This document shows positions 1-64,000 of a stretch of 64,000 nucleotides of DNA, one piece after another. This DNA is from Methylobacillus sp. (GTDB taxonomy: Bacteria > Pseudomonadota > Gammaproteobacteria > Burkholderiales > Methylophilaceae), in assembly GCA_031277395.1 (NCBI GenBank), contig JAITML010000033.1, positions 1 to 64,000 on the forward strand. Reading direction: 5' to 3'. The position numbers were made by a program, and so were the translations under genes. Each line of letters begins with the position of its first letter. Position 1 is the first letter of the stretch. Under the pieces are notes generated by a model. It saw nothing but the letters and a program-made list of their open reading frames with translations. It was not told where the DNA came from and made no database searches.

Positions 1-175
1 GTCGGCGGCGATGATGCTGCGTTACTCTTTCAACGACGAAGCGAACGCGACGCGCGTTGAAGACGCGGTGAAGAAAACGCTGGCGAAGGGTTATCGGACG
101 GCGGATATTTATACGGATGGCTGTCGCAAAGTGGGTTGCACCGCGATGGGCGATGCGGTTGTAGAAAACTTGTAA
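1..175 (+). CDS. leuB: 3-isopropylmalate dehydrogenase, C-terminal end (5' truncated by window)
   Basis: Only the last 57 codons are present, read in frame from base 2 to a TAA stop at 173-175. The translated tail ([10 protein letters not shown], then RTADIYTDG, ending VVENL) matches the C-terminus of NAD-dependent 3-isopropylmalate dehydrogenase, which oxidises and decarboxylates 3-isopropylmalate in leucine synthesis. Its place just upstream of asd fits the leuCDB-asd-fimV order common in Betaproteobacteria. The active-site part lies outside the window, so the call rests on the tail and on synteny. Confidence 0.85.
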
Positions 176-181
176 ACAAAG

Positions 182-298
182 CTCCTCTCCCCCTGTGGGA
201 GAGGGGTTGGGGAGAGAGGAACTGGCGCATCTTCTGATTCGGGAAATGAAGCCTGATACAGCCCCCTCTCCCCGCCCTCTCCCACGAGGGGAGAGGGA
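182..298. repeat. Two CT/GA-rich palindromic repeats between leuB and asd
   Basis: Two copies of a short inverted repeat lie in the 148-bp gap. The first pairs CCTCTCCC (184-191) with GGGAGAGG (197-204). The second pairs CCCTCTCCC (275-283) with GGGGAGAGGG around 288-297. Related sequences occur at 14578-14616, 14942-14990, 20547-20576 and 62940-62968. The element is intergenic every time. It could fold in RNA downstream of leuB, but there is no T-run of the kind expected for an intrinsic terminator. Confidence 0.75.
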
Positions 299-323
299 GT
301 TAATGCAGTGAGGAGTTAAAAAG

Positions 324-1430
324 ATGCAAGTAGGCCTTATAGGCTGGCGTGGTATGGTCGGTTCGGTGTTGATGCAGCGCATGCGCGCCGAGCGCGACTT
401 TGATTTGTTCGAGCCGGTGTTCTTTACCACCTCGAATGTCGGCGGCACGGCGCCCGAAGAAAGCGGCGGTGTGTCGCTGAAAGATGCGCGCGACCTTGAC
501 GCGCTGAAGGCTATGGACGCGATCATCTCGTGTCAGGGTGGCGACTACACCACCGAGATTTTCCCTAAATTGCGCGCGGCAGGCTGGAACGGTTACTGGA
601 TAGACGCTGCTTCCACGTTGCGCATGGAAAAAGACGCGACCATTATCCTCGACCCGGTCAATCTCGACGTCATCAAGAATGCGCTGGCGCAGGGCAAAAA
701 AGATTTCATCGGCGGCAACTGCACCGTTTCGCTCATGCTTATGGGGCTGGGCGGGTTGTTCCGCGAAAATCTGGTCGAATGGGCAACTTCCATGACATAT
801 CAGGCCGCTTCCGGTGCAGGCGCGCAGAACATGCGCGAATTGTTGATGCAAATGGGCGAAGCGCATCTGGTCGCGGAAGATCTGTTGCGTAATCCGGCTT
901 CCGCGATTCTCGATATTGACCGCAAAGTCGCCGGCATTCTGCGCGATGAGCGTTTCCCCACTTCCCAATTCGGCGTGCCGCTCGCGGGTAGTTTGATTCC
1001 GTGGATAGACAAGGATCTTGGCAACGGCCAGAGCAAGGAGGAGTGGAAAGGTGCCGCCGAGACCAACAAAATTCTCGGACGCGAAGCGCAACCCACGCCG
1101 ATAGACGGCCTGTGCGTGCGCATAGGCGCGATGCGCTGCCATTCGCAGGCGCTGACGATCAAGCTCACGCGCGATGTGCCGCTGGACGAATTGCATGGCA
1201 TCATTGCCTCTGCAAACCAGTGGGTCAAGGTGATCCCTAATGAGCGTGAGGCAAGCATGCGTGAGTTGACCCCGGCCGCCGTGACTGGCAAGCTGACCGT
1301 TCCGGTGGGGCGTTTGCGCAAGATGAGCATGGGCGGGCAATACCTCTCCGCATTCACCGTAGGCGACCAGTTGCTGTGGGGCGCAGCCGAGCCGTTGCGC
1401 CGCATGGTGCGTATACTGGCTGAGGCTTGA
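324..1430 (+). CDS. asd: Aspartate-semialdehyde dehydrogenase
   Basis: Cytoplasmic enzyme that reduces aspartyl-4-phosphate to aspartate semialdehyde with NADPH, the branch point to lysine/diaminopimelate, threonine and methionine. The 368-residue protein has the N-terminal nucleotide-binding loop [11 protein letters not shown] (residues 4-14) and the catalytic cysteine Cys133 in GGNCTVS, and its length is that of the gammaproteobacterial/betaproteobacterial Asd type. The ATG follows a purine-rich stretch (GAGGAG at 309-314). It lies between leuB and fimV, the usual betaproteobacterial neighbourhood. A long antisense reading frame over the same bases is a composition shadow. Confidence 0.97.
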
Positions 1431-1581
1431 ATGCATGGTCGATGGAGATGTTCAAATAATCAGGCGGCGGAAAGCTCAAAACTTCAATTCGTGCTTGAGA
1501 TGAAGTTTCATGCCTAGATTATTGATGTTTCTAGTTAAATGGTGTTAGAGTGCTACAGGTAAAACTTCCGATAGGGGTGGG

Positions 1582-4128
1582 ATGGTGCGTAAATTCAAAA
1601 TAACACGAATCTCCTTGGCCGTGCTTTTGGCCTTGTTGCCCATGGCAGCAGACGCCGCCGGGCTGGGGAAAATGACCGTCAGATCAGGGCTGGGCGAACC
1701 GTTTAGCGCGGAAATTGAAATGGCTGCCAGCAAGGAGGAACTCTCCACGCTGACAGCGCGTATCGCGCCTCCGGATGTATACGAAGCGCAGGATATTGAA
1801 CGCGCCGGGGTGCTGGGCGCCATTCGCGTTGAACTTTCCAGCAAGGCCGACGGAACTCCAATACTCAAACTGACCAGCGCACAGCCGGTTAATGACCCGT
1901 TCCTCGACATGCTGATTCAGGTCGATTGGGCAAGCGGGCGTTTGCTGCGCGAATATACCGCATTACTGGATCCGCCCGGATACGGCGAGCGCAAGAGCGC
2001 CGTGCCCCAGACCGAAACAAAAATAAAACAACCGGCCACGACAGCAGCAAGTTCTTCGTCTGAAGCCACTACCTCTACATCAACCAGCACTTCAAGTGAA
2101 AGTGGCTCCGGTTCCGGCGCTGATACTGGCACTGGCACGGGGACGTATGCATCCGCACCTGACGAGTATGTCGTCAAGCGCGGCGACACGCTGAGCAAGA
2201 TTGCGAGTCAGATGAAGGTTTCGGACGTATCGCTCGACCAGATGCTGGTGGGTTTGTATCAAGCCAACCGCGATGCCTTTGCGGGTGACAACATGAACCG
2301 GCTCAAGGTCGGGCAGATCATCCGCAAGCCGTCCGAAGAAGAGTTGCGCGCGATAGATGCGAAAGAGGCGCGGCAGGAAATCAAGCTGCAAACGGCCAAC
2401 TGGAACGCTTATCGCAACCAGATTGCCGAAGCGGCCGCGCGTTCCGAAGGAAAATCCGACGAATCCTCGTCGCAAAGATCCGACGGGCAGATCACGGCCA
2501 AGGCGGAAGATCAGAGCAGCGCCACGACCGGCTCGCAAGATGTCGTAAGAGTGTCGAGCGGCGCATCCGACGGCCAGGCGGGTACAGGCTCATTCAAGGA
2601 TCAGAAGCGTGTGCTGGAGGAAGAACTCACCGCGCAGGACAATGCGATCAAGGAAGCCACAGAGCGCATTACCCAGTTGGAAGGGCTGGTCAAGCAGCAG
2701 CAGGATCTGATCACGATCAAGAATCAGCAACTGGCCGAGGCGACGCAAGCCGCTCAACCGCTGGTGCCTGCACCAGAGCCAGCACCGGCGGGAGCTGAGA
2801 CCGCACCGGCTGAGGCGCCTGTCGATCAGGCGGCACCGCCACCACCTCCGCCCCAACCTGTGAGCAAACCCGCCCCGATTCCACCTCCGGTAGAGACGAG
2901 CTTTGTGGACGATATACTCCAGAATCCGATGATGCTGGGTGGTCTGGGCGCGTTTATTCTGCTGATACTCGGCTGGTTCCTGTTGCGTCGCAAACGTCGC
3001 CAGAATCTTGACAAGTTTGAGCAGAATATCGCGGCGCACGATGAATTCAAGATGCCGATTCCTGGCGGCGATGCGGTGAAATCCGACACGGCCTCCGACG
3101 AAGGCCCTGCCGAGGATGCTTCCTTCATGGCAACCGCGTTCCACACCGGCGACGGCACGATTGCCGTGGGTGATGTCGATCCGATTTCCGATGCCGAGGT
3201 TTATTTGACCTATGGTCGCGATGCGCAAGCGGAAGAAATTCTCAAGGAAGCCATCGCCAAGGAGCCCAATCGTTATGAGTATCACGTGAAGCTGCTCGAA
3301 ATCTACGCCAACCGCAAGAGCCTCGCTTCCTTTGAAACACTCGCGAGCGAACTTTATGCCACGCTGGGTACCAACGATCCGATTTGGCACAAGGTCGCCG
3401 CAATGGGGCGCGATCTGGAACCGGAAAATCCGATGTACGCTGCGCCGGGCAAGGAGGCTCCAGCCCAGTCCGCTGCCGCAGGCGCGGCATGGACGACATC
3501 CGCCATCATCACCAAAGCGCCGGAAGAAACGCCTGCAGAAGCCGCTCCGCCGGTGATCGAGACAACGGAAGAAGTTGCTGATCTGCCTGAGCCGCCCGCG
3601 CAAGGTGTGACGCAACTGGACGCGCAAGATGTGGGCTTGACTGCGGAAAAGCCGGAGGAAATTCCCTTTGATATACCGTCGCTGGATTTGTCGCTTGACA
3701 CACCGCCGGCCGAAGACATCGTATTGGAGGCGCCTTCCCAGCAAGTGACGAACGATGCTGAAAAATCATCGCTGGATTTTGATCTCAGTCTTGACGATGC
3801 GCCCAAGGAAGCTGCGCAACAACCGGCCGCGCAGCAGCCGGCTCCGCAGGCAGTTCCCGCGCCCAAGCCTGCCGCGACTTCGGTTTCCGATCTGGATTTA
3901 TCCGGCATCAGTCTCGACATTGCCCAGCCCGAGGTCGGCAAAGCCGTCAATGATGCCGGTGAAAATGGTGAGGAATCCGCCGATGTGAACACCAAACTCG
4001 ATCTTGTGACGGCCTACATGGATATGGGCGACAGTGAAGGCGCGCGTGAATTGCTGGAAGAGGTTGTGCAGGAAGGCAGCCCCAAACAGCGCGAACGCGC
4101 GCAAAAAGTGCTGGCTTCGCTGAAATAA
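1582..4128 (+). CDS. fimV: FimV/HubP-family polar hub protein with LysM domain
   Basis: Large 848-residue protein of the FimV family, which binds peptidoglycan at the cell pole and organises type IV pili, twitching and polar proteins. A Sec signal peptide occupies residues 1-25 (cleavage near ADA-AGL). A conserved N-terminal domain is followed by a Ser/Thr/Gly-rich linker (about 150-190), a LysM motif (about 195-250, starting EYVVKRGDT), a coiled coil (about 338-390), a Pro/Ala-rich stretch, one transmembrane helix (about 451-470) followed by RRKRR, an acidic cytoplasmic region with TPR-like segments, and the C-terminal FimV motif beginning NTKLDLVTAYMDMGD. Spacing from asd (151 bp) leaves room for its own promoter. 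A strong terminator follows. Confidence 0.95.
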   Translation: MVRKFKITRISLAVLLALLPMAADAAGLGKMTVRSGLGEPFSAEIEMAASKEELSTLTARIAPPDVYEAQDIERAGVLGAIRVELSSKADGTPILKLTSAQPVNDPFLDMLIQVDWASGRLLREYTALLDPPGYGERKSAVPQTETKIKQPATTAASSSSEATTSTSTSTSSESGSGSGADTGTGTGTYASAPDEYVVKRGDTLSKIASQMKVSDVSLDQMLVGLYQANRDAFAGDNMNRLKVGQIIRKPSEEELRAIDAKEARQEIKLQTANWNAYRNQIAEAAARSEGKSDESSSQRSDGQITAKAEDQSSATTGSQDVVRVSSGASDGQAGTGSFKDQKRVLEEELTAQDNAIKEATERITQLEGLVKQQQDLITIKNQQLAEATQAAQPLVPAPEPAPAGAETAPAEAPVDQAAPPPPPPQPVSKPAPIPPPVETSFVDDILQNPMMLGGLGAFILLILGWFLLRRKRRQNLDKFEQNIAAHDEFKMPIPGGDAVKSDTASDEGPAEDASFMATAFHTGDGTIAVGDVDPISDAEVYLTYGRDAQAEEILKEAIAKEPNRYEYHVKLLEIYANRKSLASFETLASELYATLGTNDPIWHKVAAMGRDLEPENPMYAAPGKEAPAQSAAAGAAWTTSAIITKAPEETPAEAAPPVIETTEEVADLPEPPAQGVTQLDAQDVGLTAEKPEEIPFDIPSLDLSLDTPPAEDIVLEAPSQQVTNDAEKSSLDFDLSLDDAPKEAAQQPAAQQPAPQAVPAPKPAATSVSDLDLSGISLDIAQPEVGKAVNDAGENGEESADVNTKLDLVTAYMDMGDSEGARELLEEVVQEGSPKQRERAQKVLASLK

Positions 4129-4191
4129 CACTTCTCTGTTCATCCTGAGCTTGCTGAGGGATGAACGAGGTTTTGGTTTGCTGATAAACAT

Positions 4192-4216
4192 GGCCGGGCT
4201 CATGCCCGGCCTTTTT
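4192..4216 (+). terminator. Rho-independent terminator after fimV
   Basis: Perfect 8-bp stem GGCCGGGC (4192-4199) and GCCCGGCC (4204-4211) with a TCAT loop, followed at once by TTTTT (4212-4216). It lies 63 bp past the fimV stop and just before the membrane protein gene at 4233, so it should separate fimV transcription from the truA-trp genes. Confidence 0.9.
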
Positions 4217-4232
4217 ATTTGGAACAAGGCTT

Positions 4233-4838
4233 TTGCATCCCACTCTGAAAATCCTGCTGTTGATCTTGCTGGCGATTGTGGTTCAGCACGCCAGTCTGCC
4301 GCTGCTGGCGTTTGCGGGCTGCGCCTTGCTGCTGCTCGCGTTGCTTCAGCAAGTGACGCTGCTGCGCAAGCTGTTGCTGCGTTCGCGCTGGCTGCTGCTC
4401 ACTCTGTTGTTGATCTACGCTTGCACCACGCCAGGTGAGTATTTGCACGGCTGGGAATCGCTGCCGCTGACTTATGAAGGGCTGCACCACGGCCTGCTTC
4501 AAGCCGCGCGACTTACCGTCATGCTGGCCGGGCTCGCGTTGCTGCTGGGCACAACACCGCGCGACAACCTCATGGCGGGTATCTATCGACTCATTTACCC
4601 ACTGCAATATCTCGGTATTTCACCGGATCGCTTCGCCGCGCGTTTGTGGCTCACGCTGCACTATGTCGAGCTGGAGCGCCCGCAGCAGCATGTGCCGTTC
4701 TGGCAACGTTTTGAGCGGGCATCGCAAACGCAGCAACAGGAAATCAGCCATGTGCGCTTCGAAGTTTCGCATTTTCTGGTGCGTGATTGGGTGATACTGA
4801 CGGCCGCGCTGCTGCTGGCGGGATGGAGTTTTGCGTGA
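4233..4838 (+). CDS. CbiQ/EcfT-like integral membrane protein, function unknown
   Basis: A 201-residue hydrophobic protein with about five membrane segments (roughly residues 7-40, 50-66, 90-106 and the C-terminal helix at 185-200). The middle part (LTYEGLHHGLLQAARL, then GTTPRDNLMAG and the LGISPDRFAARL segment) resembles the transmembrane T component of energy-coupling-factor and cobalt transporters. No ATPase or substrate-binding component is encoded nearby, so transport function is not shown. TTG is the first codon after GGAACAAGG, just past the fimV terminator. The stop overlaps the truA start by four bases (GTGA), so the two genes are probably translationally coupled. Confidence 0.65.
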   Translation: MHPTLKILLLILLAIVVQHASLPLLAFAGCALLLLALLQQVTLLRKLLLRSRWLLLTLLLIYACTTPGEYLHGWESLPLTYEGLHHGLLQAARLTVMLAGLALLLGTTPRDNLMAGIYRLIYPLQYLGISPDRFAARLWLTLHYVELERPQQHVPFWQRFERASQTQQQEISHVRFEVSHFLVRDWVILTAALLLAGWSFA

Positions 4839-5629
4839 GAATCGTTGTCGCAATTGAATATGACGGCGCGGGTTTTTGTGGCTGGCAAAGCCAGCCGGAT
4901 GGCTGTGGCGTGCAGGATTATCTGCGAAATGCCATTGCGCAAATCGCCGGACATGATGTCACGCTTAATGCGGCTGGCCGTACCGATGCCGGTGTGCATG
5001 CGCTATCGCAAATCGCGCACTTCGATGTTTCCGCACAACGTCCTTTGAGCGCCTGGGTGAGAGGTGTCAATGCGCTCCTGCCCGCTACCGTGCGCGTGAT
5101 CTGGGCGCATCCTGTCCCCGACGAATTTCACGCGCGATTCTCCGCGTACAGCCGCCGTTATCAATATCTGCTCATCAATCGCCCCGTTGCGCCGGCGATA
5201 CTATCCGGTAAAGCCGGGTGGCATCATGCGCCGCTCGACTCGGGCGCGATGGATGCAGCCGCAAAAATACTGCTCGGCGAACATGATTTCAGCGCGTTTC
5301 GCGCGGCGGAATGCCAGGCCAAATCGCCCGTGAAAACCTTGCATGAAGCCGAAGTAAACCGGCAAGGCGACGCCATTCTGTTCGAATTTTGTGCAAACGC
5401 CTTTTTGCAGCATCAAGTCCGCAACATGGTCGGCGCGCTGGTTTGCATCGGCAAAGGCGAATATCCGCCGGAATGGATTGCCACACTGCTCGCGCAACGC
5501 GATCGCACACAGGCTCCGCCCACATTCCCGGCAAACGGGTTGTATCTGGTCGGCGTAGGATATGACAGCGCTTTTGGCTTGCCTGCTTGCGAGCAACGGC
5601 TGGCGGATTTGCCGGTGTTGATCGGCTGA
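4835..5629 (+). CDS. truA: tRNA pseudouridine(38-40) synthase
   Basis: Converts uridines 38-40 of the tRNA anticodon stem-loop to pseudouridine. The 264-residue protein starts at GTG 4835 (RIVVAIEYDGAGFCGWQ), which overlaps the upstream stop; a longer reading from 4787 would add a non-homologous extension and is rejected. The catalytic aspartate lies in the conserved AAGRTDAGVHA motif near residue 50, and the later ARFSAYSRRYQY and HQVRNMVGALV motifs are those of the TruA family. Its place before trpF is standard in Betaproteobacteria. Confidence 0.96.
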   Translation: MRIVVAIEYDGAGFCGWQSQPDGCGVQDYLRNAIAQIAGHDVTLNAAGRTDAGVHALSQIAHFDVSAQRPLSAWVRGVNALLPATVRVIWAHPVPDEFHARFSAYSRRYQYLLINRPVAPAILSGKAGWHHAPLDSGAMDAAAKILLGEHDFSAFRAAECQAKSPVKTLHEAEVNRQGDAILFEFCANAFLQHQVRNMVGALVCIGKGEYPPEWIATLLAQRDRTQAPPTFPANGLYLVGVGYDSAFGLPACEQRLADLPVLIG

Positions 5630-5678
5630 CAGCCCGCGCGGTTTCAGATACGCTAGAGTTTTTCCCGGAATTTCATTT

Positions 5679-6299
5679 TTGCGTACTCGCGTCAAAATTT
5701 GTGGCATCACGCGCGCTGAAGATGCCGATATTGCCATCCGCCATGGTTGCGATGCGATCGGGCTGGTGTTTTACGAACCGAGCCCGCGTTATGTGTTGCC
5801 TGCTGTGGCGAAGGAAATCGTCGCGAAACTGCCGCCTTTTGTGAACGCGGTGGGCTTGTTTGTGGATGCCGCTCCGGAGCATGTGCAGGCGGTGTTGCGC
5901 GAGATGCGTCTCGATCTGTTGCAGTTTCATGGCGACGAAACGCCGGAGTATTGCCGTCAATTCGGGCAGCCCTATCTCAAAGCGGTGCGCGTCAGTGCGA
6001 ATACAAATTTGTTACAATACGCGGCGGCTTATGCGGACGCGAAGGCGTTGTTGCTGGATGCCTGTGTTCCCGGTCTGGCAGGCGGCACCGGAGCAACATT
6101 TGACTGGACGTTGATCCCCCGGGATTTTCCCATGCCGATTATTCTGGCGGGCGGGTTGGATGCGAATAATGTGGGCGATGCAATCCGTCAGTGCCACCCC
6201 TATGCGGTGGATGTGAGCGGCGGTGTGGAGCGACAAAAAGGAATCAAGGATGCGGATAAAATAGCCGCGTTCATGCGAGGAGTAGCGGTTAATGGGTAA
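5679..6299 (+). CDS. trpF: Phosphoribosylanthranilate isomerase
   Basis: Third step of tryptophan synthesis: Amadori rearrangement of phosphoribosylanthranilate. The 206-residue TIM barrel opens with [12 protein letters not shown], holding the catalytic cysteine. The second catalytic residue, an aspartate, is in LLLDACVPG, and the phosphate-binding loops are [10 protein letters not shown] and AVDVSGGVE. The start is TTG at 5679, chosen because it gives the usual family N-terminus and no ATG or GTG lies nearby in frame. It overlaps trpB by eight bases. trpF, trpB and trpA form one tightly packed unit. Confidence 0.96.
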
Positions 6300-7494
6300 G
6301 TACGATTTTCCCGACGCGCGCGGTCATTTTGGCCCGTTCGGCGGCATTTATATGGCAGAAACGCTGATCCCCGCCGTGGATGAGTTGCGGCGGCAGTACG
6401 AGCATTTCCGCGACGATCCCGACTTCAAGGCCGAATTCGCCTACGAGTTGGCGCATTACGTTGGCCGCCCCAGCCCGATTTATTATGCCAAACGCTTGTC
6501 CGAACATCTGGGCGGCGCGCATATCTACCTCAAGCGCGAAGACCTCAATCACACCGGCGCGCACAAGATTAACAACGCCATCGGCCAGGCGTTGCTCGCG
6601 AAACGCATGGGCAAGAAGCGCGTGATCGCCGAGACCGGCGCGGGCATGCACGGCGTGGCGACGGCTACCGTAGCGGCGCGTTTCGGCATGGAATGCGTAG
6701 TGTACATGGGCGCCGAAGACGTGCAGCGTCAGGCGCCCAATGTGTTTCGCATGAAGCTGCTCGGCGCGACCGTGGTGCCCGTGGAAAGCGGCTCGCGCAC
6801 ACTCAAGGATGCCTGCAACGAGGCGATCCGCGACTGGGTGACCAATTGCGACAATACGTTTTACATTTTCGGCACCGCTGCCGGCCCGCATCCCTATCCG
6901 ATGATGGTGCGCGATTTTCAATGCGTGATCGGCAACGAAGCGAAACAGCAGATGCCCGAACTCACCGGACGCCAGCCGGATGTGGTGATTGCCTGTGTGG
7001 GCGGCGGCTCGAATGCGATCGGCATGTTTTATCCTTATATCGAAGAAACCTCCGTGCAGCTCATAGGCGTGGAGGCGGGCGGTCACGGCATCGCTACCGG
7101 CCAGCACGCCGCGCCGCTTACCGCCAACGCGAAGATAGGCGTGCTGCATGGCAACAAGGTATATCTCATGCAGGACAAGGATGGACAGATCATCGAAACC
7201 CATTCGATTTCTGCCGGCCTGGATTATCCCGGCGTAGGCCCGGAACATTGTCTGCTCAAGGATATACAGCGCGCGCAATATGTCGCGATTGATGATGATG
7301 AAGCGATTGCCGCTTTCGATGCGCTGTGCCGTTTCGAAGGCATTATCCCCGCGCTGGAATCCAGCCACGCGCTCGCGCATGCGCTCAAAATTGCGCCGGG
7401 CATGGGCAGGGATAAAGCGATATTGGTCAATCTTTCCGGGCGCGGCGACAAGGACATGAACACCGTGGCGCGCATCAAGGGAATTACATTGTGA
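6292..7494 (+). CDS. trpB: Tryptophan synthase beta chain
   Basis: PLP enzyme joining indole and serine to give tryptophan, acting as an alpha2-beta2 complex with TrpA. The protein has 400 residues, the normal length. The PLP lysine is Lys92 in [11 protein letters not shown], the phosphate-binding loop GGGSNAIG is present, and the C-terminal motif LSGRGDKD is intact. It overlaps trpF by 8 bases and trpA by 4 (GTGA), which favours coupled translation and matched amounts of the two subunits. Confidence 0.98.
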
Positions 7495-8294
7495 GTCGCA
7501 TCCGCGTCGTTTTCGATCAACTCAGGCAGCAAGGGCGCAAGGCGCTCGTTCCGTTTATCACCGCAGGCGATCCGAATCCGCAAGCGACCGTACCCATGAT
7601 GAAGGCGCTGGTCGAAGGCGGTGCGGACATCATAGAACTGGGTGTGCCGTTTTCCGACCCGATGGCGGACGGCCCCACCATACAACGCGCTTCGGAGCGC
7701 GCTCTCAAGCACGGAGTCGGCCTGCGCAATGTGCTCGACATGGTCGCGGAATTTCGCAAAACGAACACGACCACGCCCGTGGTGCTCATGGGCTACGGCA
7801 ATCCGGTTGAGGCGATGGGCTGGGAAGCATTTGCCAGGCGTTGCGCGGAAGTCGGCGTGGATGGCGCGCTGACCGTGGATTTTCCGCCGGAAGAAAGTGG
7901 CGAGGCGTTTCAGCATCTCGCCCGTCATGCTATTGATCCGATTTTCCTGCTTGCGCCGACCTCTGCGCCCGAGCGCATTGATGCGGTGGTGGCTGCGGCG
8001 CGCGGTTTCATCTATTACGTTTCGCTGCGTGGCGTTACCGGCGCGGCCAACCTTGATCTCGCGGAAGTTGCATCCAAGGTCGCTGCGATACACGGCAAAA
8101 CCACGCTGCCGATTGGTGTTGGTTTTGGCGTGCGTGATGCTGAAACTGCAAAAGCCGTTGCTGCCATCGCCGACGCAGTCGTGGTCGGCAGCCGCATGGT
8201 GCAGGAAATTGAAAAATCCACCGAACAGAATGTCGCCGCCAATCTTGCAAAGCTGACTCGCGAGCTGCGTGTGGCGATGGACTCCATAAACTGA
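7491..8294 (+). CDS. trpA: Tryptophan synthase alpha chain
   Basis: Cleaves indole-3-glycerol phosphate to indole and glyceraldehyde-3-phosphate and passes indole to TrpB. The 267-residue TIM barrel has catalytic Glu49 and Asp60 within [16 protein letters not shown], and the phosphate-binding segments GVTGA and GVGFGV. The GTG start at 7491 overlaps the trpB stop. The gene ends 19 bp before accD, so it may be co-transcribed with it. Confidence 0.98.
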
Positions 8295-8313
8295 TGAGTA
8301 GCACAAGGCGAAT

Positions 8314-9180
8314 ATGAGCAGCTGGTTGCAGAAACTTCTTCCCCCGAAGATCAAACGCGAAAGCGGCAGCCGCAAAACGGTGCCGGAAGGTCTGTGGAGC
8401 AAGTGCTCCTCGTGCGAAGCCGTGCTGTATCGCACCGACCTTGAAAACAATCAGGAAGTTTGTCCCAAGTGCGGTTTTCACAATCGCATCAGCGCGCGCA
8501 CGCGGCTGGATTTTGTACTGGACGAGGAAGGGCGCTTCGAGATCGGCTCGGAAGTCACGCCGCTCGATCCGCTCAAGTTCAAGGACAGCAAACGCTATGC
8601 GGATCGCATCAAGGCGAGCCAGAGCGAAACCGGTGAGACCGATGCGCTGGTTGTTGTGCAGGGCGCGATCAAAACCTTGCCGGTGGTGGTAGCCGCGTTC
8701 GAGTTCAAGTTTCAGGGCGGCTCCATGGGCTCGGTGGTGGGTGAGCGTTTTGCGCGCGGTGTGCAGGTTGCCATTGAGCACAATTGTCCGTTCATCACAT
8801 TCTCCGCGAGCGGCGGCGCGCGCATGCAGGAGGGTTTGTTCTCGCTCATGCAGATGGCCAAGACCAGCGCCGCGCTGACGCAGTTGAGCAAGGCGAAATT
8901 ACCGTTCATTTCCGTGCTGACTGACCCGACCATGGGCGGTGTTTCCGCGAGCTTTGCGATGCTGGGCGACATCATCATCGCCGAGCCGCAGGCGTTGATC
9001 GGTTTCGCCGGTCCGCGTGTGATCGAACAGACCGTGCGTGAAACCCTGCCGGAAGGTTTCCAGCGTGCCGAATTTTTGCTGGAGCACGGTGCGATCGACA
9101 TGATTGTTGATCGCCGTGAAATGCGCGATCAGCTTGCCAGGCTGCTCGGTCATTTGATGCACCATACCACCGTTGCCTGA
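8314..9180 (+). CDS. accD: Acetyl-CoA carboxylase carboxyltransferase subunit beta
   Basis: With AccA (encoded at 43811-44779) it forms the carboxyltransferase that moves CO2 from carboxybiotin to acetyl-CoA, the first step of fatty acid synthesis. The 288-residue protein has the N-terminal zinc ribbon, two CxxC pairs in CSSC and CPKC (about residues 30-52), and the crotonase-fold CoA and biotin sites around [11 protein letters not shown] and [12 protein letters not shown]. It overlaps folC by eight bases. trpFBA-accD-folC is a common proteobacterial order. Confidence 0.97.
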
Positions 9181-10489
9181 CTCGCGACCCCAGCCTGACA
9201 CCTTGCCAACAACGCTTGCCGACTGGCTGGCCTGGCTCGAACAATTGCATCCCAAATCCATCGCGCTCGGACTTGACCGGGTGGATGAAGTCGCGCGCCG
9301 CCTCAAACTGCACCCCGCATTTCCCGTTATCACGGTCGCCGGAACCAACGGCAAAGGCTCGACCTGCGCGATGCTGGAAAATATTTATCAGGCCGCCGGA
9401 ATCCATGTCGGATGTTATTCGTCGCCGCATCTTTTGCGCTACAACGAGCGGGTGCGCATCAATGGCGCGGAGGCTGCGGATGACGCGCTGTGTCGTGCCT
9501 TCGCCGCAGTCGAAGCCGCGCGCGGCGATACTCCGTTGACTTATTTCGAGTTTGGCACACTGGCCGCGATGTGGCTGTTCATCGAGAACAAGGTGCAAGT
9601 GGCGGTTCTGGAAGTGGGGCTCGGCGGGCGGCTTGATGCGGTCAATATATTCAATCCGGCCTGCGCTGTTTTAACCAGTGTGGCTCTGGATCATATTGAT
9701 TATCTCGGCTCCACGCGCGAGAGCATAGGCCACGAAAAAGCGGGCATTTTTCGCGCGCATGTGCCCGCGATCTGCGGCGAGTCGCAGCCGCCCGCGTCCG
9801 TCATTGCTTATGCGCGGGAAATTGCCGCTGATTATCGGCAGATCAATCGTGATTTTTATTTTGAAAAATATGTTGAAAAACATGACGGCGGTTGGGATTT
9901 TGTTTCGGGTGACACACGTATTTCCGATCTTCCCCTGCCAGCCTTGAGCGGCGAATTTCAACTCGGCAACGCAAGTTGCGCGCTTGAAGCGATACGGTGG
10001 TTGCAAGCCGATTTGCCGGTTTCCGCGCAGGCGATGCGCGACGGCTTGAGTCACGCAGTTTTGCCCGGGCGGTTTCAAGTATTTTCAGGATCGCCGGAAA
10101 TCATTCTGGATGTGGCGCACAACCCGCATGCAGCGCGAGGATTGGCGCAAAATCTGCGCGCCTCGGCCAACGGCAAACGCACGCTGGCGGTATTCGCCAT
10201 GCTTGCGGACAAGGATATTCCCGGTGTGCTGCGCGAAGTGGCGGGCGAGGTTGCGCTCTGGTTCGTCGCGGATATACGCGAAAATCGCGGAGCAACGGCG
10301 GAATTGCTGGCGCGGCATCTGGCGGAAGTTGCGCCGGCTGCCGGGATCCGGCGCTTCCCCGATGTTGTTTCCGCATTTCGCGAAGCCTGTAAGACGGCGG
10401 AGGAAAATGATAGAATTGCAGCCTTTGGTTCTTTCTACACCGTGGCTGATGTGCTGCGCGCATTGCCCGTTTTCCGTCCCGCATCATAG
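9173..10489 (+). CDS. folC: Bifunctional dihydrofolate/folylpolyglutamate synthase
   Basis: Adds glutamate to dihydropteroate and to folates. The protein has 438 residues. The ATP loop [16 protein letters not shown] lies near residue 50, followed by the folate-binding [14 protein letters not shown] and the ligase motif [11 protein letters not shown]. The C-terminal Mur-ligase domain carries [13 protein letters not shown]. The TTG at 9173 is used; it overlaps accD and gives an N-terminus reaching the conserved [11 protein letters not shown] segment. dedD begins 9 bp after the stop. Confidence 0.95.
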
Positions 10490-10497
10490 GAATTTGT

Positions 10498-11139
10498 ATG
10501 GCGATTGAAAAGTTGAGCGAGCAGGAAATCCAGTTGAGAAAACGGGCCAGGCGTCGCCTGGTAGGCGCAATCGCCCTGGTGCTGGCGATGGTGGTGATTC
10601 TGCCCATGGTGCTGGATGACCGCGAAACAAAAGCGCCGCAGCCTGAAATTGTCGTAAGCATTCCCTCCCAGGACGGGGAGGATTTTACCTCTCGCGTCGG
10701 CGCGGCCACGGAAAACGGAGCCACGGAAAATACGGCGACCCAAAATCCACCGCAAACCGCAACACCTGAAACGGCGGTAACGCCCGAGGAAACCATTCCG
10801 GATTCCGAAGCCGCGCCTGTATCCACGGCGGAAACCAAGCCCGCGCCGACGCCGGTAAAGCCGGAACCGACGAAGCCCGAAGCAGCAAAGCCGGATAAAA
10901 AACCGGCGGCCAATGCGGCAACGACTTTCACCATACAGATTGGTGTGTTCTCCGATGCCAATCTCAAACAAATGCAGAAAAAGCTGACGGATGCGGGCTA
11001 CAAATCCTATACCGAAAAATTGAACGGCAACAGCGGCACGCGCTTGCGCGTTGGTTCCTACGCCACGCGTGCCGAAGCGGAAAAAGTACTGGAAAAACTC
11101 AAGGCCGCGGGCACGGACGGCATGGTCGTTCCCAAATAG
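10498..11139 (+). CDS. dedD: DedD-like SPOR-domain cell division protein
   Basis: A 213-residue inner-membrane protein. A short cytoplasmic N-terminus rich in Arg/Lys (RKRARRR) precedes one transmembrane helix (about residues 21-39), a long periplasmic Pro/Thr/Ala/Lys-rich linker (about 60-140), and a C-terminal SPOR domain (about 142-213, starting TFTIQIGVFSD) that binds denuded septal peptidoglycan. The folC-dedD-cvpA-purF order is the same as in E. coli. cvpA starts at the next base after the stop. Confidence 0.92.
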   Translation: MAIEKLSEQEIQLRKRARRRLVGAIALVLAMVVILPMVLDDRETKAPQPEIVVSIPSQDGEDFTSRVGAATENGATENTATQNPPQTATPETAVTPEETIPDSEAAPVSTAETKPAPTPVKPEPTKPEAAKPDKKPAANAATTFTIQIGVFSDANLKQMQKKLTDAGYKSYTEKLNGNSGTRLRVGSYATRAEAEKVLEKLKAAGTDGMVVPK

Positions 11140-11631
11140 ATGACGGTTTTTGATTACAGCGTCATTGCCATACTTGCGGTTTCAGTGTTGTTGAGTATGA
11201 TGCGCGGCTTTGTGCGCGAGACGCTTTCGCTGGCAGGCTGGGTGATCGCGTTTTTTGTGGCGAAGTGGTATGCGCCCGCATTGGCGCCATTGCTGCCGCC
11301 GTCGATAACGGATGAACCGGTGCGACTATTGGCGGCGTTTCTGGCGCTGTTTTTGGTGACTTTGCTGGCAGTCAGCCTGATTGCGATGGCGCTGAGCGAA
11401 GCTTTCAAGCTCGTGCATCTGGGCGGTCTGGACAAGCTGCTGGGCGCGGTGTTTGGCTTGACGCGCGGCGCATTGTTTGTCGCGATTATTGTATTGCTGG
11501 GCGGTCTGACCACATTGCCGCAAGAGCCGTTCTGGCGTGATGCGGTGACGAGCAGGCCGCTTGAAGTGGCGGTAACGGATGTCTTGCCGTGGCTGCCGGA
11601 AGAGTTTGCCAAGCATATCAAATATGATTAG
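11140..11631 (+). CDS. cvpA: CvpA family membrane protein
   Basis: A 163-residue inner-membrane protein with four predicted helices (about residues 5-17, 28-42, 64-88 and 102-124). The family is known from E. coli, where it is needed for colicin V export and affects envelope stress and biofilm; its biochemical function is unclear. It follows dedD with no gap and precedes purF by 18 bp, the standard arrangement. The motif MRGFVRETLSLAGW near the N-terminus is typical of the family. Confidence 0.92.
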   Translation: MTVFDYSVIAILAVSVLLSMMRGFVRETLSLAGWVIAFFVAKWYAPALAPLLPPSITDEPVRLLAAFLALFLVTLLAVSLIAMALSEAFKLVHLGGLDKLLGAVFGLTRGALFVAIIVLLGGLTTLPQEPFWRDAVTSRPLEVAVTDVLPWLPEEFAKHIKYD

Positions 11632-11649
11632 AGCAGGAGCGCAACATTC

Positions 11650-13194
11650 ATGTGCGGAGTGATCGGTATCGTTGGCAGAAGTCCCGTCAATCAACTGCTG
11701 TATGACGGGCTGCTGGTATTGCAGCATCGCGGGCAGGATGCGGCGGGCATCGTCACCAGCGATGGCGGTACGTTTTACATGCACAAGAACAACGGTCTGG
11801 TGCAGGATGTTTTCCAAACCCGTCACATGCGCAATCTCATCGGCAATGTCGGCATCGGCCATGTGCGCTATCCAACCGCCGGTTCTTCATCTGCTGCCGA
11901 AGCGCAGCCGTTCTACGTCAATTCCCCGTTTGGCATCGTGCTCGGGCACAACGGTAACCTTACCAATGCGCAGCAACTCAAGCGCGAGATATTCCGCCAG
12001 GATCTGCGCCATATCAACACGACTTCGGATTCCGAGGTGCTGCTCAATGTGCTCGCGCATGAAATCGAGAGCAGCGCCCGCACCACCGCGCTCGACGTTG
12101 ACATGATATTTGACGCCGTGCGCGCCGTGCACAAGCGCGTCCGTGGCGCTTATGGCGTGGTGGCGATGATTGCCAATTACGGCTTGCTTGCGTTCCGCGA
12201 CCCGTTCGGCATACGTCCGCTTGTGATCGGCAAGGCGGAAACCGACAAGGGCGTGGAATACGTTGTTGCCTCGGAGAGCGTGGCGCTGGATGTGCTTGGT
12301 TTTCAACTGGTGCGCGACGTGGCGCCGGGCGAGGCCATCTTCATCGACATGGATGGCAATTTCCACGCGCGCATATGCGCGGAAAATCCGGTGCTCAATC
12401 CCTGCATCTTCGAATATGTTTATCTCGCGCGCCCCGATTCGGTGATTGACGGCGTTTCGGTCTATCAATCGCGTCTGTACATGGGCGAAAGTCTCGCCGA
12501 AAAAATTCGCCGCGAATGGGCGCATCTCAACATTGATGTGGTGATACCCATTCCCGAAAGCAGCCGCCCGAGCGCGCTTCAGCTCGCCAATGATCTCAAC
12601 CTTACCTACCGCGAAGGCTTTATCAAAAATCGTTACATTGGTCGCACCTTTATCATGCCGGGGCAGGCATTGCGCAAAAAATCCGTGCGCCAGAAACTCA
12701 ACCCCATAGGCATGGAATTCAAAGGTAAAAACGTGTTGCTGGTCGATGACTCCATCGTGCGCGGCACGACTTCGCAGCGCATTGTGCAGATGGCGCGCGA
12801 CGCGGGCGCGAACAAGATTTTCTTCGCCTCCGCCGCGCCGCCCGTGCGCTTTCCCAATGTTTACGGCATTGACATGCCCACACGATCCGAACTGCTCGCG
12901 ACCGGCCGCAATGACGAGGAAATCTGCAGGGAAATCGGCGCGGATGCCCTGATTTACCAGGATCTCGACGACCTCGTGCGCGGCATTCAGCGCAGCAATC
13001 CCGCGATCAAGCAATTCGATAATTCCTGCTTCGACGGTTGCTATGTTACCGGTGACATCACCGAAAGCTACCTCGCCGAAATCGAATCCGCGCGCATTGA
13101 TGTGGAAAAAATCAACAAGCCCGCCAACTCCAGCACGCAACTGGATTTGAATCTGGTGAGCGCGGGCGATCTTGAAGAAGAAGAGGCGATGTAG
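11650..13194 (+). CDS. purF: Amidophosphoribosyltransferase
   Basis: Commits PRPP and glutamine to purine synthesis. The 514-residue protein starts MCGVIGIVG; Cys2 becomes the N-terminal nucleophile of the glutaminase (Ntn) domain after Met removal. Family motifs follow, including GHVRYPTAG and GHNGNLTN. The C-terminal phosphoribosyltransferase domain has the PRPP loop [14 protein letters not shown] near residue 363. It is the last gene of the accD-purF group. The next gene, metZ, is separated by 158 bp with its own promoter-like and terminator-like elements. Confidence 0.98.
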
Positions 13195-13207
13195 GCGCCC
13201 GCAACAG

Positions 13208-13236
13208 TTGACAAAGCCGCTGCATGGTTTTACTGT
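13208..13236 (+). promoter_or_regulatory. Sigma-70-like promoter candidate upstream of metZ
   Basis: A perfect -35 hexamer TTGACA (13208-13213), a 17-bp spacer and a -10-like TACTGT (13231-13236) lie just past the purF stop. Transcription would start near 13243 and give a leader of about 110 nt before the metZ ATG. The -10 matches the consensus at only three of six positions, including the two most conserved. Confidence 0.55.
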
Positions 13237-13302
13237 ACAGCCTGCGCCGATTTGAGTTTCAGCTTGCGGGCGCGTTATAAATGCAGCTAAAGCGTGCCCA
13301 AG

Positions 13303-13334
13303 CCCGTTTTAGCTTATGCTGAAACGGGTTTTTT
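13303..13334 (+). terminator. Intrinsic terminator just before metZ
   Basis: An 11-bp stem with one G-T pair, CCCGTTTTAGC (13303-13313) against GCTGAAACGGG (13318-13328), has a TTAT loop and is followed by six T (13329-13334). It ends 18 bp before the metZ ATG. It may simply end the purF transcript, or it may act as an attenuator for RNA started at 13243. Confidence 0.85.
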
Positions 13335-13352
13335 GTTGAAAGGCTCTACCCC

Positions 13353-14528
13353 ATGGCAGAATCATCCCAATATCCCGAAACGCTGGGCGTGCGCGCCGGG
13401 AGTTTGCATACCGAATTCGGTGAAAATTCCGAGGCGTTGTTTCTTACTTCCAGCTTTCAGTACAAAAGCGCGGCGCAAGCGGCGGCGCGCTTCAGCGGAG
13501 AGGAGCCGGGCAATGTTTACTCGCGCTTCACCAATCCCACCGTCACCATGTTTCAGGACAAGCTCGCGGCGCTGGAAGGCGCAGAACGCTGTGTGGCGAC
13601 CGCAAGCGGCATGTCCGCGATACTTGCCTGCGTGATGGGGCTGTGTTCGGCGGGCGATCATGTGGTGGCTTCGCGCAGCATTTTCGGCACCAGCGTGCAG
13701 TTGTTCGGCAATATTTTGCAGCGTTGGGGACTGGAAACCACGTTTGTTTCGCTGACCGACGAGGCCGCATGGGCGGCGGCGGTCAAGCCGAACACCAAGC
13801 TTTTCTTTGTCGAAACGCCGTCCAACCCGCTGACCGAAATCTGCGATATTGCCGCGCTTGCGGCGCTCGCGCACAAATCGGGCGCGCAGCTTGTGGTGGA
13901 TAACTGTTTCTGCACGCCCGCGCTGCAACAGCCGCTCAAACTGGGCGCGGATATCGTCGTGCATTCCGCAACCAAATTCATCGACGGCCAGGGCCGTTGT
14001 CTCGGCGGCGCAGTGCTCGGCAAAAAAGACACGCTGGAACCGGTGTACGGTTTTTTGCGCACCGCCGGCCCGGCACTGAGCGCGTTCAACGCCTGGGTAT
14101 TTTTGAAAGGCCTGGAAACCCTCGCGCTGCGCATGGAAGCGCACTCGCGCAACGCGCTGGAATTGGCGCAATGGCTGGAAGGCCAGCCTGGTATCGAGCG
14201 CGTTTATTATCCCGGATTGAAGTCGCACCCGCAGCACGAGCTTGCCAAACGACAGCAGCGCACGGGCGGCGGGATTGTGTCCTTTGATGTCAAAGGCGGC
14301 AAAGAAGCCGCTTGGGCATTCATGGACGCGATGCAGATGATCTCCATTACCGCGAACTTGGGCGACACCAAATCCACCGTCACGCACCCGGCAACCACCA
14401 CCCACAGTCGCGTCACTCCCGAAGCCCGCGCCGCTGCCGGAATCGGCGACGGCTTGGTGCGTATCGCAGTGGGGCTGGAGCATATTGAGGATATCAAGGC
14501 GGATTTGGCGCGGGGGTTGGGACGCTAG
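13353..14528 (+). CDS. metZ: O-succinylhomoserine sulfhydrylase
   Basis: PLP enzyme that makes homocysteine from O-succinylhomoserine and sulfide, the direct sulfhydrylation route to methionine. The 391-residue protein belongs to the Cys/Met-metabolism transsulfuration family: the PLP lysine lies in VHSATKFIDGQGR (near residue 208), the phosphate contact in YSRFTNPT, and the C-terminal SRVTPEARAAAGIGDGLVRIAVGLE is conserved. purF-metZ adjacency is standard in Betaproteobacteria and Pseudomonas and supports this call over cystathionine synthase or lyase. Confidence 0.93.
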   Translation: MAESSQYPETLGVRAGSLHTEFGENSEALFLTSSFQYKSAAQAAARFSGEEPGNVYSRFTNPTVTMFQDKLAALEGAERCVATASGMSAILACVMGLCSAGDHVVASRSIFGTSVQLFGNILQRWGLETTFVSLTDEAAWAAAVKPNTKLFFVETPSNPLTEICDIAALAALAHKSGAQLVVDNCFCTPALQQPLKLGADIVVHSATKFIDGQGRCLGGAVLGKKDTLEPVYGFLRTAGPALSAFNAWVFLKGLETLALRMEAHSRNALELAQWLEGQPGIERVYYPGLKSHPQHELAKRQQRTGGGIVSFDVKGGKEAAWAFMDAMQMISITANLGDTKSTVTHPATTTHSRVTPEARAAAGIGDGLVRIAVGLEHIEDIKADLARGLGR

Positions 14529-14577
14529 ACGGTGCGAGATTCTCCCTGTTGCATAGCGAGGTGCTTGCCGCCTTGCT

Positions 14578-14937
14578 CCCTCTCCCCTTGTGGGAGAGGG
14601 GTGGGGGAGAGGGGGCATTCGCGTCCCGAATCTGTTGAAAATTGATCGAACATCCCACCAAAGCGACCTTGCTCTGGTCGGGTCTCGCCCCGACGGGCGA
14701 GGTTCTTTCTTTTGCTTGACCAAAAGAAAGAACCCAAAGAAAAAGACCCCCTGCTCCCGCGGCGCTGCGCGCTTCCCTGTGCTGCCCATCAAGCCGGGCG
14801 TCTCGCAAAAACTCGCACTGACTTTAGTCAGTGCTCAAACAGTTGCGAGCCGAAATCCCCCGTCTTGACTGCGCTGCTCGGCGCGGCAGAAGGGAGTGAA
14901 AGGCAGAGTTGTGCGCTACGCGCGGTTCTTTTTTGCA
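14578..14937. repeat. Composite intergenic repeat, copy 1 (palindrome plus structured block)
   Basis: Fills most of the 475-bp gap between the convergent metZ and tpx. From left: a CT/GA palindrome (14578-14616); a 7-bp hairpin CTCGCCC/GGGCGAG (14684-14701); a perfect 14-bp hairpin with arms 14701-14714 and 14721-14734 and loop CTTGAC; a GC-rich core; and a nested inverted repeat, CTCGCAA (14802-14808) with TTGCGAG (14843-14849) enclosing CACTGACT-TT-AGTCAGTG (14816-14833). The same block, without the nested part, recurs at 62940-63200. No convincing protein is encoded. I recall similar sequences between genes in other proteobacteria, but this needs a search. Confidence 0.85.
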
Positions 14938-14941
14938 CCCA

Positions 14942-14990
14942 GCCCCTCGCTTCGCTCTCCCCAACCCCTCTCCCATTGATGGCGAGGGGC
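14942..14990. repeat. CT/GA-rich palindromic repeat, degenerate copy, 3' of tpx
   Basis: GCCCCTCGC (14942-14950) can pair with GCGAGGGGC (14982-14990) around a CTCTCCCC-AACCCCTCTCCC core. It lies 13 bp past the tpx stop, on the side where tpx transcription would run out, and directly abuts the composite repeat. It could end tpx mRNA, although no clean T-run follows on the minus strand. Confidence 0.6.
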
Positions 14991-15003
14991 TTGTCTGTTT
15001 ATC

Positions 15004-15507
15004 TTACTTGAGCGCTGCGATTGCTGCGTCGTAATTTGGTTCCATGGTAATTTCCGCCACCAGTTCGCTGTGCAGAACCTTGTTGTTTTCGTCCAGCACG
15101 ATCACGGCGCGGGTGGTGAGGCCTTCGAGTTTGCTGCTGGTGATGCGCACGCCGTAATTTTCAGCAAATTTGTGGTCGCGCAGGGTGGAGAGCGTGGTGA
15201 CGTTGGTGATGTTTTCCGCGCCGCAGAAGCGTTTTTGCGCGAAGGGGAGGTCGGCGGAGACGCACAGTACGACGGTGTTGGCGAGCTGGCTCGCGGACTC
15301 GTTGAATTTGCGCACGGAGGTGGCGCAAGTGGGCGTGTCTATGCTGGGGAAAATATTCAGCACTTTGCGCTTGCCTGCGAAGTCGGCGAGGGTGACGTTT
15401 TGCAGGTCCTGATTGACCAGCGTGAAATCGGGGCCGTTCTGGCCGGGTTGAGGAAAGTTGCCGCCGACGTTGACGGGGTTGCCTTTGAGGGTGACGGTGC
15501 TTGCCAT
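15004..15507 (-). CDS. tpx: Thiol peroxidase (Tpx-type peroxiredoxin)
   Basis: Reduces hydrogen peroxide and organic hydroperoxides using thioredoxin. The 167-residue length is that of the Tpx family. The peroxidatic cysteine lies in [13 protein letters not shown] (near residue 60) and the resolving cysteine in RFCGAENI (near residue 94), the normal pair for Tpx. The ATG at 15507 follows AAGGAG (15517-15522 on the opposite strand) at good spacing; a longer frame from 15579 has no homology. The gene is convergent to metZ and divergent from gyrA. Confidence 0.96.
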
Positions 15508-15600
15508 GTTGAATCTCCTTGAGCGATTGATGTGGGAACCGGTGGTTATCATGCGGCAGAGCGCAGGGTAATTCAACAATGAGGAAAAGAGGGGTTTAGG

Positions 15601-15685
15601 TGTCAGGGTTCAGGGTTCGGGTTACAGGATTCAGTAAAACCCAAAAAAACCCATCGCTCCCGCGTAGGCGGGAGCGATGGGTTTT
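15601..15685. repeat. Repeat remnant and perfect 18-bp hairpin between tpx and gyrA
   Basis: From 15601 to 15642 there are CAGGGTTCAGGGTT-type direct repeats like those after rimO and nosL. Immediately to the right is a perfect 18-bp inverted repeat: arms 15646-15663 and 15668-15685, loop GTAG. On the minus strand the stem is followed by a T-run (15645-15643), but no minus-strand gene ends here, so a terminator role is doubtful. Confidence 0.8.
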
Positions 15686-15803
15686 GATGCTGATAAAACC
15701 ATGGATTTCCGCTAAAAACGCGCGGGAATAACGGAGGTGAGGGCGAGCGCCATCTCATGGTAAAATCACGGCTTTTATGCTGCCATTGAACTAGAAGAAT
15801 TTT

Positions 15804-18356
15804 ATGGATCAATTCGCCAAAGAAACACTCCCCGTCAGCCTCGAAGAAGAAATGCGCCGTTCTTATCTTGATTACGCGATGAGCGTGATTGTGGGGCGCG
15901 CGCTTCCTGATGTGCGTGACGGTCTTAAACCGGTGCATCGCCGTGTTCTTTACGCGATGTATGAGCTCTCCAATGACTGGAACCGCCCCTACAAGAAATC
16001 GGCGCGTATCGTCGGTGACGTGATCGGTAAATACCATCCGCACGGCGACACGGCGGTGTATGACACCATAGTGCGCATGGCGCAGGATTTCTCGCTGCGT
16101 TACATGCTGGTGGACGGGCAGGGCAACTTCGGTTCGGTGGACGGCGACAATGCCGCCGCGATGCGTTATACCGAGATCCGCATGGCGCGCATTGCGCACG
16201 AACTGCTGGCCGATCTCGACAAGGAAACGGTCGATTTCGGCCCCAACTACGACGGCTCCGAGCAGGAGCCGCTCATCATGCCGGCGCGCATTCCCAATCT
16301 GCTCATCAACGGTTCTTCCGGCATCGCGGTGGGCATGGCGACCAATATTCCGCCGCACAATCTGGGCGAGGTCATAAACGCCTGTCTCGCAGTGCTGGAA
16401 AACGCCGAAATTTCCATTGATGAGTTGATCGACATCATTCCCGCACCGGATTTCCCGACCGCGGGCATCATCTACGGTACTGCCGGCGTCAAGGAAGGCT
16501 ATCGCACCGGGCGCGGTCGCGTGGTGATGCGCGCGCGCACGCATTTTGAGGATATCGGCAAGGGCGAGCGTCAGGCGATTATCGTTGATGAATTACCCTA
16601 TCAGGTGAACAAGAAATCGCTCATCGAGAAGATCGCCGAGCTCGTCAACGAGAAAAAGATCGAGGGCATTTCCGATCTGCGCGACGAATCCGACAAATCC
16701 GGCATGCGCATGGTGATCGAGCTCAAGCGCGGCGAAATGCCGGAGGTGGTGCTCAACAATCTCTACAAGCAGACCCAGTTGCAGGACACGTTTGGCATGA
16801 ACATGGTCGCGCTCATGGACGGCCAGCCGCGTTTGCTCAATCTCAAGCAGATGCTGGAAGCCTTCCTGCGCCATCGCCGCGAAGTGGTGACGCGGCGCAC
16901 CGCGTTCGAGTTGCGCAAGGCGCGCGCGCGCGGCCATGTGCTGGAAGGTCTCGCCGTCGCGCTCGCCAATGTGGACGAGATGATCGCGCTTATCAAGGCC
17001 GCGCCCACGCCGCCGGATGCAAAGGTTGCGTTGATGGAGCGTACCTGGAAATCGCCGGTGGTGGAGGAAATGCTCAAGCGCGCCGCGATGGAAGCCGCGC
17101 GTCCCGAAGGTCTGGACGAAGCTTACGGTCTCACGAAAAAAGGCTACAAACTGTCCGACGTACAGGCGCAGGAAATCCTGCAAATGCGCTTGCAGCGCCT
17201 GACCGGACTGGAACAGGACAAGATCGTCACCGAGTACAAGGAAGTGATGGATCTCATCGCCGATCTGCTCGACATTCTCGCCAAACCCGAGCGCGTGACG
17301 CAGATCATCGTCACCGAGTTGACCGCGATCAAGTCGCAGTTCGGCGACAAGCGCCGTAGCGAGATCGAGCACAACGCGCAGGATATTTCGCTCGAAGACC
17401 TTATCACGCCGGAAGACGTGGTGGTGACGCTGTCGCATACCGGCTATGTCAAATCCCAGCCGCTTGCTGAATATCGCGCGCAGCGGCGTGGCGGACGCGG
17501 CAAGCAGGCGGCGGCGACCAAGGAAGACGATTTCATCGACAAGATGTTCGTCGCCAATACGCATGACTATATTCTGTGTTTTTCGAGCCGTGGCCGCGTT
17601 TACTGGCTCAAGGTCTATGAAGTGCCGCAAGGCAGCCGCGTGAGTCGTGGCAAGCCCATCGTCAACCTGTTCCCGCTGGAAGAAGGCGAAAAGATCAATG
17701 CGATTCTCGCGGTCAAGGAATTCGACGAGAAGCATTTCGTGTTCATGGCGACCGCGCAGGGCACCGTGAAAAAGACCGCGCTGACCGAATTCTCCAATCC
17801 GCGCCGCGCCGGCATCATCGCGATCAATCTCGACGATGGCGATTATCTGGTAGGCGCCGAAGTAACCAATGGCGGCAACGATATCGTGCTGGTTTCCGAC
17901 GCGGGCAAGGCCGTCTGGTTTGACGAGGAGGACGTGCGTCCCATGGGTCGCGCCACGCGCGGCGTGCGCGGCATGAAGCTGCAAGCCAAGCAAAGCGTGC
18001 TGTCGCTGCTGATCGCCGAGGACGACAAGCAGACCGTGCTGGTCGCGACGGAAAACGGTTACGGCAAACGCACCGTGCTCGCGGATTTCCGCCATTCGGG
18101 GCGCGGCACGCAGGGCGTGATCGCAATCGCGACCTCGGCGCGCAACGGCAAGGTGGTCGCCGCCAAGCTGGTGAGCGACGAAGACGAGATCATGCTGATC
18201 ACTACCGGTGGCGTGCTGATACGCACCCGCGTCAAGGAAATCCGCGAACTGGGTCGCGCCACGCAAGGCGTGACGCTCATTAATCTGGGTGAAGGTGAAA
18301 AACTCTCCGGCCTTGAAAAAGTGGTCGAATCCGACGAGGACGAAGGCGAGGATTGA
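15804..18356 (+). CDS. gyrA: DNA gyrase subunit A
   Basis: Breakage-reunion subunit of gyrase, which introduces negative supercoils. The 850-residue protein keeps the catalytic Arg121-Tyr122 pair in [11 protein letters not shown]. The quinolone-determining region reads [11 protein letters not shown], with Thr83 and Asp87 in E. coli numbering. The GyrA box QRRGGRGK (near residue 560) starts the C-terminal wrapping domain, which has the usual six beta-pinwheel blades, and the tail is acidic. gyrA overlaps serC by one base and starts the gyrA-serC-pheA-hisC group seen across Betaproteobacteria. Confidence 0.98.
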
Positions 18357-19480
18357 TGGCGCGCGCGTGGAATTTCAGCGCGGGTCCTGCCGCCTTGCCG
18401 GTTGAGGTGCTGGAGCAGGCTCGCGAGGAAATGCTCGACTGGCGCGGCGCAGGCATGAGCGTGATGGAAATGAGCCATCGCGGCAAGGCGTATGACTCCA
18501 TCATCAAGGCCGCCGAGGCCGACGTGCGCGAGTTGCTGGCGATTCCGCCCGAATACAAGGTGTTGTTTCTGCAAGGCGGTGCGACGCAGTTGTTCTCGCA
18601 GATACCGATGAATCTGGCCGCCGGTCGTTCCGTCGATTATCTGGTTACCGGTTCCTGGTCGAAAAAAGCCGTGGACGAAGCGCGGCGTGTCGCGCCCATT
18701 GCAGGCGCGGTGCGCGTGGCCGGAAGTACGGAAACCAAGGGCGCTGTCTCGGATGGTTACACCCGTTTCCTGCGCGATGACGAACTCGATCTCGATCCGA
18801 ACGCCGCGTTTTTGCATCTATGCACCAACGAGACCATCTACGGCGTGGAGGTGCAGGATGATTGCGCGCATCTGACCGGACTCGCCGGAAAAGTGCCGCT
18901 GGTCGCGGACATGAGCTCGCATATTTTGTCGCGCCCCGTGAATGTCAGCCGCTACGGCCTTATTTATGCGGGCGCGCAGAAAAATATCGGCCCGGCCGGT
19001 TTGGTGTTGTGCATCGTGCGTTCGGATTTGCTCGGCAGGGCGATTCCCGCGATGGCGAGTATCCAGGATTTTTCGGTCATGGTCGAGCACGGCTCCATGC
19101 CCAACACGCCGCCGACTTATTCCATCTATATCGCAGGGCTCGTGTTCCAGTGGCTCAAGCGTCAGGGCGGCGTCGCGGCGATGGAAAAAATCAATATTCA
19201 GAAATCCGGATTGCTGTACCGCTGCATAGCCGAAAGCGGCGGTTTCTATCATAATCCGGTGGAAGCGCGGAGCCGTTCGCGCATGAACGTGCCATTCACG
19301 CTGCATGACGGTGCGCTGGATGACAAGTTTCTGGCCGAAGCCGAGCAAGCCGGACTTGTGGCGTTAAGAGGCCATAAAACCGTGGGCGGCATGCGCGCCT
19401 CGATTTACAATGCAACACCGCTCGAAGGTGTGCAGGCGTTGGTTGATTTCATGAAGGATTTTGCGAACCGCAATGGATAA
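18356..19480 (+). CDS. serC: Phosphoserine aminotransferase
   Basis: PLP enzyme making 3-phosphoserine for serine synthesis, and 4-phosphohydroxythreonine for pyridoxal phosphate. The protein has 374 residues. Family N-terminus AWNFSAGPAALPVEVLEQ; GGATQLF contacts PLP phosphate; the PLP lysine is in YAGAQKNIGPAG (near residue 205). ATG at 18356 overlaps the gyrA stop by one base; a TTG one codon upstream is a less likely start. It overlaps pheA by eight bases. Confidence 0.96.
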   Translation: MARAWNFSAGPAALPVEVLEQAREEMLDWRGAGMSVMEMSHRGKAYDSIIKAAEADVRELLAIPPEYKVLFLQGGATQLFSQIPMNLAAGRSVDYLVTGSWSKKAVDEARRVAPIAGAVRVAGSTETKGAVSDGYTRFLRDDELDLDPNAAFLHLCTNETIYGVEVQDDCAHLTGLAGKVPLVADMSSHILSRPVNVSRYGLIYAGAQKNIGPAGLVLCIVRSDLLGRAIPAMASIQDFSVMVEHGSMPNTPPTYSIYIAGLVFQWLKRQGGVAAMEKINIQKSGLLYRCIAESGGFYHNPVEARSRSRMNVPFTLHDGALDDKFLAEAEQAGLVALRGHKTVGGMRASIYNATPLEGVQALVDFMKDFANRNG

Positions 19481-20537
19481 GGCTCTCAAGGAACTGCGCG
19501 ACCAGATCGACGCGATCGACGACCAGATACTCAAGCTGGTGAGTGAGCGCGCCCGGATCGCGCGCGCCATCGGGCAGATCAAGGGTGATGCCGCAGTGCT
19601 GCGTCCCGAGCGTGAAGCACAGGTGTTGCGCCGCATGCAGGCGGATAATCCCGGCCCCTTGTCGGCAGAATCGGTGGCGCAGCTTTATACGGAAATCATG
19701 TCGCACTGCCGCGCGCAGGAAGCGCCGGTGTCGGTCGCCTATCTCGGGCCGGCGGGCACATTCAGCGAAGCCGCCGCGCTCAAGCGTTTCGGCCATGCAA
19801 GCAATGGCGTGGCTTGCGCGTCCATAGACGAAGTATTCCACGCAACGGAAACCGGCCAGGCCGATTATGGTGTGGTGCCTGTGGAAAATTCCACCGAAGG
19901 CGCAATAGGCCGTACCCTGGATTTGCTGCTGCAAAGCCCGCTTGGAATTTGCGGCGAAGTCATGTTGCCTGTGCATCAATGTCTGCTGTCGTCTGTGGCC
20001 GACATGAAAGACATCAAGCGCGTTTATTCGCATCCACAATCGCTCGGGCAATGCCAAAACTGGCTCAATGCAAATTTGCAGAATGCCGAACGTGTAGCCG
20101 TCGCAAGCAATGCGGAAGCCGCACGCCTCGCCGCCGAACAACCCGGTAGCGCCGCCGTCGCGGGTCAGCAGGCTGCCGAGCGTTTTGCGCTGCCTGTGCT
20201 CGCCGCGAACATTGAAGATGACGCGCGCAATACCACGCGCTTTCTCGTGATCGGCAATCAGGAGGTCGCGCCCAGTGGTCGCGATAAAACCTCGCTGGTC
20301 ATGTCCACCGCAAACCGCCCTGGTGCCGTGCATGATTTGCTGTCGCCGCTCGCGAAACACGGTGTCTCCATGACCAAACTGGAATCGCGTCCCGCGCGTT
20401 CCGGTCTGTGGGAATACGCGTTCTTTGTGGATATCGAAGGCCATCGACAAGATACGAAAGTGGCAACCGCGCTGGCCGAGTTGCAACAGGCAGCGGCATT
20501 TTTGAAAATACTCGGCTCCTATCCGACGGCAACTTGA
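19473..20537 (+). CDS. pheA: Chorismate mutase / prephenate dehydratase (P-protein)
   Basis: Bifunctional enzyme leading from chorismate to phenylpyruvate. The protein has 354 residues in three parts: an AroQ chorismate mutase helix bundle (about 1-85, [13 protein letters not shown]), a prephenate dehydratase domain (about 90-270, with the [12 protein letters not shown] and [12 protein letters not shown] motifs), and a C-terminal ACT domain (about 280-354) with the [14 protein letters not shown] segment that binds phenylalanine for feedback inhibition. ATG at 19473 is preferred over TTG at 19461. Confidence 0.97.
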
Positions 20538-20546
20538 TTACAGCAT

Positions 20547-20576
20547 CCTCTCTCCCCTCAAGGGAGGGGGAGCAGG
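20547..20576. repeat. CT/GA-rich palindromic repeat between pheA and hisC
   Basis: Short member of the family at 182-298, with CTCTCCCCT facing AGGGAGGGG around a TCA loop. It lies in the 61-bp gap between pheA and hisC, so it would be transcribed if the two genes share a message. There is no T-run that would make it a clear terminator. Confidence 0.6.
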
Positions 20577-20598
20577 TTTTCTAAGTACAAGGTTCATC

Positions 20599-21705
20599 AT
20601 GAATTTCGCAGAATTCGCTCCCGACTACATTCGCTCCATCGCTCCCTATCAGCCTGGCAAGCCGATTTCGGAACTCGCGCGTGAACTGGGTCTGGACGAA
20701 GCGAACATCATCAAGCTCGCATCCAATGAAAACCCGCTTGGCATCAGCCCGCTCGCGAAGCAGGCAATTGCAGATGCGATGGCAGAGGCCGCGCTTTATC
20801 CCGATGGCAATGCCTTTGAATTGAAGCAGGTGATTTGCGCGAAATTCGGCGTGAGCGCCGCGCAAATCGTGCCGGGCAACGGTTCCAACGATGTGCTGGA
20901 AATCGCCGCGCGCGCTTTTCTCGCGCCGGGTGTGGAGGCTGTTTATTCGCAACATGCGTTTGCCGTGTATCCGCTGGTGACGCAGGCGACAGGCGCGAGC
21001 GGCATCAGTGTTCCAGCCAAAAATTTTGGTCATGATTTGCATGAGATGCGCGCCGCCGTTACAACAAAAACGCGCGTGCTGTTCATCGCGAACCCCAATA
21101 ATCCGACCGGCACACTGCTGGAAAAACTGGCGCTGCATGATTTTCTGCGCGACTTGCCGGAACATGTGCTGGTGGTGCTGGATGAAGCCTATGATGAATA
21201 TCTGCCGGATGACAAAAAGTCAGACAGCATTGCCTGGCTGCGCGAGTTTGATAATCTCATCGTGACGCGAACCTTGTCCAAGGCTTACGGGCTCGCAGGT
21301 TTGCGCGTCGGCTTCGCGCTTGCGCATCCGGCGGTGGCGGACATGATGAATCGCGTGCGCCAGCCCTTCAACGTCAACAGCCTCGCGCAAGCTGCCGCGA
21401 TTGCCGCGCTGAAGGACGACGATTTCGTGCGCCGCAGTCGCGATCTCAACGACGCGGGCATGCGTCAGATCACGGATGGCTTGAGTCAACTCGGGCTGCG
21501 CTACATTCCGTCTTTCGGCAACTTCGTGAGTTTTTACGTGGCGAATGCCGCTGCCGTGAATCAAAAGCTGCTGCAACGCGGTGTGATCGTGCGCCCGATT
21601 TTCGCTTATGAAATGCCGGACTGGCTGCGTGTGAGCATAGGACTGCCGCAAGAAAACGCGCGTTTTCTGGAAGCAATGCAGGCGATATTGGCGGAAGGCA
21701 ATTGA
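20599..21705 (+). CDS. hisC: Histidinol-phosphate aminotransferase
   Basis: PLP aminotransferase of histidine synthesis. The 368-residue protein has the substrate motif [12 protein letters not shown] near the N-terminus, [11 protein letters not shown], and the PLP lysine in [16 protein letters not shown] (near residue 230). Placed after pheA, it may be the HisC paralog that also acts on aromatic substrates, as suggested for the gyrA-serC-pheA-hisC supraoperon; the sequence alone cannot settle this. The tyrA and aroA genes that often follow are absent. Confidence 0.94.
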
Positions 21706-21719
21706 AATCAACGCATCAC

Positions 21720-21743
21720 GCATTCCTGCCTTCGCAGGGATGC
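21720..21743. repeat. Short hairpin repeat after hisC
   Basis: GCATTCCTGC (21720-21729) pairs with GCAGGGATGC (21734-21743) with one G-T pair and loop CTTC. It resembles the common proteobacterial intergenic repeats with ATTCCCGC/GCGGGAAT arms. No T-run follows, so terminator activity would be weak. Confidence 0.65.
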
Positions 21744-21787
21744 GAAAATAATCTGTCAATAATCTGAATTTTCCGGAGACTTTTCTT

Positions 21788-22690
21788 ATGGCCGGTGCCA
21801 GCCTGCTTGCTTTGCTTGACGACATTACCAGCGTTCTCGACGATGTGGCGACCATGACCAAGGTCGCGGCGAAGAAAACAACCGGCGTGCTCGGCGACGA
21901 TCTCGCGCTGAATGCGCAACAAGTGGCCGGTGTCCGTGCTGAGCGCGAGTTGCCGGTGGTATGGGCGGTCGCAGTCGGTTCATTGAAAAACAAGCTGATC
22001 CTGGTGCCGGCAGCGCTCGCGATCAGCGCATTTATCCCTTGGGCAGTGACGCCTTTGCTGATGCTGGGAGGTCTTTATCTATGCTTTGAAGGCGTCGAAA
22101 AACTTACCCACCGCTGGCTGCCGCATGGAGAAACCACTGACGGAAAAACGGAAGAGGCTGTTAATACCACGTCCGATATGGCGACATTCGAGGCGAAAAA
22201 AATCAAGGGCGCGATACGCACGGATTTTGTGCTTTCCGCCGAAATCATCGTGATTACCTTGGGTACGGTGGCCGGGCAGCCATTCATCACTCGGTTGATT
22301 GTGCTGGCCGGTATCGGCCTGCTGATGACTGTGGGTGTTTATGGTTTGGTCGCTGCCATCATCAAAATGGATGATGCCGGATTGAGTTTGCAGCGACGCT
22401 CCAACGCGCTGACTCAAGCTCTGGGAAGAGGCTTGCTGCTGGCGGCGCCGTGGTTGATGAAAACGCTGGCTGTGGTCGGCACGGCGGCGATGTTCATGGT
22501 TGGCGGCGGCATTCTCACGCACGGCCTGCCTTTTCTGCATCACGGAATCGCCACATTAGCCAGCGGCACAGGCTTTCTCGGCAGCATCGCAAAGTTGGCG
22601 TTTGATGTCACCGTCGGTATCATCGCTGGCGGCATGGTATTGCTGGTGGTTCAGGCGGCGGGCAAACTGCGTGGCGCGATGGGAGATTAA
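21788..22690 (+). CDS. DUF808 (YedI-like) inner membrane protein
   Basis: A 300-residue membrane protein of the DUF808/YedI family, whose function is unknown. The N-terminus (MAGASLLALLDDITSVLDDVATM, then KKTTGVLGDDLALNAQQV) is the family signature, followed by about six hydrophobic segments (around 72-88, 92-105, 150-170, 172-192, 220-245 and 270-290). A GGAG ribosome site precedes the ATG. It occupies the place where tyrA would be expected after hisC and is convergent with bamD. Confidence 0.9.
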   Translation: MAGASLLALLDDITSVLDDVATMTKVAAKKTTGVLGDDLALNAQQVAGVRAERELPVVWAVAVGSLKNKLILVPAALAISAFIPWAVTPLLMLGGLYLCFEGVEKLTHRWLPHGETTDGKTEEAVNTTSDMATFEAKKIKGAIRTDFVLSAEIIVITLGTVAGQPFITRLIVLAGIGLLMTVGVYGLVAAIIKMDDAGLSLQRRSNALTQALGRGLLLAAPWLMKTLAVVGTAAMFMVGGGILTHGLPFLHHGIATLASGTGFLGSIAKLAFDVTVGIIAGGMVLLVVQAAGKLRGAMGD

Positions 22691-22700
22691 GGAAGTTCAT

Positions 22701-22723
22701 CGCTCTCATTTTTGGTGAGAGCG
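22701..22723. other. Stem-loop between convergent DUF808 gene and bamD
   Basis: Perfect 8-bp stem CGCTCTCA (22701-22708) and TGAGAGCG (22716-22723) with a TTTTTGG loop. It is placed where transcripts of the two convergent genes would end, but lacks a T-run on either side, so it may stabilise ends rather than terminate. Confidence 0.5.
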
Positions 22724-22757
22724 AAGCCTGGATGTTCAGAGCGAAGGAGGAGGGCGC

Positions 22758-23558
22758 TTACAAACTCTCCCAGAATTTCCACCATGATTTTTCTTCCGGC
22801 GGAGCGGCTTTGCCGCTGAATTTGCTGTTGGGGTAATTGGTTTTGAGCACGCGCAGCGCGTCTTGCTTGAGATCCTCAATACCGAGCAAATCATAGGCGC
22901 TGATCATGGTGACCAGAGCTTCTTCGACGGCCGGAGTTTGCGGATAGGTTTCGATCACATATTTGCAGCGGTTAACGGCGGCGACGTAGGCTTCGCGTTT
23001 CATGTAGTAGCGGGCGACGTACATTTCATGTGCGGCGAGCGTATTGACCAGATAGGTCATGCGCAGGGTCGCGTCCTTGACGTAGCGGCTGTTGGGGAAG
23101 CGGGTCACGAGCTCCTTGAACGACATGAAGGAGGTACGCAGGGTATTGGGGTCGCGGTCGGCGATTTCCTGATGGGTCAGTTTTTCCACGGTCCCGCGCT
23201 CGTTGAAGGTGGCGAGGCCTTTGAGATAATACAAGTAATCCACATTGGGATGATTGGGGTGCAGCTTGATAAAGCGGTCGGCGGCGGATACGGCGGAAGC
23301 GACTTCGCCTTTTTTGTAATAGGCATAGGCGATTTCGAGCTCGGCCTGAAGCGCGTAGCGGCCATGCGGGTAGCGTGATCCCAGCTTTTGGTAAAGCTCG
23401 ATGGCTTTGTCGTAATCACGCGAATTCAAGGCCAATTCCGCCTCGCTGCTCAGACGTTCCGCTGACCAGCCACGGGTTTCATCCACTTCGGTCGGATCGC
23501 CGAAAAGGGCGCAACCGCAGAGGAACAGAAGCAGAATTAAAGCTACACTACGTTTCAT
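22758..23558 (-). CDS. bamD: Outer membrane assembly lipoprotein BamD (ComL)
   Basis: Essential lipoprotein of the BAM complex that inserts beta-barrel proteins in the outer membrane. The 266-residue precursor starts at the ATG at 23558, giving a signal peptide ending in the lipobox LCGC (lipidated Cys16). Five TPR motifs follow, including RDYDKAIELYQKLGSRYPHGRYA and KAYYKKGEVASAVSAADRF-like repeats. A TTG 15 bases upstream is the alternative start. The gene is divergent from rluD, a pairing common in Beta- and Gammaproteobacteria. Confidence 0.95.
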   Translation of the reverse strand: MKRSVALILLLFLCGCALFGDPTEVDETRGWSAERLSSEAELALNSRDYDKAIELYQKLGSRYPHGRYALQAELEIAYAYYKKGEVASAVSAADRFIKLHPNHPNVDYLYYLKGLATFNERGTVEKLTHQEIADRDPNTLRTSFMSFKELVTRFPNSRYVKDATLRMTYLVNTLAAHEMYVARYYMKREAYVAAVNRCKYVIETYPQTPAVEEALVTMISAYDLLGIEDLKQDALRVLKTNYPNSKFSGKAAPPEEKSWWKFWESL

Positions 23559-23595
23559 GGAAGTGATTCCCAAAAGATTTCAGCGATTATAACCG

Positions 23596-24636
23596 ATGAC
23601 CCAGACACAGCCTATTACCCTGACCATCCCGTCCGACCTCGCTGGCTCGCGGCTGGATCAGGCTTTGCCCAAACTGTTGCCCGACTATTCCCGCGCGCGT
23701 TTGCAAGCCTGGATCAAGGAAGGTCTTGTGCGCATGGACGGCGAAACCGCGATTGCCAAACAAAAGGTCTGGGGCGGAGAAAACATTGCCGTGCAGCCGC
23801 AAGCCGCGCCGGAGGAGATGGCGTTTTCCCCCGAAGATATCGCGCTTGATATTGTTTACGAGGATGATCACATCATCGTCATCAACAAACCGGCGGGGAT
23901 GGTGGTGCATCCGGCAGCAGGCAACTGGCAGGGAACGCTGCTCAACGCCTTGCTGCATCACGCACCGCAGGTCAGGGATCTGCCGCGCGCGGGCATAGTT
24001 CATCGCCTCGACAAGGAAACCAGCGGGCTGCTGGTCGCGACCAAAACCATTGCCGCGCAAACCAGTCTCGTGCGCCAGTTGCAGGCGCGCACGGTCAAGC
24101 GTGAATACCGCGCGATTGTTTGGGGTGAGGTGTGGAAAAACGGCAAGGTGGAAACCGAAATTGGCCGCGATCCGCGCGCGCGGACGCGCATGGCGGTCAC
24201 GCGCACAGGCGGCAAATCCGCAATCACGCACTATGAAGTGCTGGAACGTTTCGCCACGCACACGTATCTGCGCTGCCGTCTCGAAACCGGTCGCACGCAC
24301 CAGATTCGCGTCCACATGCAGCACATTGGTGCGCCGCTGGTCGGCGATCCGGTTTATGGCATGAAGGGCATCATCCCGCATCGCGTAATGACGCAAACAC
24401 TGCGCGATATTCTCAAAAATTTTAAACGTCAGGCACTCCATGCCGTTCGCCTCGGCCTTGTTCATCCCGCAACGGGTGAGATGATGGAATGGCAGACGGA
24501 ACTGCCTGCCGACATGAAGATGCTGCTTGAAGCCATGCGCCACGGGGATGATGAAGCGGCTATTGAGGAAGATTTCGAGTTGGCCTGGAATGATGCCGAA
24601 GAGGATGACGAAGATTTCGAGGATGAAGAAGAATGA
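23596..24636 (+). CDS. rluD: 23S rRNA pseudouridine(1911/1915/1917) synthase
   Basis: Modifies helix 69 of 23S rRNA. The 346-residue protein has an N-terminal S4 RNA-binding domain (about 15-75) and a RluA-family catalytic domain with the aspartate in HRLDKETSGLLV (near residue 138). The C-terminus is unusually acidic: the last 45 residues are mostly Glu and Asp, with DDEAAIEED and EDDEDFEDEEE. Divergent from bamD, and the stop overlaps the pgeF start by four bases (ATGA). Confidence 0.95.
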   Translation: MTQTQPITLTIPSDLAGSRLDQALPKLLPDYSRARLQAWIKEGLVRMDGETAIAKQKVWGGENIAVQPQAAPEEMAFSPEDIALDIVYEDDHIIVINKPAGMVVHPAAGNWQGTLLNALLHHAPQVRDLPRAGIVHRLDKETSGLLVATKTIAAQTSLVRQLQARTVKREYRAIVWGEVWKNGKVETEIGRDPRARTRMAVTRTGGKSAITHYEVLERFATHTYLRCRLETGRTHQIRVHMQHIGAPLVGDPVYGMKGIIPHRVMTQTLRDILKNFKRQALHAVRLGLVHPATGEMMEWQTELPADMKMLLEAMRHGDDEAAIEEDFELAWNDAEEDDEDFEDEEE

Positions 24637-25361
24637 ATTTCATCATCCCCGATTGGCCTGCGCCAACGCGGGTTCGCGCGATCCAGACCACGCGGCAGGG
24701 CGGACTGAGCAAGCCGCCTTGCGACAGCCTCAACTTCGGCCTGCATGTGGGTGACGATCCCCACACGGTCGCGAAAAATCGCAATCTGCTCAACACGATT
24801 TGTCCGAGCGAACCGGTCTGGCTGGAACAAGTGCACGGCACGACCGTGGTGCTTGCGGAAACCGCCGGATGTGTTCCGCAAGCCGATGCCTGCATCACGC
24901 GCACGACCAACACTGTTTGCGCCGTGATGACGGCGGATTGCCTGCCGGTGTTTCTGTGCGATGACGCAGGCGCCGTCGCAGGCATTGCCCACGCAGGCTG
25001 GCGCGGCCTTGCCTCGGGTGTTATAGAAAAAACCGTGAGCGCGATGAATGTTACGCCATCATCGCTCATGGCCTGGCTGGGGCCCGCCATCGGCGTGCAA
25101 GCCTTCGAAGTCGGCGCGGAAGTGCGTGAAATTTTTTTGCAGCACAGCGCGAATGCCGAATCCGCCTTTGCCGCGCGCGGCGAAAAATATCTGGCCGACA
25201 TTTATCTGCTCACGCGACAACGCCTGCAAGCGCTGGGGATCACGCGTATTTACGGTGGCGATTTCTGCACCTTTACCGATGCTGAACGTTTTTTCTCCTA
25301 TCGTCGCGATGGTCGCACGGGGCGCATGGCTTCGCTGATTTGGTTGACAGGCACCGTATAA
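24633..25361 (+). CDS. pgeF: Peptidoglycan editing factor PgeF (YfiH/YlmD, laccase-domain)
   Basis: The 242-residue protein belongs to the DUF152/laccase-domain family. E. coli YfiH (PgeF) removes wrongly inserted serine from peptidoglycan precursors. Metal-binding signatures are visible: QVHGTTVV, TADCLPVFL, GIAHAGWRGLA and the C-terminal CTFTDAERFFSYRRDG, with conserved His and Cys residues. bamD-rluD-pgeF is a standard cluster. Start overlaps rluD. Confidence 0.92.
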   Translation: MNFIIPDWPAPTRVRAIQTTRQGGLSKPPCDSLNFGLHVGDDPHTVAKNRNLLNTICPSEPVWLEQVHGTTVVLAETAGCVPQADACITRTTNTVCAVMTADCLPVFLCDDAGAVAGIAHAGWRGLASGVIEKTVSAMNVTPSSLMAWLGPAIGVQAFEVGAEVREIFLQHSANAESAFAARGEKYLADIYLLTRQRLQALGITRIYGGDFCTFTDAERFFSYRRDGRTGRMASLIWLTGTV

Positions 25362-25392
25362 TGTTCACGATTTTCATCCTCCAGAATATGTC

Positions 25393-26175
25393 ATGTCCGT
25401 TTTAAGCTGGATACTTGTCGCAAGCCTGTTCGGCGGCTTTCTCAGTGTGGCTTTGGCCGGGTTGGTGGCGCTCAACGCGCGCGCCAACTGGGTTTCCATG
25501 CTTGTCAGTTATGCGATAGGCGCGCTGCTGGGGGCGGTGTTTCTGGAGATTTTGCCGCATGCGTTTGAGCATTCCGGCGATGTGAAGGCGGTGGCGACCA
25601 CGGTATTGTTCGGCATACTGCTGTTTTTCGTGCTGGAAAAACTGGTGTTGTGGCGCCATTGTCACGGCGACGATTGCGAGGCGCATGCGGTGCCCGCGCA
25701 CGATCACGGAAATGATCATGGCCGCAGCGGTCTCATGATCATGATAGGCGATACCTTTCATAATTTTGTGGACGGCATCCTCATCGCAGCCGCGTTCATG
25801 ACGGATTTCAAGCTGGGCGCAGTGACGGCGCTGGCGATCATCGCGCACGAAATTCCGCAGGAAGTGGGTGATTTTCTCATCCTGCTGCATTCCGGTTACA
25901 CCAAGCGGCAGGCGCTGGTGTTCAATCTGCTTTCCAGTCTCGCGACGGTGCTGGGCGGCGTGATCGCGTACTTCGCGCTCAAGTCCGTGCAGGGCTGGAT
26001 ACCCATCATTCTCGGTTTTGCGGCGGCGAGCATGATTTATGTTGCGGTTGCCGACCTTATCCCCGGCTTGCATAAACGCCCGGAATTGCGCGCTACCGTG
26101 CAGCAGGTAAGTTTGATCGCGCTCGGTATCGCTTCAATCTGGTTCACCGAAATTCTGCTCGGGGAGTATGCGTAA
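25393..26175 (+). CDS. ZIP family metal transporter
   Basis: A 260-residue inner-membrane protein with about eight transmembrane helices, matching ZIP-type divalent metal permeases. The central transport motifs are present: GDTFHNFVDGILIAAAF on helix 4 and AIIAHEIPQEVGDF on helix 5, with the His, Asn, Asp and Glu that line the metal path. A His-rich cytoplasmic loop (about residues 93-112, with HCHGDDCEAH and HDHGNDHG) lies between helices 3 and 4. Substrate (Zn, Fe or Mn) cannot be told from sequence. It starts 31 bp after pgeF. Confidence 0.92.
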   Translation: MSVLSWILVASLFGGFLSVALAGLVALNARANWVSMLVSYAIGALLGAVFLEILPHAFEHSGDVKAVATTVLFGILLFFVLEKLVLWRHCHGDDCEAHAVPAHDHGNDHGRSGLMIMIGDTFHNFVDGILIAAAFMTDFKLGAVTALAIIAHEIPQEVGDFLILLHSGYTKRQALVFNLLSSLATVLGGVIAYFALKSVQGWIPIILGFAAASMIYVAVADLIPGLHKRPELRATVQQVSLIALGIASIWFTEILLGEYA

Positions 26176-26205
26176 GAATATCGGTTATCTTCGACGAAGT
26201 TACTG

Positions 26206-26775
26206 TTACTCGACGTGCGCTTTTCCCAGTTCTGCCGGAGCGATATACAGGGGATACAAGGTCGATTCTTCCTGCTGAATGCGCTCGATCAGCACTTTCC
26301 CCAACTGGTCGAGATCGGCGATAAAGCTTGAGCTCAGCGCGTGATTTTTTCCCAGCGCGTTGTACTTATCCAGAAAACCCAGCACATCATGGCCGATTGA
26401 GGCCATTTCCTTATGCATGTTGCGCATCATGGTATGGTTGAAGTCATTATTGGCGAGCGCGTTTTCCAGATAAACATAAAGCCGGATTTCTTCCGTCAGC
26501 AGGTGCGCTTGAATTTCCTTTTTGAACTGGTCCAGGTTTTCCGTGGTATGCGCCGTGTCGCCTGCCACAAAGGCATTGCGGGTCGCGGTAAACAGCGCGA
26601 GCAGTTTGCGATGATCGGCCAGCAAGCGCTCAATGAGATGGTCGTCATAGGCAATGCGCGTTCCCGGTGCGTAGTGTGGTGATGCCGATGGTTGTGGTGG
26701 CGGAGTCTTGTCCGAAAAGGTCTTTGTTCCCTTCGCCTCTTGTTCAAGGCCGAATAATCTTGTCCAAAAGCCCAT
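26206..26775 (-). CDS. Hemerythrin-like HHE-domain protein
   Basis: A 189-residue soluble protein. After a short N-terminal segment (MGFWTRLFGLEQEAKG) and a Pro/Ser linker comes a four-helix HHE cation-binding domain (about 50-185) with likely ligands in DDHLIERLLADHRKL, HLLTEEIRLYVYLE, HTMMRNMHKEM and QQEESTLYPLY. Such proteins bind non-haem di-iron and act in oxygen, nitric oxide or iron handling. The ATG at 26775 is preceded by GGGGGAG, much better than the longer TTG/ATG options upstream. It is convergent with the ZIP gene. Upstream is AT-rich DNA with a GTGATTATCAC dyad at 26824-26834 that may be an operator. Confidence 0.8.
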   Translation of the reverse strand: MGFWTRLFGLEQEAKGTKTFSDKTPPPQPSASPHYAPGTRIAYDDHLIERLLADHRKLLALFTATRNAFVAGDTAHTTENLDQFKKEIQAHLLTEEIRLYVYLENALANNDFNHTMMRNMHKEMASIGHDVLGFLDKYNALGKNHALSSSFIADLDQLGKVLIERIQQEESTLYPLYIAPAELGKAHVE

Positions 26776-26982
26776 GATACTCCCCCATATAATTGAAAAA
26801 TATAAATCTAATCCTGATATTTTGTGATTATCACCAATAAATTGAAACATGCAATAATCCTTTCAGGCTAGGCCATATTGTCAGGTTGATGCCGCACCGC
26901 GCAGGCCGACGAGCCTGAATCAGGGAAACTCGTCTCCGATCATGGGTCAGCGGTATAATCCACGCTTTTTCCGCAATTCAGT

Positions 26983-28299
26983 ATGGCTAAACCTATTCCC
27001 CAAGTCGGTTTTGTTTCTCTCGGTTGCCCCAAGGCGTCTTCCGATTCCGAGCGCATCCTGACGCAGTTGCGCGCCGAGGGTTATGCGATCACCGGCAGCT
27101 ATCACGATGCCGATCTGGTGGTGGTCAATACTTGCGGTTTCATTGATTCCGCGGTGGAAGAATCTCTCGATGCCATCGGTGAGGCGCTCGCGGAAAATGG
27201 CAAGGTGATCGTGACGGGCTGCCTCGGCGCCAAGCGCGAGGTGGTGCGCGATGCGCATCCCGGCGTGCTTGCGGTCACCGGTCCGCATGCGCTGGAGGAG
27301 GTGATGGCGGCCGTGCACGCACACAGCCCCAAACCGCATGATCCATACAGCGATCTGGTTCCGCCGCAAGGTGTGCGTCTCACACCGCAGCATTACGCGT
27401 ATCTCAAGATTTCCGAAGGCTGCAATCATCGCTGCACCTTCTGCATCATTCCAAGTCTGCGTGGCGATCTGGTCAGCCGGCCCATCGGTGATGTCATGCG
27501 CGAGGCAGAAAATCTTGTGAACGCGGGCGTGCGCGAACTGCTGGTGATTTCGCAGGATACTTCCGCTTACGGTGTCGATGTGAAATATCGTACCGGTTTC
27601 TGGGACGGGCGGCCGCTCAAGACGCGCATGACCGAACTGGTGAACGCGCTCGCGGATTTTGGCGTGTGGGTGCGTCTGCATTATGTGTATCCGTATCCGC
27701 ACGTGGATGAGGTGATTCCACTCATGGCGGACGGAAAAATACTGCCCTATCTCGATGTGCCGTTCCAGCACGCGAGTCCGCGCGTGCTGCGTGCGATGAA
27801 ACGTCCGGCCAGCGGCGAGAACAATCTCGCGCGCATCCGTGCCTGGCGTGAGATCTGCCCTGAGATCACGTTGCGCAGCACCTTTATTGTCGGTTTTCCC
27901 GGCGAGACCGAGGAAGATTTTTGTGAATTGCTGGATTTCATGCAGGAGGCGCAACTGGATCGCGTCGGCTGTTTCGCCTATTCGCCGGTCGAGGGTGCTG
28001 TAGCCAATGCCTTGCCGGGTGCGGTACCGGAGGAGGTAAAACAGGAACGCCTCGCGCGTTTCATGGAATTGCAATCCGGCATCAGCAAACAAAAGTTGCA
28101 GGACAAGATCGGCCAGACCATGCAGGTGCTGGTCGATGCGGCGGACGAGGAAAATGTCGTGGGCCGCAGCGCCGCAGACGCGCCGGAAATCGACGGCGTG
28201 GTATATCTGGAGGGCGGCGCAGGGTTGTTTCCGGGTGATCTGGTTGAGGTAAAAATTATTGATGCCGACGAACATGATTTGTTCGCCGGACCTGCATGA
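26983..28299 (+). CDS. rimO: Ribosomal protein S12 methylthiotransferase
   Basis: Radical-SAM enzyme that adds a methylthio group to Asp89 of ribosomal protein S12. The 438-residue protein has the N-terminal UPF0004 domain with three cluster cysteines ([15 protein letters not shown] and TGCLGAK), the radical-SAM motif CNHRCTFC (near residue 150), and a C-terminal TRAM domain. RimO rather than MiaB is indicated by the [10 protein letters not shown] opening and the [14 protein letters not shown] sequence. A perfect TATAAT lies at 26954-26959, 23 bp before the ATG, without a good -35. Confidence 0.96.
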
Positions 28300-28301
28300 A
28301 G

Positions 28302-28379
28302 CAGGTTTCAGACTACAGCTTACAGTCGCTGTACGGCTGTGCCGCGCTGGTGTTTGGGTTTACTGATCCCTGAAACCTG
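28302..28379. repeat. Palindromic repeat element after rimO
   Basis: Outer arms CAGGTTTCAG (28302-28311) and CTGAAACCTG (28370-28379) are perfect 10-bp complements and enclose a CGGCTGTGCCG core. The element shares the core and the CTGATCCCTGA segment with 40187-40246 after nosL, and the CAG-GGTT type segment with 15601-15642. It overlaps the 3' end of the small minus-strand gene at 28320. Confidence 0.7.
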
Positions 28380-28682
28380 TATCCTGACAGGTTTTTCGCA
28401 GTCGGCGCGACCTTCGAGAAAATCCAGAGTGTAGGGACAGCGATTGGGGCGGATGCCCGCGCGTTTTTTGGTTTGACGACCGATGCTTACAAAAGGGCGT
28501 TCGCTGATGAGTTCGTAACCCGATTGCCGCAGCTTTTCAGCCGAGGTCTCGAACAGGCTGAGAGGGTTGTCGATATTTTGCAGGGTCACGCTTTTTTTCG
28601 TGACCTTGAGCACGTTGTACATGCTGAGTTTACCGGCGCGGCGCTTGCCGTAGATTTCGCCTGCTTTTACGATCATATCCAT
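28320..28682 (-). CDS. Small hypothetical protein
   Basis: A 120-residue basic soluble protein that I do not recognise. The first two thirds (IYGKRRAGKLSMYNVL, TKKSVTLQNIDNPLSLFET) look like an ordinary folded domain, possibly a small beta-barrel, while the last 30 codons run into the palindromic repeat, so the natural C-terminus may have been changed by the repeat. There is no signal peptide or membrane segment. Two ATG codons (28682 and 28676) could start it. It is convergent with rimO and divergent from the sugar dehydratase gene. Confidence 0.5.
   Translation of the reverse strand: MDMIVKAGEIYGKRRAGKLSMYNVLKVTKKSVTLQNIDNPLSLFETSAEKLRQSGYELISERPFVSIGRQTKKRAGIRPNRCPYTLDFLEGRADCEKPVRIQVSGISKPKHQRGTAVQRL
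28373..28394 (+). terminator. Possible rimO terminator
   Basis: AAACCTGT (28373-28380) pairs with ACAGGTTT (28387-28394) around ATCCTG, with T continuing to 28396. It faces the direction of rimO and lies 74 bp past its stop. The left arm is also part of the larger repeat hairpin (28370-28379), so the two folds exclude each other. Confidence 0.5.
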
Positions 28683-28871
28683 CGGTTGCCTGTTTGGATG
28701 CTCCAGCCATCACCGCCGAAATGGCGGGGAAAATGCGGTGTTCAGTATGAGGCGATCCTGCTGTTGCGGAATGCTACCAAGCCCGTTGCAATAAAGCAAA
28801 CCTGCGTAAACGTGCCCTAAGGAACCTCTGAATCGTGCATAATGCCGCATTCGAACAGAGAATTTTATCGA

Positions 28872-30746
28872 ATGCTGGGAATAAAAAATTCAAGAAGCGT
28901 TGCCGTGTTCGCACATGACGCCGCTGTTGCGGCGATTGCGTGGGTGGCTGCGTTTCTGCTCCGTTTCAATTTTGCGATTGCACCTGAATATATCGCCAAT
29001 ATGTGGCAGGCTCTGCTTTGGGTCGTGCCATTGCAAGCGCTGATTTTCTGGCGGTTCGGGCTTTATCGCGGGCTGTGGCGTTTCGCCAGTCTGCCCGATC
29101 TCAAGCGCATATTGCTTGCCGTGGGTGTCGCGGCGCTGGCGGTACCTGTCGTGCTGCTTATGCTGCAATCGGGACGCGTGCTGGTTCCGCGTTCCGTGTT
29201 GGTGCTTGATCCCATCCTGCTGCTGCTCATCATGGGCGGCAGTCGTTTTGCCTATCGCTGGTGGAAGGAGCACCGACTCTACGGCTTGTTGCAGGAGCAG
29301 GGCAAGCCGGTGCTGATTATCGGGGGAGGAGAAGCCGCCACGCTTCTGATCCGTGAACTCGCGCGACATCAGGATTGGCAAGTAGTGGGTCTGCTCGACG
29401 ATCAGGAGGAGTTGCGCGGCCGCCAGGTACATGGCGTGCGCGTGCTCGGAAAACCGGATGAACTGGCTGGTTTCGCGCGGAAGACCGGCGCGCGTCATGC
29501 CATCATCGCGATGCCTTCCGCAGCACATACGGAGCGGCGGCGGGCGATAGACATCTGCGCAGCGGCCGGGATCGAGGCGCTTACGGTGCCGTCGTTTGAC
29601 GATCTTACGAGCGGCCGCGTGAGCATTTCGCAGGTGCGGCATGTGGAGGTGGAAGATTTGCTCGGGCGCGATCCGGTCGCGCTGGATGACGCCGGTTTGC
29701 ACGGGCTTATCGGCGGGCAGGTGGTGATGGTGACCGGCGCGGGCGGTTCCATAGGTTCCGAGCTTTGCCGCCAGATCGCGCGCTACGAGCCGGAGATGCT
29801 GGTGATGTTCGAGTTGAGCGAGTACGCGCTGTATCAACTGGAACAGGAGTTCCGCGAGGTTTTGCCGCAGTTGCGCATTGTGTGCGTGATCGGCGATGTG
29901 AAGAATGCCGACCGCGTTACGAGTGTGCTGCATCGTTATCGTCCTTCGCTGGTGTTTCACGCGGCGGCTTACAAGCACGTTCCGCTCATGGAGTGGGGCA
30001 ATGTGAGCGAGGCGCTCACCAACAACGTGCTTGGCACGCATACACTGGCGGCAGCCTGCAAGGCGGCGGGTGTGCAAAAATTCATACTGGTTTCGACCGA
30101 CAAGGCGGTCAATCCGGTCAATGTAATGGGCGCAAGCAAGCGGCTTGCGGAGCTTGTCTGCCAGGGCTTGCAGGATGCTTCAGGTACACGCTTCGTGATG
30201 GTGCGTTTCGGTAATGTGCTTGGGTCTTCCGGCAGCGTCATTCCAAAGTTCCGCGAGCAGATCGCCAAGGGCGGACCGGTGACGGTAACGCACCCGGAAG
30301 TCACGCGCTATTTCATGTCCATTCCCGAGGCGTCGCAGCTTGTGTTGCAGGCGGGTCTCATGGGGCAGGGCGGTGAAATTTTCGTGCTCGACATGGGCGA
30401 GCCGATCAGGATTGCGAGCCTCGCGGAGGAAATGATACGTCTCTCCGGCTTTGAGCTGGATGAAATCAAGATCGTCTATACCGGCCTGCGGCCAGGTGAA
30501 AAGCTTTACGAGGAATTGCTCGCGGGCGACGAACAGAGCCTGCCCACGCCGCACGCCAAGCTGCGCATCGCGCGCGCGCGTTCCGTGGATGGCGCATGGG
30601 TGGCCGGTTTGTTGCGCTGGGTGGAATCCGCGGTCAAGCAAGATGAACATGCCGTCAAGCAAGACCTCAAACAATGGGTGGAAGAATATTCGGGCGAGTC
30701 ATCGCCCTCTCACCCGTCATCCTCTTCTTTCATAACCGTACATTGA
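28872..30746 (+). CDS. Membrane-anchored nucleotide-sugar 4,6-dehydratase (CapD/WbpM/FlaA1 type)
   Basis: A 624-residue protein of the polysaccharide-biosynthesis CapD family; such enzymes convert UDP-GlcNAc to the 4-keto-6-deoxy sugar used for O-antigen, capsule or glycan. About four N-terminal membrane helices (residues 1-115), a CoA-binding-like Rossmann domain (about 140-260, VLIIGGGEAATLL), then the SDR catalytic domain (about 275-560) with MVTGAGGSIGSELCRQI and STDKAVNPVNVMGASKR, where Met replaces the classical Tyr as in WbpM. ATG 28872 follows GAACAGAG; ATG 28842 would add ten residues. It stands alone, without glycosyltransferase neighbours, but precedes galU by 13 bp. Confidence 0.87.
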   Translation: MLGIKNSRSVAVFAHDAAVAAIAWVAAFLLRFNFAIAPEYIANMWQALLWVVPLQALIFWRFGLYRGLWRFASLPDLKRILLAVGVAALAVPVVLLMLQSGRVLVPRSVLVLDPILLLLIMGGSRFAYRWWKEHRLYGLLQEQGKPVLIIGGGEAATLLIRELARHQDWQVVGLLDDQEELRGRQVHGVRVLGKPDELAGFARKTGARHAIIAMPSAAHTERRRAIDICAAAGIEALTVPSFDDLTSGRVSISQVRHVEVEDLLGRDPVALDDAGLHGLIGGQVVMVTGAGGSIGSELCRQIARYEPEMLVMFELSEYALYQLEQEFREVLPQLRIVCVIGDVKNADRVTSVLHRYRPSLVFHAAAYKHVPLMEWGNVSEALTNNVLGTHTLAAACKAAGVQKFILVSTDKAVNPVNVMGASKRLAELVCQGLQDASGTRFVMVRFGNVLGSSGSVIPKFREQIAKGGPVTVTHPEVTRYFMSIPEASQLVLQAGLMGQGGEIFVLDMGEPIRIASLAEEMIRLSGFELDEIKIVYTGLRPGEKLYEELLAGDEQSLPTPHAKLRIARARSVDGAWVAGLLRWVESAVKQDEHAVKQDLKQWVEEYSGESSPSHPSSSSFITVH

Positions 30747-30759
30747 AAAAGCAGAAGCC

Positions 30760-31629
30760 ATGACTCAACCTACCAAAGCCGTTTTCCCCGTTGCCGGTCT
30801 CGGCACCCGATTTCTCCCGGCCACCAAGGCCAGCCCCAAGGAAATGCTGCCCATCGTTGACAAGCCGTTGATTCAGTATGCGGTGGAGGAGGCGGCGGAA
30901 GCGGGGATCACAGAGATGATCTTCATCACAGGTCGCACCAAACGCGCGATTGAAGATCATTTTGACAAAGCCTATGAGCTTGAAGTCGAGCTGGAAACGC
31001 GCGGTCGCACGCAACTGCTGGAAGAGTTGCGCGCGATGATTCCGCGCGGCATTAATTGCATCTACATGCGCCAGTCGGAGGCGCTTGGGCTTGGTCACGC
31101 GGTGCTGTGCGCGCATCCCATCGTCGGCAATGAACCCTTCGCCGTCATACTCGCCGACGACTTTATCGACGGCAAACCCGGCGCGATGAAACAAATGCTG
31201 GAACGCTACCGCATATACGGCAACTCGATACTGGGCGTGGAAAATATTGATCCTTCGGAAACCGCGAGCTATGGCATCGTCGATGCCGCGGATATCGGTC
31301 CCGGCATATTGCAAGTCAACGGCATTGTCGAAAAGCCGCAGCCCAGCGAAGCTCCTTCCAATCTCGCGGTTGTGGGGCGTTATCTTTTCACGCCGCATAT
31401 TTTCGAGCATCTCAAAACCGTGCAGCCCGGCAAGGGTGGCGAAATACAACTCACCGACGGCATTGCTGCGCTCATGCGCAAGGAGCGCGTGCTGGCTTAT
31501 CGTTTTGAAGGCAAACGCTATGACTGCGGCAGCAAGCTCGGCTACATGAAAGCCAATGTCGAGCTCGCCATGCGTCATCCCGCGATAGGCGCGGAGTTCA
31601 GCGCGTATCTCAAGCAATTCAAAGCGTGA
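30760..31629 (+). CDS. galU: UTP-glucose-1-phosphate uridylyltransferase
   Basis: Makes UDP-glucose for polysaccharide, lipopolysaccharide and glycolipid synthesis. The 289-residue protein has the nucleotide-binding motif FPVAGLGTRFLPATKASPKEML (residues 9-30) and the later VEKPQPSEAPSNLAVVGRY and GGEIQLTDGI motifs of GalU. It lies 13 bp after the sugar dehydratase, and its stop overlaps the next gene by four bases (GTGA), so the three genes are probably one unit. Confidence 0.96.
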   Translation: MTQPTKAVFPVAGLGTRFLPATKASPKEMLPIVDKPLIQYAVEEAAEAGITEMIFITGRTKRAIEDHFDKAYELEVELETRGRTQLLEELRAMIPRGINCIYMRQSEALGLGHAVLCAHPIVGNEPFAVILADDFIDGKPGAMKQMLERYRIYGNSILGVENIDPSETASYGIVDAADIGPGILQVNGIVEKPQPSEAPSNLAVVGRYLFTPHIFEHLKTVQPGKGGEIQLTDGIAALMRKERVLAYRFEGKRYDCGSKLGYMKANVELAMRHPAIGAEFSAYLKQFKA

Positions 31630-32162
31630 GCGACGCGCAGCGGTATCTGGATGAATCCGCAGTACTGTTTTCCGCGGATGAAGTGGATGCGGCGATAGCG
31701 CGGGTCGCGCAGGAAATCACGCAAACCCTGGCCGACAGCAAACCATTGGTCTTGTGTGTGATGAACGGCGCGGCAGTATTTGCAGGCAAGCTGCTGCCGC
31801 TGCTCAATTTCCCGCTGGAATTTGATTGCGCGCGAGCCACTCGTTACCACAATGCCACCACAGGCGGCGAAATCCTCTGGAAAATGTTCCCCGATGCTGA
31901 CATGCGCGGCCGCACCGTGCTGCTGTTTGATGACATTCTCGATCAGGGGCACACGTTGGCGGAGATCAGCAAAAAATGCCGGGAAGCCGGCGCATCGCGT
32001 ATTTTGATCGCTGCGCTGACGGAAAAAGATACCGGATGTGACAAGCCTGTGCGCGCTGATTTCGTCGGATTGACTGTTCCCGACCGTTATGTTTTTGGTT
32101 GCGGCATGGACATACACGGCTGGTGGCGAAATCTGGCGGAGATACGGGTGATGAAGGACTAG
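31626..32162 (+). CDS. hpt: Hypoxanthine/guanine phosphoribosyltransferase family protein
   Basis: Purine salvage enzyme joining PRPP to hypoxanthine or guanine. The 178-residue protein has the type I phosphoribosyltransferase loop TVLLFDDILDQGHTL (near residue 98), the VMNGAAVFAGKLL phosphate-binding loop and the C-terminal DRYVFGCGMD segment typical of HPRT. GTG start overlaps galU. The base specificity cannot be read from sequence. It ends 70 bp before the FNR-type site of the nos locus. Confidence 0.88.
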   Translation: MSDAQRYLDESAVLFSADEVDAAIARVAQEITQTLADSKPLVLCVMNGAAVFAGKLLPLLNFPLEFDCARATRYHNATTGGEILWKMFPDADMRGRTVLLFDDILDQGHTLAEISKKCREAGASRILIAALTEKDTGCDKPVRADFVGLTVPDRYVFGCGMDIHGWWRNLAEIRVMKD

Positions 32163-32231
32163 TCTCTCGTTCCTCGCGCGGCAAGCGTGCCGGACAATTT
32201 GCTTCACGAAGGTGTTAAAAATGATCCCATC

Positions 32232-32245
32232 TTGATCGAGATCAA
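32232..32245. promoter_or_regulatory. Perfect FNR/Dnr-type binding site upstream of nosZ
   Basis: TTGAT-CGAG-ATCAA is an exact match to the FNR-family consensus (two TTGAT half-sites, four-base spacer). If the activator sits at -41.5, transcription would start near 32280, about 60 bases before the nosZ ATG; AATACT at 32271-32276 is at a workable -10 position. This predicts induction of nosZ at low oxygen or with nitrogen oxides by FNR, Anr, Dnr or NnrR. Confidence 0.85.
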
Positions 32246-32283
32246 GGTTCCTGAATTCACGCTGGACAACAATACTCAATAGC

Positions 32284-32300
32284 TGCGACAATTTGTCGCA
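32284..32300. promoter_or_regulatory. Perfect dyad at the predicted nosZ transcription start
   Basis: TGCGACAA and TTGTCGCA flank a single central T, an 8-bp perfect inverted repeat. It starts four bases after the transcription start predicted from the FNR site. The lack of a loop makes it a better DNA operator than an RNA hairpin. I do not recognise the motif as that of a named nitrogen-oxide regulator. Confidence 0.5.
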
Positions 32301-32340
32301 TCCCCTTGCCAGCAAGCTAAATAAATGGAGGAACGACACC

Positions 32341-34296
32341 ATGAAAAACCACGAGCCCGAAATCAATAGCAACCAGGAAAACCCGCAGGACGAAAGCCGA
32401 CGAAATTTTCTTGGAACCACGGCCATGGTCACGCTGGCGGGTGCCGGCATGGTGATGGGTCTGAGCGCCTGCAAAAAAGAAGATGGTTCATCCTCATCTG
32501 CCGGCAGTGCGGCGGGCGCCGGAGCGGGTCGCGAGGCGCATGCGGGGGAATTTGAAGTTCCGCCCGGCAAGCTTGATCAATACTATATTTTCTCCAGCGC
32601 CGGTCACAATGGCGAAGTCCGCGTTTACGGCCTGCCTTCCGGTCGCACCATCAAGCGCATTCCGGTATTCAATATCGACCCCATGGTGGGTTGGGGCATC
32701 ACCAACGAGTCCAAGGCCATCATGGGCACGAAAGCGGACGGCAGCCTCAAATACATCACGGGCGATACGCACCATGTGCATGGTTCGTACAAGGACGGCA
32801 CCTACGACAGCAAGTATCTGTGGGTCAACGACAAACTCAACAACCGGCTCGCGCGCATCCGCATGGACTACATGGAGTGCGACAAGATCACCGACATTCC
32901 CAATGTGCAGGGCTTCCACGGCATATTCCCGGACAAGTGCGATCCGGTGGATGCCGCCATCAATTACACCACGCGCGTGTTCTGTGGTTGCGAGTTCCAT
33001 ATTCCGCAACCCGATGACGGACGCGACGTGGATGATCCGGCCAAGTGGTACACGGTATTTACCTGCATAGACGCGGAAAGCATGGAAGTGCGCTGGCAGG
33101 TCAAGGTTGACGGCAACATGGATCTGGTCGCGACCTCTTATGACGGCAAGCTCGCTGCGGCGAACCAGTACAACACGGAAAACGGTGCGGTGCTGGCCGA
33201 CATGATGTCTGCCGAGCATGACGCCTGTGTGTTCTTCAACATCGAGCGTATCGAAGCCGCGATCAAGGCCGGCAAGAGCTTCACCATAGGTGATTCCAGG
33301 GTTCCGGTTGTGGATGGCACAAAAGCAGCCAACAGCGATCCCAAAACCGCGCTGACCTGCTATGTTCCCGTGCCCAAGAATCCGCACGGTGTGAATGTAT
33401 CGCCGGACAACAAGTATTTCGTCTGCTCCGGCAAGCTCTCGCCGACCGCCACCGTGATCGCCACCGAGCTCGTGCACAAGTGGTTCGCGGGAGAGGTCGC
33501 GGATCCGCGCGAAACCGTGGTGGCCGAGCCGGAAATCGGCTTGGGCCCGTTGCATACCGCTTTTGACGGACGCGGCAACGCCTACACTTCGCTGTTCCTC
33601 GACAGCCAGATCGTCAAATGGAACGTGGACGCGGCCATCGCGCACTTCAAGGGCGACAAGAACGCCAAGCCGGTGGTTGACCGTATCGACGTGCACTATC
33701 AGCCGGGTCACACCTATTCTTCCATGGGCGAGACCAAGGAAGCCGACGGCAAATTCCTCAACGTGGGCAACAAGTTCTCCAAGGATCGCTTCCTGCCGGT
33801 AGGCCCGTTGCATGTCGAGACCGAGCAGCTCGTTGATATCAGCAGCGACAAGATGCGGCTGATCCACGATCACACTGCATATCCCGAGCCGCACGACGCG
33901 ATCATCGTGCGCGCCGACGTGGTCAAGACCAAGCAGATCTATGCCATGGAGGACTTCCCGAACGCGGTGAAAGCAATTGAGGACAACCGCGTGGAGCGCA
34001 ACGGCAAGAAGGTCAATGTGTACATGACCTCGCAGGCGCCGAACTACGGCCTCCAGGAAATCAAGGTCAAGCTCGGCGACGAAGTGACCATTACTCTCAC
34101 CAATCACGACAAGGTGGAGGATCTGACCCACGGCTTCGGCATCGAGCGCTACGATGTCAATTTCATCGTCAATCCGCAGGAAACACATTCGGTAACATTC
34201 AAGGCTGACAAGCTGGGCGTGTTCTGGATATACTGCACGCATTTCTGCCATGCATTGCACTTGGAAATGCGTAGCCGCCTGATCGTCGAGAAGTAA
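32341..34296 (+). CDS. nosZ: Nitrous oxide reductase, Tat-type (clade I-like)
   Basis: Periplasmic copper enzyme reducing N2O to N2. The 651-residue protein starts at the ATG after GGAGGA; an upstream in-frame codon at 32293 would add residues without a ribosome site. A twin-arginine signal SRRNFLG (Arg20-Arg21) is followed by a hydrophobic segment ending LSAC (Cys44), which also fits a lipobox, then a Ser/Gly/Ala-rich linker. A seven-bladed propeller carries CuZ histidines (for example DTHHVHG). The C-terminal cupredoxin has the CuA loop CTHFCHALHLEM (Cys632, Cys636, His640, Met643). Behind a perfect FNR site; a terminator follows. Confidence 0.97.
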   Translation: MKNHEPEINSNQENPQDESRRNFLGTTAMVTLAGAGMVMGLSACKKEDGSSSSAGSAAGAGAGREAHAGEFEVPPGKLDQYYIFSSAGHNGEVRVYGLPSGRTIKRIPVFNIDPMVGWGITNESKAIMGTKADGSLKYITGDTHHVHGSYKDGTYDSKYLWVNDKLNNRLARIRMDYMECDKITDIPNVQGFHGIFPDKCDPVDAAINYTTRVFCGCEFHIPQPDDGRDVDDPAKWYTVFTCIDAESMEVRWQVKVDGNMDLVATSYDGKLAAANQYNTENGAVLADMMSAEHDACVFFNIERIEAAIKAGKSFTIGDSRVPVVDGTKAANSDPKTALTCYVPVPKNPHGVNVSPDNKYFVCSGKLSPTATVIATELVHKWFAGEVADPRETVVAEPEIGLGPLHTAFDGRGNAYTSLFLDSQIVKWNVDAAIAHFKGDKNAKPVVDRIDVHYQPGHTYSSMGETKEADGKFLNVGNKFSKDRFLPVGPLHVETEQLVDISSDKMRLIHDHTAYPEPHDAIIVRADVVKTKQIYAMEDFPNAVKAIEDNRVERNGKKVNVYMTSQAPNYGLQEIKVKLGDEVTITLTNHDKVEDLTHGFGIERYDVNFIVNPQETHSVTFKADKLGVFWIYCTHFCHALHLEMRSRLIVEK

Positions 34297-34327
34297 AATT
34301 TTGTTTTAAAGAGAGCGGCAGTATTTC

Positions 34328-34354
34328 GGGCGAGATTCACCCCTCGCCCTTTTT
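34328..34354 (+). terminator. Terminator between nosZ and nosR
   Basis: GGGCGAG (34328-34334) pairs with CTCGCCC (34343-34349) around an 8-base loop, then five T (34350-34354). It lies 32 bp past the nosZ stop. Partial read-through would give more NosZ than accessory proteins from one promoter. Confidence 0.85.
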
Positions 34355-34392
34355 ATTGTTTTTGTTGTTCGTTGCAAAGAGAGGATCGAGCT

Positions 34393-36669
34393 GTGAAAAA
34401 CAACCATCATCTCCTCGCATGCATACGTGGCTTGCTGCGTCGTTTGCCCGTTTGCCGCCTCCTTATTCCCGCGTTGCTGTCAGTGTTTCTGTACCCGGTC
34501 ACCGGCTGGGCTGATGAGCCGCATGCGCCCATTCGTCAAGCCGCCTCCTACGAAGCGCCGCTACCCGCCGGACTCACCAGTGATCCTGACCTGTGCGCCT
34601 ACGCGCCTTGCCGCGAGGTGTTCCCCGAGGCCGATAGTTTTTCGGTGCGCAAGGGACGCCCGGCCTATGTCGAGGCTTATGCGGAGCGCAAGCACGAGCA
34701 TGAGCATGAGGGCGGTCATCACAAATTGCTGGGTTACGTCTTTCTCTCGACTGATATCGTCGATATTCCGGCCTATTCCGGCAAGCCCATCGTCACCCTG
34801 ATCGGCATGGACACTCACGGCAAAATAGTCGGAGTGCGCATCCTCAAACACAGCGAACCCATTCTGCTGGTCGGTATTCCGGAAAGCGAGCTCATCAAGT
34901 TCATTCATCAGTTCATCGGCAAGCATGCCTCGGACAAGATCGAGATCGGCAAGGCGCGCGCCGATGACGGTTACATCGGCATAGACGCGATCAGCGGCGC
35001 GACCGTCACCGTGATCGCGGAAAATCAGGTAGTGATGCGCAGCGCGCTCGAAATTGCGAAACAGGTGGGCATCGTGCGCTCCAAGCCGCGCCCGCAGGCG
35101 GAGTTCACTCCGTTCACGGGCAAGAAAACCTGGAGTGAGTTGCTGGATCAAGGCATGGTGCAGCGACTTACCGTTACGCCCGACGATGTCGGCGTCGCGG
35201 ATACCGGCCAGCCTTATCTCGATGCGTATTTCGGATACCTCAATCCCCCGGATATCGGCCGCAGCATACTCGGCGACCACGACTATGAACGACTCATGGC
35301 CGATCTCAAGCCCGGAGAACACGCCATATTCATCATCGGTAACGGCAGTGCCTCGTTCAAGGGTTCGGGTTTTGTGCGCGGCGGCATCTATGATCGCGTG
35401 CAAATCACGCAGGACATGGATACCTTTACCTTCCGTGATACCGACTATCTCAATCTCTACAACATGAAAGCCGCAGGCGCGCCTGTTTATAATGAATCGG
35501 CGATTTTCATTCTGCGCAGCTCCGCTTTCAGCGCCGCCTATCCGTGGAGTCTGGTGTTCCTCGGCAATCGCATTGACAAGCAGACCGGCGCCAAAACCTT
35601 CGCCAATTTCGACCGTGAATACTGGCTGCCGGAATCCATGCTGCAAGGCGGGCGGCCAAAAATCGTCAAGTCCGATCCGACCTGGCTCAAGATATGGAAA
35701 GACAAGCGCCTCGGCATTACGCTGTTCACGCTGCTGCTTGCCGCCACGGCGCTGTTGCACATTTTCCGCGACAAGCTCGTGCGGCGCTCCAACCACAAGG
35801 ACAAACGCTGGGTTTCCATCCCCAAATACACGATCTGGATCATCAGCATCGCGATTGTCGGCTTCGGACTTATGGCACAGCCCAGCATCACGCATGTGCT
35901 GACCTGGGTGCACTCGCTGGTATTCCAGTGGAAGTGGGAGTTGTTCCTGTCCGACCCTTACATCTTCGTGTTCTGGTGGTTCATCATCATCACCGTGCTG
36001 GTCTGGGGACGCGGTCTGTTCTGCGGCTGGCTTTGCCCCTATGGTTCGATGACGGAACTGCTGTACAAAATCGTCCGCGCCACGCCGCTGCGCCGCTTCC
36101 AGTTCATGCCGTCGAAGGCGCTGCACGACAAGCTCAAATGGCTCAAGTATGCGATCTTCTTCGCGCTGCTCGCGGTGTCGTTTTACTCCATGGGCATGGC
36201 CGAAAAACTGGCCGAGGTCGAGCCGTTCAAGACCACCTTCCTCGTCGGCGTGTGGAACCGCACCTGGCCTTTCGTTACGTTCTGGCTCGTGCTGTTTGTG
36301 TTGTCAGCGTTCATGGAGCGACCGTTCTGCAAATACCTGTGCCCGCTCGGCGCAGGGCTTGCGATTCCCGGAACCCTGCGCCGCATCGGCCTCAAACGCA
36401 AAGCCGAATGCACCACCTGCCATGCCTGCGCGTCGGGTTGCGGTTCGCAGGCGATTGACGCGCAAGGACGCATTGATCATCGCGAATGTTTGCTGTGTCT
36501 GGATTGCATGGTGTTGTACTACGACGAACATGCCTGCCCGCCGCTGTCCAAGGAACGGAAACGTCGCGTCAAGGAAGGTTTGCCGCTGACACCGATTTCG
36601 CCGCAGGGCTACTACATTCCGGTGGAAAGCATAGGCCGCCCGCCGCGCAAGGATGCCAATCCGGCATGA
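34393..36669 (+). CDS. nosR: NosR, membrane flavo-iron-sulfur protein for N2O reduction
   Basis: Delivers electrons to NosZ and is needed for its expression or activity. The 758-residue protein has a signal peptide (1-40, ending GWADEP), a periplasmic FMN domain with the flavinylation motif SGATVTV (Thr204 in AISGAT), about six transmembrane helices (about 435-640), the two CxxxCP motifs CGWLCPYGS and CKYLCPLGA, and cytoplasmic 4Fe-4S ligands CTTCHACASGC and CLLCLDC. A His/Glu-rich patch, KHEHEHEGGHHK (about residues 100-111), lies in the periplasmic part. GTG at 34393 follows AGAGGA at good spacing. No apbE/nosX flavin transferase is nearby. Confidence 0.96.
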   Translation: MKNNHHLLACIRGLLRRLPVCRLLIPALLSVFLYPVTGWADEPHAPIRQAASYEAPLPAGLTSDPDLCAYAPCREVFPEADSFSVRKGRPAYVEAYAERKHEHEHEGGHHKLLGYVFLSTDIVDIPAYSGKPIVTLIGMDTHGKIVGVRILKHSEPILLVGIPESELIKFIHQFIGKHASDKIEIGKARADDGYIGIDAISGATVTVIAENQVVMRSALEIAKQVGIVRSKPRPQAEFTPFTGKKTWSELLDQGMVQRLTVTPDDVGVADTGQPYLDAYFGYLNPPDIGRSILGDHDYERLMADLKPGEHAIFIIGNGSASFKGSGFVRGGIYDRVQITQDMDTFTFRDTDYLNLYNMKAAGAPVYNESAIFILRSSAFSAAYPWSLVFLGNRIDKQTGAKTFANFDREYWLPESMLQGGRPKIVKSDPTWLKIWKDKRLGITLFTLLLAATALLHIFRDKLVRRSNHKDKRWVSIPKYTIWIISIAIVGFGLMAQPSITHVLTWVHSLVFQWKWELFLSDPYIFVFWWFIIITVLVWGRGLFCGWLCPYGSMTELLYKIVRATPLRRFQFMPSKALHDKLKWLKYAIFFALLAVSFYSMGMAEKLAEVEPFKTTFLVGVWNRTWPFVTFWLVLFVLSAFMERPFCKYLCPLGAGLAIPGTLRRIGLKRKAECTTCHACASGCGSQAIDAQGRIDHRECLLCLDCMVLYYDEHACPPLSKERKRRVKEGLPLTPISPQGYYIPVESIGRPPRKDANPA

Positions 36670-37925
36670 GGCAGGCGGCTTTTATCGCGCTGGCAATGGC
36701 GCTCGGCTGCGCTCCCGCCTGCGCCGCTGAAATCACCGTGCAGCCTGGAGCATCCATCGCGGCGGCGATCACCGGAGCGGCGCCCGGTGACACGATACGG
36801 GTAGAGCGCGGGTATTATCGCGAACGTCTTGTGATCGACAAGCCGCTCACGCTCAAGGGCCTTGATCGGCCCACGCTCGACGGCGAACTCAAGGACGATG
36901 TGATTCGCATCAAATCGCCTGATGTCATCATCGAAGGTTTTATCGTGCGCAACAGCGGGAACAACCTCACGGCGCAGAACGCGGGCATCTATATTGAACC
37001 GCGCAGCGACCGGGTGATCGTGCGCGACAATGTCATCAACAACACGCTGTTCGGTCTCTGGATCGAAAAAGCGAATTACGCGCAGGTGCTCGACAACAAC
37101 ATCACCGGCATGCGCGATCTGGCTTCGGCGCAGCGCGGCAACGGCATCCTGCTCTACAATTCGCATCATGCGATCATCGCGGGCAACGAGATCAGTTTCA
37201 CGCGCGACGGCATCTATGTGGATGTCTCCGACCACGCGGTGTTTCGCGGCAACCGTCTGCATCACCTGCGCTATGGAACGCACTACATGAACTCCAACCA
37301 CAACCTGTGGGAGAACAACGAGAGCTATCTCAATCGCGGCGGCCTCGCGCTCATGGAGGTGCGCAGCCTGATCGTGCGCAACAACCGCGCCTGGGGCAAT
37401 TCCGATCACGGCATCATGTTGCGCACGATTCAGGATTCGGTCATCGAGAACAATATCGTCGCGGGCAATGCGCGCGGTTTTTTCATCTACGACGCGGAAT
37501 ACAATACGCTCAAGGGCAATCTCATTATTGACAACCGTGTCGGCGTACATCTGTGGGCCGGCTCCATTCACAACGATGTTGAAGGCAACGATATCATTCA
37601 TAACCGCGAGCAGATACGCTACGTGGCGAGCCGCGACGAACAATGGGGCGGCAAGACCGGCAATTACTGGAGCAACTATCTCGGCTGGGATCGCAACGGT
37701 GACGGCATCGGAGACGTGCCCTACGAGGCGAGTGATCTGGTGGATCGTCTTACCTGGAAATATCCGGCGTTCAAATTGCTGCTGAACAGCCCCGCAGTGC
37801 AGACCTTGCGTCTGGTCTCGCGCCAGTTTCCGCTGCTGCGCGCTACCAGCGTGGTGGACCAGCATCCGCGCATGCGTCCGTTCAATACTGATTGGAGGGA
37901 ATGGATTGGCAAGCAACGCCATTGA
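36666..37925 (+). CDS. nosD: NosD, periplasmic copper-chaperone-dependent maturation protein
   Basis: Needed with NosF and NosY to build the CuZ site of NosZ. The 419-residue precursor has a Sec signal peptide (1-21, cleavage CAA-EI) and a right-handed beta-helix made of repeated NosD/CASH motifs, such as GIYIEPRSDRVIVRDN, NAHGI-like turns and GLWIEKANYAQVLDN. The ATG at 36666 overlaps the nosR stop by four bases; an upstream reading inside nosR is rejected because it lacks the signal peptide at its start. The nosF start lies inside its 3' end. Confidence 0.95.
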   Translation: MRQAAFIALAMALGCAPACAAEITVQPGASIAAAITGAAPGDTIRVERGYYRERLVIDKPLTLKGLDRPTLDGELKDDVIRIKSPDVIIEGFIVRNSGNNLTAQNAGIYIEPRSDRVIVRDNVINNTLFGLWIEKANYAQVLDNNITGMRDLASAQRGNGILLYNSHHAIIAGNEISFTRDGIYVDVSDHAVFRGNRLHHLRYGTHYMNSNHNLWENNESYLNRGGLALMEVRSLIVRNNRAWGNSDHGIMLRTIQDSVIENNIVAGNARGFFIYDAEYNTLKGNLIIDNRVGVHLWAGSIHNDVEGNDIIHNREQIRYVASRDEQWGGKTGNYWSNYLGWDRNGDGIGDVPYEASDLVDRLTWKYPAFKLLLNSPAVQTLRLVSRQFPLLRATSVVDQHPRMRPFNTDWREWIGKQRH

Positions 37926-38811
37926 AATCCGTGAGGTTTCACGCCGCTTCGGCCCCGTGTGCGCGGTGGACGGAGTGAGCCTGGATATTTTCGAAGGCGA
38001 AACGCTGGGTCTTATCGGGCATAACGGCGCGGGCAAGAGCACGCTGTTCAAGATGATGCTGGGACTGATTCCGCCTTCCTCCGGCCAGATACTTATTCAG
38101 GGCACACAGGTTCACGGCGCGGCTTTTCGCGCCCTGCGCCGCGCCATCGGTTATCTGCCGGAAAATCTTGCATTCTACGAAAACCTCACCGGTCTTGAAA
38201 CGCTGCGTTTCTTCGCGCGGCTCAAAGGCTGCGGTCAGGAACAATGCATGGCGCTGCTCAAAAAACTCGGCCTCGAACACGCGGCGAACCGGCGCGTGGA
38301 CGGTTATTCCAAAGGCATGCGTCAGCGCCTCGGTTTCGCTCAGGCGTTGCTTGGCAGCCCGCGCATTTTGTTTCTCGACGAGCCGACCAACGGGCTCGAT
38401 CCAGAAGGCATACGCGAGTTTTACGACATTCTCGGAGAACTCAAGCAGACCGGCGTCACGGTCATCATTACTTCGCACATTTTGTTTGAGATTCAGGAGC
38501 GCGTGCAACGCCTCGCGGTCATGAAATCCGGCAAGCTGCACGCGCTTGGCACGGTGCAACAGTTGCGCGAGGAAGTGAATCTGCCGCTGACGGTTCATCT
38601 GCGCCTCTCCGGTTCGCCGCAGCGCGTGCGGGATGCGCTTGCAGGCATACCGCTTGAAAGTCTGGAAGCGCAGGACGGGCATGTGATGATTCGTTGCATG
38701 CATCAGCACAGAATGGAACTGCTGCGCCGTCTTTACGCGCTGGAAGGGTTGGACGACATCACCGTGCGCGAGCCTTCGCTCGAAGACATCTTTCTGGGGT
38801 ACGCGGCATGA
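37906..38811 (+). CDS. nosF: NosF, ABC transporter ATPase for N2O reductase maturation
   Basis: Cytoplasmic ATPase partner of the NosY permease and NosD. The 301-residue protein has Walker A GHNGAGKST (near residue 40), signature YSKGMRQRLGFAQ, Walker B ILFLDEPTNGLDP and the switch His in ITSHI. The TTG start at 37906 is set by GGAGGGA at 37894-37900; it overlaps nosD by 20 bp. Together with nosY it forms the NosFY transporter, thought to move a sulfur species for CuZ. Confidence 0.95.
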   Translation: MASNAIEIREVSRRFGPVCAVDGVSLDIFEGETLGLIGHNGAGKSTLFKMMLGLIPPSSGQILIQGTQVHGAAFRALRRAIGYLPENLAFYENLTGLETLRFFARLKGCGQEQCMALLKKLGLEHAANRRVDGYSKGMRQRLGFAQALLGSPRILFLDEPTNGLDPEGIREFYDILGELKQTGVTVIITSHILFEIQERVQRLAVMKSGKLHALGTVQQLREEVNLPLTVHLRLSGSPQRVRDALAGIPLESLEAQDGHVMIRCMHQHRMELLRRLYALEGLDDITVREPSLEDIFLGYAA

Positions 38812-38844
38812 AAATATTTTGGCAACTTTGCCGAGGACAGCGGC

Positions 38845-39660
38845 ATGCTTGAAGCGAAACAGATACGCACGGTTACCGCCAAGGAATTTCGCGACCGCAT
38901 CCGTAATCGCTGGGTGATCGCGGTGGCGATCATCTTTACGCTGTTCGCCCTCGCCATCGTCTATTTCGGCGCGGCGCAACAGGGTGAGGTCGGCTTCCGC
39001 AACATCGAACTCACCATCGCGAGTCTTGTGAGTCTCGTGATCTATTTAATTCCGCTCATCGCACTCATCCTCGGCTACGACGCGATTGTGGGCGAACGCG
39101 AGCGTGGCTCGCTTGATCTGCTGCTGTCCATGCCTATCACGCGACTCGAATTGCTGCTCGGCAAGTTCCTCGGCCTGTCGCTCGCGCTCACTTGCTCCAC
39201 GCTGCTCGGCTTCGGTCTGGTCGGCCTGTTGCTCGCAGGCCAGACGGACGCCGAGGCGCTCTATCACTACGCGGGTTTCATGTTCAGCGCGATTCTGCTT
39301 GGCTTGGTGTTTCTCAGCCTCGCGGTTATGGTTTCGGTGCTCGCGCGTGACCGCGCGCGAGCGAGCGGCGCCGCGATCGGAGTATGGTTTTTGTTCGTGC
39401 TGGTGTACGACCTCATCCTGCTCGGCGTGCTGGTGCTCTCCGGCGGAGAATTCGGAGAGGACCTGTTCCCGCTGCTGCTGCTGTTCAATCCGGCGGATAT
39501 TTTCCGTTTGCTCAACATCTTCAGTCTGGAAGATCTCAAAACTTTCTACGGGCTGGCCACTGTATTTCCGGCCAGCCTGTCCAACCCCTGGCTGCTGGGT
39601 AGCATGATGGTTGCATGGATTATCGCCCCGCTCGCCGTCGCTCAATGGAGATTCAAATGA
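38845..39660 (+). CDS. nosY: NosY, ABC transporter permease for N2O reductase maturation
   Basis: A 271-residue membrane protein with six predicted helices (about 26-46, 58-78, 104-128, 138-158, 172-195 and 245-265), of the ABC-2 permease type. The family motif YDAIVGERERGSLDLLLSMPITR (residues 79-101 region) contacts NosF. It starts 33 bp after nosF and overlaps nosL by four bases (ATGA). Confidence 0.95.
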   Translation: MLEAKQIRTVTAKEFRDRIRNRWVIAVAIIFTLFALAIVYFGAAQQGEVGFRNIELTIASLVSLVIYLIPLIALILGYDAIVGERERGSLDLLLSMPITRLELLLGKFLGLSLALTCSTLLGFGLVGLLLAGQTDAEALYHYAGFMFSAILLGLVFLSLAVMVSVLARDRARASGAAIGVWFLFVLVYDLILLGVLVLSGGEFGEDLFPLLLLFNPADIFRLLNIFSLEDLKTFYGLATVFPASLSNPWLLGSMMVAWIIAPLAVAQWRFK

Positions 39661-40166
39661 CCTTGATACGCCTCGTTCCCGCGCTCGTACTCGCCATCCT
39701 CGTCACCGCTTGCGGCAAACCTGAAACCACGGCGGTCGAACCGCTCGCGATACAGTCGGGCACAGCCTGCTCGCTGGACGGGATGATACTCGCCGACTTT
39801 CCCGGCCCCAAGGCGCAGATTCATTATGCGAGCGGCGAACCTGATTTCTTCTGTGACACGATGGAGATGTTCTCCATTTATCTGCAACCGGAACAGCAAA
39901 AACGCATCACCGGCATCTTCACGCAGGACATGGCCAAGGAAAACTGGGACAAGCCCGAAGGACACTGGATAGATGCAAAACAGGCGTGGTTCGTGGTCGG
40001 CAGCAGCCGGCAAGGATCCATGGGACACACCATTGCCTCGTTTGCCGAACGCGCGGATGCCGATGCCTTTGCTACGCAGTATGGCGGCAAGGTATACGCA
40101 TTCAGCGAGATCACCCCGGATATCGCCGATCTCACCGGCGGCGCCAACCACGACGAACATATGTAA
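39657..40166 (+). CDS. nosL: NosL, copper-binding lipoprotein chaperone
   Basis: Outer-membrane lipoprotein that carries Cu(I) to apo-NosZ. The 169-residue precursor has the lipobox VTAC (Cys19). Metal-binding candidates are Cys and Met in SGTACSLDGM and the methionine pair in CDTMEMF. The start is ATG at 39657 with GGAG seven bases upstream, overlapping the nosY stop; earlier in-frame codons would put charged residues before the signal peptide. Last gene of the nos group; a palindromic repeat follows. Confidence 0.93.
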   Translation: MTLIRLVPALVLAILVTACGKPETTAVEPLAIQSGTACSLDGMILADFPGPKAQIHYASGEPDFFCDTMEMFSIYLQPEQQKRITGIFTQDMAKENWDKPEGHWIDAKQAWFVVGSSRQGSMGHTIASFAERADADAFATQYGGKVYAFSEITPDIADLTGGANHDEHM

Positions 40167-40186
40167 TCAGGAATCAGGTTTCGGGG

Positions 40187-40246
40187 ATCAGGAATCAGTA
40201 TCGTGCGGCTGTGCCGCACGGACTTTTGGTTTTGCTGATCCCTGAT
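40187..40246. repeat. Palindromic repeat element after nosL
   Basis: Outer arms ATCAGGAATCAG (40187-40198) and CTGATCCCTGAT (40235-40246) are complementary at 11 of 12 positions and enclose a perfect 8-bp hairpin CGTGCGGC (40202-40209) and GCCGCACG (40213-40220) with loop TGT. The core and the right arm match the element after rimO (28302-28379). Confidence 0.75.
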
Positions 40247-40320
40247 ACGCTGGAAGTCGAAAATGCTGAGGGTGATTAACTTCATCCAAGCCATCCCGAG
40301 ATTGCGGTAAAATTTACCCC

Positions 40321-43300
40321 ATGTCCTCCCCCGTTTTTATCCATCTGCGTTGTCACAGCGAGTTTTCCGTCGTGGATGGCATGGTGCGTATCAACGATTA
40401 CGTCAAACGCGCCGTGAGCGACCAAATGCCTGCGCTCGCGCTCACTGATCTTTCCAATCTGTTCGGTGCGGTGAAGTTTTACAAGGCGGCGCGAGAAAAG
40501 GGTGTCAAGGCGATTCTCGGCGCGGATGTATGGTTGGAGAATGAGGGCAATCGCGATCAGCCATATCGGGCGTTGCTGCTGTGTCAAAATCATGCGGGTT
40601 ATTTGCGCTTGTGCGAACTCGTGTCGCGCGCGTTTCTCGAAAACCAGCATCGTGGGCGCGCGGAGATCCGGCGCGAGTGGATTTCCGCAGGCGGCAGCGA
40701 GGGGCTTATCCTGTTGTCTGGCGCGATGATGGGCGACATCGGGCAGGCATTGTTGCAGGAGAATATGGCGCTTGCCGAAACGCTTGCGCGACAATGGAAT
40801 CAACTCTTCCCCAACCGTTTTTATATTGAGCTGCAACGTGCAGGACAGCCGCAGCAGAAAGTCTATATCGCGCGCGCGCTTGATCTTGCGGGGCGTTTGC
40901 ACATTCCCGTGGTGGCGACGCATCCGATCCAGTTTCTCGATCCCGAAGATTACAAGGCGCACGAGGCGCGCGTCTGCATCGCCGAAGGCTATGTGCTCGC
41001 CGACCGTCGCCGTCCGCGTCATTTTACCGAGCAACAATATTTTCATGCGCAGACCGAAATGGCGGAGTTGTTCGCGGATATTCCCGAGGCGCTCGCCAAC
41101 AGCGTCGAAATCGCCAAGCGTTGCAATCTCACGCTCACACTCGGCAAAAATTATCTGCCGCAATTTCCCACGCCGAATAACGAAAGTCTGGATGACTATC
41201 TCGCTACGCAGGCGCATATCGGCTTGAAACAACGGCTGGAAGTGTTGTATCCCGATGCACAGGTGCGCGAGAGCAAACGCGCGGAATATGAACAGCGGCT
41301 TGATTTCGAGGTCGGCATCATTTCGCAGATGGGTTTTGCGGGTTACTTTCTCATTGTGGCGGACTTCATCAACTGGGCCAAAAACAATGGCGTTCCGGTC
41401 GGGCCGGGGCGCGGTTCAGGAGCTGGCTCGCTGGTGGCTTACAGCCTCGGCATCACCGATCTCGATCCGCTGCGCTACAACCTGCTGTTCGAGCGTTTTT
41501 TGAATCCCGAGCGTGTATCCATGCCTGACTTCGACATTGATTTCTGTCAGGAAGGGCGTGACCGCGTGATTGAGTATGTGCGCCACAAATATGGTCTCGA
41601 CGCGGTTTCGCAGATCGCCACCTTCGGCACCATGGCGGCCAAGGCGGTCATACGCGACGTCGGTCGCGTGCTTGATCTGCCGTTTAATTTTGTTGATGGC
41701 ATCGCCAAACTCATACCCAATGAACTCGGAATTTCGCTTTCCGACGCGCTCGAAAAAGAACCGCAGCTCGCGGAGCGGCGTGCGCAGGAAGAAGAAGTGC
41801 GCGAATTGCTGGAGCTGGCGTTGCGGCTTGAGGGCCTCACGCGCAACATCGGCATGCACGCAGGCGGCGTGCTAATTTCTCCCGGCAAGATTACCGATTT
41901 CTCGCCTGTGTATTGCCAGCCCGGCGGTGAGAACGTCATCAGTCAATATGACAAGGATGATGTGGAATTGGTCGGCCTCGTGAAGTTCGACTTTCTCGGC
42001 TTGCGCACGCTGACCATACTCGACATGGCGCTTGCCGATGTCAATGCGCAACGCGCGTCACAAGGGCTGGAGCCGCTGGCGTTTGAAACTTTGCCGCTCG
42101 ACGACAAGCCCACTTTCGATCTGCTCAAGGCGGCGAATACCACCGCCGTGTTCCAGTTGGAATCGCGCGGCATGAAGGATATGCTCAAGCAGGCTGCGCC
42201 TGATGTGTTCGAGGATGTCATCGCACTGGTCGCGCTGTACCGGCCCGGCCCCATGGATCTGATTCCCGATTTCTGCCGCCGCAAACACGGCAGGCAAAAA
42301 GTGGAATACCCGCATCCCGTGACCGTGTCCATCCTCAAGGAAACCTACGGCATCATGGTGTATCAGGAACAGGTGATGCAGATCGCGCAGGTGGTCGCGG
42401 GCTACAGTCTCGGCGGCGCGGACATGCTGCGGCGCGCGATGGGCAAGAAAAAGCCCGAGGAGATGGCGCAACAACGTGCGGTATTCGTTGAAGGCTCACA
42501 GAAAAACGGTACCCGTCCCAAAGACGCCGAATTTTTGTTTGACCTCATGGAAAAATTCGCAAGCTACGGCTTCAACAAGTCGCACGCGGCGGCCTATGCA
42601 CTCGTGGCCTATCACACGGCTTATCTCAAAAAACATTATCCGGCGGCCTTTCTTGCCGCAACCATGTCGGCGGACATGAACAACACCGACAACATCCACG
42701 TCTTCCACGATGATTGCATTGCCAACGGCGTTGAAGTGCTCGCGCCCGACATCAATCGTAGCGCCTACCGTTTCCGTCCGCTCGACGACAAGCATGTTTT
42801 ATATGGCCTCGGCGCGATCAAGGGCACGGGTGAAGCGGCGGTGGAAGTGATACTCGCCGCGCGCGAACAAGACGGGCCATTCAAGGATTTGTTCGATTTT
42901 TGCCAGCGCCTCGATCTGCGCAAGGTAAATCGCCGCGTGATCGAGTCGCTCATACGCGCGGGCGCATTCGATCAACTGGAACCCAATCGCGCGGCGTTGC
43001 TCGCCGGTGTCGGCATGGCGATAGAAGCGGCAGAGCAGAGCGGGGCAGCGAGCGGACAAAACAGCTTGTTCGGCGGAATGCCGGAAGTGGTGCAACACAA
43101 ATTACCCGCTGCGCCGTGCTGGTCGGAGCAGGACAAATTGCAGCACGAAAAAATCGCGCTCGGCTATTACTTTAGCGGCCATCCGTATGCTGCGTATCGA
43201 AAGGAGTTGTCTGCCTTTGTGCGTACCAGCCTCGCGGCCTTGAAACCGCAGGAACAGCCGCAACTGCTGGCCGGTATCGTGGTCGGCTTGCGCGCGCGCA

Positions 43301-43767
43301 TGAGCAGTCGTGGCAAAATGGCTTTCGTAACGATAGATGACGGCAGCGCGCAGATCGAAGTGATGGTGGGCAGCGAACTTTTGATCGCGCGCGCCGCACT
43401 GCTCAAGGAAGACCAGTTGCTGTTCGTCGAAGGCAAGGTCAGCAACGACGATTTCAGTGGCGGTTTGCGCGTCAATGCGCGGCGTTTGTTCGACATCGTC
43501 GCCGCGCGAGGCGCATATGCGAGCCTGCTCAAGATTTCCTGCAACGGGCAGGCGGATGCGCGCAAACTGGGTGAATTGCTTGCGCCGTATCGCCGGGAAG
43601 CCACCGAAGAAATTTCCGGCTGTCGCGTGCAAATCAACTACCGCAATGCCGACGCGCATTGTGAACTCGCGCTTGGCGACTGCTGGCGCGTGGAACTGCG
43701 CGATGAACTGCTCAACGGCCTGCGCGCATGGCTTTCCGAAGAAAACGTGAAAATCCTGTATCATTGA
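40321..43767 (+). CDS. dnaE: DNA polymerase III subunit alpha
   Basis: Replicative polymerase. The 1148-residue protein, the usual DnaE length, has an N-terminal PHP domain (FIHLRCHSEFSVVDGM, about 1-280), the polymerase palm with the catalytic aspartates in PDFDIDF (near residue 400), the fingers and thumb with GPGRGSGAGSLVAY, a helix-hairpin-helix region and an OB-fold (about 985-1075). The PHP metal ligands are partly replaced, as in most proteobacterial DnaE. It lies 43 bp before accA, as in E. coli and many Betaproteobacteria. Confidence 0.98.
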   Translation: MSSPVFIHLRCHSEFSVVDGMVRINDYVKRAVSDQMPALALTDLSNLFGAVKFYKAAREKGVKAILGADVWLENEGNRDQPYRALLLCQNHAGYLRLCELVSRAFLENQHRGRAEIRREWISAGGSEGLILLSGAMMGDIGQALLQENMALAETLARQWNQLFPNRFYIELQRAGQPQQKVYIARALDLAGRLHIPVVATHPIQFLDPEDYKAHEARVCIAEGYVLADRRRPRHFTEQQYFHAQTEMAELFADIPEALANSVEIAKRCNLTLTLGKNYLPQFPTPNNESLDDYLATQAHIGLKQRLEVLYPDAQVRESKRAEYEQRLDFEVGIISQMGFAGYFLIVADFINWAKNNGVPVGPGRGSGAGSLVAYSLGITDLDPLRYNLLFERFLNPERVSMPDFDIDFCQEGRDRVIEYVRHKYGLDAVSQIATFGTMAAKAVIRDVGRVLDLPFNFVDGIAKLIPNELGISLSDALEKEPQLAERRAQEEEVRELLELALRLEGLTRNIGMHAGGVLISPGKITDFSPVYCQPGGENVISQYDKDDVELVGLVKFDFLGLRTLTILDMALADVNAQRASQGLEPLAFETLPLDDKPTFDLLKAANTTAVFQLESRGMKDMLKQAAPDVFEDVIALVALYRPGPMDLIPDFCRRKHGRQKVEYPHPVTVSILKETYGIMVYQEQVMQIAQVVAGYSLGGADMLRRAMGKKKPEEMAQQRAVFVEGSQKNGTRPKDAEFLFDLMEKFASYGFNKSHAAAYALVAYHTAYLKKHYPAAFLAATMSADMNNTDNIHVFHDDCIANGVEVLAPDINRSAYRFRPLDDKHVLYGLGAIKGTGEAAVEVILAAREQDGPFKDLFDFCQRLDLRKVNRRVIESLIRAGAFDQLEPNRAALLAGVGMAIEAAEQSGAASGQNSLFGGMPEVVQHKLPAAPCWSEQDKLQHEKIALGYYFSGHPYAAYRKELSAFVRTSLAALKPQEQPQLLAGIVVGLRARMSSRGKMAFVTIDDGSAQIEVMVGSELLIARAALLKEDQLLFVEGKVSNDDFSGGLRVNARRLFDIVAARGAYASLLKISCNGQADARKLGELLAPYRREATEEISGCRVQINYRNADAHCELALGDCWRVELRDELLNGLRAWLSEENVKILYH

Positions 43768-43810
43768 ACGCCATCAGTTTCCCCACAAAACCTTGTGACC
43801 TATTGCGCTT

Positions 43811-44779
43811 ATGAAAACCAGCTTTCTGGATTTTGAACAACCCATCGCCGAGCTTGAGGCGAAAATCGAAGAACTGCGCTATGTGCAGGATGATTCCGCG
43901 CTGGATATTTCCGAGGAAATCGAGCGGCTGCAAAAAAAGAGTCAGACGCTGACCAAGAGCATTTACAGCAAGCTGGGCGCGTGGCAGATTTCGCAGGTGT
44001 CACGCCATCCGCAGCGGCCTTACACGCTGGATTACATCAACGAACTGTTCACCGATTTTGAGGAATTGCACGGCGACCGCGCGTATGCGGATGATCCGGC
44101 CATCGTTGGCGGCATGGCGCGTTTCGAGGGCCAGCCGGTGATGGTGATCGGCCATCAGAAAGGTCGCGACACCAAGGAAAAAATTTATCGCAATTTCGGT
44201 ATGCCGCGCCCGGAAGGCTATCGCAAGGCATTGCGCTTGTTTCATCTCGCCGAAAAATTCAAATTACCCATCATCACCTTCATCGACACGCCAGGCGCCT
44301 ATCCCGGCATAGGCGCGGAAGAGCGCGGTCAATCGGAAGCGATCGCGCGCAATCTGTATGTGATGGCCGAACTGGAAACGCCCATCATCGGCGTCATCAT
44401 AGGCGAAGGCGGCTCCGGCGGCGCATTGGCATTGGGTGTAGTCGATCATCTCATGATGCTGCAATATTCCACCTACTCCGTGATTTCGCCGGAAGGCTGC
44501 GCTTCCATTTTGTGGAAGAGCGCGGATAAGGCGCCGGAAGCTGCAGAAACGCTCGCAATCACCGCCAATCGCCTCAAGACCTTGGGGCTGGTTGATCGTA
44601 TCGTCAACGAACCGCTGGGCGGCGCGCACCGCGAGCCGGAGGCGATGATGCAGACCTTGCGCCGCACTCTTCAGGATGAGCTGGAAACCTTGAAGGTTAA
44701 ATCCACCGCTCATTTGCTCGAAGCGCGTCTGGATCGCCTCATGAGCTATGGCAAGTTCAAAGAAGCCACGGCCAAGTGA
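43811..44779 (+). CDS. accA: Acetyl-CoA carboxylase carboxyltransferase subunit alpha
   Basis: Partner of AccD. The 322-residue protein has an N-terminal helical segment ([17 protein letters not shown]) and a crotonase fold with [18 protein letters not shown] and [13 protein letters not shown], the motifs of the carboxybiotin and oxyanion sites. It overlaps tilS by 32 bases, an unusually long overlap that follows from using the ATG at 44748 for tilS. Confidence 0.97.
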
Positions 44780-46124
44780 GCTGTCGCAACGTCTGAAGCA
44801 ATTCCTCGACGCGCACGTTCGTCCCAATCAAACCCTGCTCATCGGCCTCTCAGGTGGGCTTGATTCCTGCGTGTTGCTGCACCTGCTGGTTGCGGCACGC
44901 GCGCAATATTCCTTGCATCTAAAAGCCGTGCACGTCAATCACGGCATCAGCCCGCACGCACGAAACTGGGCGCAATTTTGCGCGGATTTATGTGTGGCGA
45001 ATAATGTTCCGTTTGTGACCGAGACCGTCAATGTGCCGCGCGACAGCGGCCTCGGCATAGAAGCCGCCGCGCGCGAGGCACGCTATGCAGCGTTGCTGCA
45101 ACACAAAGCCGACGCACTCGTACTCGCGCACCATCGCGACGATCAGGCGGAAACTGTGTTGTTGCAATTGCTGCGTGGTTCCGGCGTCAAGGGTTTGGCC
45201 GCGATGCCCGCCGTTGCCGATCTCAACGGCCTGTCTGTGCTGCGTCCCTTGCTGGATATTCCGCGCAAGGAGCTGGAAGCCTACGCGCAAATCCATGATC
45301 TCAATTGGATAGAAGACGAAAGCAATCTCGACCTCGCTTATGACCGGAATTTTTTGCGCCATCACGTACTGCCGGAAATCGAACAGCGTTTTCCCGCAGC
45401 AAAAACCACGCTTGCGCGCAGCGCCGGACATTTTGCTGAAGCTGCGAATTTGCTGGATGAAATCGCAGAGGAAGATGCGGTGCATTATATCGACGACGCC
45501 GGTCTCAAGATTGCAGCATTGCGCGATCTTTCTCCCGCGCGTGGCTGCAATCTGCTGCGCTACTGGCTCGCGCACCATTTGCCGGAGTTGCCCAGCACGC
45601 GTCGGTTGCGCGAGCTTTACCGCCAACTCCTCACTTCACGTTCCGATGCGCAACTATGTGTAACGGTCGGCAGCGGCGCGGTGCATCGTTATCGCGAGCA
45701 CGCCGTTTTCGTGAATTCTGCAGATAGAGATGAGCTTGCAAGCCTCAACAACGAATCGAAATTGTGCTTGGTAGCGTTGCGCTCACCCCAGCCTGCCGAG
45801 TTGCATCTGCCACACGGAACTCTGACTTTCACATGCCAAAAAGGACGCGGCTTGGCCGCGCACAAAATTCCCGATCACCTTGAAATTCGCATTCGTTCCG
45901 GCGGAGAATATTTTCGTCCGAATGCCAATCGTCCGACACGCAGCCTGCGCAATCTGCTGCAGGAGGCTGCCATCCCGCCGTGGCAACGCGCCATGCTTCC
46001 GCTGGTTTATGCGGGCGACCAGCTTGTCGCCATTCCCGGTATCGGCGTGGCGTGTGATTTGCAAGCCGCGCCGGACGAAGACGGTTGGATGATCGAATTT
46101 AAAAGAGATTTGCCGGCAGCCTGA
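44748..46124 (+). CDS. tilS: tRNA(Ile)-lysidine synthetase
   Basis: Converts cytidine 34 of the AUA-reading tRNA-Ile to lysidine. The 458-residue protein has the PP-loop ATP motif [12 protein letters not shown] (near residue 35), the [20 protein letters not shown] motif, and the TilS C-terminal domain (about 375-450, with [15 protein letters not shown]). The N-terminal reading begins inside accA; no other in-frame start sits close to the conserved [10 protein letters not shown], so some uncertainty of a few residues remains. Confidence 0.95.
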
Positions 46125-46211
46125 TAAACTGTGTGTCAGTGCGAGTACACGCCACTCATACCTTAAGCAATCTTCCGACGCAGCCGCAGAATCAACAGGA
46201 GTATTTTCAGC

Positions 46212-47453
46212 ATGCAGAATGTCGCCCGCCATGAAATTGTCATCGTCGGCGCCGGAGCGGCCGGTATCAGCGTGGCTGCCGGTTTGCTCGCGCGGAGTCA
46301 TGCGCTCGATATTGCGCTGATTGATCCGGCCACAACCCATTACTACCAGCCCGGTTGGACGCTGGTGGGCGGCGGCGTTTTCCGGGCGGAGACGACAGCG
46401 CGACCGATGGCTTCGGTCTTGCCGCGCGGCGTCACGCATATCGCGGAAGCGGCGATTGCGTTTGAGCCGGAGGTGAATACAGTGCGTCTCGCCGACGGGC
46501 GCGCGGTGGAATACCGGCAACTTATCGTTTGCCCCGGCATTGAGCTGGACTGGAACGGCATCGAAGGTTTGACGGAAACGCTGGGTCGCAATGGCGTGAC
46601 CTCGAATTATCGATACGATCTCGCACCTTATACCTGGCAACTCGTGCAGCAAATGAAACGGGGAAGCGCCGTGTTTACGCAACCGCCCATCCCGATCAAG
46701 TGCGCCGGAGCGCCGCAGAAAGCGATGTATTTATCCGCCGACCACTGGCGTCGCATGGGCTGTCTCAAGAATATTGAAATCGCGTTTTATTCGGCGGCGC
46801 CCGCGCTGTTCAGCGTGGCGGCTTATATCCCGGCATTGATGGAATACATCCAGCGCTACAATGTTGATCTCAATCTCGGCACGAAACTGGTGGCGGTGGA
46901 TGGCGATGCGAAACGCGCGACCTTTACCCGCTCCGCCGCGGACAATACGGTTGAGCGCTTCACGCGCGATTTCGACATGCTGCATGTGACGCCGCCGCAA
47001 CGCGCGCCCGCATTTGTACGCGCAAGCCCGCTGGCGGATGCGGTCGGCTGGATAGACGTCAACCCGGATACACTCGCGCACAAACGCTACGCGAATATTC
47101 ACGCACTGGGTGATGCGATCAACACCACCAATTCCAAGACCGCAGGCGCGGTACGCAAGCAGGCTCCCGTAGTCGCGCACAATGTGCTGGCTGCGCTCGG
47201 CAAGGCACGGGGCGCGGCGATCTATGATGGTTATGGAGCCTGTCCGCTTACGGTGGAACGGGGTCGCGTCGTGCTGGCTGAATTTCTTTACGGCGGCAAG
47301 CTCGCGCCTTCATTTCCGTTGCTCAACGAAGGCACGCGAGCGACACGTCTGGCCTGGATGCTCAAGACGCATGTGCTACCGTTTTTTTACTGGAATATTT
47401 TGCTGCGCGGGCGTGAATGGCTGGTGAAGCCGCCCGTCAACATGCCGGATTGA
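46212..47453 (+). CDS. sqr: Sulfide:quinone oxidoreductase, type II-like
   Basis: Flavoprotein that oxidises sulfide and reduces quinone at the membrane. The 413-residue protein has an N-terminal FAD motif VGAGAAGISVA, the YYQPGWTLVGGG motif of SQR, Cys164 in PIKCAGAPQK and a second redox cysteine in YGACPLTV (near residue 347), which are the two active cysteines of type II enzymes. The C-terminal YWNILLRGREWL may associate with the membrane. RBS CAGGAG precedes ATG. No other sulfur-oxidation genes are near. Another NDH-2-like substrate cannot be excluded. Confidence 0.85.
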   Translation: MQNVARHEIVIVGAGAAGISVAAGLLARSHALDIALIDPATTHYYQPGWTLVGGGVFRAETTARPMASVLPRGVTHIAEAAIAFEPEVNTVRLADGRAVEYRQLIVCPGIELDWNGIEGLTETLGRNGVTSNYRYDLAPYTWQLVQQMKRGSAVFTQPPIPIKCAGAPQKAMYLSADHWRRMGCLKNIEIAFYSAAPALFSVAAYIPALMEYIQRYNVDLNLGTKLVAVDGDAKRATFTRSAADNTVERFTRDFDMLHVTPPQRAPAFVRASPLADAVGWIDVNPDTLAHKRYANIHALGDAINTTNSKTAGAVRKQAPVVAHNVLAALGKARGAAIYDGYGACPLTVERGRVVLAEFLYGGKLAPSFPLLNEGTRATRLAWMLKTHVLPFFYWNILLRGREWLVKPPVNMPD

Positions 47454-47459
47454 TTTTTG

Positions 47460-48086
47460 TCAGCGCGGCTTTACCAGCATTCCCTCCAGCACCTTCCAAA
47501 CATTCTCCAGCAACTTTTCCTGCGCGGCGGCTGTCGGATGCAGGCCATCATCTTGAATCAATCCGCGATGGCCAGCCACGCCATCCAGCAGAAAAGGCAC
47601 GACAGGCAGTTTGTGTTCTTTGGACAATTGATAATAAACATTCGCGAAATCGCGCGTGTAAACCGGGCCGTAATTCGGCGGGATACGCATGCCGATCAGC
47701 AGGACTTTTGCATTTTTCTTTTGCGCGGCGATTATCATGGCAGCGAGATTGCGTTTCATGTCGGTAATGGGCAGGCCGCGCAGACCGTCGTTGGGGCCGA
47801 GTTCGAGGATGACAAGAGCGGGGCGCGTTTCATCCAGCGTTGCGCTGAAGCGCACGAGGCCGCCGCCGGTGGTTTCGCCGCTGATGCTGGCGTTGGCAAC
47901 ATGATAGCTGTAGCCTTCCTTGTTTAACCGATGCTGCATCAGCGCGACCCAGCCTTGCTCCTTGGGAATACCGTAGGCGGCGGATAAACTGTCGCCATAG
48001 ACGAGTATGGTCGGGGTATCAGCGGGTGCGGCGACAGCCATAATTGGTAAACTCAGACTTAACAACAGGAAAACTCTGGACAACAT
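47460..48086 (-). CDS. tesA: Acyl-CoA thioesterase I / lysophospholipase (SGNH hydrolase)
   Basis: Periplasmic SGNH-family hydrolase of TesA type. The 208-residue precursor has a signal peptide (1-20, cleavage AVAA-PAD). Block I VYGDSLSAAYG gives catalytic Ser33, ELGPNDG holds the block III Asn, and DDGLHP gives the catalytic Asp and His. It is divergent from ybbA, as in E. coli; the two ATG codons share two bases (48085-48086), so each promoter must lie inside the other gene. It converges with the sulfide:quinone oxidoreductase. Confidence 0.93.
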   Translation of the reverse strand: MLSRVFLLLSLSLPIMAVAAPADTPTILVYGDSLSAAYGIPKEQGWVALMQHRLNKEGYSYHVANASISGETTGGGLVRFSATLDETRPALVILELGPNDGLRGLPITDMKRNLAAMIIAAQKKNAKVLLIGMRIPPNYGPVYTRDFANVYYQLSKEHKLPVVPFLLDGVAGHRGLIQDDGLHPTAAAQEKLLENVWKVLEGMLVKPR

Positions 48087-48771
48087 GATTTCCGATTCCA
48101 ATCAAAATATCGAAATAGAAGCAGCGAATTTAAGCAAGCATGTTACCAGCAGCGAAGGCGAACTTGCGATTCTTTCGGATTTCAGTTGCGCGATTCACGC
48201 GGGCGAAACGGTCGCGGTTACCGGCACTTCGGGCTCGGGCAAATCTACTTTGCTTGGCCTGTTGGCAGGGCTGGATGTGCCCAGTGCGGGCACAGTCACG
48301 TTTCGCGGACAGAATCTGGCGGACTTGAACGAGGACGGGCGCGCGGCGTTGCGCGGGCGGCACATGGGTTTTGTATTTCAATCATTTCAGTTGCTGCCTT
48401 CACTGACGGCGTTTGAAAATGTGTTGCTGCCGCTGGAGCTGGCCGGAATTTCCGGTGCGAAAGAGCGCGCGACGCACGCGCTGGAGCGTGTCGGATTGAC
48501 GGCGCGTTTGCGTCATTATCCGCGCCAGCTTTCTGGCGGCGAGCAGCAGCGCGTTGCGATTGCGCGCGCATTTGCGCCGCAGCCTGCCGTGCTGTTCGCC
48601 GATGAGCCTACCGGCAATCTTGATGCCGCGACCGGATCGCGCATTGTTGAGTTGTTGTTCAATCTCAATGCCGAAGCGGGAACCACGCTCGTGCTCGTGA
48701 CGCACGATGCAACATTGGCGCAACGTTGCAAACGGCGACTGCAACTTGAAGGCGGAAGATTGCAACCATGA
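48085..48771 (+). CDS. ybbA: ABC transporter ATPase, YbbA family
   Basis: A 228-residue ATPase of the LolD/MacB-like family with Walker A GTSGSGKST (near residue 48), Q-loop FQSFQLLPSLTA, signature LSGGEQQRVAIARA, Walker B VLFADEPTGNLD and switch His in VTHD. It is paired with the FtsX-like permease ybbP, overlapping it by four bases. The substrate of YbbA-YbbP is unknown. The start ATG at 48085 was chosen over 48007, which would run through the tesA signal-peptide region in antisense. Confidence 0.93.
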   Translation: MISDSNQNIEIEAANLSKHVTSSEGELAILSDFSCAIHAGETVAVTGTSGSGKSTLLGLLAGLDVPSAGTVTFRGQNLADLNEDGRAALRGRHMGFVFQSFQLLPSLTAFENVLLPLELAGISGAKERATHALERVGLTARLRHYPRQLSGGEQQRVAIARAFAPQPAVLFADEPTGNLDAATGSRIVELLFNLNAEAGTTLVLVTHDATLAQRCKRRLQLEGGRLQP

Positions 48772-51257
48772 TCGCCTGGCAACTTGCGCGACAACAACTG
48801 CTGAGTTCCTGGCGCTCGGGCGAGGTGCGCGTGCTGTTGTTCGCACTCGTTCTCGCGGTCGCGGCGATGACTTCAGTGGGATTTTTCGCCGATCGCATAC
48901 AGAATGCTCTCGCGCGGCAGGGCGGGCAGTTGCTGGGAGGCGATCTGGCGGTGATTTCCGATCAGCCGTTGCCGGCAAGCTACAGCGAAAAAGCGCGTGA
49001 ACTGAACCTTCGCATCGCGACCACGCTGGAATTTCCCAGCATGGCGATGCACGGCGAGCAAAGCCAGCTTGCGGATATCAAGGCGGTCAGCGCGACCTAT
49101 CCCTTGCTCGGCCAGATGAAAATTTCCGATCAGCCTTACGGCGCGGAGCGTATTGCCGAAGGCGTGCCGCAGGCAGGTGAGGTGTGGATCGAACCTCGCC
49201 TCGCCGGAATGCTCGATCTCAAAATCGGCGACATGCTCATGCTGGGCGAGCGCGAACTCAGGGTTGCGAGCATCCTGCAACAGGACCCGGCGCGCGGCGG
49301 CAATATGTTCAACATCGCGCCGCGTTTGATGATGAATGCGGATGACGTGGCTTCCACCAATCTTGTTCAATATGGCAGCCGCGTGCGTTATCGTTTGCTG
49401 CTCGCGGGTGAGCCGGATGCTTTGACTCGCTATCGTGATGCCGTCAAACCAATGCTGCAACGCGGAACGCGCATCGAGGATGTGCAGGATGCGCGGCCGG
49501 AGATACGCTCCGCGCTCGACAAGGCGCGACAATTTCTCGGACTGGCTTCGATGGCGAGCGTGATTCTTTCCATGGTCGCCATGTCGCTCGCGGCGCTGCG
49601 CTTCGCGCGGCGGCATCTTGATACTTGCGCGCTCATGCGTTGTTTCGGCGCTTCGCAATCGTTGATACTGCGCGTGTTTTTGTTGCAGGCGCTCATGCTC
49701 GGTTTGCTTGGCAGCGTGGTCGGCAGCGCGATCGGCTACAGCGGACAAGAGGTATTGGCGCGACTCGCGGGCAGCCTGTTTCTGGAACAGTTGCCGTTGC
49801 CGGGATGGGTTCCCGCAATGAGCGGATTATTGGCGGGCATGGCCACCATGCTCGGCGTGATGTTGCCGCATCTTTTGCGTTTGCGCGATGTGCCTGCGCT
49901 GCGGATTTTGCGGCGCGATCTCGGCGAACAAAGCGCGGTATCGTGGCTAGCATGGATGCCGGGCGTTATCGTCATGCTCGCGCTGGTATTTTTGAGCGCG
50001 CGCGATGCCAAACTGGGCGGTATTGTTTTGGGTGGATTGGCGGCGCTTGCGCTGGTGGCCGGCATGGTCGCGCTCGGTTTGGGGCGCGTGCTGCGGCGCG
50101 TGTCGGCAGCAGCGGGCGGCGTGTGGCGTATCGGCATGGCAAGCGTGTTGCGACGGCCGGGTGCGAGTATCGCGCAGGTGGCGGGCTTCAGCCTGGGATT
50201 GATGGCGATGGCGCTGCTCACGCTGGTGCGCGGTGATCTCATGCACAACTGGCAATCCACATTGCCGCCGGATGCGCCCAATCGTTTTGTGATCAATATT
50301 CTGCCGGAACAGATTCCTTCCATCCGCGATTTTTTCCGGAAGGAAAATCTGGCGGTTCCGGAAATTTTTCCGATGATACGCGGGCGTTTGGTCGAAATTA
50401 ACGGCAAACCGCTGGATACATCGCGCTACGTTGACGCGCGCGCGCGGCGGCTTGCGGAACGCGAGTTCAACCTGTCGATTGCGGATGTCATGCAGCAGGA
50501 CAACAAAATCGTCGAGGGTCGCTGGTGGCGCGATGACGAGCGAGGACAACCGTTGTTGTCGCTGGAGGAGGGCATCGCCAAAACGCTGGAACTGCATCTT
50601 GGCGACCGGCTCACTTACGATATCGCGGGCGAGCGGATCACGTTGACGATACAAAGTCTGCGCAAGGTCGAGTGGGATACCATGCGCGCCAATTTTTTCG
50701 CCGTGACGCCGCCCGGCGTGCTGGAAAAACATCCGTCCAGTTCCATCATGAGTTTTCATCTCGCGGCGGGGCGCGAGGATGTGCTCAACCGGCTCGTGCG
50801 AAATTTTTCCAATTTGACCGTGGTTGATATTGAAGCTGTTTTATCGCAAGTGCGCGCCATCATGGATCGCATGGCGCTTGCAATCCAGTTTGTCTTTGCT
50901 TTCTGCATGCTGGCCGGACTCGCCGTGCTCTACGCCGCGCTTGCCGCCACGCGTGATGAACGCACCGATGAAGTCGCCCTGCTGCGTGTATTTGGTGCAA
51001 GCCGCCAACAGGTGCGCGCCGCCATACTCGCCGAATTCGCGGGCATCGGCCTGCTTGCCGGCATCGTCGCCGCGATCGGCGCGGAAGCGACTGCCAGCCT
51101 CGTCAGCCTGCAAGTGCTGCACATTCCCTACAGCTTCAGTCCGCTGGTCGGCCTCGCAACAATCTGCGGCGGCCTGTTGCTGGTGCCACTTGCGGCATGG
51201 CTGGGTTTGCGCCGCATTGTGGATACGCCGCCGCGACAGGTGCTGTTAAGCGTTTGA
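48768..51257 (+). CDS. ybbP: FtsX-like ABC transporter permease, YbbP family
   Basis: An 829-residue membrane protein with the YbbP layout: an N-terminal helix (about 20-40), a large periplasmic domain, a central group of helices (about 265-470), a second periplasmic domain (about 480-690) and a C-terminal FtsX domain with three helices (about 705-815). Works with YbbA. Substrate unknown; links to lysophospholipid handling are suggested by the divergent tesA. The overlap with ybbA is ATGA-type. Confidence 0.93.
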   Translation: MIAWQLARQQLLSSWRSGEVRVLLFALVLAVAAMTSVGFFADRIQNALARQGGQLLGGDLAVISDQPLPASYSEKARELNLRIATTLEFPSMAMHGEQSQLADIKAVSATYPLLGQMKISDQPYGAERIAEGVPQAGEVWIEPRLAGMLDLKIGDMLMLGERELRVASILQQDPARGGNMFNIAPRLMMNADDVASTNLVQYGSRVRYRLLLAGEPDALTRYRDAVKPMLQRGTRIEDVQDARPEIRSALDKARQFLGLASMASVILSMVAMSLAALRFARRHLDTCALMRCFGASQSLILRVFLLQALMLGLLGSVVGSAIGYSGQEVLARLAGSLFLEQLPLPGWVPAMSGLLAGMATMLGVMLPHLLRLRDVPALRILRRDLGEQSAVSWLAWMPGVIVMLALVFLSARDAKLGGIVLGGLAALALVAGMVALGLGRVLRRVSAAAGGVWRIGMASVLRRPGASIAQVAGFSLGLMAMALLTLVRGDLMHNWQSTLPPDAPNRFVINILPEQIPSIRDFFRKENLAVPEIFPMIRGRLVEINGKPLDTSRYVDARARRLAEREFNLSIADVMQQDNKIVEGRWWRDDERGQPLLSLEEGIAKTLELHLGDRLTYDIAGERITLTIQSLRKVEWDTMRANFFAVTPPGVLEKHPSSSIMSFHLAAGREDVLNRLVRNFSNLTVVDIEAVLSQVRAIMDRMALAIQFVFAFCMLAGLAVLYAALAATRDERTDEVALLRVFGASRQQVRAAILAEFAGIGLLAGIVAAIGAEATASLVSLQVLHIPYSFSPLVGLATICGGLLLVPLAAWLGLRRIVDTPPRQVLLSV

Positions 51258-51290
51258 TCGGGATTTCAGATGCCGGAGCGTTGACTTGTT

Positions 51291-52202
51291 TTAGTCATGC
51301 ATCTTCCACGGCGGATTTCCTTGTCCGAGCACTTCCCATAAATATTCCACCATTGCCTTGACGCGGGCAGCGCGGCGGGCACCGGAGAGATAAACGGCGT
51401 AAACGCCGAGAGGAGGCGTGGCGTAGTCTTGCAGGATGGGGTGCAGTTTTCCGGCGCGGAGTTCCTTGCAGACAAGGAAGCTGGGCAGCAGATCGACGCC
51501 GAGATTGTGGGTGATGGCAATGCGGCTCATGTCGCCATTGTTGGTGACGATGCGGCCTTTGACGGGGACGTGATATTCGCGCCCGTCGCGCTGGAATTTC
51601 CAGATACTGGCTGTGGGGGAGTAGCTGTAGGTGAGGCAGTTGTGGTTGCGCAAATCTTCGGGGTGTTGCGGTGTGCCGTACTGTTTCAGATAGGCTGGCG
51701 AGGCGCAGCAGACGAGGCTGACCTCCGCGAGTTTGCGCGCGATGAGGCTGGTTTTTGGCTCGCTCGTAATGCGCACGGCCATGTCCATGCCTTCTTCGAC
51801 CAGATCCACGATGCGGTCGTTGAAGCTGAGTTCGAGTTGCAGGTCGGGATAGCGTCTGCAAAATTCGGGGATCGCGGGCGCGATGTATAGCATGCCGAAA
51901 GTAGTCGGCAGGCTGACGCGCGATATGCCGCGTGGTTGGCTTTCGCTGGTGACAGCCAGGGCTTCGGCTTCTTCCACGTCGGCGAGAATCGCGCAGCAAC
52001 GGTCGTAGTAGTTGACGCCGATTTCAGTGAGGTTGATGCGGCGCGTGGAACGTTGCAGCAATTGCGCGCCGAGATGTTTTTCCAGATCGGCCACATGGCG
52101 CGAGGTGGCGGTAGGGGAAAGGCGAAGCTGCTCGGCAGCGCGCGCGAAGGAGCCGTTATCGACAACGGCGGTAAATACGCGCATGGCTTGTAGTCTGTCC
52201 AT
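51291..52202 (-). CDS. LysR-type transcriptional regulator
   Basis: A 303-residue regulator. The N-terminal winged helix-turn-helix (about 1-60) reads MDRLQAMRVFTAVVDNGSFARAAEQL..., typical of the LysR group with ATSRHVADLEKHLGAQLL as recognition helix. The C-terminal substrate-binding domain (about 90-300) has two alpha/beta lobes. It is divergent from the old yellow enzyme gene and may regulate it and itself, a common LysR arrangement. The inducer is not known. Confidence 0.93.
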   Translation of the reverse strand: MDRLQAMRVFTAVVDNGSFARAAEQLRLSPTATSRHVADLEKHLGAQLLQRSTRRINLTEIGVNYYDRCCAILADVEEAEALAVTSESQPRGISRVSLPTTFGMLYIAPAIPEFCRRYPDLQLELSFNDRIVDLVEEGMDMAVRITSEPKTSLIARKLAEVSLVCCASPAYLKQYGTPQHPEDLRNHNCLTYSYSPTASIWKFQRDGREYHVPVKGRIVTNNGDMSRIAITHNLGVDLLPSFLVCKELRAGKLHPILQDYATPPLGVYAVYLSGARRAARVKAMVEYLWEVLGQGNPPWKMHD

Positions 52203-52376
52203 AGATAATCTTCACTAAAAATTTAATAAAATTATTTGTTGCGAAAGACGGGGGAAACAATCTGTCTTTTTTATCTTTATCCCGATTTAAGAAACTGTCA
52301 AACTATAAAAATTACACGAGGGCTTGTTTGCATGTCTCTGGCTCATTACCCTAACAACAGTCTTTAAGGAGAAGTC
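52203..52376. promoter_or_regulatory. AT-rich divergent control region (lysR / old yellow enzyme)
   Basis: The 174-bp region between divergent genes is much richer in A and T than its surroundings, particularly at 52215-52240 and 52260-52315. It should hold both promoters and the LysR sites. TATAAA at 52304-52309 is a possible -10 for the rightward gene. AAGGAG at 52367-52372 is its ribosome site. I could not fix a single convincing LysR box. Confidence 0.5.
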
Positions 52377-53438
52377 ATGGCCGATTTGTACACTCCCGTT
52401 TTCCTGGGAGGCACCGAATTAAGGAATCGCATCGTGATGGCGCCCATGACCCGCAATCGCGCGGGCGAAAACAATGTGCCGACGCCGCTCATGGCTGAAT
52501 ACTACGCGCAACGCGCTTCTGCCGGACTGATTATCACCGAAGCGGTACCCATTTCCGTGATGGCGCATGGCTATCCGGCGCTTGCCGGAATTTACACGCA
52601 TGAGCAAGCGGCCGGATGGAAAAGGGTGAGTGATGCCGTTCATGCGAAGGACGGCAAGATTTATCTGCAATTGTGGCATGTGGGGCGCATCTCGCATCCG
52701 TCGCTGCTGCCGAACAATGCCCAGCCGGTTGCGCCTTCCGCGATTCGCCCGGCCGGACAGGCATTCACCTACACCGGTTTGCAGGATTTTACGACGCCGC
52801 GCGTGCTGGAAACCGATGAAATTCCCGGCGTGATCGAAGATTATCGCAAGGCGGCGCAATATGCGCTGGATGCGGGATTCGACGGCGTCGAAGTGCATTC
52901 CGCCAATGGTTATTTGCTGGATCAATTTTTGCGCGACGGCAGCAATCACCGCGTGGATCAATACGGCGGCTCCATTGAAAACCGCGCGCGCTTGACGCTG
53001 GAAGTCACCACCGCTGTGTGTGATGTGTGGGGCGCGGATCGCGTGGGTGTGCGGCTTTCGCCGGTCAATGCTTTCAACGATATGCACGACTCCAATCCGC
53101 AGGCGCTGTTTAATCATGTCGCGGAAGCGTTAAGCCTTTATGGTTTGTCCTATTTGCACGTGACCGAAATGGGTTCGGCGGAGCAGGCGTTTGATTTCGT
53201 GCAACTGCGCCGCTGCTACAAGGGCAACTACATGACCAATGGCGGCTACGACAAGACGCGTGGCAACGCAGCCATCGCAAGCGGGCACGCGGATTGCGTC
53301 GCTTATGGCGTACCGTTCATAGCCAACCCCGATCTGGTTGAGCGTTTCAAAGCCGATGCGCCGCTCAATCAGGCCGACCCGGACAGCTTTTACGGCGGCA
53401 CGGAAAAAGGTTATACCGATTATCCGAGGATGGGATGA
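52377..53438 (+). CDS. nemA: Old yellow enzyme family flavoprotein (NemA-like ene-reductase)
   Basis: FMN-dependent NAD(P)H oxidoreductase that reduces activated alkenes, maleimides or nitro-esters. The 353-residue TIM barrel has the FMN motif VMAPMTRNRA (residues 20-29), the conserved HSANGYLLDQFLRDGSN with substrate-binding His and Asn, and QYGGSIENRARL. ATG is preceded by AAGGAG. It is divergent from a LysR gene that may control it. The physiological substrate is not shown by the sequence. Confidence 0.9.
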   Translation: MADLYTPVFLGGTELRNRIVMAPMTRNRAGENNVPTPLMAEYYAQRASAGLIITEAVPISVMAHGYPALAGIYTHEQAAGWKRVSDAVHAKDGKIYLQLWHVGRISHPSLLPNNAQPVAPSAIRPAGQAFTYTGLQDFTTPRVLETDEIPGVIEDYRKAAQYALDAGFDGVEVHSANGYLLDQFLRDGSNHRVDQYGGSIENRARLTLEVTTAVCDVWGADRVGVRLSPVNAFNDMHDSNPQALFNHVAEALSLYGLSYLHVTEMGSAEQAFDFVQLRRCYKGNYMTNGGYDKTRGNAAIASGHADCVAYGVPFIANPDLVERFKADAPLNQADPDSFYGGTEKGYTDYPRMG

Positions 53439-53479
53439 GGATGCAGATTTGATTCTTTTTTGCGAAGGAGAATCAAAAC

Positions 53480-53503
53480 ATGGGATTCAAGAGTTATGGA
53501 TAG
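53480..53503 (+). other. Seven-codon open frame with strong ribosome site before xdhC
   Basis: AAGGAG (53465-53470) is followed by ATG at 53480 and a short frame MGFKSYG ending with TAG at 53501-53503. The xdhC ATG (53496) lies inside it in another frame. Re-initiation could set xdhC expression, or this may be chance. Confidence 0.35.
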
Positions 53504-54491
53504 CGTCGATCTTTCGGTATTGAAAGCACTGGAGGCGTGGCAACATGAAGCGCATCCGGTGTGGCTGGTTACCGTGGTGGAAACTTTCGGTTCCAGCCCG
53601 CGCCCGCCCGGCGCCATGCTGGTGTTGCGTGCGGATGGCCACGCGGTCGGTTCGGTCTCCGGCGGTTGCATCGAAGATGACCTTGTGCGACGCGCGCAGT
53701 CCGGTGAATTGCTGGCCGATCGCGCCGAGAAAGTGGTTTACGGCGTGACTGCCGAAGAAGCGCGGCGTTTCGGTTTGCCGTGCGGCGGCACCTTGCGGCT
53801 TGTGATTGAACCGGCGCATGGCGTGAAGTGGGCGGGTGAATTGCTGGAACGCATACGTGAGCACCGTATCGTGCGTCGCCGTTTGAACCTTGCCACGCTG
53901 CAAGTCACTTTGGAAGATGTCGGCTCGCGCGATATTGATATTGCATATGACGGCGACATGCTGGCGACCTTGCACGGCCCGCGCTGGCGGCTGCTCATCA
54001 TAGGCGCGGGGCAAACTTCCGCTTATCTCGCGCAGATGGCGCAGGCGCTTGATTTTGAAGTGACGGTATGCGATCCGCGCGAGGAAATGCGCGCCACCTG
54101 GAATGTATCCGGCGCGCGACTCATCGCGGACATGCCGGACGATGCGGTTCTCGCGCTTGATGTGGATGCCCGTACCGCGATCGTCGCGCTCACGCATGAT
54201 CCCAAACTTGACGATATGGCATTGCTGGAAGCCCTGAAATCGCGCGCGTTTTATATCGGCGCGCTGGGCTCAAAAGCGAACAATGCCAAGCGACGCGAAA
54301 GACTTGCGATGTTTGATCTCGCGCCCGAGGAAATCGCCCGGCTGCACGGTCCGGTCGGGCTGTCCATCGGCAGCCGCACGCCGCCGGAGATCGCGGTCGC
54401 CATCCTCGCGCAACTGATACAAGTGCGTTCGGGACGGCAGCAGAAACAAGCCCAGGATCAAACGCAACAGGGTACGGCTTGTGCCGTATAA
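53496..54491 (+). CDS. xdhC: XdhC/CoxF-family molybdenum cofactor maturation protein
   Basis: Binds the molybdenum cofactor and promotes its sulfuration and insertion into xanthine-oxidase family enzymes. The 331-residue protein has the N-terminal XdhC domain (ETFGSSPRPPGAMLVLRADG; SVSGGCIEDDLV) and a C-terminal Rossmann domain (about 160-300) with IIGAGQTSAYLA and GALGSKANNAKRRERL. ATG at 53496 is chosen by homology. It precedes iorA and iorB, its likely clients. Confidence 0.92.
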   Translation: MDSVDLSVLKALEAWQHEAHPVWLVTVVETFGSSPRPPGAMLVLRADGHAVGSVSGGCIEDDLVRRAQSGELLADRAEKVVYGVTAEEARRFGLPCGGTLRLVIEPAHGVKWAGELLERIREHRIVRRRLNLATLQVTLEDVGSRDIDIAYDGDMLATLHGPRWRLLIIGAGQTSAYLAQMAQALDFEVTVCDPREEMRATWNVSGARLIADMPDDAVLALDVDARTAIVALTHDPKLDDMALLEALKSRAFYIGALGSKANNAKRRERLAMFDLAPEEIARLHGPVGLSIGSRTPPEIAVAILAQLIQVRSGRQQKQAQDQTQQGTACAV

Positions 54492-54527
54492 TCAATTTTT
54501 ACGAACCACCATCATGAGGAGTACACC

Positions 54528-54992
54528 ATGATTTCCCTGAACGTCAACAACACAACCGTTGAGGTTGATGTTGACCCCGGCACGCCGCTACTTTGGGTGC
54601 TGCGTGACCATCTCAATCTCACCGGCACCAAATATGGCTGTGGTATTTCCCAGTGCGGCTCGTGTACCGTGCATCTGGATGGTCAGGCGGTGCGCTCATG
54701 CGTGACGCCGGTTTCCATGGCCGCGGGAGGCAAGCAGATCACCACCATCGAAGGTCTCGCCGAGCAGGCGCTCGGTCGCAATGTGCAAAAAGCCTGGCAG
54801 GAAGTGGACGTGCCTCAATGCGGTTACTGCCAATCCGGCCAGATCATGTCCGCTGTCGCGCTGCTCAAACAAAATCCCAATCCCAGCGATGCTGCGATCA
54901 CGGCGGCGATGGATGGAAATCTTTGCCGTTGCGGCACCTACAATCGCATACGCGCCGCGATACACAAAGCGGCAGAAATGGGAGCTGCATGA
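54528..54992 (+). CDS. iorA: 2Fe-2S subunit of a molybdenum hydroxylase (IorA-like)
   Basis: Small subunit carrying two 2Fe-2S clusters. The 154-residue protein has a plant-type ferredoxin site (Cys38, Cys43, Cys46, Cys58, in CGISQCGSC) and the second cluster site (Cys98, Cys101, Cys133, Cys135, in CGYCQSGQ and CRCGTYNRI). It overlaps iorB by four bases. As in isoquinoline 1-oxidoreductase and related aldehyde dehydrogenases, no FAD subunit is encoded; electrons probably go to a cytochrome. The symbol follows the family; isoquinoline need not be the substrate. Confidence 0.92.
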
Positions 54993-57178
54993 TGAGCGCC
55001 ATTATCGAAAACAAATCCGGCGAACATGATTCAGGTCGCCGCAACTTTCTCAAAGGCTCCGCCGCGCTTGTGGGCGGGCTGATTATCAGTTTCTATCTTC
55101 CCGTTAAAGGCGGTCGTGCATTGGCCGCCGAGGGCGCGGCTCCGCAAGTTTATCCGCCCAATGCCTTCATTCGCATTTCCCCCGATGGCGTGGTGACGGT
55201 GATCGTCAACAAATCCGAAATGGGGCAGGGCGTTTACACCTCGCTGCCGATGCTGATTGCCGAAGAACTGGAAGCGGACTGGAATACCATACGCGTCGAA
55301 TCGGCTCCGGTCGGCGCGATTTACAATCACACCGGTTTCGGCATGCAGATCACCGGCGGCAGCAGCAGCATTCCGTCGTCATGGGAACAATTGCGTCGCG
55401 TCGGCGCGACCGCGCGCGTGATGCTGGTGCAAGCTGCCGCGCAGCAGTGGGGCGTGCCCGTGAGCGAATGCCGCGCGGAGAACGGCGTGGTCAAACACTC
55501 CGGCGGAAAATCTCTGGGCTATGGCGAGCTCGCCGCTGCGGCTGCGCAACTGCCTATGCCGGAAAATGTGCCGCTCAAGGATGCCAAGGATTTCAAAATC
55601 ATCGGCACATCCGTCAAACGTATAGACACACCGGAAAAAATCAACGGCAGCGCGCTGTTCGGCTTGGATGTGTATCTGCCCAATATGCTCACCGTGCTTA
55701 TCGCGCGCAGCCCGGTATTTGGCGGCAAGGTCAAGAGTTTCGACGCGAAGGATGCGATGCAGGTCAAGGGTGTGGAAGGCGTTTATCTGGTGCCGACCGG
55801 TGTAGCCGTAGCTGCATCCGGTTTCTGGCCGGCCAAAACCGCGCGTGATTTGCTCAGGATTGAGTGGGATGAAGGCCCCGATGCGGCGCTTTCCACGGCG
55901 AAGATGCGCGCCGATTATCTGGATCTCGCGAAAACTCCGGGCTTGGTTGCGCGCAAGGAAGGTGATCCCGCCGCTGCACTGGCGAAAAACGCGAACTCCA
56001 TGGTGGTGGCTGAATATGAAGTTCCGTATCTCGCGCACGCCACGATGGAGCCGCTCAATGTCGTGGTTGATCTCAAGGCGGATGCGTGCACCATCTGGTG
56101 CGGCACGCAATCGCAAACCATGGATCACGCAGCGGCAGTGAAAATTACCGGCCTCAAGCCGGAGCAAGTGAAAATACACACGACCTATCTTGGCGGCGGT
56201 TTTGGACGTCGCGGCAATCCACGTTCCGATTTCATGACGGACGCGGTGCAGGCTGCCAAGGTCATCGGTAAACCGATCAAGGTGGTGTGGACGCGCGAAG
56301 ATGATACGCAAGGCGGTAACTATCGCCCGATGTGGGTGGATCGCATTGCGGTCGCCGTTGGCAAAGACGGCAAACCGGCGGCCTGGCAACACACCATCGT
56401 CGGCCAATCCATCACCGCTGACACGCCATTCGAAGCCTTTATGGTCAAGGATGGCATTGATGTCACTTCGGTTGAGGGCGCAGCGACCCTGCCGTATGCA
56501 ATTCCCAATTTGCAGGTTGATCTGCACAGTCCGAAAAACTCGGTGCCGGTGCAATGGTGGCGCTCGGTTGGTCATTCGCACACGGCCTTCATCGTTGAAA
56601 CCATGATGGATGAACTCGCGCACATGGCCGGACAAGACCCGGTGCAATACCGTTTGGCGCTTCTGCAAAAAGCGCCGCGTCACGCGGGCGTGCTCAAGCT
56701 CGCGGCGGAAAAAGCAGGCTGGGGCAAAACCAAACTTCCGGCAGGTCATGCTTACGGTGTCGCGGTGCACGAATCCTTCAACAGCTATGCCGCCGAGATC
56801 GCCGAAGTCTCGCTCGAAGATGGTCGCATTCGCGTGCATAAAGTTGTGTGCGCCGTCGATTGCGGCATGGTGGTCAATCCGGATGGTGTACGCCAGCAGG
56901 TCGAAAGCGCCGTGGTCTATGGACTTTCCGCCGCACTGCAGGGTCAGATCACACTCGAAAGAGGGCGTGCGCAACAATCCAACTTTCTCGATTATCCGCC
57001 GTTGCGTTTGTCGCGGATGCCGCAAGTCGAGGTCTATACCGTGCCCAGCAACGAAGCCCCCACCGGCATAGGTGAGCCCGGTACGCCGCCGATTGCACCT
57101 GCGGTTGCCAATGCGGTATTCGCGCTCACGGGCAAACGGTTGCGCAAGATGCCGTTTGATCTGGAAAAACTGGCTTGA
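54989..57178 (+). CDS. iorB: Molybdopterin-binding subunit of a molybdenum hydroxylase (IorB-like)
   Basis: Catalytic subunit of the xanthine oxidase family. The 729-residue protein has a Tat signal ([10 protein letters not shown], Arg17-Arg18 region, then a hydrophobic stretch to about residue 45), so the complex with IorA probably acts in the periplasm. Cofactor-binding motif GGGFGRRG lies near residue 405 and the catalytic glutamate in GIGEPGTPP near residue 695. ATG at 54989 (or the next ATG) overlaps iorA; an earlier start at 54653 inside iorA has no Tat signal at its beginning. Substrate probably an aldehyde or N-heterocycle. Confidence 0.92.
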
Positions 57179-57218
57179 TGACTGAACTCCCTGTCGCATC
57201 GCGATAAGGAGACAGACG

Positions 57219-57245
57219 CAGGGGCGGGTTGCAAACCCGTCCCTG
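57219..57245. repeat. Perfect 12-bp hairpin between iorB and the MobA-like gene
   Basis: Arms 57219-57230 and 57234-57245 pair fully, with one G-T pair, around loop GCA. AAGGAG (57206-57211) lies to the left and the next gene's ATG (57253) to the right, so the hairpin sits between ribosome site and start. No T-run follows. Confidence 0.75.
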
Positions 57246-57252
57246 TAACTCC

Positions 57253-57846
57253 ATGCATACCATTGCCCCCATTGTTCTCGCTGCCGGTTCTTCATCCCGA
57301 TTCGGCTCGGATAAGCTGCTGCATCTGGTCGATGGCATGCCGCTCGCGGCGCGAAGTTTGCTGCCGTGGTTGCAGGTGTTTGAGCAAGTCACGGTGATTA
57401 CGCGCGCGGATAGCGGGCAATTGCAAAATGCGGTGACGCAGGCGCTTGGAATGGAGCGTGCGGCGCGGATACACTGGCAGCCATGCGCGGATGCTGATTC
57501 GGGCATGTCGGCCAGTTTGATCGCGGGAGTATCCCGGCATCGCGATGCAAGCGGGTGGCTGATCGGTTTGGCGGATATGCCGATGGTGCCGGGTGAAATC
57601 ATCATCGCGGTGGCGACGGCGATTGACGCAGGAGCGCCGCTCACGGCTCCATTTTTCCATGAAAAGCGTGGTCATCCAGTGGGTTTTTCGGCATGTTATC
57701 TGGATGATCTGCTGGCGCTCGACGGCGACGCGGGAGCGCGGAAAATTCTGGAGCGCGATGTGGAAAAATTGCAGCGCATCGCCACCGATAACCCGGGAAT
57801 TTTATTTGATATTGATCGCCCCGAAGATTTTCAGCAACTCTCATAA
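57253..57846 (+). CDS. mocA: MobA-like nucleotidyltransferase, probable molybdopterin cytidylyltransferase
   Basis: A 197-residue protein of the MobA-like NTP transferase family with LAAGSSSRFGSDKLL (residues 10-24) binding nucleotide and LIGLADMPMVPGE the metal site. The neighbouring iorA, iorB and xdhC suggest it adds CMP to molybdopterin to make the MCD cofactor used by this enzyme family, as MocA does. GMP transfer (MobA) is the other possibility. ATG at 57253; no ribosome site stands directly upstream. Confidence 0.82.
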   Translation: MHTIAPIVLAAGSSSRFGSDKLLHLVDGMPLAARSLLPWLQVFEQVTVITRADSGQLQNAVTQALGMERAARIHWQPCADADSGMSASLIAGVSRHRDASGWLIGLADMPMVPGEIIIAVATAIDAGAPLTAPFFHEKRGHPVGFSACYLDDLLALDGDAGARKILERDVEKLQRIATDNPGILFDIDRPEDFQQLS

Positions 57847-57860
57847 CCCAAGGAAAAATC

Positions 57861-58460
57861 ATGAAAAAACCTGCCATTACCCAAACACCCATCCATGAAC
57901 TTCTGGCTGGACGCTGGAGCGGTCGCGCTTATGACGCGAACCGCGCCGTGACGCGCGAGCAGGTGATTTCACTACTGGAAGCCGCGCGTTGGGCGCCTTC
58001 GTGTTACGGTGATCAGCCCTGGCGTTTTGTGGTGTGTCAGCGCAATGAAAATGCCGATGCCTGGCAGCGCGCATTTGAATGCCTTGTGCCGGGCAATCAG
58101 GCGTGGGTGCAGGATGCGGCAGTGTTGTTGCTGGTGACGGCGGATACGCTGTTCAACCATAACAACGCAGCCAACCGCTGGGCGCAGTACGACACCGGCG
58201 CGGCAGCGGAAAATCTGTGTTTGCAAGCCGAGGCGCTTGGTTTAATGGCGCACCAGATGGGTGGCTTTGATGCGGACAAGGCGCGTGTCACATTCGCAGT
58301 GCCGGAGCGTTATGCGATCATGACCATGATTGCGGTTGGTCATCCTGCCGACCCCGCGACCTTCAGCGCCGAAGTGCGTGAACGCGAAAATACGCCGCGT
58401 CAGCGGCGCGCGTTGGGCGAGCTGTTTTTTGCAGGCGCGTGGGGCAAGCCGGTCATCTGA
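57861..58460 (+). CDS. Nitroreductase family protein
   Basis: A 199-residue FMN-dependent NAD(P)H oxidoreductase. FMN-contact motifs are RWSGRAYDANR near the N-terminus, RWAPSCYGDQPWRFVV and the GAAAENLCLQAEALGL helix. Such proteins reduce nitroaromatics, quinones or flavins. It starts 14 bp after mocA and is probably co-transcribed with the molybdenum enzyme genes, though the functional link is not known. RBS AAGGAAAAA precedes the ATG. Confidence 0.9.
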   Translation: MKKPAITQTPIHELLAGRWSGRAYDANRAVTREQVISLLEAARWAPSCYGDQPWRFVVCQRNENADAWQRAFECLVPGNQAWVQDAAVLLLVTADTLFNHNNAANRWAQYDTGAAAENLCLQAEALGLMAHQMGGFDADKARVTFAVPERYAIMTMIAVGHPADPATFSAEVRERENTPRQRRALGELFFAGAWGKPVI

Positions 58461-58499
58461 TAAAATGCCGGTTTTATTCATTCAAGCGGGATATCGCAC

Positions 58500-58871
58500 A
58501 TGGCCGTCGTGGAACTGACCAAAGCTAATTTCAAGGAAACCATCGAGAAAAACGAGATGGTCATCGTCGATTTCTGGGCGCCGTGGTGCACGCCTTGTTT
58601 GGCCTTTACCGATACCTTTAAACAGGTTGCTGAAAATCATCCCGACATCGTGTTTGGCATGGTCAATACCGAGGTGGACGAGGAAATCGCCGAATACTTC
58701 AGCGTTGAAAAAATTCCCGGCATACTTGTGGTGCGCGAACAAGCTGGGTTACTCGCGCAAGTCGGCGAGCTTGGCGCACCTGCGCTGGAGGAAATCATCA
58801 CCTGGGCGCGCAATCACGACATGACAACTGTGCGCGAGTATTACGCGAGCGAGCAGAAACAGGCTAAATAA
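58500..58871 (+). CDS. Thioredoxin-fold protein with WCTPC active site
   Basis: A 123-residue cytoplasmic thioredoxin. The active site is WCTPC (Cys30, Cys33) in place of the usual WCGPC, and the cis-proline is in KIPGILVV. No signal peptide. The Gly-to-Thr change should shift the redox potential upward. It may serve the enzymes upstream or general thiol reduction. It is convergent with the membrane protein at 58890, 19 bp away. Confidence 0.9.
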   Translation: MAVVELTKANFKETIEKNEMVIVDFWAPWCTPCLAFTDTFKQVAENHPDIVFGMVNTEVDEEIAEYFSVEKIPGILVVREQAGLLAQVGELGAPALEEIITWARNHDMTTVREYYASEQKQAK

Positions 58872-58889
58872 AGTGCTGCGTGGCGACTG

Positions 58890-59279
58890 TTACGTAAATG
58901 TGCCTACGGTAAGCAGACGGTAGAGGTAGTACAGACCTACCAGCATCATCGCGTACAGCGCCATGCTGCCGACAACTTCAGCCAGACTTTTTTTGCTGTT
59001 GCGCTGGATCTGGCCTTTGATGATGTAAGCCAATAGCAGAAAAAGTATTACCGGCACGACCAGCGAAACGATGCTGACACTGCTTTTCGGGTCGAACAAT
59101 CGGTCAACGAGATCTTCGGCTATGCCGTTTTCGCCGAACAAGGTAATCGCGAGGCCGATAATGCCCAGCCCGACCAGGCCGAACAGCACCATCGCCTTGA
59201 TCGTGGTAAACAGCGATTCCGCTTTGCCCCTGGGAGCCGGTTCGCGTTGCTTGACTTGTTGCCTTGCTTTGGTTGCCAT
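58890..59279 (-). CDS. Small membrane protein, function unknown
   Basis: A 129-residue protein with a basic N-terminus (ATKARQQVKQREPAPRGK) and three hydrophobic segments (about 27-47, 68-90 and 100-122). I do not recognise a named family. ATG at 59279 follows GGGGAAAAGG, a clear ribosome site; a longer frame to 59342 lacks one. It lies 70 bp after nlpD in the same direction, where rpoS is commonly found. Confidence 0.7.
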   Translation of the reverse strand: MATKARQQVKQREPAPRGKAESLFTTIKAMVLFGLVGLGIIGLAITLFGENGIAEDLVDRLFDPKSSVSIVSLVVPVILFLLLAYIIKGQIQRNSKKSLAEVVGSMALYAMMLVGLYYLYRLLTVGTFT

Positions 59280-59349
59280 GCCCTTTTCCCCTTCGTGATT
59301 TCGCGCCCGTTCCATCCATCCTGACGGAATGCGTATTGCCAATTACAAA

Positions 59350-60390
59350 CTAATTTTGATCTTTCGGCAAATAGCCTGCCGGGTCAACGGCCTGACCCAG
59401 TTTGCGGATTTCAAAATGCAGCTTGACCTGATCGGTGTCACTGTTGCCCATCTCCGCGATCTTCTGACCCTTGGTGACCGTCTGGCCTTCCTTGACGAGG
59501 ATGGCGCTGTTGTGTGCATAAGCCGACAGATAGGTTTCATTGTGCCGGATGACGATCAGCTTGCCATAACCGCGCACACTGGTACCGGTGTAGATGACTT
59601 TGCCCGGAGCGGCGGCATAGACGGGTTGGCCTTGCGTGCCTGCGATATCAATACCTTTGTTGCCGCCGTCGCTGTAGCCGGCGAGCATCTTGCCCTTGAC
59701 CGGCCATGACCAGTTGATGCCTTCGTTGTTGGCGGAAGCGGTGGGTTTATCCTGAGTGCTTGGTTTGGTGTCCGTGGTCGCGGCGGGTTTGTTATCTGCT
59801 GTAGCCACAGGCGGTGTTGTTTTGCCCGGTTCGGTTGATGATTTTGCCACGGGCTGCGGTGCAGGTTCGACAACGATCATTGCCTGCTCGCTATATGGCT
59901 CCTTGATCGCCTTGGGCTCAGTGATGAGCGGCACGGTACCGGAAGAGGATACAGTTTGCGGCTCGGTCTGCGGCGCAGTTTGTGATGTTCCCAGCGGTTG
60001 AGCGACGGGTGCGGATTCGGTATTGAGCGGCGTGATGACGGCGACTTCTTCCTCGGCGGGCGGCGTTGTCGCAGTTGTCGCGGCAGGGTCCGAGGATTTG
60101 AGCGTCAATACCTGACCGACATTGATGCCGTAAGGCGGCGCAATGTTGTTCCACTGCGCGATTTCCTTGTAGTCAAGGCCGAACTCCAGCCCCAGACTGT
60201 AGAGCGTGTCGCCCTTTTTGACGATGTAACTATCCGGCCGCCAATCCTTTCCGGCGGTTGGTGTTTGCGCGGCAGGCGACGAGGTGGTTTTGCCGGGTGT
60301 TCTGTCCACGACGGGCGCAGGAGCGCGGGTGGTGCCGCAGGCGGCCAGTGATAGCGCGAGTATCCAGAAAATCCAGGAGCGATTTTTCAA
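59350..60390 (-). CDS. nlpD: NlpD-like murein hydrolase activator lipoprotein
   Basis: Outer-membrane lipoprotein that activates amidase AmiC during cell separation. The 346-residue precursor starts at TTG (60390) behind GGAGG and has the lipobox LAAC (Cys18). LysM domain about residues 53-99 ([14 protein letters not shown]), a Thr/Pro/Ala-rich linker (about 105-235), and a degenerate M23 peptidase domain (about 240-340). The HxGxD metal motif reads NKGIDIAG, so the fold is not catalytic, as in E. coli NlpD. It overlaps pcm by four bases. Confidence 0.93.
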
Positions 60391-61061
60391 CTTGTTCCTC
60401 CAAGTAGCGGTACAAATTTTACGGCTTCCAGCCGAGTTTGACGGTATTCATCCGGCAGATGCTCAACCAGCACCAGCGCCTGTTCCTGCGCGCCGACCGG
60501 AATCACCATGCGTCCGCCAACTGCCATCTGATTCAATAATTCATCGGGAATGTGCGATGCGCCCGCGGTGACCATGATGCCGTCAAACGGCGCAAGATCG
60601 GGCAGCCCGTAATTTCCGTCCGCGTGTTTGACCTTGACGTTGCGCGTGCGCAGTTCGCGCAGATTGGCGCGAGCCTTCATCAGCAGCGGGCTGATGCGTT
60701 CGACTGAATAAACTTCCTGCGACAATTTCGACAACACGGCGGTCTGGTAACCGCAGCCGGTGCCGATTTCCAGCACGCGCCCCATGGAAGGGCGTTCGCC
60801 GCGCAAAATTTCTGTCATGCGCGCGACGATGTACGGCTGCGAAATGGTTTGCCCGTAACCTATGGGCAACGAAACATCTTCATACGCACGGATCGACAGC
60901 GCCTCATCCACAAAAATATGGCGCGGAATCGCATTCATCGCATCCAGCACCGCCTCATCCTTGATGCCTTGTTTGCGCAGACGCTGCACCATGCGGTCGC
61001 GCGTACGCTGCGAAGTCATGCCGATGCCGGCGAGCGGGGAATTGGGGTTCAGCAAGCTCAT
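60387..61061 (-). CDS. pcm: Protein-L-isoaspartate O-methyltransferase
   Basis: Repairs isoaspartyl residues in aged proteins by SAM-dependent methylation. The 224-residue protein has the SAM motif [15 protein letters not shown], the family motif [13 protein letters not shown] upstream of it, and [10 protein letters not shown] downstream. It overlaps surE (ATGA) and nlpD. surE-pcm-nlpD is the standard stationary-phase cluster of proteobacteria, commonly followed by rpoS. Confidence 0.96.
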
Positions 61062-61801
61062 CGTTCAATCCACCGATTCAACGCATCAAGTTGCGCGTGT
61101 TGCGTGAGGTCAATCTGCAGAGGCGTGATTGAAACCATGCCATTTTCCGTCGCGTGAAAATCCGTGCCTTCGCCCGCATCCTGCGCGGAGCCCGCGGCAC
61201 CCACCCAATACACGACCTCATTGCGCGGCGTCATTGACTTGACCGCCGGTTCCGCCTTGTGGCGTTTGCCGAGGCGCACAACCTTGCGTCCCTTGATCTG
61301 CTCATAAGGCAAATCGGGAACATTGATATTCAGCAGCATGGGCGGCAGGGAAGTATTGCCGCGAAAACGCTCGACCATTTCCACCACCACGCGCGCGGCG
61401 GTTTCGAAATGCTGTGGCCGACTTTGCGCCATCGACACCGCGAGCGAAGGCAGGCCGAGCAGATAGCCTTCCATTGCGGCAGCGACTGTACCGGAATAAA
61501 TGGTGTCATCGCCCATGTTTGCGCCGTCGTTGATACCGGAGATCACCATGTCTGGCAATTCATCCAGCAACCCGGTGACGGCCAGATGCACGCAATCGGT
61601 GGGTGTGCCGTTGACATAGCGAAAACCATTGGGAGCGGTGTGTACCGACAGTGGCCTGTCCAGCGTCAGCGAATTGCTCGCACCGCTGCAATTGCGTTCA
61701 GGCGCGACCACGGTAATATCGGCCAGTGGAGCCAGCGCCTTGGCAAGCGCCGCCAGGCCGGGCGCGAAATAACCATCGTCATTGGAAAGCAGAATACGCA
61801 T
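61058..61801 (-). CDS. surE: 5'/3'-nucleotidase SurE
   Basis: Metal-dependent phosphatase for nucleoside monophosphates and polyphosphate. The 247-residue protein opens with [14 protein letters not shown], holding the metal ligands Asp8 and Asp9, and has [16 protein letters not shown] and [19 protein letters not shown], the other metal site. First gene of surE-pcm-nlpD, with the start overlap ATGA to pcm. No strong ribosome site stands before its ATG. Confidence 0.96.
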
Positions 61802-61911
61802 TTATGAATTCAGGAATAGCGAATTACCTGAATTATAGCTTATGTAATCCCTGCGAAAGACCTCTTGTCCTGATGTGCTGACGGGTGCGGCGTTTGGGAG
61901 TCGCGCCTTTT

Positions 61912-62846
<935 letters not shown>

Positions 62847-62939
62847 TTAAGTGAAAATTGAATTGCCAAGCATCCAAAGCCTCTCTCCTTGGATGGGAGA
62901 GCGTGGCGAGAGTCAATACCATCGTGTGAGGAAGCCCCT

Positions 62940-63200
62940 CGCCCCTTGTGGGAGAGGGGTAGGGGAGAGGGGGCATTCGCGTCCCGAGCCTGCCGAAGAA
63001 TAAACGAACATCACAGCAAACCAACCTTGCTTTAGTCGGGACTCGCCCCGACAGGCGAGATACTTTCTTTTGCGTGCTCAAAAGAAAGTATCCAAAGAAA
63101 AGAGCACCCTGCTTCCGCGGCGCTGCGCGCTTCCCTGCGCTGCTCGGCGCGGCAGAAGGGAATGAAAGGCGGGGTCGTGCGCTACGCGCGGTTTTTTGCC
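62940..63200. repeat. Composite intergenic repeat, copy 2
   Basis: Fills most of the 372-bp gap between wrbA and purB. It repeats the 14578-14937 element: CT/GA palindrome (62940-62968), GGGGGCATTCGCGTCCCGA, CTCGCC/GGCGAG hairpin, a perfect 14-bp hairpin (arms 63059-63072 and 63079-63092) and the GC-rich core ending GCGCTACGCGCGG. The nested inverted repeat of copy 1 (about 95 bp) is missing. As in copy 1, the element lies just 3' of a minus-strand gene. From 62838 to 62939 there is only a further degenerate CT/GA palindrome (about 62877-62902). Confidence 0.85.
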
Positions 63201-63209
63201 TCTCCTAAA

Positions 63210-64000
<791 letters not shown>

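Follow-up and report, generated by a model that had tools for sequence, protein, structure and literature searches.

An interspersed, non-coding repeat of the mobile type occurs twice in the window analysed here (64,000 nucleotides of a Methylobacillus sp. contig), and its arms probably fold, most likely as RNA, with a triple-helix pseudoknot at the 3' end. Strong comparative evidence indicates that the folding strand (hereafter the T strand, minus in both window copies and complementary to the strand first read) forms an H-type pseudoknot made up of a stem S1, a second stem S2 paired with the hairpin loop, and a third strand. The first-pass annotation had described two intergenic blocks sharing a hairpin with compensated outer bases. 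Both blocks were found at the coordinates it gave, each with a perfect 14-bp stem and a 6-nt loop (14701-14714/14721-14734 and 63059-63072/63079-63092). The outer bases differ as described (GGTTC/GAACC in copy 1, GATAC/GTATC in copy 2), and the minus-strand genes tpx (15004-15579) and purB (from 63210) end just next to the respective blocks. The conserved hairpin therefore stands, but it makes up one half of a pseudoknot that also has a third strand, and it folds on the opposite strand. The features are as follows.

14578-14937, minus strand: copy 1, whole block, a composite of a flanking CCCTCTCCC repeat and the element
14677-14701, minus strand: copy 1 outer GC-rich hairpin, CTCGCC/GGCGAG (alternative GTCGGG/CCCGAC)
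14701-14734, minus strand: copy 1 stem S1, 14 bp with a 6-nt loop, from pair counts over 74 copies; purine arm 14701-14714, pyrimidine arm 14721-14734
14735-14743, minus strand: copy 1 third strand L1, TTTTCTTTG, from base-triple covariation
14745-14748, minus strand: copy 1 S2 5' strand, partner 14717-14720 in the hairpin loop
14749-14895, minus strand: copy 1 body domain (P0, H1, H2, internal loop, H3), with the conserved internal loop CTGTTTGAG/CGAGTT
14749-14765 with about 14880-14894, minus strand: copy 1 closing helix P0
14787-14799 with 14857-14871, minus strand: copy 1 variable helix H1
14799-14811 with 14840-14851, minus strand: copy 1 helix H2
14815-14834, minus strand: copy 1 hairpin H3, GCACTGACT/AGTCAGTGC
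14905-14929, plus strand: terminator-like GC hairpin and T run at the body end of copy 1
62940-63200, minus strand: copy 2, whole block
63035-63059, minus strand: copy 2 outer GC-rich hairpin
63059-63092, minus strand: copy 2 stem S1, 14 bp, and loop
63093-63101, minus strand: copy 2 third strand L1, TTTTCTTTG
63103-63106, minus strand: copy 2 S2 5' strand, with loop 63075-63078; 4/4 pairs, TGCT/AGCA

Copy 1 keeps S1 and L1 and only two of the four S2 pairs, and its outer hairpin, read on the plus strand, gives a terminator-like stem followed by TTCTTTCTTTT. In copy 2 an internal deletion between two GCGCTGCTC repeats has removed most of the body. Elsewhere in the window's genome H3 reads GCCTTGGC/GCCAAGGC in place of GCACTGACT/AGTCAGTGC. 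That the outer hairpin forms a second pseudoknot at the same time (GTCGGG/CCCGAC together with CTCGCC/GGCGAG) seems unlikely, since the loops look too short; GTCGGG/CCCGAC may instead be an alternative pairing. The blocks as first delimited need correction: they are composite because their flanking CCCTCTCCC/GGGAGAGGG parts belong to a separate repeat family. These palindromic CCCTCTCCC...GGGAGAGGG repeats lie at 14575-14617, 14941-14991 and 62935-62972, stand beside many copies of the element and recur genome-wide. The terminator-like hairpin with its T run is found in five own-genome copies, where it is read on the complement of the folding strand, and not in other taxa.

The pseudoknot consists of an S1 of 13-14 bp, a covarying S2 of 4 bp, an L1 of about 9 nt, no L2 and an L3 of 2 nt. 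S2 emerged from copies in other taxa, where the hairpin loop complements a segment some 10 nt past the hairpin; it is exactly 4 bp long and occurs in many sequence types, including TCGC/GCGA, GGTC/GACC, TGTC/GACA, TAGC/GCTA, TGGC/GCCA and CACC/GGTG. Watson-Crick pairing at its four positions reaches 87, 88, 81 and 76%, against 75, 38, 37 and 45% after shuffling, counts that are not probabilities because the sequences are related. Across 74 diverse 49-mers, in some of which the S1 core pairs are partly fixed because retrieval used hairpin-based patterns, 96.8% of the pair cells of the whole structure form, compared with 78.3% when shuffled and about 52% when slid. Both-sided changes occur in 14 of the 18 pairs, and covariation is 0.466 versus 0.123. 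The wider search that the first-pass annotation had proposed thus bears out its view that the fold itself is conserved, beyond the sequence. Mismatches on the T strand are 20 G-T to 1 A-C in S1 and 6 to 4 in S2; this excess, together with the agreement of the triple code described below, identifies the T strand as the one that folds.

Between S2 and S1 lies L1, a 9-nt pyrimidine strand that reads TTTTCTTTG in most copies and mirrors the S1 purine arm CAAAAGAAAG, with T opposite A and C opposite G when the two are read in parallel. The proposed position of this strand is the S1 major groove, where it would run parallel to the purine arm. The pyrimidine-motif third-strand code comprises T.A-T, C+.G-C, G.T-A and C or T.C-G triples, the last two known from DNA triplexes. 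Compensated changes in S1 come with changes in L1, as in the stem/L1 variant pairs AAAAT/TTTTG, AAACG/TTTCC, AAGAG/TTCTC, ATAAG/TGTTC and ACAAG/TCTTC, and further in GAAAG/CTTTC, AAAGA/TTTCT, AAATA/TTTGT and AAGAA/TTCTT; matched longer variants are CAAAATAAAG with TTTTGTTTG, CAAACGAAAG with TTTCCTTTG and CATAAGAAAG with TGTTCTTTG. L1 obeys the code (T.A-T, C.G-C, G.T-A, C.C-G) in 10 of 11 distinct stems. A scan free of any code gave 80/95, against 63.5 ± 3.3 for shuffled sequences, a value reached by 0 of 20000 shuffles. Open pattern searches across 187 genomes belonging to the window's own family found a code-matching L1 base in 25 of 33 genome-level stem variants, with a pooled code score of 535/560 (shuffled, 493 ± 3.3). 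Exceptions are G with G or A at position 5, a subfamily with A opposite A, and T with T at position 7. In Endozoicomonas (locus L080, 3244-3292) a G.T-A triple appears at another stem position (CAAATAAAAG with TTTGTTTTG); this case is independent of the family in which G.T-A first appeared. The two ends of the element at locus L043 differ from each other, and each is self-consistent in stem and third strand. A duplex alternative, in which the complement of L1 pairs with the left arm, was rejected because the L1/stem variants break such pairing, and drift free of selection does not account for the changes either. Since the third strand changes to match each stem change, the aligned copies show that evolution preserves this putative triple helix.

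In Proteobacteria about 200 nt precede the knot, and the hairpin belongs to a fold of about 220 nt with further covarying helices. P0 closes the body domain directly before S2 (7.1 against 5.7 ± 0.1 shuffled), H1 is a variable and strongly covarying helix (7.8 against 4.5 ± 0.4) and H2 is weaker (5.2 against 4.2 ± 0.2), all on 17-90 non-redundant sequences with bodies that differ between phyla. Joint sequences conserved in the body are GAGYARCGCAG, present twice, and CTGTYTGAG/CGAGTT. The predicted fold of one own-genome copy has an energy of -98 kcal/mol (z = -2.7). The Quinella body consists of two hairpins, unlike the proteobacterial one; in many Quinella copies (L210-L228) degenerate GACGCAGTCAGCAAC quasi-repeats lie 3' of the knots. 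Loci L213, L214 and L226 are internal-deletion derivatives that retain just the start of hairpin 1 and the last purine arm (CATTGCCGGCAAAAGAAAGTAG). Comparative analysis thus demonstrates S1, S2, the L1-S1 triples, the folding strand and the helices P0, H1 and H2 as parts of the predicted structure.

In the window's genome (2.14 Mb on 84 contigs) the element is present about 13 times, and the 10-bp core hairpin is intact in eight of these. A reversed-pattern control yielded 0 matches, which puts the repeat far beyond chance. Three copies are broken by an insert of about 160 bp in or beside the loop, and others are internally deleted. The insert has CGGAGCTTCTGCACGA inverted ends, and at least two copies have it at an identical position in the S1 loop/arm, forming a repeat within a repeat (L014:1554-1715, L018:1547-1709 and L011 about 1440-1502, on own-genome contigs C69, C47 and C66). 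Another palindromic repeat, GTAGGATGGGTGGAGCCGAAGGCGATACCCATC, adjoins two different copies of the element (L002:1370-1460, L005:1370-1470).

The same hairpin occurs in at least four phyla (Pseudomonadota, Bacteroidota, Bacillota and Fusobacteriota), so that the first-pass remark on similar sequences in other proteobacteria was correct and the actual spread is wider. A scan of species genomes with a 28-base hairpin pattern found at least 119 stretches; the matches listed are mostly from beta- and gammaproteobacteria (among them Variovorax, Polaromonas, Thiobacillus, Dechloromonas, Methylomonas, Methylobacter, Avibacterium and Rheinheimera) and also include Bacteroidota, Negativicutes (Quinella and other Selenomonadales), one clostridial MAG and others. 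With up to two mismatches allowed, copy number rises to 43 in a 1.8-Mb Quinella MAG, and a Polaromonas has 42. Further carriers among plasmid and chromid records are Paraburkholderia, with about 40 places in each record, Burkholderia, Pasteurella and Pseudoalteromonas, as well as the fusobacterium Ilyobacter. For stem variants, an evenly drawn set of 369 genomes from the class was unproductive. A phage origin was rejected: phage records had no similarity to the element, and 2.9 million viral contigs gave only 3 + 1 matches.

Among copy pairs within 1.2 kb, 33 of 46 are inverted with the knots facing outward, at distances of 313-626 bp (with a single outlier at 963 bp), and the inverted identity extends through the arms. 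Full-length copies elsewhere measure about 400-660 bp and have long imperfect inverted arms; the window copies are mostly half-length, and Quinella has single arms, some as direct tandems. Protein coding was rejected: Pfam gave no match for the ORFs that overlap copy 1, and the longest inner ORFs of inverted-pair elements span 0-105 aa, with none common to the elements. In P. caribensis and relatives an inverted-arm element of about 660 bp lies between two genes, and P. phymatum has the same flanks with the site empty of the element, these flanks being too diverged to delimit a target-site duplication; in MBA4 a further copy lies nearby. In a same-genus genome the tpx locus has a peroxiredoxin gene where the window has the element. 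Turnover is not extreme, since two congeneric genomes have orthologous copies in common. Being short, non-coding and multicopy with terminal inverted repeats (the arms long and imperfect), the element resembles a MITE. The evidence that it is a mobile-type repeat is good, and the mobile (MITE/REP-like) role that had been listed among several proved right in kind. Reverse transcriptase RVT_1 (PF00078) and Y1 transposase (PF01797) are both missing from complete genomes with several copies of the element: RVT_1 is absent from carrier genomes G021, G025, G029, G036 and G037, and Y1 is also absent from the window's genome, G025 and G036. Neither correlates with carriage, and both were rejected as obligatory partners; no related autonomous transposon was found as a partner for the element.

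The gene context of 213 copies, determined with a simple gene caller, is convergent in 77 and divergent in 18; between codirectional neighbours the folding strand is sense to both in 54 and antisense to both in 64. A cruder gene caller gave a similar picture. The element therefore lies preferentially at the 3' ends of genes and shows no preference for either strand. Orientation relative to genes being unbiased, the shared orientation that had been noted at tpx and purB does not generalise and is coincidental or at most local. No constant site 5' of same-strand genes, as expected of a riboswitch or cis-regulatory leader, was seen among the 213 copies. Comparison across genomes thus demonstrates that close copies usually form inverted pairs, that the element has no conserved ORF, that copies are scattered without strand preference, and that one orthologous site is filled in some relatives and empty in another.

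Like the element, REP/BIME, ERIC, BOX, Correia and MITE-like repeats are short, non-coding, intergenic and palindromic, and their mobility is unknown or borrowed. To our knowledge none of them has a pseudoknot or base triples. In contrast to REP/RAYT systems, several genomes that carry the element lack a Y1 (RAYT-type) transposase. ENE/MALAT1-type triple helices are found in plant and fungal transposable-element RNAs as well. They share with the element a U-rich strand, U.A-U triples near the RNA 3' end and an occurrence in mobile elements; however, they clamp a poly(A) tail or a genomic A-tract, whereas the purine strand of the element is the 3' arm of its own stem and its host is bacterial. 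Bacterial H-type pseudoknots with a major-groove third strand are also known from the SAM-II and preQ1-II riboswitches. Riboswitches lie 5' of the genes they regulate, in a fixed orientation and with a conserved ligand core; the element, by contrast, is multicopy, has no strand preference and is free in sequence where pairing is kept. The guanidine-III riboswitch (PMC5696562) is likewise a bacterial H-type pseudoknot with its third strand in the major groove, and the connectivity of the element (short S2, long L1 on S1, no L2, 2-nt L3) is of the telomerase and guanidine-III type (PMC5696562). The core pseudoknot of telomerase RNA is H-type, with a U-rich first loop that occupies the second stem's major groove parallel to the purine strand, as in the element. 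The element differs in being a bacterial interspersed repeat with a longer stem and 8-9 continuous triples that include G.T-A and C.C-G, and no telomerase protein is known here (telomerase is reviewed in PMC5855555).

Rfam covariance models gave no match above their curated thresholds for the window or for 14 loci from other taxa, and none for copy 1 at a lax threshold, the core sequence of the element occurs in no open-access paper in a relevant context, and literature text searches returned no description of such an element. A 2024 survey lists 250 mobile or repeat motif candidates (PMC11109978). One of these, MRSC-65-2, resembles the element in having many copies per genome, inconsistent orientation, a covarying stem and a range of many phyla; it was rejected as the identity of the element since it consists of one long stem carrying UYCCGG repeats (PMC11109978). 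The bare repeat may be among the roughly 250 MRSC motifs, of which MRSC-65-2 was the one compared, with its tertiary fold unrecognised, and absolute novelty is for that reason not claimed (PMC11109978). At L164 (about 1095-1125) and L168 an MRSC-65-2-like ATTCCGGC...GCCGGAAT repeat adjoins copies of the element.

In the proposed explanation each arm, read outward on the T strand, would form a structured nucleic acid, with RNA the likeliest kind; in Proteobacteria the 3' triple-helix H-type pseudoknot would be preceded by a multi-helix domain of about 200 nt. Transcripts leaving the element, or read-through from neighbouring genes, would have their ends close to the knot, and the knot would obstruct 3' exonucleases in the manner of the MALAT1, ENE and telomerase RNA triple helices. 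Copies would spread by means of an enzyme supplied in trans; only well-folded copies would do so, and old ones would decay. RNA is favoured as the folded molecule because of the large body domain and the geometry. A bolder version, in which an unrecognised bacterial mobile element encodes a telomerase-like triple-helix RNA in its inverted ends and spreads across phyla through that RNA or under its protection, is possible, if doubtful. Single-stranded DNA could fold similarly, as G-T is the mildest mismatch in DNA too and the G.T-A triple is best documented in DNA triplexes. The outward 3' strand might then be recognised by a transposase or recombinase, as in IS200/IS605, REP/RAYT and integron attC. 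Every strand of a full copy ends 3' in a knot because full copies are inverted pairs with knots outward, and this layout, the random orientation, the mobile-type distribution and the DNA precedent for G.T-A all suit such a role. We nevertheless consider it unlikely: the Y1 transposase is missing from the genomes named above, the proteobacterial domain with its conserved internal loops goes beyond the needs of known single-stranded DNA sites, and a 9-nt loop over a 13-14 bp stem better suits the A-form geometry of RNA.

The element could also act in cis as a module in the 3'-UTR of tpx, purB and other neighbouring genes, serving as a terminator or stabiliser. Its sense orientation next to both genes, the excess of convergent over divergent gene pairs, and the outer hairpin with TTCTTTCTTTT, which scores as terminator-like on the plus strand, are consistent with this, and an inverted pair would serve both directions. 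However, codirectional neighbours show no strand preference, the element is not kept at the tpx locus within the genus, and avoidance of promoters accounts equally well for the 3' bias, all of which makes such a role quite improbable. Very improbable indeed is an ordinary REP/MITE hairpin repeat whose triple pattern reflects shared ancestry. Copies within genomes are related, and low-complexity purine/pyrimidine tracts could match by chance; yet the eleven different stems come from several phyla and nearly all come with a third strand that fits the particular stem, the combinations T with G and C with C are not produced by simple duplication or duplex pairing, and the ends at L043 differ while each remains self-consistent.

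Under the favoured reading of a mobile-type repeat with folded arms, a complex conserved fold lies inside a repeat that many genomes carry in abundance and that is usually dismissed as 'intergenic'. Base-triple covariation this clear is rare in nature; evolution has in effect carried out triple-helix mutagenesis and recovered the chemists' pyrimidine-motif third-strand code, including G.T-A and C.C-G. If transcribed, the element would represent a large new class of structured RNA; if not, it would be a folded-DNA recognition device.
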